DNA of 32,612 bases from an uncultured Lachnospiraceae bacterium (GTDB taxonomy: Bacteria > Bacillota > Clostridia > Lachnospirales > Lachnospiraceae). Shown here one piece after another: positions 1 to 32,612 of the stretch. The position numbers and the translations under genes are program-made. The stretch lies in NCBI GenBank assembly GCA_948470755.1, contig CAOKPU010000036.1, positions 1 through 32,612 on the forward strand. Reading direction: 5' to 3'. The notes beneath the pieces are model-generated. The model worked only from the letters and a program-made list of their open reading frames with translations. It made no database searches and was not told where the DNA came from. Numbering within the stretch: the first letter of the stretch is position 1; every line of letters begins with the position of its first letter.

Positions 1-55
1 TAGTTGAGTGTGGTTAGGAATAGCTTACGAATAAATGGTGTGAGGTGGATTAGGT

Positions 56-961
56 ATGGATACAAATATTTTGCTGGAAAATGGTACTAATGAATTAGAA
101 GTGCTGGAATTTATGCTTGAGGGGCGGCATTATGGGATTAATGTTGCAAAGATAAGAGAAATTATTGCTTATCAGGACGTTACTCCGGTACCGAATGCCC
201 ATCCTAGTATTGAAGGGATTTTTATGCCAAGGGATACTATGATTACAGCGATAAATTTAAGGAACTGTTTGCAGCTTCGCGATTATGAGGAAAGCGAAAA
301 AGCTTCTTCTTTGTTTATTGTAACGAATTTTAATAAATTGGATATAGCTTTTCATGTCGATGCGGTTCTTGGGATACATAGAGTTTCATGGAATAGTATT
401 ATTAAACCAGGGAATACCGTTTCCACCAGCGAGGACGGCGTTTCCACAGGTATTGTTAAGATCAATGGAACGTTGATTATTATTTTGGACTTTGAGAAGA
501 TCGTAACCGATATCAATCCGGAAACAGGGCTTAAGATTTCAGAGATTGAAGCTTTGGGAGATAGGCCGATAAGAGATACGCCAATTTTGATTGCGGAAGA
601 CTCACCGTTATTGAATAAATTAATTGTAAATTCCTTAAAGCAGGCAGGATATACGAATTTAATCCATACAGAAAATGGCAAACAGGCTTATGATGTTATT
701 CAGCAATGTAAAGAGGATGGTACTTTGAGAGAACATGTACAGTGTATCATTACTGATATAGAAATGCCGGAAATGGACGGACACCGTTTGACGAGGCTGG
801 TTAAGGAGGATGAAGAAACCAAACATATTCCAATCGTGATTTTTTCCTCGCTTGTCAACGATGAAATGAAGAGAAAAGGTAAGGCATTAGGTGCTGATGC
901 ACAGCTTTCAAAGCCGGAAATTGGTAATTTAGTACATATTGTTGATGAATTGCTTCAATAG
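56..961 (+). CDS. cheV: CheV-type chemotaxis coupling protein (CheW domain plus receiver domain)
   Basis: The protein (301 aa) is expected to couple chemoreceptors to the CheA kinase in the cytoplasm and to adjust the signal through phosphorylation of its receiver domain. Residues about 14-155 read as a CheW-like domain (LEFMLEGRHYGINVAKIREI near the start). Residues about 175-301 are a response-regulator receiver: an acidic pair in ILIAEDSP, the probable phospho-acceptor Asp234 in IITDIEMPEMDG, Ser/Thr in VIFSS and the conserved Lys in LSKPE. The order CheW then REC, with no output domain, is the CheV arrangement and the length fits the family. The start is preceded by a GGATTAGG ribosome binding site. 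No other chemotaxis gene is visible in the window, so it is either an orphan coupling protein or the end of a cluster lying to the left. A strong hairpin terminator follows the stop. Confidence 0.9.
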   Translation: MDTNILLENGTNELEVLEFMLEGRHYGINVAKIREIIAYQDVTPVPNAHPSIEGIFMPRDTMITAINLRNCLQLRDYEESEKASSLFIVTNFNKLDIAFHVDAVLGIHRVSWNSIIKPGNTVSTSEDGVSTGIVKINGTLIIILDFEKIVTDINPETGLKISEIEALGDRPIRDTPILIAEDSPLLNKLIVNSLKQAGYTNLIHTENGKQAYDVIQQCKEDGTLREHVQCIITDIEMPEMDGHRLTRLVKEDEETKHIPIVIFSSLVNDEMKRKGKALGADAQLSKPEIGNLVHIVDELLQ

Positions 962-970
962 AATATCATT

Positions 971-1003
971 ACAAGCCGGGAGTAATTCCCGGCTTGTTTA
1001 TTT
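971..1003 (+). terminator. Intrinsic terminator after cheV
   Basis: A perfect 11-bp inverted repeat (ACAAGCCGGGA at 971-981 and TCCCGGCTTGT at 987-997) with a 5-nt GTAAT loop is followed by a T-rich tail. It begins 9 nt after the stop codon. Confidence 0.9.
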
Positions 1004-1117
1004 CCTTATAGGGTTCGGGTGTCAAAATTTTTTTGCAAGCGCGGGGATATGTGAAGTACATTTTTGATAACTTGTTTGATATGGGATTTTCAGATAAAAT
1101 ATTTCATAAAGAGAGAA

Positions 1118-1915
1118 ATGATGGAAGAAATAAGGACTATATTGATTGAAAAAATTAAGGAAGCGGATCTTGTCTTAGTAGGCATTGGGGAAGAATTTGA
1201 AGAGAATATGCCTAAAATGGAAGGAACCCCAATGTTTTCACAGGCTTTGCGTATGATGGAAGAAAAGAAAGAACTTATGTGGATGATGCCTTATTTAAAG
1301 AAGGCATATGAAGATTTACATAGGACAGATCAAACGGAAAAGGCATATAAGGCATTGGAGGTTTTGCTGAAAGATAAGAACTATTTTATTGTGTCTACAC
1401 GTATGGATGATTATATTTACCATACAAGTCTTATGGAAGAAAAAATCGTGACTCCTTGTGGTGGGTATCGGTTTTCACATTGCGAGGATGAAACTCATAA
1501 AAAGCTGTATGAATCGGATGTCCGGATTTCAGAAAAAATATATGGTTTTTTTGCGGAAGGCGCCAGTCTGGATTCGATTCAGCGTCCATTCTGTCCGGAG
1601 TGTGGAAAGGATCTTGTATTCAACCGTATAGAATATGCAGGTTATATGGAGGAAGGGTATCTGGCACAGTGGGATAAATATACGAAATGGCTGCAGGGAA
1701 CGGTGAATAGGAAATTGTGTATTTTAGAACTGGGAGTTGGTATGCGGTTTCCTACAGTGATCCGTTGGCCCTTTGAAAAGGTGGTTTTTTTTAATCAAAA
1801 AGCAAATATTTTTAGAATACATAGCAAATTATACCAGTTAACAGAGGAAATTAAGGATAGAGGGTATAAAGTAGAAAAAAAACCGATGGATTTTCTTGCA
1901 AATTGGTTTGTCTAA
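1118..1915 (+). CDS. Sir2-like (sirtuin-fold) protein, probably degenerate
   Basis: This 265-aa protein resembles NAD-dependent protein deacylases of the Sir2 family in overall plan but departs at key places. The N-terminus (ADLVLVGIGEEFEEN) occupies the position of the NAD-binding loop without the usual GAGxS...GIPxFR motif. The segment YFIVSTRMDDYIYHTSL corresponds to the family's TQNxDxLHxxAG. The zinc-binding part seems kept: C-x6-C (CGGYRFSHC), then CPEC about 50 residues later. The catalytic HG position appears to read CG (TPCGGY). ELGVGMRFPTVIRWP followed by NQKANIFRIH matches the C-terminal Rossmann strands. I chose the ATG at 1118 (the tandem ATG at 1121 is equally possible), just after AAAGAGAGA, rather than an upstream TTG at 1064 without a ribosome binding site. 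The family call is moderately sure. Enzymatic activity is doubtful, and ADP-ribose binding or a structural role is possible. Confidence 0.65.
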   Translation: MMEEIRTILIEKIKEADLVLVGIGEEFEENMPKMEGTPMFSQALRMMEEKKELMWMMPYLKKAYEDLHRTDQTEKAYKALEVLLKDKNYFIVSTRMDDYIYHTSLMEEKIVTPCGGYRFSHCEDETHKKLYESDVRISEKIYGFFAEGASLDSIQRPFCPECGKDLVFNRIEYAGYMEEGYLAQWDKYTKWLQGTVNRKLCILELGVGMRFPTVIRWPFEKVVFFNQKANIFRIHSKLYQLTEEIKDRGYKVEKKPMDFLANWFV

Positions 1916-1931
1916 TAGGGATATGTATGAT
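1903..1931 (+). promoter_or_regulatory. Candidate sigma-A promoter for the acidic membrane protein
   Basis: TTGGTT (1903-1908), a 17-nt spacer and TATGAT (1926-1931) precede the start at 1974. The -35 box lies in the tail of the upstream coding sequence. The match is moderate. Confidence 0.4.
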
Positions 1932-1973
1932 AAACTAAGATAATAAATATTAATATAAAATGTGAGGGTGTTT

Positions 1974-3959
1974 ATGAATTCAGATGAAGAATATTTAGAT
2001 GATTTGCTTAATTCTCTTATGGATGGGGAAGAAGGGGCTGATCTTTTGCCGGAAGGAGAGGAAACAGCAGAAGGCTCGGAATTTGATGAAGGAATGATGC
2101 CGGCAGATTTAGGTTTTGGAGCAGATGAATTTATACCGGATGATTTCGTGACAGATGATTTTGTATCTGGAGATATGGAAGATCCGGATATAAAGCCTTT
2201 TACGGCTGTTGATCCGGAAGAAGCGTCGAGGGAAGGAAGTGACGTGGAGGAAAGCGTTGCAGAGGATGATTTTGCTCTGGAAGATTTTGTGACAGAGGAG
2301 CCGGATCTTGATAGTCTTGGGATCTCGGACTTTCATCTTGAGGAAGGGAATACGGAGGATGGGAGAATAGGTGAAGAAGGATTGATTTCACCGGATGATG
2401 TGGATGCAATGTTTGCAGCGGCGGATGCCGTTGTGTCCGATGGAGACGCTTTTCAGGCGGAGGAACCGGAAGAGAACGATATGTTGTCTTTTTTGGATAA
2501 TATGCCGGTAGAAGAAAATGAAGCGGAAGGTTCGCTAAGTCCTTCTAACCGGAATATAGAAGAAGAAGCCACTGGAGATATCAAAGAAGAAACTGATAAT
2601 AAAAAAGCCAAGAAAGAAAAAAGGGGTAAAAAAGAAAAGAAAGAGAAAAAACCTTTATTTGGCAGAAAGAAAAAGAATAAAAAGGAAGAAGAGCCTGAGG
2701 AAGAAACGGAAACTGTTGTTGACAGCGGAAGTATGGATGAAATACTGTTAGAAGATGAGGCAAAAAAAGAGGCGGAAGAGAAGCCAAAAAGCTTTTTTAG
2801 CAGGATGATAGAATTTCTGACGGAATCGGATGAAGAGGAGGAAGAAAGTCAGGCAGACGGTCTGGAGCCTTCGGATGAAAACAAAAATATATTGAAGGAA
2901 CTGGATGATGAAGATAAAAAGAAAAAGAAGAAAAAGGTAAAAGGCAAAAAGGGAGAGGACGGGGAGGAAAAAGGGAAACCCAAGAAGGAAAAAAAGAAAA
3001 AAGAAAAGAAGAAAAAGGAAAAAGCGGAAGCCTCGGATGAAGCAGGGATTCCTCATGAAGCGAAAAAAGGAAAAAGGGTTTCCATAAAGAGCATGATTGT
3101 GATAGCCGGCCTTTGTCTTACTGTAACAGCAATGATTATTGTAATGTGCAGTATTGTTCCGGAATTTTTTGATAAAAGGAAGGCAAGGGATGCATTTTAT
3201 GAATCGGATTACATAAAATCATATGAATTGCTGTATGGTAAAAAATTAGATGAAAATGACGAGATGATATACAATAAATCCAAAACCATATTGGAAATTA
3301 AGAGGAAACTGGACTCTTACCACAATTATTTGGGAATGGGTAAAGAGATACAGGCTTTAGATGCACTTATGTCGGGAATACAAGATTACCCTGAGATTTT
3401 AATAAAAGCGGAGGAATATAGGGTAGTTCAGGAAGTGAACGCGGTTTATGAAACCATCTTAAATATTTTGAATGATAAATATTATCTTTCCGAAGGAGTA
3501 GCCAAAGCAATTGTAGAATATGACGATGTGACTTATACAAGAAAATTGGAATCTCTTGTCAATGGCACCCCGTTTTTAGAGCCGGTAAAGGCGGAAGATC
3601 CCGCTATATCGGAAGACATCCTTCCGGAAGAACGTGCTTTGATGGAACAGGAATCCCCGGAAGAAACGGAAGAAAGCCTGAATAAGGATGATCCCGATTT
3701 GTCAGAGCAAAATGTGAATGAAGAGGACGCAGAAGAATTGCCAATGGAAAATGCGGACGGCGATATAGCGGAGGATGAGGCTGTACAAGAGCAGGATACG
3801 GAAGAAGAACAATCTCCTGATGAGGAGCCGGCATCAGTTCCGGAAGAACCGTTTTCAACGGGAGAAGATGTCTCTTCATGGACAGGGGAATCCGGAGGCC
3901 AAGGGGAACAGATTCAAGGCATCCGTCAGCCGATAGATATTCAAATACACGGAAACTGA
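1974..3959 (+). CDS. Acidic/lysine-rich single-pass membrane protein of unknown function
   Basis: I do not recognise a family for this 661-aa protein. Residues 1 to about 200 are extremely rich in Asp/Glu. About 200-370 alternate Lys/Glu blocks with runs such as KKKKKVKGKK and KKEKKKKEKKKKEK. One hydrophobic segment (MIVIAGLCLTVTAMIIVMCS, residues about 374-393) is followed by about 150 residues of mostly helical-looking sequence containing a short repeat-like stretch (ARDAFYESDYIKSYELLYGK). The tail is a Glu/Pro/Ser-rich linker. With the Lys-rich block on the N-terminal side, the positive-inside rule puts the N-terminus in the cytoplasm and the C-terminal part outside. I chose ATG 1974, preceded by GAGGGTG, over the in-frame GTG at 1962. 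It ends 22 nt before hisH, so it may be co-transcribed with the histidine genes, although no functional link is obvious. Confidence 0.75.
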   Translation: MNSDEEYLDDLLNSLMDGEEGADLLPEGEETAEGSEFDEGMMPADLGFGADEFIPDDFVTDDFVSGDMEDPDIKPFTAVDPEEASREGSDVEESVAEDDFALEDFVTEEPDLDSLGISDFHLEEGNTEDGRIGEEGLISPDDVDAMFAAADAVVSDGDAFQAEEPEENDMLSFLDNMPVEENEAEGSLSPSNRNIEEEATGDIKEETDNKKAKKEKRGKKEKKEKKPLFGRKKKNKKEEEPEEETETVVDSGSMDEILLEDEAKKEAEEKPKSFFSRMIEFLTESDEEEEESQADGLEPSDENKNILKELDDEDKKKKKKKVKGKKGEDGEEKGKPKKEKKKKEKKKKEKAEASDEAGIPHEAKKGKRVSIKSMIVIAGLCLTVTAMIIVMCSIVPEFFDKRKARDAFYESDYIKSYELLYGKKLDENDEMIYNKSKTILEIKRKLDSYHNYLGMGKEIQALDALMSGIQDYPEILIKAEEYRVVQEVNAVYETILNILNDKYYLSEGVAKAIVEYDDVTYTRKLESLVNGTPFLEPVKAEDPAISEDILPEERALMEQESPEETEESLNKDDPDLSEQNVNEEDAEELPMENADGDIAEDEAVQEQDTEEEQSPDEEPASVPEEPFSTGEDVSSWTGESGGQGEQIQGIRQPIDIQIHGN

Positions 3960-3981
3960 TAGCAGCAGAAAGTGACAGCAT

Positions 3982-4602
3982 ATGATAGCAATAATTGATT
4001 ACGATGCGGGTAACATAAAAAGTGTGGAAAAAGCCCTTCTTTTTCTGGGAGAGGAAACCTGTGTGACGCGGGAAAGAGAAAAAATCCTAAGTGCCGACAA
4101 AGTAATTTTGCCAGGGGTCGGTTCTTTTGGCGGGGCTATGGAAAAAATCCGGGGTTATGGGCTAGAGGCTGTAATAAAAGAGGCCATTAATCAGGGAATG
4201 CCGTTCCTTGGTATTTGTTTGGGGCTTCAGCTTCTTTTTGAACGTAGCGATGAGTGTCCTGAAGCGAAGGGGCTGGGCATCTTAAAGGGCAGTATTTTGA
4301 GGATTCCGGAAAAGGAAGGGGGGAAAGTCCCCCAGATTGGATGGAATTCTCTAAAGTATCCTAATAAAGGCAGATTGTTTTCCGGAATCCCGGAAGAGCC
4401 GTATGTATATTTTGTCCATTCCTATTATTTGAAGGCGGAAGAAGAGGAAATAGTCACAGCCACAACGGAATACAATACATTAATCCATGCATCGGTAGAA
4501 AAAGGAAATATTTTTGCATGTCAGTTCCATCCGGAAAAAAGCTCCGGTACAGGTTTGCATATCCTCCGTAATTTTATCCAAATACAAAAGGAGGGAAAAT
4601 AA
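3982..4602 (+). CDS. hisH: Imidazole glycerol phosphate synthase, glutaminase subunit HisH
   Basis: HisH (206 aa) hydrolyses glutamine and passes ammonia to HisF in the fifth step of histidine biosynthesis, where PRFAR is converted to imidazole glycerol phosphate and AICAR. The class I glutamine amidotransferase features are present: N-terminal IAIIDYDAGNIKSV, ILPGVGSFG, the nucleophile Cys in FLGICLGLQLLFE (about residue 80), and the His/Glu of the triad in CQFHPEKSSG near the C-terminus. The length is typical. The gene abuts hisF (stop TAA directly followed by ATG), so the two subunits are translationally linked. The rest of the his operon is not in the window. Confidence 0.97.
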   Translation: MIAIIDYDAGNIKSVEKALLFLGEETCVTREREKILSADKVILPGVGSFGGAMEKIRGYGLEAVIKEAINQGMPFLGICLGLQLLFERSDECPEAKGLGILKGSILRIPEKEGGKVPQIGWNSLKYPNKGRLFSGIPEEPYVYFVHSYYLKAEEEEIVTATTEYNTLIHASVEKGNIFACQFHPEKSSGTGLHILRNFIQIQKEGK

Positions 4603-5364
4603 ATGCATACGAAGCGTATTATCCCTTGTCTGGATGTTCATGGGGGAAGGGTGGTTAAAGGGGTCAACTTTGTAGACTTAAAGGATGCGGGAGATCCGGT
4701 AGAGATTGCGGCTGCTTATGATAAGGCGGGGGCGGATGAACTGGTATTCCTGGATATTACGGCATCTTCCGATGCCAGAAAAACCGTGGTGGATATGGTA
4801 AGACGTGTAGCGGAAAAGGTTTTTATCCCTTTTACTGTGGGCGGAGGGATCCGTACTGTGGATGATTTTAAGATGATTCTCAGGGAAGGGGCTGATAAAA
4901 TCTCCATTAACTCATCAGCAATCAATAATCCTTGCCTGATCAGCGAAGCGGCGGACAAATTTGGAAGTCAGTGTGTAGTCGTGGCAATAGACGCAAAAAA
5001 AAGAGCGGATGGGTTAGGGTGGAATGTTTTTAAAAACGGCGGACGCATAGATGTTGGGCTGGATGCGGTGGAATGGGCTATGAAGGCGGATAAGCTGGGG
5101 GCCGGGGAGATTCTTTTGACAAGTATGGACTGTGATGGTACGAAGGCCGGATATGATATGGAATTGACCAGGATAATTGCAGAAAATGTTTCCATCCCGG
5201 TAATCGCTTCCGGTGGGGCCGGACGGAAAGAGGATTTTTATCATGTGCTGACGGAAGGGAAGGCGGATGCAGCGCTGGCAGCGTCTTTGTTTCATTATAA
5301 GGAGCTGGAAATAAGCCAAGTAAAGGATTTTTTGAAAATGCGGAAAGTGCCGGTAAGGCAGTAG
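4603..5364 (+). CDS. hisF: Imidazole glycerol phosphate synthase, cyclase subunit HisF
   Basis: HisF (253 aa) is the (beta/alpha)8-barrel cyclase that uses ammonia from HisH to make imidazole glycerol phosphate. The two catalytic aspartates are visible: one in [18 protein letters not shown] near residue 11 and one in VVAIDAKKR near residue 130. Phosphate-binding glycines appear in VGGGIRT and ASGGAG. The length matches the family. The start overlaps nothing and follows AAAAGGAGGGAAAATAA, a strong ribosome binding site at the end of hisH. The ung gene follows 22 nt later, probably on the same transcript. Confidence 0.97.
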
Positions 5365-5386
5365 AAAAGGAAAGGGGTACAAAAGA

Positions 5387-6064
5387 ATGGCAATGATTCA
5401 GAATGACTGGCTGGATGCGTTGAGGCCGGAATTTTCCAAGCCATATTATAGACAGCTTTTTGAATTTGTACAAAGCGAGTACAGCAAAGCGGTCATATAT
5501 CCACCGGCAGACGATATTTTCAATGCCTTTCACTTTACTCCGTTAAGCAAAGTAAAGGTATTGCTGTTGGGGCAGGATCCATATCATAATGTACATCAGG
5601 CCCATGGCTTGAGTTTTTCCGTATTGCCGGATCAAAAAGATATCCCTCCTTCTTTGCAAAATATTTATCAGGAACTGCATGATGATTTGGGATGCCGGAT
5701 ACCGAACAATGGCTTTTTGAAAAAATGGGCGGATCAGGGAGTATTGCTGTTAAATACGGTTTTGACGGTCAGGGCCCATCAGGCTAACTCGCATCAGGGC
5801 AAAGGTTGGGAAATGTTTACGGATGCGGTGATAGAAGCCGTAAATGCCCAAGATCGTCCTATTGTATATTTTTTATGGGGAAGGCCGGCGCAAAACAAAG
5901 CATCCATGCTGACGAATCAGGAACATTTAATTTTGAAGGCGCCGCATCCCAGCCCACTATCCGCATACCGAGGATTTTTTGGGTGCAGGCATTTTAGCAA
6001 AGCGAATGAATTTTTGTCGGAACATGGGGTAGAGCCTGTGGATTGGCAGATTGATGATATTTAA
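5387..6064 (+). CDS. ung: Uracil-DNA glycosylase, family 1
   Basis: Ung (225 aa) removes uracil from DNA as the first step of base excision repair. The water-activating motif is intact (LLLGQDPYHN, with a second helix QAHGLSFSV). The DNA-intercalation loop motif HPSPLSAYRGFFGCRHF is present near the C-terminus. Length and motif spacing are normal. ATG 5387 is preferred to ATG 5393 because AAAGGGG lies 9 nt upstream. It is the last gene before a strong terminator, so hisH-hisF-ung probably form the end of one transcription unit, an arrangement without an obvious functional reason. Confidence 0.96.
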   Translation: MAMIQNDWLDALRPEFSKPYYRQLFEFVQSEYSKAVIYPPADDIFNAFHFTPLSKVKVLLLGQDPYHNVHQAHGLSFSVLPDQKDIPPSLQNIYQELHDDLGCRIPNNGFLKKWADQGVLLLNTVLTVRAHQANSHQGKGWEMFTDAVIEAVNAQDRPIVYFLWGRPAQNKASMLTNQEHLILKAPHPSPLSAYRGFFGCRHFSKANEFLSEHGVEPVDWQIDDI

Positions 6065-6074
6065 AATAAGAAGC

Positions 6075-6122
6075 GCCAATGCGTAAAAGCTATCTTTTTG
6101 TTTTTATGCGTTGGCATTTTTT
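6075..6122 (+). terminator. Intrinsic terminator after ung
   Basis: A 14-bp stem (GCCAATGCGTAAAA at 6075-6088, pairing with TTTTATGCGTTGGC at 6102-6115 through two G-U pairs) is followed by a run of T at 6117-6122. Confidence 0.88.
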
Positions 6123-6137
6123 GTTCCGAAATAAGAC

Positions 6138-6187
6138 TTGACAAAGCAGGGAAGAAAGATTATAGTGTTTCTGGAAAGAAACACTAT
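6138..6187 (+). promoter_or_regulatory. Strong promoter with overlapping palindromic operator
   Basis: TTGACA (6138-6143), 17 nt, and TATAGT (6161-6166) form a near-consensus sigma-A promoter. A perfect 10-bp inverted repeat, ATAGTGTTTC (6162-6171) and GAAACACTAT (6178-6187) with a 6-nt centre, overlaps the -10 box and the expected start site. Its position suggests a repressor site, most simply for the TrmB-like product encoded 13 nt downstream. The repressor identity is inference. Confidence 0.8.
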
Positions 6188-6199
6188 TGAGGAAGGAAA

Positions 6200-6916
6200 A
6201 TGGATGAGGCGTATATATTAGAGAAATTAGTGGGTTTTGGGATGACGAGGCAGGAAGCTTCCATGTATTTGTGCCTTTATAGAAAAGGCGGGCTGACGGG
6301 ATATGAAGTGTCAAAGCAGACGGGGATTTCCCGTTCCAATGTTTATGGCGGATTATCGGGGCTGGTGGAGATGGGGGCAGCATATTTAATGGAAGGGAAC
6401 CCAAGTAAATATACGGCGGTCCCGGTAGATGAGTTCTGCAACAGCAAGATCAGGGCTATGATAAAGGCAAAAGAATTTCTGACGGTGAATATGCCTGCGG
6501 CGGCGGATTCCCCGGATGGATATATTACAATTGAGGGGGCGTCCAATATAAGGAATAAAATTTTGGCGATGTTGGAGAAGGCGGAATACCGTATCTATCT
6601 TTCCGCCCCCGGGATTTTCTTAAAAGGCATACAGGAAGAGTTGGAAGAAACAGCGAAACGCAATATAAAACTGGTTTTGATTACAGACAGCGTAATAGAA
6701 ATAGAGAATGTGCTTTTGCACGTTACGGAAAAAAAGGGGATGCAAATACGTCTTATTATTGATTCCATGTATGTCCTAACCGGGGATATTGAGGGGAAAA
6801 AGACGGATACGTGCCTTTATTCCGGGCAGAAGAATTTTGTAAATGTCTTTAAAGAGGCTCTTAGGAATGAAATCAAATTAATTGAGATAAGCAAAGGAGA
6901 AAATGGCAATGAGTAA
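6200..6916 (+). CDS. TrmB-family transcriptional regulator
   Basis: This 238-aa cytoplasmic protein has an N-terminal winged helix-turn-helix of the TrmB type: LEKLVGFGMTRQEASMYLCL followed by GLTGYEVSKQTGISRSNVYG and the wing PSKYTAVPVDEF (residues about 8-85). The remainder (about 105-238) resembles the phospholipase-D-like effector domain of the family (IEGASNIRNKILAMLEKA...IYLSAPG, then KLVLITDS and IRLIIDSMYVLTGD). The effector is unknown; several TrmB proteins bind sugars. The gene has a strong ribosome binding site (GAGGAAGGAAA) and overlaps the next gene, tying its expression to the decarboxylase. The palindrome over its own promoter suggests autoregulation. Confidence 0.85.
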   Translation: MDEAYILEKLVGFGMTRQEASMYLCLYRKGGLTGYEVSKQTGISRSNVYGGLSGLVEMGAAYLMEGNPSKYTAVPVDEFCNSKIRAMIKAKEFLTVNMPAAADSPDGYITIEGASNIRNKILAMLEKAEYRIYLSAPGIFLKGIQEELEETAKRNIKLVLITDSVIEIENVLLHVTEKKGMQIRLIIDSMYVLTGDIEGKKTDTCLYSGQKNFVNVFKEALRNEIKLIEISKGENGNE

Positions 6917-8186
6917 AAATGCATTTGTGACGAAGGATATGATAGAGAAGATTACGAAGGATTATCCGACTCCTTTTCACATTTATGATGAAAGAGGTAT
7001 CCGGGAAAATGCGGAGGCAGTGAAAGAGGCTTTTGCCTGGAATAAAGGGTTTAAGGAATATTTTGCAGTGAAGGCGGCTCCAAACCCGTATTTAATGGAG
7101 ATTCTTAAAGATTATGGATGCGGATGCGATTGTTCATCCATGACGGAACTCATGCTTAGCAAGGCAATAGGGGTGGAGGGGAGCGATATTATGTTTTCGT
7201 CCAATGAAACTCCGGCGGAAGAATACGCATATGCAGCTAAATTGGGGGCAATTATCAATTTGGATGACATTACCCATATCAGTTTCCTGGAAAATATCCT
7301 GGGAAAACTTCCGGAGACTCTAAGCTGCCGTTATAATCCGGGCGGAATATTTACCATGAGTAATGGGATTATGGATAATCCTGGAGATGCAAAATACGGT
7401 TTTACGAAGGAGCAGATGTTTGAAGGATTCCGGATCCTGAAAGATAAAGGGGTGAAGAATTTTGGTATTCATGCATTTTTGGCAAGCAATACCGTAACCA
7501 ATGAATATTATCCGGCATTGGCAAAGCAGTTGTTTGAGATGGCTGTCCAGTTAAAAAGAGAAACAGGCGCGGAGATTAGGTTTATCAATCTTTCCGGCGG
7601 TGTGGGAATTCCTTATCAACCCGGTCAAAAGGGGAATGATATCCGTGCGGTGGGTGAAGGGGTAAGAAAAGTATATGAGGAAACGCTTGTCCCCGCAGGA
7701 ATGGGCGAGGTTGCTATTTATACGGAGATGGGGCGGTTTATGATGGGGCCTTATGGAGAACTTGTGACAAAGGCAATCCATGAGAAACATACCTATAAAG
7801 AATATATTGGCGTGGACGCCTGCGCGGTTAATTTGATGAGACCTGCGATGTATGGTGCGTATCATCATATTACAGTGCTTGGAAAGGAAGAGGAGCCATG
7901 CTGCAATAAATATGATATCGTAGGATCTTTGTGTGAGAATAATGACAAATTTGCTGTGGACAGAATGTTGCCGAAAATTGAGAAGGGGGATTATCTGGTG
8001 ATTCATGATACGGGCGCGCATGGATTTGCCATGGGTTATAATTATAATGGGAAATTAAAATCAGCGGAACTTTTGTTAAAAGAAAATGGGGAAATACAGT
8101 TGATCAGGAGGGCGGAAACACCGGAGGACTATTTTGCAACGTTTGATTGTTTGGACATTTTTGAAAAAATAAAAAAAGAATTTTAA
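6909..8186 (+). CDS. lysA: Diaminopimelate decarboxylase (fold-type III PLP enzyme)
   Basis: The 425-aa protein should convert meso-diaminopimelate to L-lysine, the last step of lysine biosynthesis. The PLP lysine is in EYFAVKAAPNP. The glycine-rich phosphate site is NLSGGVGIPYQ. The C-terminal catalytic-interface motif is GSLCENNDKFAVDR (C-E-x-x-D), and YNGKLKSAELLL ends the beta-barrel domain as in LysA. I prefer ATG 6909 to ATG 6903, because the AGGAG at 6895-6899 then lies 9 nt away. The start overlaps the end of the TrmB-like gene by 8 nt. Related decarboxylases of other amino or carboxynorspermidine substrates share the fold, so the substrate is inferred from motif fit. Pairing with a TrmB-type regulator is not the usual LysA context. 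Confidence 0.88.
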   Translation: MSKNAFVTKDMIEKITKDYPTPFHIYDERGIRENAEAVKEAFAWNKGFKEYFAVKAAPNPYLMEILKDYGCGCDCSSMTELMLSKAIGVEGSDIMFSSNETPAEEYAYAAKLGAIINLDDITHISFLENILGKLPETLSCRYNPGGIFTMSNGIMDNPGDAKYGFTKEQMFEGFRILKDKGVKNFGIHAFLASNTVTNEYYPALAKQLFEMAVQLKRETGAEIRFINLSGGVGIPYQPGQKGNDIRAVGEGVRKVYEETLVPAGMGEVAIYTEMGRFMMGPYGELVTKAIHEKHTYKEYIGVDACAVNLMRPAMYGAYHHITVLGKEEEPCCNKYDIVGSLCENNDKFAVDRMLPKIEKGDYLVIHDTGAHGFAMGYNYNGKLKSAELLLKENGEIQLIRRAETPEDYFATFDCLDIFEKIKKEF

Positions 8187-8194
8187 AAAACTGC

Positions 8195-8223
8195 TTGTCA
8201 ATATCAGCCGAGTATGGTAACAT
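8195..8223 (+). promoter_or_regulatory. Promoter of the tRNA-Leu gene
   Basis: TTGTCA (8195-8200), a 17-nt spacer and TAACAT (8218-8223) lie about 66 nt upstream of the tRNA and immediately after lysA. Confidence 0.65.
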
Positions 8224-8289
8224 ATAACTTGGCTGTTAGAGATTGGCAGGGCAGTCAGCGCAGATATCCGAAATGGAAAATATATATTA

Positions 8290-8372
8290 GCCGGCGTGTC
8301 GGAATGGCAGACGAGGCAGACTCAAAATCTGTTGTGGGCAACCACGTATGGGTTCAAGTCCCATCGCCGGCA
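8290..8372 (+). tRNA. tRNA-Leu(CAA)
   Basis: The sequence folds as a class II tRNA of 83 nt without an encoded CCA. The acceptor stem is GCCGGCG (8290-8296) with CGCCGGC (8365-8371) and discriminator A. The anticodon loop is CTCAAAA, giving anticodon CAA (reads UUG, Leu). A long variable arm, TGTGGGCAACCACG, and a T-arm with ATGGG/CCCAT around TTCAAGT are clear. The long variable arm supports Leu. It has its own promoter and terminator. Confidence 0.96.
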
Positions 8373-8376
8373 GTGT

Positions 8377-8422
8377 AAAAAAGTTTGAAAACCCAGTAAA
8401 TTGGTGTGTTTCAAACTTTTTT
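8377..8422 (+). terminator. Intrinsic terminator after tRNA-Leu
   Basis: A 14-bp perfect stem (AAAAAAGTTTGAAA at 8377-8390 and TTTCAAACTTTTTT at 8409-8422) ends in a T run. The A-rich left arm makes it look bidirectional. Confidence 0.9.
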
Positions 8423-8461
8423 GCGTCATAGGATTTTAAGGTTTTTTAGGAAGAGAGGACA

Positions 8462-8575
8462 ATGATAGAACAAGAATGCAAAAAAGCAGTTTGCAGATGG
8501 ATAAAATGCATAATAGAACCCGGCAAAAGAAAGGAAAATGCAACAATAAATACAAAAGACATCTTATTTACTTGA
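8462..8575 (+). CDS. Possible 37-aa basic peptide (uncertain)
   Basis: An ATG preceded by AGGAAGAGAGGAC opens a 37-codon frame (beginning MIEQECKKAVCRW). It is Lys-rich with three Cys and ends inside the -35 box of the next promoter. The ribosome binding site is good and the stretch lies between the tRNA terminator and the RAT promoter. No promoter of its own is apparent and I recognise no homologue. It may be chance; conservation of the frame in relatives would decide. Confidence 0.2.
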   Translation: MIEQECKKAVCRWIKCIIEPGKRKENATINTKDILFT

Positions 8576-8600
8576 CAGAAATTGTATAAATTGTTATTAT
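8572..8600 (+). promoter_or_regulatory. Consensus-like promoter of the ptsH leader transcript
   Basis: TTGACA (8572-8577), a 17-nt spacer and TATTAT (8595-8600) predict a transcript starting near 8607, about 36 nt before the RAT element and 500 nt before ptsH. Confidence 0.88.
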
Positions 8601-8642
8601 ATACCCAGATAGTGAGCCGGCGGCATATTAAAGGAAAGCATG

Positions 8643-8670
8643 GGATTGTTACTGAAAAGCAGATAAAACC
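8643..8670 (+). promoter_or_regulatory. Ribonucleic antiterminator (RAT) of the LicT/BglG/SacY type
   Basis: The 28-nt element reads GGATTGTTACTG (8643-8654), AAAA, then GCAGATAAAACC (8659-8670). Known RATs of the bgl and lic leaders have the same first half and a GCAGGCAAAACC-like second half. The RNA would form an imperfect hairpin bound by the N-terminal domain of a PRD-containing antiterminator. Its last three bases (ACC) are shared with the left arm of the following terminator, so the two structures exclude each other as in described bgl, sac and lic leaders. The element matches the LicT/SacY class better than the GlcT class. The loop is one base shorter and GG is replaced by GA. The antiterminator gene is not in the window. 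Confidence 0.85.
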
Positions 8671-8727
8671 GGATTTTATAAGTTAATCATGAGAGGGGGA
8701 GATTAATTTATAAAGTGTGGTTTTTTT
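8668..8727 (+). terminator. RAT-overlapping leader terminator
   Basis: The left arm 8668-8688 pairs with 8701-8721. The core ATAAGTTAATC / GATTAATTTAT pairs with one G-U, and ACC / GGT closes the base below an internal mismatch. The 12-nt loop is ATGAGAGGGGGA and a run of seven T (8721-8727) follows. Opening this hairpin through RAT binding would let transcription proceed toward ptsH. Confidence 0.83.
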
Positions 8728-9106
8728 ACTACATATGATTTTATATACATAAAGTTGTCCATAAATATTAAGTTCATAAATATTATGTTCATAAGTATTA
8801 TGTTCATAAGTATTATGTTCATAAGTATTATGTTCATAAATGTTAAGTTCATAAGGTACTTATGGGATTGTCTGGAAGCAGTTGTATATCGCCCGGAAGG
8901 AAGTATGAAAGAGGGTAAATTAATCAATAATAATAATGTTTCGCCTATAAACAGCCGCGGAAGAAAAGGGCTTATGCTTGGAAGGCGCAATAAAGAGAGG
9001 CGGGAAGGACAGTTGTCAAGCAATTGTGACAGATGCGGAAAACGGTAGTAATGGAAAGTTGCTATAGAATCCTTGGAAAAAGGAAAAAAGAAAGGAGAAT
9101 TATATT
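8728..9106 (+). other. Long untranslated leader between the RAT terminator and ptsH
   Basis: These 379 nt contain no convincing gene. They hold six 15-bp tandem repeats (8761-8850), a partial second copy of the RAT sequence (8864-8881), and, near the end, the ptsH ribosome binding site AAAGGAG. A frame beginning at a TTG at 8755 runs through the repeats but has no ribosome binding site. The stretch could be leader RNA, or the remains of a gene once placed behind the RAT. Confidence 0.6.
8761..8850 (+). repeat. Six tandem 15-bp AT-rich repeats
   Basis: Six consecutive units fit ATAARTATTAWGTTC. Units 3-5 (8791-8835) are identical (ATAAGTATTATGTTC). Unit 2 differs from them at one base, and units 1 and 6 at two or three. 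A broken seventh copy begins at 8851 (ATAAGGTAC). There are no unique spacers, so this is not a CRISPR array. Confidence 0.95.
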
Positions 9107-9364
9107 ATGCAGGAGTTCAAGTACACAATCAAAGACGAGTTAGGAATTCATGCAAGGCCTGCAGGTCTGCTGGTTAAATTAGCGGCACCTTTTAAAAGTA
9201 CGATTACGGTGGATACAGGGTCAAAGAAGGCGGATGCAAAGAAGATCATGGCCCTTATGGGCGCAGGTGCAAAAAAAGGCACAACGGTGACATGCAGGGC
9301 GGAAGGACCTGATGAGGCAGAAGCGATTGCAGCTTTGAAAAAGTTCTTTGAAGAGAATTTATAG
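9107..9364 (+). CDS. ptsH: HPr phosphocarrier protein with Lys in place of Ser46
   Basis: HPr (85 aa) carries phosphate from enzyme I to the sugar-specific PTS enzymes in the cytoplasm. The active site is intact: His15 and Arg17 in GIHARPAG. Aligning without gaps to Bacillus HPr places Lys46 (AKKIMALMG) where HPr kinase normally phosphorylates Ser46 (LKSIMGVMS). The transport function should be kept but the CcpA co-repressor form should not be made. The ribosome binding site is AAAGGAG. The gene lies about 500 nt behind a RAT-controlled promoter and before nagB, whose product handles amino-sugar phosphates. Other ptsH copies could exist outside the window. Confidence 0.93.
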   Translation: MQEFKYTIKDELGIHARPAGLLVKLAAPFKSTITVDTGSKKADAKKIMALMGAGAKKGTTVTCRAEGPDEAEAIAALKKFFEENL

Positions 9365-9424
9365 ATTTCATTTTTAAAAATGGATTGATATGGATTGGTA
9401 TTTTGCCATATTTGTTTGCTGGCC

Positions 9425-9452
9425 TATCGGAAGCTCCAAAGAGCTTCCGATA
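9425..9452 (+). terminator. Hairpin terminator between ptsH and nagB
   Basis: A perfect 12-bp stem (TATCGGAAGCTC / GAGCTTCCGATA) with a CAAA loop is followed by TTTAAACTT. The weak T tail means termination may be partial, allowing read-through into nagB. Confidence 0.65.
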
Positions 9453-9540
9453 TTTAAACTTATAATAATCAGGAATGCGGTTGCAGGATTATGCAGCATA
9501 AAAAGAAATAAGCGTCAAAGGTGCGCGGATAGGAGTAAGA

Positions 9541-10269
9541 ATGAGGATAATTAAAACGAAAGATTACAAGGATATGAGCAGAAAAGCTGCCAATATTATT
9601 TCTGCCCAAGTAATTACGAAACCGGACTGCGTATTGGGGCTTGCGACAGGATCTACGCCGATTGGGACTTATGAGCAGTTGGTGGAATGGTTTGAAAAAG
9701 GTGATCTTGATTTTTCAAGGGTAACTTCAGTGAATCTCGATGAATATAAAGGGCTTACGAAGGATAATGACCAAAGCTACTATTATTTTATGAATGAACA
9801 TCTTTTTAGCAAGGTAAACATAGATAAAGCCAATACCCATCTTCCTGACGGGACCGAACCGGACAGCGATAAGGCGTGTTCTGACTATAATGAAGTGATT
9901 TCATCAGTAGGAGGCATTGATCTGCAGCTTTTGGGGCTTGGCCATAACGGCCATATAGGGTTTAATGAACCGGCAGACGAATTTATTCCGGAAACACATT
10001 GCGTGGATCTTACCCCTTCTACGATTGAAGCAAATAAGAGATTTTTTGCTTCTTACGACGATGTGCCGAAGCAGGCATATACGATGGGGATTAAGACGAT
10101 CATGCAGGCGAAAGCAGTGCTTGTTGTTGTCAGTGGGGAAGATAAGGCGGCAATTGTAAGGGATGCTTTCTTTGGTCCTATTACTCCAAGGGTACAGGCG
10201 TCTATCCTTCAGCTTCATCCTAATGTAACAGTAGTGGCGGATGAAGCGGCGTTATCCCTTGTAAATTAA
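9541..10269 (+). CDS. nagB: Glucosamine-6-phosphate deaminase
   Basis: NagB (242 aa) converts glucosamine-6-phosphate to fructose-6-phosphate and ammonia, linking amino-sugar use to glycolysis. Visible motifs are GLATGSTPIGTYEQL (phosphate loop), SVNLDEYKGL (catalytic Asp region), and LGLGHNGHIGFNEP, with the active-site His and neighbouring residues. The length fits the Gram-positive form, which lacks the C-terminal allosteric extension of the E. coli enzyme. The start follows AGGAG by 5 nt. No nagA or nag regulator is adjacent. Being next to ptsH suggests a shared link to PTS import of amino sugars. Confidence 0.96.
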   Translation: MRIIKTKDYKDMSRKAANIISAQVITKPDCVLGLATGSTPIGTYEQLVEWFEKGDLDFSRVTSVNLDEYKGLTKDNDQSYYYFMNEHLFSKVNIDKANTHLPDGTEPDSDKACSDYNEVISSVGGIDLQLLGLGHNGHIGFNEPADEFIPETHCVDLTPSTIEANKRFFASYDDVPKQAYTMGIKTIMQAKAVLVVVSGEDKAAIVRDAFFGPITPRVQASILQLHPNVTVVADEAALSLVN

Positions 10270-10287
10270 ATCTCAGTAAATAATAGT

Positions 10288-10327
10288 GCCATTGGAATGT
10301 TGTTTTGCGCAGTCCAATGGCTTTTTT
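10288..10327 (+). terminator. Intrinsic terminator after nagB
   Basis: GCCATTGGA (10288-10296) pairs with TCCAATGGC (10313-10321), and the hairpin is followed by six T. Confidence 0.88.
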
Positions 10328-10376
10328 ATAGAGTTCTGGCATAAAACGTAATTTCCAATTAATTTTTAGAGGATAC

Positions 10377-10405
10377 TTTCAAAAAAGTTAATTTTAGTGT
10401 ATAGT
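10377..10405 (+). promoter_or_regulatory. Candidate promoter of the zinc-finger/polA operon
   Basis: TTTCAA (10377-10382), a 17-nt spacer and TATAGT (10400-10405) lie between the nagB terminator and the next gene. The -35 box is weak. Confidence 0.45.
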
Positions 10406-10485
10406 ACATTATGTATGGTTATATCATAGGAATTTGATTTGGCATAAGATAAAGAAAGATACTTATGAGGAGGCCGGGGGCTGCC

Positions 10486-10809
10486 ATGGATTGTAAAGAT
10501 GTGATAAAGAGGATACCGGACTTTTTAAATCATGAATTGAATAACAGAGAGCTGAAGGATTTTTTGAATCACACAGAAGGATGCAAAGAGTGCAGGGAAG
10601 AATTGAGCATACAATTCCTTGTGCTTGAAGGGATGGCGAGGCTGGAAGAAGGGAACACTTTTGACTTGCAGAACGAATTTGACCGGATGATGGAAGATGC
10701 AAAAAGGCGTATGAAGCTGCGCAGGATGTTGAATGTTTTTGTATATGGAATGGAAATTTTGGCGATTATAACAATCATAACGATTATTGTTTTGATTATT
10801 GTATTGTGA
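10486..10809 (+). CDS. Anti-sigma-factor-like zinc-finger membrane protein (zf-HC2 type)
   Basis: The 107-aa protein has a putative zinc site made of Cys3, His29, Cys33 and Cys36 (HTEGCKECREEL), the HxxxCxxC pattern of ZAS/zf-HC2 anti-sigma factors. A helical charged stretch follows, and a C-terminal membrane segment spans about residues 84-107 (FVYGMEILAIITIITIIVLI). Such proteins hold an ECF sigma factor at the membrane, but no sigma gene lies nearby and there is almost no extracellular domain to sense anything. I chose ATG 10486. An in-frame ATG at 10465 sits upstream of an AGGAGG, which is slightly far (13 nt) from 10486, so the exact start is uncertain. It is co-oriented with polA, only 19 nt upstream. 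Confidence 0.7.
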   Translation: MDCKDVIKRIPDFLNHELNNRELKDFLNHTEGCKECREELSIQFLVLEGMARLEEGNTFDLQNEFDRMMEDAKRRMKLRRMLNVFVYGMEILAIITIITIIVLIIVL

Positions 10810-10828
10810 ATAAATGGAGACGGGAATT

Positions 10829-13504
10829 ATGGGCAAAATAGTTTTGATCGATGGGCATAGTATATTAAACAGGGCATTTTATGGAGTGCCGGAGTTGAGC
10901 AATAAGGAAGGGCTTCATACGAATGCTGTTTATGGTTTTTTGAACATCATGTTTAAGATTCTGGATGAAGAGAAGCCGGAATACTTAGCAGTAGCTTTTG
11001 ATGTACATGCCCCTACTTTCCGGCATGAAATTTATAAAGAATATAAAGGCACAAGGAAACCGATGCCGGAGGAACTGCGGGAGCAGGTTCCGGTAATAAA
11101 GGAAACGCTTAAGGCGATGCGGATTAAAACTGTGGAGAAGCCGGGTCTGGAGGCGGATGATATCCTGGGGACATTGGCAAAGAGGGCGGAAAAGGAAGGA
11201 ATGGAGGTGTCCCTGATTTCCGGCGACCGGGATTTGCTGCAAATAGCGTCTTCCCATATTAAGATAAGAATCCCGAAGACAAAAGGAGGGAAGACGGAGG
11301 TAGAGGATTATTACGCTGCAGATGTGGAGAAAAAATATCAGGTAAATCCCAGGCAATTTATTGATTTGAAGGCACTGATGGGAGATACTGCGGATAATAT
11401 ACCAGGAGTGCCGAAAGTTGGAGAGAAGACGGCTACGGATTTGCTGCTCCGGTTTGGCTCTTTAGAGGGGGTTTATGAACATATTGAAGAGGTGCCTAGA
11501 AAATCGGTAAAGGAATCCTTGGCGGCAAACAGGGATCTGGCGGATTTGAGCAGGACGCTGGCTACGATCAAAGTGGACGGCGAGGTGGACTTTAGTTATG
11601 AAGAAGCCAAGATTAAGGATTTTTATACGGAGGATGCCTATCGTATTTTTCAACGGCTAGGGTTTAAGAATATGTTGAGCCGCTTTGAGAAAGAGGGAGT
11701 GGAACAAAGGCAGACGGAATATTTTACGGAAATTACGGATTTGGGAAAAGCGGAGGAAGTTTTTGACAAGCTGAGGAATCTCAAAGAAGGGGAGAGGGCT
11801 GCTTTCGATATTATCGAGGATGGTCCAACGGAAGAGGGATTCATAGGTATGGCCTTAGCTTTTGGAGAAAAGGAAATCTACTTTCTAAAGCCGGAAGGAT
11901 TCTTAAAAAAAGAATATCTCCTTGGGAGGCTGGCGGAGGCTGTAGAAGGAAAAGATGATGGGAATGCCAAAACCGCCGTTCAGTTTGTCACTTTTGATAT
12001 AAAAAAGAAATATGGATGTATCCGGACAGATAAGACAGACAGGATGTTTGATATATTGATTGCAGCATATTTACTTAATCCTTTGAAAAACGATTATGGG
12101 CCGGAAGATGTTGCTGCGGAATATTTAGGTTTTGTGACGCCCGGACGGGGGCAGTTATTTGGGAAAACATCCTTCCGGGATGCAATGGAAGCGGATGGGC
12201 GAAAAGTCATGGAGTATGCTTGTTTCCTCGTATATGTGGAATGGATGGCGGCTCCGGTCTTGCAAAAGGAGCTGGCAGAAGCCGGGATGGAGAGGCTGAT
12301 GGCGGAGATCGAGATGCCTTTATCTTATGTACTATATGATATGGAAAAAGAGGGCGTTAAGGTGAAGCCGGATGAACTGCGAGCCTATGGGGAAGCTTTA
12401 AACGGGCGGATTGGGGAGTTGGAAAAAAGCATCCATGAAAAAGCAGGCTGTGATTTTAATATCAATTCCCCAAAGCAGTTGGGGGAAGTCCTATTTGATA
12501 AAATGAAGCTTCCGGGCGGGAAAAAGACAAAAACCGGATATTCCACGGCGGCAGATGTGTTGGATAAACTGGCGCAGGATCATCCGGTGGTTGAAGAAAT
12601 CTTAGAGTACAGAGGCTTGTCCAAATTAAAGTCTACTTATGCGGAGGGGCTGGCCGCATATATTGGGGAAGGGGACCGGATCCACAGTACCTTTAACCAG
12701 ACTATTACGGCAACGGGGCGGATTAGTTCCACGGAGCCGAATCTGCAGAATATTCCTATGCGTATGGAGCTTGGAAGGCTGATACGAAAGGTCTTCGTCC
12801 CCAAAGATGGATTTTTGTTTACGGATGCGGATTATTCTCAAATCGAACTTCGCGTGTTGGCCCATATGTCAGGGGATGAACAGTTGATTGAAGCTTATAA
12901 GATGGATGAGGACATCCATAGGATTACGGCTTCCAAAGTTTTCCATACTCCTTTTGATGAGGTGACGGATTTACAAAGGCGGAATGCCAAGGCCGTCAAT
13001 TTTGGCATTGTATATGGGATCAGTTCTTTTGGGCTAAGCCAGGATCTGAGCATTTCAAGGAAAGAAGCCGCGGATTATATTGAGCAGTATTTTGCCACCT
13101 ATCCGGAAGTGAAGAAGTTTTTGGACAGACAGGTGGAAGATGCCAAAAGGGATGGTTATGTTACCACTATGTTTGGGCGCAGGAGGCCAGTCCCGGAGCT
13201 TTCTTCCGGTAATTTCATGCAGCGTTCCTTTGGGGAAAGAGTGGCAATGAACTCGCCGATACAGGGAACGGCGGCCGACATTATAAAGATAGCGATGATC
13301 AGGGTATGGAAAAGGCTAAAAGCAGAAAGCCTAAGATCAAAGCTTATCCTTCAAGTGCATGATGAGCTTTTGATCGAAACGGCGCAGGAAGAAGAAGAAA
13401 GGGTAAAGACGGTTTTGGAAGAAGAAATGAAAGCGGCGGCTGATCTGTCCGTGACGCTTGAGATCGATATGCATACGGGAAAGAACTGGTATGAGGCGAA
13501 GTAG
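10829..13504 (+). CDS. polA: DNA polymerase I
   Basis: PolA (891 aa) fills gaps and removes RNA primers in replication and repair. The 5'-3' nuclease domain is complete (VLIDGHS, LEADDILG, SGDRDLLQI, then MGDTADNIPGVPKVGEKTA). The polymerase domain has motif A DYSQIELR (about residue 668), motif B RRNAKAVNFGIVYG and motif C QVHDELLIE. The middle 3'-5' exonuclease domain has lost its metal ligands: the first motif reads FDIIEDG instead of DxE and the third YACFLVYVEW lacks Asp, so proofreading is probably absent, as in several Firmicute Pol I enzymes. I prefer ATG 10829 (GGAGACGGGAATT upstream, product beginning MGKIVLIDGHS) to ATG 10814, which has no ribosome binding site. coaE follows 62 nt later. 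Confidence 0.97.
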   Translation: MGKIVLIDGHSILNRAFYGVPELSNKEGLHTNAVYGFLNIMFKILDEEKPEYLAVAFDVHAPTFRHEIYKEYKGTRKPMPEELREQVPVIKETLKAMRIKTVEKPGLEADDILGTLAKRAEKEGMEVSLISGDRDLLQIASSHIKIRIPKTKGGKTEVEDYYAADVEKKYQVNPRQFIDLKALMGDTADNIPGVPKVGEKTATDLLLRFGSLEGVYEHIEEVPRKSVKESLAANRDLADLSRTLATIKVDGEVDFSYEEAKIKDFYTEDAYRIFQRLGFKNMLSRFEKEGVEQRQTEYFTEITDLGKAEEVFDKLRNLKEGERAAFDIIEDGPTEEGFIGMALAFGEKEIYFLKPEGFLKKEYLLGRLAEAVEGKDDGNAKTAVQFVTFDIKKKYGCIRTDKTDRMFDILIAAYLLNPLKNDYGPEDVAAEYLGFVTPGRGQLFGKTSFRDAMEADGRKVMEYACFLVYVEWMAAPVLQKELAEAGMERLMAEIEMPLSYVLYDMEKEGVKVKPDELRAYGEALNGRIGELEKSIHEKAGCDFNINSPKQLGEVLFDKMKLPGGKKTKTGYSTAADVLDKLAQDHPVVEEILEYRGLSKLKSTYAEGLAAYIGEGDRIHSTFNQTITATGRISSTEPNLQNIPMRMELGRLIRKVFVPKDGFLFTDADYSQIELRVLAHMSGDEQLIEAYKMDEDIHRITASKVFHTPFDEVTDLQRRNAKAVNFGIVYGISSFGLSQDLSISRKEAADYIEQYFATYPEVKKFLDRQVEDAKRDGYVTTMFGRRRPVPELSSGNFMQRSFGERVAMNSPIQGTAADIIKIAMIRVWKRLKAESLRSKLILQVHDELLIETAQEEEERVKTVLEEEMKAAADLSVTLEIDMHTGKNWYEAK

Positions 13505-13566
13505 GATGCAGCAGGCCCGAACGTTTAAGGATTATAAGGAAAGCAGCGGGGGATGCGGGAGGCGGT

Positions 13567-14163
13567 ATGAGAGTAATTGGCATTACCGGAGGGGTAGGCT
13601 CCGGTAAGACGGAAGTGTTGGATTATATAAGAAGCAAGTATCACTGTGAGGTGATACTTGCCGATGAAGTGGCGCATAGGGTAAAGGAGCCGGGGGGGAA
13701 ATGTTATGATGTTTTGGTGGATTTGCTTGGAAAAGATGTACTGACGCTTGACGGGAAGATTGATAAAGGAAAGATGGCGGAGAAAATCTTTGGCGACGGC
13801 TTCCTGTTAGAGAAAGTAAACGGGCTGATACATCCGATAGTAAAAACATATATTTTGGAAGAAATCAAGAGGCTGGAAAAAGAGGGGGGAACAGAATTTC
13901 TGTTTATAGAGGCGGCTTTACTGATCGAGGACGGATATGAAGATATCGTGGATGAGTTATGGTATGTCCATGCCGGGGAAGAAGTGCGGCGCAAGAGGCT
14001 GAAAGCATCCAGGGATTACACGGAGGGAAAGATAGACGGGATATTGAGCAGGCAGCTTACGGAAGAAGAATTCAGAAGGCATTGTGGGACAGTGATTGAC
14101 AATAGCGGTTTTCTTGCGGATACATATGGACAGATCGATAGGAAATTGGAGGAATATCTGTGA
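13567..14163 (+). CDS. coaE: Dephospho-CoA kinase
   Basis: CoaE (198 aa) phosphorylates the ribose 3'-OH of dephospho-CoA, the last step of coenzyme A synthesis. The Walker A loop is GITGGVGSGKTEV at the N-terminus, followed by ILADEVAHRVKEPGG and, further on, FIEAALLIEDGYEDIVDELW, all typical. The lid-region arginines are in RKRLKASRDYT. The length is usual. The ribosome binding site is GGGAGGCGG. Placement after polA is common in Firmicutes. The stop overlaps the GTG start of the next gene (GTGA), indicating translational coupling. Confidence 0.95.
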   Translation: MRVIGITGGVGSGKTEVLDYIRSKYHCEVILADEVAHRVKEPGGKCYDVLVDLLGKDVLTLDGKIDKGKMAEKIFGDGFLLEKVNGLIHPIVKTYILEEIKRLEKEGGTEFLFIEAALLIEDGYEDIVDELWYVHAGEEVRRKRLKASRDYTEGKIDGILSRQLTEEEFRRHCGTVIDNSGFLADTYGQIDRKLEEYL

Positions 14164-16343
14164 CAGAAGGAAAAAATTATTCAGGGCAGTTGGTTTTTGG
14201 GCTGGATATCGGGACGAGGAGTATCGTGGGTACGGTAGGGTACCGGAATAACAATCGTTTTTATGCGGTGGCGCAGCGGATCAAAGAACATGAAACCCGT
14301 GCGATGTTGGACGGGCAGATTCATGATATCCGCAAAGTGGGAGAGACTGTCCGACAGGTAAAAGAAGAGCTGGAGAAAGCCATAGGGCGCAGCCTGACGG
14401 ATGCTTGCATAGCAGCGGCCGGACGTGTGCTGCGTACCGTCAATGTAACGGTGGAGACGGAATTTGGCTACGACAAAGAGATTACGCAGGAAGATATGTA
14501 TGCGCTTACAACCCTTGGCGTGGAAAAGGCATATGAAATGCTCCAGAAAGAAAATGATATGGATATGCGGTTTTACTGCGTAGGGCATTCTGTGATCCAT
14601 TATTATATCAACCGCTATCCGATTTCCAATCCTGACGGGCATAAGGCAAAAATATTGAGTGCGGAAATGATTGCCACGTTTTTGCCGGACGATGTAGTGG
14701 ATGGATTGAACAAAGCGGTGGGGCTGGCAGGGCTTAATGTGGTGAATATGACGTTGGAGCCTATTGCGGCCATTCAGGTGGCAATCCCGGAAATGTACCG
14801 GATGTTGAATATTGCTTTAGTCGATGTCGGAGCGGGGACTTCAGATATCTCCATAACAAAGGACGGAAGCATTATCGCTTTCGGGATGCTTCCCATGGCC
14901 GGGGACGCCTTGACGGAAACTATTGCAAAGCACTGCCTTGTTGATTTTGCCACGGCGGAGCAGATAAAAAAAGACGCAGGGCTGATGAAAGAAATTTCTT
15001 ATAAAGATATCATGGGTTTGCAGCAAAGCATTGCAAAGGAAGAGCTGTTGCAAGTATTGGAGCCCGTGATACAGTCTATGGCCGTAGGAGTGGCGGATAA
15101 AATAAAGGAATTGAATGGGGGAAAGTCTGTCAGCGCTGTCTTTGTTGTGGGCGGGGGCGGAAAAATGGAAAGCTATACCGACCATTTGGCGGAAGAACTT
15201 GGCATACAAAAAGAAAGAGTTGCCGTACGCGGGAGCGAGGTATTGCAGCAAGTGGAATTTCTGGAGGATAATGTTGTCAAAGACTCCCTTTTAGTTACCC
15301 CTATCGGTATTTGCCTTAGTTTTTACGAACAGAGCAATAACTTTATTTTTGTGGATTTTAACGGACAGAGGATAAAGTTGTATGATAATAATATGCTGGC
15401 GGTAGTGGATGCCGCTATGCAGGCGGAGTTTGCAAAAGAAGGGTTGTTCCCCAAAAGAGGGAAGGAACTGAATTTTACAGTAAACGGGAAAGCGAGGATT
15501 GTCCGCGGGCAGTTGGGGGAAGCGGCTGTGATCCGCGTAAATGGGGAAGAAGCGGATATACACACCCCGATTCATGGAGGGGATAGGATCGAAGTTATTC
15601 CATCTACTGCGGGAGCGGCGGCGGCTATGGAACTGGGGGCCTTAAATGAGTTCGGGGATGTGATCCGGGTAACTGTAAATGATAAGAAAATCGATTTGCC
15701 AAAGTTTGCGAGAGTGAATGGGCAGCTTCAGTCCGGTTACTATGATATTAAAGACCACGATGTGATTGAAATGTTAAATTATTACACTGTAAAGCAGATT
15801 GCAGATTTTATGGATGTCATGGTGGATCATAGGATCAATATGTATGTAAATCAGCAGTTGGCCGATATGGATACTTGTGTTTATGAAAACTTTACCGTAT
15901 CATGGGCGATGAAAGGGACGGATGCGGATACATGGCTGACGGCGCAGGAAAAGGCGGCGATGGCGGCGATAGAAAGAAACAGGATGCCGGAGCCGCTAGA
16001 ATACGCCTGGCCGGTGGAAAGCGATGCGGAAGCGGAAAAGGCGGGGGAAGGAGAAGGGGACGTTAGCCGGGATGAAATATCTGACAAGTACGATGCCGGG
16101 GAAGGCGGGGCTTTTCAGGAGAGAGAGGCAGCAACTTTGCCGATCACCGTTACCGTAAATGGAAGGCCGGTGGCGATGGACGGAAAAGACACTTATGTCT
16201 TTGTGGACGTTTTTGATTATATTGACTTTGATTTGTCCAAACCGCAGGGCGCACGCGTCGTGACGAAACGGAACGGGCAGATATCACGGTATATGGGGCC
16301 GGTAGAAGACGGGGATGTCTTGGAAGTATATTGGGAAAATTAA
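14160..16343 (+). CDS. Large FtsA/PilM-like actin-fold protein
   Basis: Residues about 10-340 form an actin-fold (ASKHA) ATPase: phosphate-1 loop GLDIGTRSIVGTVG, an FtsA-type segment around AGRVLRTVNVTVETE, phosphate-2 loop ALVDVGAGTSDISI, and adenosine site VFVVGGGGKME. FtsA and PilM proteins of this family are usually 350-450 aa, while this one is 727 aa. The extra half contains two similar segments, FTVNGKARIV (about 440) and VTVNGRPVAM (about 663), that look like beta-rich modules. A Glu/Gly-rich linker lies between (about 620-658). I see no membrane-targeting helix at the end, which closes with GDVLEVYWEN. The GTG start is supported by GGAGGAATATCT and the overlap with coaE. It could be a division, septation or shape protein; calling it FtsA itself would be too strong. 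Confidence 0.82.
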   Translation: MTEGKNYSGQLVFGLDIGTRSIVGTVGYRNNNRFYAVAQRIKEHETRAMLDGQIHDIRKVGETVRQVKEELEKAIGRSLTDACIAAAGRVLRTVNVTVETEFGYDKEITQEDMYALTTLGVEKAYEMLQKENDMDMRFYCVGHSVIHYYINRYPISNPDGHKAKILSAEMIATFLPDDVVDGLNKAVGLAGLNVVNMTLEPIAAIQVAIPEMYRMLNIALVDVGAGTSDISITKDGSIIAFGMLPMAGDALTETIAKHCLVDFATAEQIKKDAGLMKEISYKDIMGLQQSIAKEELLQVLEPVIQSMAVGVADKIKELNGGKSVSAVFVVGGGGKMESYTDHLAEELGIQKERVAVRGSEVLQQVEFLEDNVVKDSLLVTPIGICLSFYEQSNNFIFVDFNGQRIKLYDNNMLAVVDAAMQAEFAKEGLFPKRGKELNFTVNGKARIVRGQLGEAAVIRVNGEEADIHTPIHGGDRIEVIPSTAGAAAAMELGALNEFGDVIRVTVNDKKIDLPKFARVNGQLQSGYYDIKDHDVIEMLNYYTVKQIADFMDVMVDHRINMYVNQQLADMDTCVYENFTVSWAMKGTDADTWLTAQEKAAMAAIERNRMPEPLEYAWPVESDAEAEKAGEGEGDVSRDEISDKYDAGEGGAFQEREAATLPITVTVNGRPVAMDGKDTYVFVDVFDYIDFDLSKPQGARVVTKRNGQISRYMGPVEDGDVLEVYWEN

Positions 16344-16367
16344 AAATGGAAAGGCTGGATAAAGGAT

Positions 16368-17168
16368 ATGCGGATGTGCAGTATTGCCAGCGGGAGCAGC
16401 GGGAACTGTATCTATGTAGGTTCCGACGCCACACATATACTTGTGGACGTAGGCATTAGCGGCAAAAAGACAAAAGAAGGGCTGGAAAGGCTTGGAGTGA
16501 AGGCGGAAGAACTGGATGGGATATTTATTACCCATGAACATGCGGACCATATAAACGGACTGGGAGTGATGGCGAGAAAATACGGCATTCCTGTTTATGG
16601 GACAAAGGGGACCTTGGAGGCTGTCCGTTGTTCTTCCGGCATAGGAGAGATCGATAGCAGCCTTTTTTGTGAAGTGAAAGCGGATAATAAGATAACCGTT
16701 AAAGATCTGACATTAAACCCTATGAGGATATCCCATGATGCGGCGGAGCCGGTGGCTTACCGCATCAGCCATGGGAAGCAGAGGCTGGGGATTATCACGG
16801 ATTTGGGATGTTACAATGATTACACGGTGGAATGCCTTAGAGGGATGAATGCATTATTAATCGAGGCAAATCATGATGTGAACATGCTTCAAGTGGGGCC
16901 GTACCCCTATTATTTAAAGAAACGGATTGCGGGGGAAAGAGGGCATCTTTCCAATGAACTTTCCGGCCGTCTTCTATGCCGCCTGTTAAATGATAAGATG
17001 CAGACGATCGTATTGGGGCATTTGAGTAAAGAAAATAATCTGCCGGAGCTTGCTTATGAAACGGTAAGGGTAGAGATCGCAATGGCGGATAATGAATATA
17101 AGGCGAATGATTTTCCGATCAGGATAGCAAACCGGAGTGAAGTCTCGGAAATTATTGAAATTGCATAA
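16368..17168 (+). CDS. MBL-fold metallo-hydrolase, WalJ/YycJ type
   Basis: The 266-aa protein belongs to the metallo-beta-lactamase fold with the dinuclear metal motif THEHADH (about residue 58). Further metal ligands are in RISHDAAEP, ITDLGC and LGHLSKENN. The N-terminal SIASGSSGNCIYVG is typical of the WalJ/YycJ subgroup, which in Bacillus is linked to the WalRK cell-wall system and is reported to act as a 5'-3' exonuclease-like enzyme. No walRK genes are present. ATG 16368 is given; ATG 16374 has a better-spaced AAGG. It ends the polA-coaE-FtsA-like run with short gaps. Confidence 0.88.
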   Translation: MRMCSIASGSSGNCIYVGSDATHILVDVGISGKKTKEGLERLGVKAEELDGIFITHEHADHINGLGVMARKYGIPVYGTKGTLEAVRCSSGIGEIDSSLFCEVKADNKITVKDLTLNPMRISHDAAEPVAYRISHGKQRLGIITDLGCYNDYTVECLRGMNALLIEANHDVNMLQVGPYPYYLKKRIAGERGHLSNELSGRLLCRLLNDKMQTIVLGHLSKENNLPELAYETVRVEIAMADNEYKANDFPIRIANRSEVSEIIEIA

Positions 17169-17202
17169 GGACAGCGTAAAAAGCGCGGAATGGGAGTGGA
17201 TG

Positions 17203-17475
17203 ATGAAAAAGACAATTATTACTGTAGTCGGTAAAGATACCGTAGGCATTATTGCAAAGGTATGTACATATCTGGCGGAGAATAAAATCAATATCCTGGA
17301 CATTTCACAGACGATCGTACAGGGATATTTTAATATGATGATGATTGTGGATACCAGCCGGACGGATAAGCATTTCGGCGATATGGTGGATGAACTGGGT
17401 GCGCTGGGAGAAGAAATCGGCGTACTCATCAAATGCCAGAAGGAAGAGATTTTTGACAAAATGCATAGGATTTGA
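17203..17475 (+). CDS. ACT-domain protein (UPF0237 / GcvR-like)
   Basis: The 90-aa protein is a single ACT domain: KTIITVVGKDTVGIIAKVCT (first strand and helix), NILDISQTIVQGYFNMMMIV, and a C-terminal helix with KCQKEEIFDKMHRI. ACT domains bind amino acids or other small ligands. This small form is commonly encoded immediately before UPF0210 genes, as here (15 nt between). I chose ATG 17203 (or the tandem ATG 17200) after GGGAG. The upstream start at 17137 would overlap the MBL gene and add unrelated residues. The ligand is unknown. Confidence 0.9.
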   Translation: MKKTIITVVGKDTVGIIAKVCTYLAENKINILDISQTIVQGYFNMMMIVDTSRTDKHFGDMVDELGALGEEIGVLIKCQKEEIFDKMHRI

Positions 17476-17490
17476 GGGATGAGAGGAACT

Positions 17491-18855
17491 ATGATTAATA
17501 TTTATGAGGTGGCAGAAACCAATCAGATGATTGAAAAAGAAAATCTGGACGTGAGGACGATAACATTGGGCATCAGTCTCTTGGACTGCATAGATTCCGA
17601 TTTGGAAAGGCTGAACGGCAAGATATATCGTAAGATTTATGAAGCAGCTAAAGATTTGGTAAAAACGGGGGAAGATATTTCAAGGGAATTTGGGATTCCC
17701 ATTGTGAATAAGAGGATATCCGTAACGCCTGTTGCGTTGATCGGCGGGGCTGCATGCAAAAGTGCAAAGGATTTTGCAGAAATTGCAAAAACCCTGGATA
17801 AAGTGGCTCACGAAGTGGGAGTGAATTTTATTGGAGGTTATTCGGCGCTTGTTTCAAAAGGGATGACGGAGGCGGACCGGCTTTTGATCCATTCCATCCC
17901 GCTGGCGCTTTCCTCTACGGAGAGGGTGTGCAGTTCCGTGAATCTGGGATCTACGAAGACAGGGATCAATATGGATGCGGTGAAGCTGATGGGGGAAATT
18001 GTCAAGCAAACGGCGGAATATACAAAAGATGCGGACTCTTTGGGATGTGCCAAGCTGGTGGTATTCTGCAATGCACCGGATGACAATCCTTTTATGGCAG
18101 GCGCTTTCCATGGAGTGACGGAAAGCGATCGGATCATTAATGTGGGGGTCAGCGGGCCGGGTGTGGTGAAAACTGCGCTTAGCAAGGTGCGTGGGGAAAA
18201 TTTTGAGGTGCTTTGCGAAACGATTAAAAAAACGGCCTTTAAGGTGACGAGAGTAGGGCAGTTGGTGGCACAGGAAGCTTCCAAGCGGATGCAAGTGCCT
18301 TTTGGGATTGTAGATTTATCTTTGGCCCCTACGCCGGCCATCGGGGACAGTGTGGCGGATATTTTATGCGAGATCGGCTTAGAATATGCGGGGGCGCCCG
18401 GAACAACGGCGGCCCTTGCCCTGTTAAATGATCAGGTAAAGAAGGGCGGAGTGATGGCTTCCTCCTACGTGGGAGGTTTGAGCGGCGCTTTCATCCCGGT
18501 TAGCGAAGACCAGGGGATGATCGATGCGGTTGCTGCAGGGGCCCTCACATTGGAGAAATTGGAGGCGATGACTTGCGTATGTTCCGTAGGCCTGGATATG
18601 ATCGCCATTCCGGGGGATACGAAGGCAACGACGATTGCAGGGATTATAGCGGATGAAATGGCGATCGGTATGGTAAACCAGAAAACGACGGCGGTGAGGA
18701 TTATTCCGGTCATTGGCAAAACGGTAGGGGAAAAGGTGGAATTCGGCGGTTTGTTAGGGTATGCGCCGGTAATGCCTGTCAATCGTTTTTCCTGCGACGC
18801 ATTTGTGAACCGGGGCGGAAGGATTCCGGCGCCCATTCATAGTTTCAAAAACTAA
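17491..18855 (+). CDS. UPF0210 / PFL-family protein
   Basis: The 454-aa protein matches the UPF0210 family (DUF711), which has a glycyl-radical-enzyme-like alpha/beta barrel fold but no settled function. Characteristic segments are [18 protein letters not shown] at the N-terminus, [29 protein letters not shown], and [18 protein letters not shown]. The length is typical. Start ATG 17491 is preceded by AGAGGA 4 nt away, so the in-frame ATG at 17479 is less likely. The ACT protein upstream is its usual partner and may regulate it. A terminator follows. Confidence 0.93.
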
Positions 18856-18927
18856 ACGATGAGACATTGCACCTGTATACCTTAAGGATAAGGGTATGGG
18901 GCGATGGGAAAAGGACAAAAGCGGAAG

Positions 18928-18962
18928 GCGTATAGGCGGCAGGGGAGCCTATGCGCTTTTTA
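18928..18962 (+). terminator. Intrinsic terminator after the UPF0210 gene
   Basis: GCGTATAGGC (18928-18937) pairs with GCCTATGCGC (18947-18956) through one G-U, and the hairpin is followed by TTTTT. It separates the housekeeping genes from the lipoprotein/transporter cluster. Confidence 0.88.
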
Positions 18963-18991
18963 TGGTTCAGAAATTATTAAGAAAAGTGTGA

Positions 18992-19020
18992 TTGTGCTGG
19001 GGGAGTGGATGTGATATGAT
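18992..19020 (+). promoter_or_regulatory. Candidate promoter of the lipoprotein/transporter operon
   Basis: TTGTGC (18992-18997), a 17-nt spacer and TATGAT (19015-19020) precede the first lipoprotein gene by about 80 nt. A weak hairpin (CCAAT 19056-19060 with ATTGG 19079-19083, CCC with GGG inside) lies just before the ribosome binding site. Confidence 0.55.
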
Positions 19021-19100
19021 GCAATATATAGTGCTGTAACTGTGATTTCATTGTACCAATACCCCAACCTATAGGGCAATTGGAAATATGGAGGAATTAT

Positions 19101-21662
19101 ATGAAGAAAATAAACTGGAAAAAGGCGGTTTGTGTAGCTTTATTATTTGTTTTGGGGCTGCAGGCCGCAGGCTGCGGCGGTTCCGCAACAGAAAGCACAA
19201 CAGCGGCAAAGGAGTTTGTTTATGTGCCGGAATATCAGAAACTGAAAACGGAAGATGGGGTGGATGAGGTTTTTGTAGCAGGGGATATGCTTTATTACAA
19301 AGCCGGTTCTTACGATGAATCATCCCAAAGGTATAAAGAATATTTGGCAAAGCTGAAAATCGGTGAAGATACGCCGGAGACGATGCCGTTGGATTTTGGG
19401 GAGGACAGCAGCATTCAAAGAATAAAGGTGGATGCGGAAGGCAATGTTTTTGTATTGGTGAGTACATATCTCTACGGAGAAGACGGTGAGGCGGCATCTG
19501 CCGAAGAGACGGAGCCGGAAAGTGGGGAAGCGGACGAAGAAAGCGATGCGGAAAGCGGACAGGCTGCAAAAGGGGAAGATGAGCAAGGCGGGCAGGCTGC
19601 GGAAGGGGAAGATGGGCAGGACGGACAGGATCCGGAGGGTGAGACTGCAAAAGAAGAGGATCATGAAACGGAAGCCTCGGAAGAACTTTCCTATGAAGTG
19701 GTGGAAGAAAGCGGCGGTGGAGCGCATTCTTACTTTGTCGGAGGAAGCGGCGGCACGGCGGTGTTCCCGGGTTCCTCCGGGGACGAGGAAAGCGGGGTTC
19801 CCACCAGGATCATGGAAATATGCAGATTATCTGTAGACGGCGATCTGCTTTCCCGGACGGATATTACCGAATCGATGGGCGGGAATGCGGATGTCTATAT
19901 ACAGGATATGGAGACTGATAAAGATGGGAATCTTTATATTAGCCTGGATCAGGAGCTGCTTGTTTTTGACAAGGATGGGAAAGAAGTTTGCAGGATAGAG
20001 ACGACTAACTGGATCCATGATATTTTTTCAACGAAAGATGGCGAAGTATATGCCGCTTATTACGGCGATATGGATATCGAAGTCCATCCGGTTGACATCA
20101 AAGCAAAAGCAATGGGGGATGCGGAAAAAAATATAATAGTAGGAAATAACGGCGGATACCGGTTTATGCCCGGAACGGATACGGATCTTATATTCTGTGC
20201 GGACAATAATCTATATACGTATTCTTTTGGGGATGAGTCGCCGGAGAAAATATTGAATTGGATAGACTGCGATATTGATAAGGATGATGTCCGTTCTTTT
20301 ACCATGTTGGAAGATGGCAGGGTATTAGCGATGCTTTCCGGCTGGGACGATGAAAGTGGCGTAAGCACCACGGAGCTGGTGTATTTAACCAAAAAGAAGG
20401 GATCGGAGGTTGCAGAAAAGAAGATCCTTACTTATGGGACCCTCTATCTGGATTATTTTGTCCGGAAGGAAGTTATTGAATTTAACAGGACGAATCCGGA
20501 ATACCGCATCGAAGTAAAAGAGTATATTACGGAAAATACGGCGGAAGGCTACGGCTCCGGACAGGAACAGATGAATACGGATATCATTAGCGGGAAAGGC
20601 CCTGACATTATCGAACTTTCCGGCAGCAATATGCAGATGTATGCGGCGAAAGGGATATTAGAGGATCTGTATCCCTATATGGATGCGGATGCAGAAATCA
20701 ATAAGGAAGATTATCTGGAGAGCGTCAGGAAAGCGTTTGAAATAGACGGGAAGCTATATACGATGCCGTCGCGGTTTTACATCAATACGGTGCTGGCAAA
20801 GACGTCGGAAGTAGGGGAGCGGCAAAGCATCACTTTGGAAGAACTCATGGAAATTATGGACAGGCTTCCGGAAAACGCCCAGCTTTATGAATACGCTACA
20901 AAAAGTTCTATTTTAATGTATAATATTATGATGAACATGGATCAATATGTGGATTGGGGGACCGGGGAATGTAAATTCAGCAGCGATGAATTTATCCGTG
21001 CACTGGAATTTGCCAATCGGTTTGATACGGAAGCTTATTATGATCAGAATGGTTTGAGCAGGCCGGCAAAAATTAAACAAGGGCTTTTGCTCATGACGGA
21101 AACATCGATCAGTTCCGTGGAAGAGTATATTTTATATGAAGCTATGTTCCGTGAACCGATTACTTTTGTGGGGTATCCGACGACAAAGGACAACGGCTCT
21201 TTCTTAAGCCATGATGGTTCCATATTGGCCATGAATGCAAAATCAAAGAATAAGGATGGGGTATGGCAGTTTATCAGGCAGCATCTGACAAAGGAGGCAC
21301 AGGAAAGCGATACAGGAAGAGGCGGTGGTTTTCCGGTGATGGAGTCGGCTTTGGAGAAGCAATTTGAGAAGGCGATGAAGGAAGAATATTACGAGGATGT
21401 AGACGGCAGCAAGAAGAGGTCGGAAAAGACTACTTGGGGATATGATGATTTTTCGGTGAAAATCTATGCTGCTAAAGATTATGAAATAGAGACGATCCGA
21501 AACTTGATTGAGGGTACGGATACGTTGTATCAGTATGATCAGAAAATGATGGACATTATTTCAGAAGAGGCCAACGCTTATTTTGAAGGCCAGAAAAATG
21601 CAAAAGAAGTAGCGGATATTATCCAGAACCGTATACAGGTTTATGTCAATGAGAATCGGTAA
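19101..21662 (+). CDS. Lipoprotein 1: propeller-like domain fused to a solute-binding domain
   Basis: The 853-aa product has a type II signal peptide (LLFVLGLQAAGC, lipidated Cys25), so it should be anchored on the outer face of the membrane. Residues about 35-435 contain repeated short beta motifs with DGxxY/V patterns (DKDGNLYISLDQELLVFDKD; STKDGEVYAAYYG), suggesting a beta-propeller. This region is interrupted by a Glu/Gly/Gln/Ser-rich low-complexity stretch (about 126-230). From about 440 on it resembles a family 1 extracellular solute-binding protein (LTYGTLYLDYFVRKEVIEFN, MNTDIISGKGPDIIEL, FEIDGKLYTMPSRF). It ends NAKEVADIIQNRIQVYVNEN, nearly identical to lipoprotein 3. ATG 19101 follows GGAGGAATTAT. 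The ligand is unknown. Confidence 0.85.
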   Translation: MKKINWKKAVCVALLFVLGLQAAGCGGSATESTTAAKEFVYVPEYQKLKTEDGVDEVFVAGDMLYYKAGSYDESSQRYKEYLAKLKIGEDTPETMPLDFGEDSSIQRIKVDAEGNVFVLVSTYLYGEDGEAASAEETEPESGEADEESDAESGQAAKGEDEQGGQAAEGEDGQDGQDPEGETAKEEDHETEASEELSYEVVEESGGGAHSYFVGGSGGTAVFPGSSGDEESGVPTRIMEICRLSVDGDLLSRTDITESMGGNADVYIQDMETDKDGNLYISLDQELLVFDKDGKEVCRIETTNWIHDIFSTKDGEVYAAYYGDMDIEVHPVDIKAKAMGDAEKNIIVGNNGGYRFMPGTDTDLIFCADNNLYTYSFGDESPEKILNWIDCDIDKDDVRSFTMLEDGRVLAMLSGWDDESGVSTTELVYLTKKKGSEVAEKKILTYGTLYLDYFVRKEVIEFNRTNPEYRIEVKEYITENTAEGYGSGQEQMNTDIISGKGPDIIELSGSNMQMYAAKGILEDLYPYMDADAEINKEDYLESVRKAFEIDGKLYTMPSRFYINTVLAKTSEVGERQSITLEELMEIMDRLPENAQLYEYATKSSILMYNIMMNMDQYVDWGTGECKFSSDEFIRALEFANRFDTEAYYDQNGLSRPAKIKQGLLLMTETSISSVEEYILYEAMFREPITFVGYPTTKDNGSFLSHDGSILAMNAKSKNKDGVWQFIRQHLTKEAQESDTGRGGGFPVMESALEKQFEKAMKEEYYEDVDGSKKRSEKTTWGYDDFSVKIYAAKDYEIETIRNLIEGTDTLYQYDQKMMDIISEEANAYFEGQKNAKEVADIIQNRIQVYVNENR

Positions 21663-21676
21663 GAAAGGAGAATGGG

Positions 21677-23926
21677 ATGAAGATTGGGAAGTGGTTTATG
21701 GCAGGAATGGCGTCCGTATTTGTTTTTGCATTGGCGGGCTGCGGGGAAAAGGGACAGGAGGCTCCTGAGGCGGCAAAAAGCGAAAGTGGGAATGAGGGCG
21801 GTTTTGTCTACGTGGCAGAGTATGAAGAATTGAAGGAAGACGGATATGTGACGGGTAATGTAACGATCAGCAATGATGGACATGTTATTTTTTCCGTAAG
21901 TAAAGAGGGCGGGGAAATGAAACTGATTTCCAGGAATACGGATGGAGAAAAGGCGGAGATTCCCTTAGATTTGGAAGAAAATACTTATATTGCGGCAATC
22001 GGTAAAGATATGGAAGGGAATTTCCTGTTAGGGCTTGTAACGTACAGCGGTTCTTTGAATGAACCGGACAGTGTCCCGGCAAATGTTATGGTGCGGAAAA
22101 TAGCGGCGGACGGAACGGTTTTGGAAGATACCGATATGGGGAAAGCTTTGTTAAATGTTCCGGAATTTTATATACAGGATTTGATTGAAGATAAAGAAGG
22201 GTATTATTATATTTGCGCAGGGCAGAAAGTATTTGTATTAAAGCCCGGCGGGGAATTGTATTTTGAAGTGGACGCCGGAAGTTATATCAGCAATATGTTC
22301 AGCATCAAAGGGGAAAAAACAGTGGTTGCCAATTATGGGGACATGGGCTGGGAAATGCGGGAAGTGGATTTGGCCGGAAAGGCATTAAAATCCCTGGATG
22401 CTCCTGTTACCTTTGATTATGGCACATATCAAAGCGGAGGGGAATATGCGGATATTCTTTATACTTTAGGAACGAAGCTTTATTCCTATAATCTGGGGGA
22501 AAGTGAACCGAAGGAAATCTTAAACTGGGTTGACAGCGATATTGACAGCGGCAATCTGAGGTCGTTTACGGTTCTTGAAGATGGGAGAGTGGCGGCGATT
22601 TCCTCGGACTGGAGTTCGGCGGAAAGCAATACGGAACTGGCGGTCCTTACCAAAAAGGATAGATCAGAAGTTTCGGAAAAGATCGTTCTTACTTATGGAA
22701 CGGCTTATATCCCCTATTTTGTGAAGACGGACGTGGTTGCTTTTAATAAGCAGAGCGATAAATACCGTATTGAAATTAAGGAATATGGGGAAGGGGATAA
22801 AGATTATGAGACTATGGTAAAACTTTGGACGGCGGATATATCCAGCGGCAATGGGCCGGATATCATCGATATGTATTATTGTCCGGTGGGTTTGCAGGAA
22901 TTGGTGTCTATGGGGGTTGTGGAAGACTTAAACCCTTATCTGGAAGCAGATGCGGAGATAAACCGGGAGGATTATGTTGACAATGCAATGAAAGCCTATG
23001 AGCTGGACGGGAAATTATATGCGATTATGCGGTGCTTTGGTTTATCTACCGTTATTGGAAAGACATCTGATGTGGGAGAGGGGACGTCATGGACGTTGGA
23101 CGATGTTTTTGCGCTGATGGAATCAAAAGGCAAGGATGTGGAGCTTTTTGAGTATACGACCAAATATAATGCCCTGCAGATGATGCTTCAGACAAACGGG
23201 GATTTGTTTGTAGATGAAAACGGTGTATGTGATTTCCAAAATGAGGAATTTATAAAGATCCTGGAATTCGCCAACCGGTTTCCGAAAGAAGTGCAATACG
23301 ATCCGAACGCGCCCAGTGATACTGAAAAAATAAGGGATGGAAAATTGCTTCTTTTAAAGGAGTCGGTGACTTCGGTACAGCAGTATCAACTTTATGAAGC
23401 GAAGTTTGGGGAACCTATTAATATGATCGGTTATCCTACTTCGGGAGAGAGCGGCATTATGCTGACTCCTAACGGTACCGCGGCGGCTATGAATATAAAT
23501 TCTAAAAATAAAGAAGGGGTCTGGGAATTCTTCAAGTTTTTAATGACGGAAGAAAGGCAGGAGAACCTGCAGTCCGCAAATGCCGGCTTCCCCATCTTAC
23601 GCAGCGCGTTGGAAAAGCAGTTTGAAGAAGATATGGAACCGGAGTATTATGAAGATACGGACGGAACCCAGAAAGAAATGCCGAAAGGCGTATGGACAAC
23701 CGGATCCACAGGAGAGGTAACTGTGGAGGTCTTTGCGGCCACGCAGGAACAGGTGGATAAGATAAAGCAGATGATTGAAAAGGCAGGGAATACGGAGATG
23801 GATTCCAAAATGCTGGATATTATTATGGAAGAAGCCCAAAGTTATTTTGACGGGCAGAAAAGTGCAGAGGATGTGGCGGGGTTAATACAGAACCGGATGC
23901 AGATTTATATCAGCGAAAAGAGATAG
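21677..23926 (+). CDS. Lipoprotein 2: propeller-like domain fused to a solute-binding domain
   Basis: This 749-aa paralogue of lipoprotein 1 starts 14 nt after it behind AAAGGAG. The signal peptide ends in FALAGC, with lipidated Cys22. Residues about 35-330 are propeller-like, with LNWVDSDIDSGNLRSFTVLE matching LNWIDCDIDKDDVRSFTMLE in lipoprotein 1. The solute-binding part begins near residue 334 (LTYGTAYIPYFVKTDVVAFN) and includes TADISSGNGPDIIDMYY and YELDGKLYAIMRCFG. It lacks the low-complexity insertion. Its position directly before the permease genes makes it the likeliest substrate-delivering protein of the set. Confidence 0.87.
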   Translation: MKIGKWFMAGMASVFVFALAGCGEKGQEAPEAAKSESGNEGGFVYVAEYEELKEDGYVTGNVTISNDGHVIFSVSKEGGEMKLISRNTDGEKAEIPLDLEENTYIAAIGKDMEGNFLLGLVTYSGSLNEPDSVPANVMVRKIAADGTVLEDTDMGKALLNVPEFYIQDLIEDKEGYYYICAGQKVFVLKPGGELYFEVDAGSYISNMFSIKGEKTVVANYGDMGWEMREVDLAGKALKSLDAPVTFDYGTYQSGGEYADILYTLGTKLYSYNLGESEPKEILNWVDSDIDSGNLRSFTVLEDGRVAAISSDWSSAESNTELAVLTKKDRSEVSEKIVLTYGTAYIPYFVKTDVVAFNKQSDKYRIEIKEYGEGDKDYETMVKLWTADISSGNGPDIIDMYYCPVGLQELVSMGVVEDLNPYLEADAEINREDYVDNAMKAYELDGKLYAIMRCFGLSTVIGKTSDVGEGTSWTLDDVFALMESKGKDVELFEYTTKYNALQMMLQTNGDLFVDENGVCDFQNEEFIKILEFANRFPKEVQYDPNAPSDTEKIRDGKLLLLKESVTSVQQYQLYEAKFGEPINMIGYPTSGESGIMLTPNGTAAAMNINSKNKEGVWEFFKFLMTEERQENLQSANAGFPILRSALEKQFEEDMEPEYYEDTDGTQKEMPKGVWTTGSTGEVTVEVFAATQEQVDKIKQMIEKAGNTEMDSKMLDIIMEEAQSYFDGQKSAEDVAGLIQNRMQIYISEKR

Positions 23927-23941
23927 AAGGCAGCTTTAACC

Positions 23942-24922
23942 GTGATGAAAATAAGAAAATTGTCTGAAAGACCGGAAAAAATAAAGAAAGTAAAAAGAGT
24001 GGGAGGCAACGGATGCCGTGCTTTGCGAGACATCCATAGGCTCAAAAAAAAGGCTTCCCTCCGGGATGCCCGGGGCAGAAGGATTTCATCAGTATTTTTA
24101 ACCCCCAGTATACTGGGGGTACTGGTGTTTTTTGTGCTTCCCTTTTTTGTGGTTATTTTTTATTCGGTAGTGGATAACCCTATCAGCCATCAGTTTGTAT
24201 TCCTGGACAATTTTAAAATGGTGTTTCAAAATGCTGCTTTCCGGCAGGCGGCTTCCAATACAATGAAGTTTTCGTTTATTGCAGTGCCTTTGGCCGTTGT
24301 ACTGTCGTTGGGGCTGGCCATGCTTTTAGACAGCAAGATACCGTTTAAAAGCCAGTTCCGTACATTTTTCTTAACTCCTATGATGGTGCCGATTGCATCC
24401 ATTGTGCTGATCTGGCAAGTCTTATTCCATTATAATGGGATGGTGAATGATATTACGGCCATCTTTGGCGCCGGCAAGATAGACTGGTTAAAATCGGATC
24501 ATGCGCAGGTAGTGATCATTGTATTGTTCTTATGGAAGAATTTGGGCTATAATATGATTTTATTTATGGCCGCCTTAAGCAGCATTCCAAAAGATATTTT
24601 AGAGGTGGCGGTATTGGAGAGCGCAAAGCCGTGGCAGATTTTCCTATATATTAAGATCCGTTACTTATCGTCCACTTTGTTGTTTGTAACGATTATGTCG
24701 CTGATTAATTCCTTTAAGGTATTCCGGGAAATCTACCTGCTGACGGATGATTATCCTTATCCTACGGTGTATATGATGCAGCATTTTATGAATAATACCT
24801 TTGGCAATCTGGATTATCAGAGACTGTCGGCGGCGGCGATCATGATGTCTATTGTGATGGTAGTGATCATAGGGATCCTGTTTTTGGCGGAGAATCATTT
24901 CGGAAGGGATGTGGAAGGATGA
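23942..24922 (+). CDS. ABC transporter permease, sugar type (MsmF/UgpA-like)
   Basis: The 326-aa integral membrane protein begins with about 50 basic, soluble residues. A first membrane segment follows (LGVLVFFVLPFFVVIFYSVV), then a loop and five more hydrophobic segments, the layout of CUT1 family permeases. The cytoplasmic coupling motif is recognisable but altered: EVAVLESAKPWQIFLYIKI in place of EAA---G---------I-LP. The start is GTG 23942, or ATG 23945 one codon in. It overlaps the next permease gene by ATGA. A multi-task ATPase such as MsmK encoded elsewhere would be needed, as none is in the window. Confidence 0.92.
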   Translation: MMKIRKLSERPEKIKKVKRVGGNGCRALRDIHRLKKKASLRDARGRRISSVFLTPSILGVLVFFVLPFFVVIFYSVVDNPISHQFVFLDNFKMVFQNAAFRQAASNTMKFSFIAVPLAVVLSLGLAMLLDSKIPFKSQFRTFFLTPMMVPIASIVLIWQVLFHYNGMVNDITAIFGAGKIDWLKSDHAQVVIIVLFLWKNLGYNMILFMAALSSIPKDILEVAVLESAKPWQIFLYIKIRYLSSTLLFVTIMSLINSFKVFREIYLLTDDYPYPTVYMMQHFMNNTFGNLDYQRLSAAAIMMSIVMVVIIGILFLAENHFGRDVEG

Positions 24923-25881
24923 AAAAGAAGAAAGCGGATTGCTTAGAACCTGCCGGAATGGAAAAAGACCGGTCGTACCGGTGGATGGTAAAGAGGAAAA
25001 AAGGGAGGGTTTTCGTTAAAAAATGGACGGCGACGTTTATTGCGGCTTTTTTTGCCATACTCTTCCTGATGCCTATCGTCCTTACCGTTACGAATTCATT
25101 TATGTCGTCTTCCGAAATATCATCTAATTATGGGCAGGTATTTTCCACCACCGACACAGGGGGGAAAACCTTTATTTCAGAAAAAGTAAACCTGAAATTT
25201 ATTCCAGATATGGTATCCTTTAGCCAATATATTACCGTATTGCTAAAAAGCCCGGATTATCTGTTCAAGTTCTGGAATTCCGTTATATTGGTAGCGCCGA
25301 TTGTGTTTTTCCAGCTTTTGGTGGCTGTGCTTGCTTCGTATGGTTTTACCAGATACCGGGGCAGAATAAAGGAAATGATTTTTTTTATTTACATCATTTT
25401 GATGCTGATGCCTTATCAGGTGACGTTGGTTCCTAATTACTTGGTGTCGAATTGGCTGCATTTATTGGATACGAGATGGGCGATATGGCTTCCGGGGATA
25501 TTTTCCCCGTTTGCCGTCTATTTATTGACAAAGTTTATGCGCAGGATCCCCATTTCCGTCATTGAGGCGGCGCAGATTGACGGAGCCGGGGAATGGCAGA
25601 TTTTCCGGCGTATCTGCCTGCCCCTTTGTAAGGGCTGCTTATGCTCGGTGGCTATCTTAATCTTTATTGATTACTGGAATATGGTGGAACAGCCGTTGAT
25701 CTTGCTTTCGGATGATACCATGCATCCCCTTTCCGTGTTCCTTTCCAAAATAAAAAATGGGGAAATCGGGCTGGCATTTGCGGTAGCGACAATCTATATG
25801 GTGCCTACGTTGTTGGTATTCCTTTATGGAGAGGATTATCTGGTGGAAGGGATTACTTATCAGGGCGGGATCAAAGGATAG
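24919..25881 (+). CDS. ABC transporter permease, sugar type (MsmG/UgpE-like)
   Basis: This 320-aa protein is the second CUT1-type permease, translationally coupled to the first. It has a basic cytoplasmic N-terminus, a membrane segment around FIAAFFAILFLMPIVLTVTN, an extracytoplasmic loop, and further segments. The canonical coupling loop is IEAAQIDGAGEWQIFRRICL. C-terminal ILIFIDYWNMVEQPLILLSD is also typical of the partner subunit. The two permeases should form the membrane channel served by lipoprotein 2 and possibly by lipoproteins 1 and 3. The substrate class, a carbohydrate, is inferred from the family. Confidence 0.93.
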   Translation: MKKKKADCLEPAGMEKDRSYRWMVKRKKGRVFVKKWTATFIAAFFAILFLMPIVLTVTNSFMSSSEISSNYGQVFSTTDTGGKTFISEKVNLKFIPDMVSFSQYITVLLKSPDYLFKFWNSVILVAPIVFFQLLVAVLASYGFTRYRGRIKEMIFFIYIILMLMPYQVTLVPNYLVSNWLHLLDTRWAIWLPGIFSPFAVYLLTKFMRRIPISVIEAAQIDGAGEWQIFRRICLPLCKGCLCSVAILIFIDYWNMVEQPLILLSDDTMHPLSVFLSKIKNGEIGLAFAVATIYMVPTLLVFLYGEDYLVEGITYQGGIKG

Positions 25882-25920
25882 GAAGGGATGGCGTTTCCGA
25901 AAGCCGGGAACATGCATACG

Positions 25921-26050
25921 GGGCGTCAAACAAGCAACGATGCAGGGCATAACACATCTTCGATGTGTCGGGGTGTGACCCTTGCGGCATTCGTCAAATG
26001 CCTGCAAGCAGGCACTTGGCTCGTTGCTTGCGGGAATCAAAAGGATTCCC
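25921..26050 (+). repeat. Compact hairpin-rich element (possible dispersed structured repeat)
   Basis: A perfect 10-bp outer inverted repeat, CAAGCAACGA (25931-25940) and TCGTTGCTTG (26021-26030), encloses smaller hairpins: ACACATC/GATGTGT (25952-25968), GGGT/ACCC (25971-25981), and either GGCATT/AATGCC (25986-26002) or TGCCTGC/GCAGGCA (25999-26014). A further stem GGGAATC/GATTCCC (26032-26050) follows. The stretch separates the permease from the membrane fusion protein within an otherwise tight operon and ends just before the latter's ribosome binding site. It looks like a REP/MITE-like insertion or a structured RNA. Multicopy status cannot be seen from this window. Confidence 0.65.
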
Positions 26051-26073
26051 CAGCGATAAAAGGAGGAAGAGTA

Positions 26074-28062
26074 ATGAATGAAAATACGAACCCATCGAAG
26101 AGAAGGGAATGGGTAAAAAATGCGGCAATCATCTTTTTGTCTATTATGCTTGTGCTGACGTTTTTTTCCAACACGATTATGAATTATTCCCTGCCGGAGG
26201 TGGCCACGGAATATGTGCAGAACGGAACGATCACGGAGAAAGTGCGAGGGACCGGGAACCTGGAAGCGACGGATCCTTATAACGTAGTGGTTACGGAAAG
26301 CAGGAAGATAGAAAGCGTCAATGTAAAGAATGGGGATGAAGTGGAAAAAGACGCCGTGCTGTTTTATCTGGAAGATGTGGAAAGCGAGGAGTTAAAAACA
26401 GCGCAGAAGGAACTGGATGATTTAAGGCTGGCTTATTTGACGGGGCTGTTTACCGGGGATATCACCAGCGATGTCATCAATAAATTGGAGAGCGGGAAAA
26501 CGGGTTCGTTGGCGTCTTATCAGGCGCAGTTAGCGGATATTGACAACAGGCTGACGGCTGCGAAAAACAGCCTGGATTCCGCGACGGCGAACCAGCAGAA
26601 TGTGCAGAATAATTTAAATAATCTGACAGGACAGAAAAATATTAACGACGCCACAGTCGTAGATACTACGGGGGAACAGCAGGCGGTGAATTCGGCGGCG
26701 GCTACAGTGGCTAATGCGGAAGCGGAAGTGGCAAGGATTAAAAATGAAATAACCGGGGTGCAAGCTAAAATAGATGAGGCGGTGAATTTGTTAGGAACGC
26801 CTGTGGCAGATGAAAATGGAAATGTCAGTTTAGAAGGGGGATTGGAGAATTTTCAGGAAGCCAAAGCCATTGCGGAAGAAGAATTGGCTCAAAGAAGAGC
26901 GGAGTTAGCGGATGCGGAAATAAAGTTAAAGGAAGCGGAACAAAAAATACAGGATGCAATCGCAACAGGGGAGCAGGATGAAATTGACAAAGCACAAAAT
27001 GAGTATAATGAGATTAAGCTGCATATATATGATGCAGCGGCGGAAAATGTGCGGATAGCGGAAGATAAACTGAATGTAGCGATGGGCGAACTGGATAAGG
27101 CGGCGCAGGCGTTGGCTTCCTATAATGGCAATAAATCATTGAGGGATTCTTTGCAGGCTTCCCTGGAAAATGCGGAGCGCAATCTGGAAAACGCAAGATC
27201 GACACAGACGGCGGCACAGGAGGCTTTAAGCAACAAAGAAGCAAAGGCAAAGAATATCAGCGCGCAAAATGACCTGAATACGCAGATTGCCCAGGCGACG
27301 AACAGCAAGACGGAGGCAGAAACACAGGTGGCCAACATTACGGCGGAGATTACAAAGCTTGAGACGGAAAAAAGCGAACTGATCAAGGCTTTGACCGCGG
27401 AGATGAATTTGAATGCCCAGAATACGCAGATTATGAAAAAGGAAGAGGAAATCGAGCGGTTAAAGGAAAAATCCATGGGGAGCAGTATTACGGCCCCGGT
27501 GGCAGGCACAGTGACGTCCATCAATCTGGTGGCAGGGGAAACAACGAAGCCGGATGAAGTGCTTGCCGTCATACAGCCTGCAGGAAAAGGCTTCACCTTG
27601 GCTTTTTCCGCAACCGCGGAGCAGGCGAGGAAGCTTTCGGTAGGCGACATAGCGGAGCTTCAAAATGCCTGGTATTATGATAATGTGAAAGCGTCATTAG
27701 CTTCCATCAAGCCCGACCCGGATAATCCGGCGCAGAAAAAACTGCTGACCTTTCATGTGGAAGGCGATGTGCAGGCCGGGCAGTCTTTGAGCCTTTCCGT
27801 AGGGCAAAGAAGTTCGGAATATGAACTGGTCGTTCCTAATAGCGCGGTAAGGGAAGACAATAACGGTAAGTTTATCTTGATCGTTGAGTCCAAGAGCAGC
27901 CCTTTGGGCAACCGTTATATCGCGACCCGGGTGGATGTGGAAGTGTTGGCGGCGGACGATACGCATACCGCAATCTCGGCCGGGCTCTATGGACACGAAT
28001 ATGTAATTACGACGGCGACAAAGCCAGTAGAGGCGGGAAAGCAGGTTCGTCTGACAGACTGA
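26074..28062 (+). CDS. HlyD/RND-type membrane fusion (adaptor) protein with long coiled coil
   Basis: The 662-aa protein has an N-terminal membrane anchor (AAIIFLSIMLVLTFFSNTI, about residues 17-35). The first half of a lipoyl domain follows (IESVNVKNGDEVEKDAVLFY). A very long coiled-coil hairpin spans about residues 105-465, rich in Ala, Glu, Lys, Asn and Gln. The second lipoyl half is SSITAPVAGTVTSINLVAGE, and a beta-barrel and membrane-proximal domain complete the protein. This is the adaptor architecture of tripartite-like ABC exporters. The coiled coil is unusually long for a Gram-positive adaptor. ATG 26074 has an ideal AAAAGGAGGAAGAGTA upstream; a longer reading from 25888 would translate the hairpin element and is rejected. 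No exporter ATPase is adjacent. Confidence 0.88.
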   Translation: MNENTNPSKRREWVKNAAIIFLSIMLVLTFFSNTIMNYSLPEVATEYVQNGTITEKVRGTGNLEATDPYNVVVTESRKIESVNVKNGDEVEKDAVLFYLEDVESEELKTAQKELDDLRLAYLTGLFTGDITSDVINKLESGKTGSLASYQAQLADIDNRLTAAKNSLDSATANQQNVQNNLNNLTGQKNINDATVVDTTGEQQAVNSAAATVANAEAEVARIKNEITGVQAKIDEAVNLLGTPVADENGNVSLEGGLENFQEAKAIAEEELAQRRAELADAEIKLKEAEQKIQDAIATGEQDEIDKAQNEYNEIKLHIYDAAAENVRIAEDKLNVAMGELDKAAQALASYNGNKSLRDSLQASLENAERNLENARSTQTAAQEALSNKEAKAKNISAQNDLNTQIAQATNSKTEAETQVANITAEITKLETEKSELIKALTAEMNLNAQNTQIMKKEEEIERLKEKSMGSSITAPVAGTVTSINLVAGETTKPDEVLAVIQPAGKGFTLAFSATAEQARKLSVGDIAELQNAWYYDNVKASLASIKPDPDNPAQKKLLTFHVEGDVQAGQSLSLSVGQRSSEYELVVPNSAVREDNNGKFILIVESKSSPLGNRYIATRVDVEVLAADDTHTAISAGLYGHEYVITTATKPVEAGKQVRLTD

Positions 28063-28122
28063 CGCCGCCGGATGATGCAGTACGGCATAGCGGCGGTGGG
28101 AAGGATGGAATGATAACGGATT

Positions 28123-29214
28123 ATGAATAAAATCAAAGATTTTGTAAGAAGCCTTTCGTGGAGACAGATAACGCTGGCAGCCATTATCTTGTTTTGCCTG
28201 GCGATATGGGGAGGTTTGACAGCCTTTTCGGTTGTAAAGAAAAACGGCCTTCCAGACCAGACGGCGGCAAAGCGATGGTCCAAGGAAGGCAATACCGCGC
28301 AGATAAGCTGTTTTTTTACAGAAAGTACGGAGATGGATAAAGATAAAATCAGGTCTTTTGAGCATGAATTAGATACGCTTTTAAAAGAATCTTCTATTAC
28401 GGCCCCGAACGAACATGCGAGGCTGTGGGCGGATGCTTACAGCGCATCCGGGAAGATCACCTTATCTTCCGGGAAGACATCATTGGCGGACGCTTCCGCC
28501 ATAGGGATCGGAGGGGATTTTTTCCTGTTCCATCCGGTCCATCTTCTTCAAGGCGCTTATTTTTCAGGGAATGATCTGATGTATGATAAAGTGATCGTGG
28601 ATGAAGAGGCTGCCTGGCAGTTGTTCGGTTCCAATGACGTAGTCGGTATGCAGTTGACGATTGGCGGCGTACCGCATTATATTGCCGGAGTGATCAGGCG
28701 GGAAGAGGGCAGGTTCCAGGAGGCGGCGGGGCTAGATAAGACAGTGGTTTATGTTTCCTATGAGACTTTGGAGCAATTTGGGTCAACGGAGGGGATCAGC
28801 AGTTATGAAGTGGTAATGCCGAACCCGGTGAAGAACTTTGCCTATAACAGCGTTAAGGAAAAATTCGGTTTGGATGAAAACCGTATGTGGGTGGTAGAGA
28901 ATTCAGCGCGCTTTGGTATAGAGGGGCTGCTTACAGTTATTGCTGATTTTGGCACGCGTTCTATGAACGCGAGGGCGATCCAATACCCTTATTGGGAGAA
29001 TGTGGCCCGGGGCTGGGAAGATGTACTCGCCATTGTCCTGGCGCTTCAGATCTTGTTTTTGCTCATCCCGTCGGCAATCGCGGCGGCGGCATTGATAATT
29101 GTATGGAAACGGAAACAATGGACATGGAAAGACGTAGGGCATTTTTTGATAAGATGCCGGGATAGGGTTTCGGATAGGTTCCATAGTGAGAAAAATAAGT
29201 GGAAATATTTTTAG
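28123..29214 (+). CDS. MacB-periplasmic-core-like two-segment membrane protein
   Basis: The 363-aa protein has one membrane segment near the N-terminus (LAAIILFCLAIWGGLTAFSV, about residues 17-36). A long extracytoplasmic domain follows, in which GGDFFLFHPVHLLQGAYFSG and DEEAAWQLFGSNDVVGMQL recall the MacB_PCD domain of MacB/FtsX-type ABC permeases. A second segment lies near the C-terminus (LALQILFLLIPSAIAAAALI). The four-helix FtsX permease part is missing, so it cannot be a complete MacB-type permease by itself. Its position after the adaptor gene suggests that the two cooperate. The family assignment is tentative. Confidence 0.65.
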   Translation: MNKIKDFVRSLSWRQITLAAIILFCLAIWGGLTAFSVVKKNGLPDQTAAKRWSKEGNTAQISCFFTESTEMDKDKIRSFEHELDTLLKESSITAPNEHARLWADAYSASGKITLSSGKTSLADASAIGIGGDFFLFHPVHLLQGAYFSGNDLMYDKVIVDEEAAWQLFGSNDVVGMQLTIGGVPHYIAGVIRREEGRFQEAAGLDKTVVYVSYETLEQFGSTEGISSYEVVMPNPVKNFAYNSVKEKFGLDENRMWVVENSARFGIEGLLTVIADFGTRSMNARAIQYPYWENVARGWEDVLAIVLALQILFLLIPSAIAAAALIIVWKRKQWTWKDVGHFLIRCRDRVSDRFHSEKNKWKYF

Positions 29215-29243
29215 GAGCAAAAGGCAACGTAGGGAAAGCGGGG

Positions 29244-31484
29244 ATGAGGATGGATAGGAAGAAATTTTGGGGTTCTTTCTTTTTGTGGTGCATGGTTTTA
29301 TTTTTGGCCGGATGCGGCAAAAAGGGTGGTACAAGCGCCGTTACGGGTTCCAAAGATTATGTATACAAACAGGAAGAAATAAAAATAGAAGGAGCAGGGG
29401 AACAGGCTAATTTCAGCGATTTTATCATTAAGAATGGCCGGATATATTTAACCAGTATGGAATGGAAGGAGGAAGGCTGCCGGGTCAGCCTGGTGCATAT
29501 TGGCCTGGATGGGACGGATGAACAGTCTTTTTTTGTGGATCTGAAGGAAAACACATACTTATCATGGATGAACCCGGATGGAGAGGGGAATTTTTATATG
29601 ATTTATGATGAGTATATTGAGGAAGAAGAAGGAAACTGGAGGGATGATTATTATCTGATCAAATTAGACAGCACCGGACAGGAAATCTTCAGGCAGCCTT
29701 TAAGTGAAGGAGTTCAGGATTATTGGGTAAACTGGATGCGGCTGTTGGAGGATGGAAGGGTTGCGGTATCGGGTCAGGGAGGGATTTCTTTTTTTGACGC
29801 CGAAGGGAAAGCGGCGGGGCATGTAGAGCTTGCGGAGGAAGCGGGCGGCAGCGTCTATTTCTTACAGGATGGAAGGATAATCATGAATTCCTATAATGAG
29901 AAGACGGGCAGATCTATCCTGCGTGAACTTAACCCGGATACAGGAGTGTTGTCCGGAGAGTATATACTTCCGGGTAATTCCGGTAATTATAGTTTTTATC
30001 CGGGAGCGGAAAGCGATTTTTTGTTAATAGGAAACGGCGGAGTCTATTCCTATAACCTGGGGGATGAGGAAATAAAGAAAATCATGGATTTTATTGATTC
30101 CGACATGAGTACAGGATATATTTACAATATATGCGATGTCAATGAAAAAGAATTCTACGGGATGATGAATTCTGAATTGACCGGCCGTGACGTGTTGATG
30201 AAATTTACGAAAGTAGATCCGAAGGATGTGGCGGATAAAACGGTATTGACGCTGGCATGTAATGACTTAGACTGGCAGGTAAGGAAACATGTGGTGGAAT
30301 TCAACAAGACGGATCCGGAATATAGGATACAGATTACGGATTATTCCCAGTATACTACGGAGGAGGACTATTCGGCGGGTATTACCCGGCTGAATACGGA
30401 TATTGTTTCGGGAAAAATGCCGGATATCCTTGTACTGAATGATTATCTTCCTTTGGAAAGCTATATGGCAAAAGGGCTGTTTGAAGATTTATATCCTTAT
30501 ATTGATAAGGACGGCGGACTGAAGCGGGAAGATTATTTTCCCAATGTATTAAAAGCATATGAAAATGACGGGAAGCTGTACCGGCTGGTTCCCAAATTCA
30601 CCATTTATACGGTGGCAGGGAAGACTGCGGATGTAGGCCAAAGGACAGGGTGGACGCTTGAGGATTTGCGTGAAGTGATGGCTTCTAAACCGGACGGAAT
30701 GGAAGTTTTTTCGGAAATGACAAGGGAAAGTATGCTGGAATATAGCATCCAGATGACAGGAAGCCAGTTTATTGACTGGGAAAGCGGCAAATGCGGATTT
30801 GATTCGGAAGAGTTTATTTCTCTTTTGGAGTTTATCAAAGAGTTTCCGGAAACGCTGCCCGAGGATTATTATGACAGTTCTTTGCGGGGAGACTGGAATA
30901 GCTGGTTCCGTGAGGGGAAGGTCCTGTTGGAGCGGATGTCTTTATACGGTTTTTCTTCCTACAATTACACAAAAAAAGGGACCTTTGGGGAAGAGATCAC
31001 GTTGATTGGTTTTCCTTCCGGGAACGGAAAAGGTTCTTCGATTGATGCGGAGCTGGAATTTGCGATGTCATCCAAATCCAAGAATAAAGACGGGGTATGG
31101 AAATTCTTAAGGTATTTTTTATCCGATGAATTCCAGGGGCAGACGGAGTATGAATGGCCTGTCAGCATGAAGCAAGTGGATGTTTTGGCGCAGAAGGCAA
31201 AAAAAAGGCCGTCTTATGAAGATGAGAACGGTAATCTGGTGGAATATGACGAAGTTTATTATCTAAATGGGGAAGAGGTGCCAATCAGCCCGATGACGCA
31301 GGAGGAAGTGGATGAAGTAATCGCTTTCGTACAATCGGTGGATCAGTTAAATTCCACAAACCAGGATTTGATCAATATTATTTTGGAAGAGGCGGCGCCG
31401 TATTTTGCAGGGCAGAAAAATGCAAAAGAGGTGGCGGACATTATCCAGAACAGGGTGCAGATTTATGTCAATGAGAACAGATGA
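29244..31484 (+). CDS. Lipoprotein 3: propeller-like domain fused to a solute-binding domain
   Basis: The 746-aa third paralogue has a lipobox VLFLAGC (lipidated Cys24 from this start). Residues about 35-325 contain propeller-like repeats (KNGRIYLTSMEW; LEDGRVAVSGQGGISFFDAEG). The solute-binding domain starts near 331 (LTLACNDLDWQVRKHVVEFN) and includes LNTDIVSGKMPDILVLND and YENDGKLYRLVPKF. The C-terminus NAKEVADIIQNRVQIYVNEN is almost the same as in lipoprotein 1. I chose ATG 29244 (ATG 29250 is also possible). A start at 29199 would overlap the previous gene and push the signal peptide inward. It overlaps tcdA by 20 nt. Confidence 0.85.
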   Translation: MRMDRKKFWGSFFLWCMVLFLAGCGKKGGTSAVTGSKDYVYKQEEIKIEGAGEQANFSDFIIKNGRIYLTSMEWKEEGCRVSLVHIGLDGTDEQSFFVDLKENTYLSWMNPDGEGNFYMIYDEYIEEEEGNWRDDYYLIKLDSTGQEIFRQPLSEGVQDYWVNWMRLLEDGRVAVSGQGGISFFDAEGKAAGHVELAEEAGGSVYFLQDGRIIMNSYNEKTGRSILRELNPDTGVLSGEYILPGNSGNYSFYPGAESDFLLIGNGGVYSYNLGDEEIKKIMDFIDSDMSTGYIYNICDVNEKEFYGMMNSELTGRDVLMKFTKVDPKDVADKTVLTLACNDLDWQVRKHVVEFNKTDPEYRIQITDYSQYTTEEDYSAGITRLNTDIVSGKMPDILVLNDYLPLESYMAKGLFEDLYPYIDKDGGLKREDYFPNVLKAYENDGKLYRLVPKFTIYTVAGKTADVGQRTGWTLEDLREVMASKPDGMEVFSEMTRESMLEYSIQMTGSQFIDWESGKCGFDSEEFISLLEFIKEFPETLPEDYYDSSLRGDWNSWFREGKVLLERMSLYGFSSYNYTKKGTFGEEITLIGFPSGNGKGSSIDAELEFAMSSKSKNKDGVWKFLRYFLSDEFQGQTEYEWPVSMKQVDVLAQKAKKRPSYEDENGNLVEYDEVYYLNGEEVPISPMTQEEVDEVIAFVQSVDQLNSTNQDLINIILEEAAPYFAGQKNAKEVADIIQNRVQIYVNENR

Positions 31485-32208
31485 TGCAAAAGAGCGTTGG
31501 AAGAGGACCAGGATGCTGCTTGGCGAAGAAGGGATGCAGCGTTTACAGGAGGCAAGAGTAGCAGTATTTGGAGTGGGCGGCGTGGGGGGCTATGTGGCCG
31601 AGGCATTAGCCAGAGGCGGCGTCGGGGCGATTGACTTAATAGACAGCGACACAGTGGCAAAAAGCAATGTGAACCGGCAGATTGCCGCCCTTTCCGGCAC
31701 AATCGGGAAATATAAAACGGATGTGATGAAAGAAAGGATATTGGAGATCAATCCATGGGCCAAGGTAGAAGTGTCCCATTGTTTTTTCCTGCCGGAAAAC
31801 AAAGATAAGTTTAGTTTTGGCGGTTATTCTTATATTGCGGATGCTGTGGATACGGTAACGGCGAAAATAGAGCTTGTATTACAGGCCAAGGCATACGGGG
31901 TACCGGTAATCAGCAGTATGGGAACCGGGAATAAGGTCAATCCCGCCGCTTTTGAAGTGGCAGACATTTATGAAACCAGCATCTGCCCTTTAGCCAGGGT
32001 TATGCGCAGGGAATTAAAAAAGAGAGGGGTAAAAGATTTAAAGGTAGTTTACTCAAAGGAGGAGCCGTTGATTCCAAAAGATTTAGGGGAAAAGATGCCG
32101 GAAGGATCTTCCCGGAGGGCCATCCCGGGCAGCGTATCCTTTGTCCCGCCGGTGGCCGGCCTGATGATGGCGGGAGAAATTATTAAAGATATTGCCGGCT
32201 GTTTGTAA
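31465..32208 (+). CDS. tcdA: tRNA threonylcarbamoyladenosine dehydratase (ThiF/E1-like)
   Basis: The 247-aa cytoplasmic protein is an E1-like adenylating enzyme that cyclises t6A at position 37 of ANN-decoding tRNAs in an ATP-dependent step. Features are RTRMLLGEEGMQRLQEARVA leading to the nucleotide loop VFGVGGVGGYVAEALARGG. DLIDSDTVAKSNVNRQI, IADAVDTVTAKIEL and the C-terminal SRRAIPGSVSFVPPVAGLMM are the signature segments of the CsdL/TcdA group. The ATG at 31465 (or 31471) lies 7 nt after AGGGTG, inside the end of the lipoprotein 3 gene. The overlap may be positional rather than functional. Confidence 0.93.
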   Translation: MSMRTDDAKERWKRTRMLLGEEGMQRLQEARVAVFGVGGVGGYVAEALARGGVGAIDLIDSDTVAKSNVNRQIAALSGTIGKYKTDVMKERILEINPWAKVEVSHCFFLPENKDKFSFGGYSYIADAVDTVTAKIELVLQAKAYGVPVISSMGTGNKVNPAAFEVADIYETSICPLARVMRRELKKRGVKDLKVVYSKEEPLIPKDLGEKMPEGSSRRAIPGSVSFVPPVAGLMMAGEIIKDIAGCL

Positions 32209-32214
32209 GTTTTT

Positions 32215-32273
32215 TGTACAAATTGCTGAAAATGAAATTAATACTGTACAAATGAGGTTTTTAATAGTATAAT
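32215..32273 (+). promoter_or_regulatory. Promoter with paired TGTACAAAT repeats
   Basis: TGTACA (32245-32250), a 17-nt spacer and a consensus TATAAT (32268-32273) form the promoter of the HPr-like gene. The 9-mer TGTACAAAT occurs at 32215 and again at 32245, exactly 30 bp (about three helical turns) apart, with the second copy covering the -35 box. This suggests binding of a regulator to the same face of the DNA. Confidence 0.7.
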
Positions 32274-32313
32274 AGCTAATGTCATCGAGAACAAGAGGAA
32301 AGAGGATGCTTGG

Positions 32314-32553
32314 ATGAAAAGTATTATGATTAAGCTGGAAACCATTGAGGATGTCAAAGAATTTGTCAGCATTATGGTTCAGTTTAACGGATATTTTGAT
32401 TTGGCTTCCGGCAGATATATTGTAGATGCGAAATCCGTAATGGGGATTTTTAGTATGGATTTATCAAAAGCATTGGAGCTGCGCATCTTGGAAACGAACG
32501 AGCAGAAAGAAGAGATTATGGCTGCTTTGAAGTCCTTTATTGTAGAAGAGTGA
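32314..32553 (+). CDS. HPr-like protein lacking the active-site histidine (Crh-like)
   Basis: The 79-aa protein has the size and secondary-structure order of HPr. The region around the regulatory serine is recognisable: GRYIVDAKSVMGIFSMDLSK compares with GKTVNLKSIMGVMSLGIAK in Bacillus HPr, placing Ser41 at the Ser46 position. The N-terminal active-site motif HARPA is absent, and the protein contains no histidine, so it cannot carry phosphate from enzyme I. This is reminiscent of Bacillus Crh, which keeps Ser46 but not His15. Whether HPr kinase recognises it is unknown. It has its own promoter with paired repeats and AGAGGA upstream of the start. A tRNA gene begins 6 nt after the stop. Confidence 0.72.
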   Translation: MKSIMIKLETIEDVKEFVSIMVQFNGYFDLASGRYIVDAKSVMGIFSMDLSKALELRILETNEQKEEIMAALKSFIVEE

Positions 32554-32559
32554 CATTGT

Positions 32560-32612
32560 GCAGATATAGTATATCGGTAGTACATCAGCTTCCCAAGCTG
32601 AGGGGGTGGGTT
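32560..32612 (+). tRNA. tRNA-Gly(CCC), cut by the window end
   Basis: The 5' part of a tRNA starts with GCAGATA (acceptor 5' strand). It continues with a D-arm GTAT...GTAC and an anticodon arm TCAGC-TTCCCAA-GCTGA, giving anticodon CCC (reads GGG, Gly). The variable loop and the start of the T-arm (GGGGGTGGGTT) follow, and the 3' end lies beyond the window. It begins 6 nt after the HPr-like stop codon, so it probably shares that gene's transcript. Confidence 0.85.

Follow-up and report, generated by a model that had tools for sequence, protein, structure and literature searches.

A gut bacterium appears to keep the partly decayed RNA switch of a lost sugar-transport operon before a retained ptsH

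As a rule, a RAT switch is studied together with the regulator that is encoded beside it. In Bacillus subtilis, a RAT and a terminator precede the PTS operon ptsGHI and respond to a PRD-type antiterminator, GlcT, whose read-through is described in a passage of PMC12445079 as having little effect on ptsHI, which have a promoter of their own. For the bgl leaders of Clostridium acetobutylicum, the RATs are given as GGATTGTTACTG-N6/7-CAGGCGAGACC with the 3' end forming part of the terminator, and deletion of the RAT is described as raising read-through (passages of PMC12628678). RATs have also been described in enterococci, overlapping a terminator upstream of nagY and hylA (PMC9981650, which cites a 2015 genome survey of RAT sites), and in Streptococcus mutans, upstream of bglP (PMC1489936). 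Among the papers searched, judged by title and abstract opening, we recognized none on a RAT leader directly before ptsH; one of them (PMC4706839) contains both "ribonucleic antiterminator" and "ptsH".

Here, we analyzed a window of 32,612 nucleotides from an uncultured Lachnospiraceae bacterium in which ptsH stands behind such a leader. The locus shares with the B. subtilis system the arrangement of RAT and terminator before a PTS operon with ptsH as well as the PRD type of antiterminator, but differs in that the RAT is of the LicT class and the regulator, encoded next door in B. subtilis, is gone. Compared with the C. acetobutylicum bgl leaders, whose cognate regulator is described as present and tested, CAGGC is CAGAT and it is ptsH that lies behind the RAT. 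It looks as if this gut bacterium keeps, before a retained ptsH, the RNA switch of a sugar-transport operon that has otherwise been lost, a switch that is real and looks partly decayed.

The leader and the interval before ptsH

The original prediction had read this region as a near-consensus promoter, a RAT about 36 nt after the transcription start and a terminator whose left arm overlaps the RAT, and all three parts are borne out. The promoter is of the sigma-70 type (TTGACA-N17-TATTAT with a TG before the -10 box; 8572-8600, forward strand), agrees with the consensus at 11/12 positions and ranks first of the 15 promoter-like hits found on both strands between 7800 and 10000, a region for which shuffled sequences average 6.9 hits (sd 2.4). 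The 41 nt starting at CTTGACA are identical in one related genome (G004) and differ by one base in another (G015). Past the predicted start near 8607 follows the LicT-class RAT GGATTGTTACTGAAAAGCAGATAAAACC (8643-8670, forward strand): It shows the two half-sites and two internal loops of an element of about 28-30 nt, eight pairs can form, and the pattern TTGTNACTN(4-8)CAGNNNAAACC has this single match in the whole 3.01 Mb genome, with none in the backwards control. A covariance model trained on the leaders of nine relatives, with the window sequence excluded (R1), scores the window leader at 77.2 bits (E 8.4e-14, genome-wide); at the Rfam gathering thresholds, the whole window gives two tRNAs and no entry for the leader. 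In terms of folding energy the RAT hairpin is weak (33 nt with flanks: -4.5 kcal/mol, z -1.26, 22/200 shuffles as good; RAT alone: -0.9 kcal/mol versus -2.7 to -5.2 in eight relatives, G001 left out), so that it is recognized by its sequence and its relatedness to other leaders and not by energy. The AT-rich intrinsic terminator (8667-8727, forward strand; stem 8667-8722, T-run 8721-8727) reaches -20.1 kcal/mol (z -4.69), a value equaled by 0/200 shuffles. It begins inside the 3' end of the RAT, with AACC common to both, and since the start of the stem falls within the RAT the two structures are mutually exclusive.

The claim that ptsH is the first gene downstream holds for the architecture, but the interval proves to contain a tandem array and a frame that is a remnant of glcT, the label we give to the antiterminator gene found at this locus in relatives. 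On the forward strand the order is tRNA (8290-8372), promoter, RAT, terminator, tandem array, 47-codon frame, and ptsH (9107-9364). The array, 6.6 copies of a 15-bp unit (8756-8854, forward strand), lies within a stretch (8734-8904) that gave no alignment above shuffles with the four relatives compared, and contains three weak promoter-like hexamer pairs (TTCATA-17-TATTAT, 9/12 each), another such hit being located at 8905-8934. The 47-codon frame (8905-9048, forward strand) begins as a degenerate glcT 5' end that is recognizable over 8905-8955: It is 80% identical to the glcT start of G001 over 55 nt (E 9e-9), with each of four relatives the alignment of the 8905-9048 stretch beats 200/200 shuffles, two of these alignments spanning 8905-8955 and the other two a shorter part, and BLASTP carries the likeness to residue 26 (E 5e-5; nine sequences, no composition correction). 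The encoded peptide has no Pfam CAT_RBD match at E up to 0.1 and is devoid of the GxGFxK stretch of the relatives' glcT, and a search of 8957-9068 for crr or later glcT remains gave nothing above shuffles with four relatives. With no alignment past 8957 and no CAT domain, glcT thus survives as a degenerate start, and this start at 8905-8955 is all that is left of a CAT-PRD antiterminator beside the leader. On the 3' side of ptsH, a nagB-like ORF (9541-10269) is followed by a small ORF and a polA-like ORF; apart from ptsH, gene names in the window were assigned by reading of the translations. Farther along the window, three large ORFs (19080-21662, 21677-23926, and 29199-31484) have, by eye, closely similar C-termini (QNR.Q.Y...) and are apparent paralogs, two of which adjoin permease-like ORFs.

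Origin of the leader and loss of the surrounding genes

HPr was sought in 16 genomes of the genus, including the window's own (G000). Nine of these (G001, G002, G003, G007, G008, G009, G011, G012, and G014; loci L063-L071) carry a full operon at the locus in the order promoter-RAT-terminator-glcT-crr-ptsH-ptsG-nagB-nagA-polA, where ptsG denotes EIICB; in G001, Pfam assigns CAT_RBD and PRD domains to glcT, EIIA to crr, and EIIC and EIIB to ptsG. The HPr orthologs of the nine are 74-89% identical to the window HPr. Moreover, a promoter-like site, a RAT, and a terminator precede glcT in 9/9 cases, the terminator helix of these relatives covaries (5 pairs changed on both sides versus 1.2 in shuffles), and the window aligns to G003 over 300 nt (69%, E 3e-42). 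The window agrees with the genus operon in its locus, its promoter, its RAT and terminator, and an orthologous HPr, whereas glcT, crr, ptsG, and, farther downstream, nagA are absent from the window locus and the window RAT carries two substitutions. Judged by this kinship, the window leader almost certainly descends from the leader of the glcT-crr-ptsH-ptsG operon, which makes the parallel to a GlcT-type PTS operon closer than had been claimed. A de novo gain of the RAT before ptsH was considered and rejected, as the window matches the relatives' operon leaders both in its leader and in the glcT start. As for conservation of the RAT in relatives, the lack of which would by the original prediction count against it, the outcome is mixed: R1 finds no RAT before ptsH in G004 and G015, the two relatives without these genes, but does find it before glcT in the nine operon genomes. 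In G005 and G006, R1 likewise places a leader immediately before a more divergent glcT, downstream of which lies an HPr gene with 54-59% identity. Two side observations concern the operons themselves: The crr frame in G012 (L063, about 3600-4099) looks interrupted near its start (a 133-aa ORF versus 160-162 aa), possibly by a sequencing error, and an inverted repeat of the type TAGTAAA...TTTACTA was seen by eye just 5' of ptsH in five of the nine (L064, L065, L066, L070, and L071).

The genome-wide ortholog search covered glcT and ptsG; the absence of crr and nagA refers to the locus. In the G000 draft, which is 92.5% complete, no glcT ortholog was found: The best full-length match to G001 glcT is 40% identical, whereas the remaining eight operon genomes reach 68-95% and the two genomes with a more divergent glcT, G005 and G006, 51-52%. 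The best matches were 40% in G004, 35% in G015, and 38% in G013 (65% complete), and G010 (83% complete) gave no match. A ptsG ortholog was equally missing from the G000 draft (best match 39%, plus 43% over part of the length; 71-97% in the other eight carriers), with EIICB matches of 65% in G005, 62-67% in two pieces in G006, and 39% in both G004 and G015. In a draft genome, a glcT moved to another place might go unnoticed.

G004 and G015 resemble the window in their decarboxylase-like upstream ORF, tRNA, promoter, ptsH, and nagB, and they too are without glcT, crr, ptsG, and nagA at the locus. In both, ptsH begins about 145 nt past the -35 box, and neither a RAT nor a terminator was found before it. 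A tree built from nagB, HPr, and the PolA N-terminus places G004 and G015 as sisters (99/98) that join G001-G003 (86/87), with G000 outside; the loss, mapped as a label, needs two changes on this tree, whereas one change suffices in 2% of 200 bootstrap trees. By topology, which is moderately supported, the losses in G000 and in G004/G015 would mean independent events. The joint absence of the same four genes speaks for one common loss, and since the starred branches of the tree are by themselves compatible with one origin, the topology is not decisive.

What the leader and its HPr may still do

The RAT of the nine relatives invariably reads GCAGGCAAAACC, that of the window GCAGATAAAACC: AT replaces GC at positions 22 and 23 of alignment A3, a change unique to the window by which one G-C pair becomes G-U and one loop base is altered. 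Each of the eight RAT pairs remains possible, and 21 of the 22 pairs found in the relatives' terminator helix are retained; one G-U is new, and there is one G-G mismatch. As both substituted positions are kept in 9/9 relatives, a tuned sugar switch most likely no longer works. Counted over the leader columns that are invariant in the nine relatives, 4/44 are changed in the window; in a leave-one-out control the relatives themselves changed 0 to 6 columns (6/50 in G008, 5/49 in G011). Within the RAT, they changed at most 1/24, compared with 2/23 in the window. For the remains of glcT, the counts are 3/26 over codons 1-17 (p = 1.0 versus the leader), 5/12 over codons 18-26, where the alignment is less certain (p = 0.016), and 8/38 over codons 1-26 (p = 0.21). 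The frequency of change in the leader is thus close to that in codons 1-17 of a dead gene, and this comparison does not support constraint on the leader; the faster change of codons 18-26 would fit some constraint. As a whole, the column counts appear compatible both with and without constraint.

The ptsH gene itself looks to be conserved by selection: Compared with G004, 31 of its 39 differences fall on third codon positions and four residues are changed. Its product is recognized as HPr by PF00381 (105 bits) and TIGR01003 (91 bits), and the alignment shows His15 present and a lysine at the position of Ser46, the site of HPr kinase, so that only one of the two sites is in place, as in the G001 ortholog. 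Altogether, the window genome encodes four HPr-like proteins: Besides the window HPr, one has both His15 and Ser46 (L074, 7449-7709, minus strand), one has His15 and a lysine (L074, at 5121), and one has Ser46 without His15 (L075, at 4380). The best EI match of the genome is located away from the ptsH locus (C49). As a different HPr of the genome has both sites, the anatomy does not compel a self-limiting loop through the window HPr. A working feedback loop, in which HPr would control its own synthesis through the antiterminator, had been proposed in the original prediction; it finds no support, because the draft yielded no orthologs of the neighboring antiterminator and EII, the RAT departs from all nine relatives at two positions, and the HPr concerned is one of four such proteins and carries lysine where Ser46 would be.

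The reading that we favor, with somewhat better than even confidence, is that the leader is a regulatory relic acting mainly as an attenuator. Synteny and sequence show that the ancestral leader stayed while crr, ptsG, and all of glcT except its start were lost and ptsH was kept. Transcription would still start at the conserved promoter, near 8607, RNA polymerase would then meet a terminator whose dedicated antiterminator is apparently no longer encoded, and most transcripts would end near 8727, the window HPr being made through incomplete termination. For its expression, ptsH would rely on leaky read-through, on a paralogous LicT as helper, or on a more recent promoter. Against a mere relic stand the strong terminator and the eight possible RAT pairs, which leave room for function, the two intact relatives (G008 and G011) whose leaders, taken as a whole, have changed to the extent seen in the window, and the five PRD antiterminators with a CAT_RBD domain that persist in the genome.

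These five proteins are what makes a second reading conceivable, namely that a paralogous antiterminator, for instance the beta-glucoside LicT of L013, has captured the orphaned leader and that the level of a Ser46-less HPr would now be set by one sugar class. We regard such a capture as rather unlikely, at roughly one chance in a handful. The L013 licT RAT has the identical 5' half GGATTGTTACTG and scores 22.8 bits with R1, all eight pairs of the window RAT can form, and ptsH, being intact and conserved, is presumably expressed despite the terminator. Yet the GC of nine relatives is AT in the window RAT, the L013 RAT differs from it on the 3' side too, and the leader columns are altered about as often as the dead glcT start. 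Although a RAT-like element and a terminator precede each of the five antiterminator operons by eye (that of L014 being divergent), R1 at E up to 1 recovers only the leaders of L013, L015, and L017; with no match at L014 and L016 and a weak one at L017, the RAT types differ within the genome. Less probable still, and in our view improbable, is a newer promoter past the terminator, perhaps in the 15-bp array, that would drive ptsH and leave the old leader inert. The array hits and the one at 8905-8934 could provide it, the stretch is without match to the four relatives aligned, and B. subtilis ptsHI are described as having a promoter of their own (passage of PMC12445079), but the hits are weak, AT-rich, and derived from the repeat, and the identity of the old promoter in G004 suggests its retention for use. 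The 47-codon frame could also encode a working PRD-less RNA-binding peptide that holds the switch always open, which we consider very improbable: The frame is open and has a start codon, and another locus of the family (L147) shows that such an arrangement can exist, but the window peptide lacks the CAT_RBD match that the L147 peptide achieves with 83 bits as well as the GxGFxK stretch, and alignments beyond 8957 do not rise above shuffles. Isolated CAT domains have been reported to be active in the laboratory.

Antiterminators beside general PTS genes in the family

We examined the best 80 of at least 341 HPr loci in the family, among which L076-L079 represent G002, G003, G008, and G011. In 19 of these 80, a CAT-domain frame lies upstream on the same strand, and 15/19 have a same-strand R1 match at E up to 0.01. 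The CAT frame is long in 18/19; the exception is L147 (5628-6258 in G455:C180), where a RAT and a terminator are followed by a 63-aa CAT domain without PRDs (PF03123, 83 bits), a ptsH that overlaps its stop, and the start of ptsI. L147 is a separate case, yet the nearest natural counterpart of the window: Both have RAT, terminator, shortened antiterminator gene, and ptsH in this order, but L147 has an intact CAT domain and ptsI next in line, whereas the fragment of the window is degenerate. Among the matches listed for the L147 genome (G455) there is no other CAT protein, and the locus can be put forward as a candidate for a natural PRD-less antiterminator. Its peptide was matched in 113/397 sampled family genomes, the shortest CAT frame among the matches listed from this sample being 147 aa. 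PRD-less antiterminators as a widespread class were rejected, as 6/28 genomes of the L147 genus match and the short form occurs only in L147's own.

Several further loci of the family deserve a record. L191 (G135) has a 147-aa frame with a CAT match beside an EII-like gene, which may be a truncated or a frameshifted antiterminator. In L138, where gene names are by reading, one PTS cluster contains two RAT-like sites (4237-4290 and 5628-5706), one before an EIIA-like gene and the other after the antiterminator and before a short EIIB-like ORF, ptsH, and ptsI. In L199 and L200 (G456 and G464), a RAT-like site and a full-length antiterminator stand before a ptsI-like gene, and among the ORFs listed in between none of 70 aa or more is HPr-like. 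EI genes occur in antiterminator operons in L134, L138, and L199.

Within one genus, the locus of the window exists in three states: the full operon in 9/16 genomes, the leader without its regulator in the window, and the promoter without the leader in two genomes. These three states make it a testable case for the fate of an RNA switch after the loss of its protein and for a possible takeover by a paralog. If capture by a paralogous LicT were true, it would mean regulatory rewiring through the loss of genes around ptsH and not through the gain of a new site. With HPr and also EI genes inside antiterminator operons of the family, general components of the PTS may be under sugar-specific RNA control.
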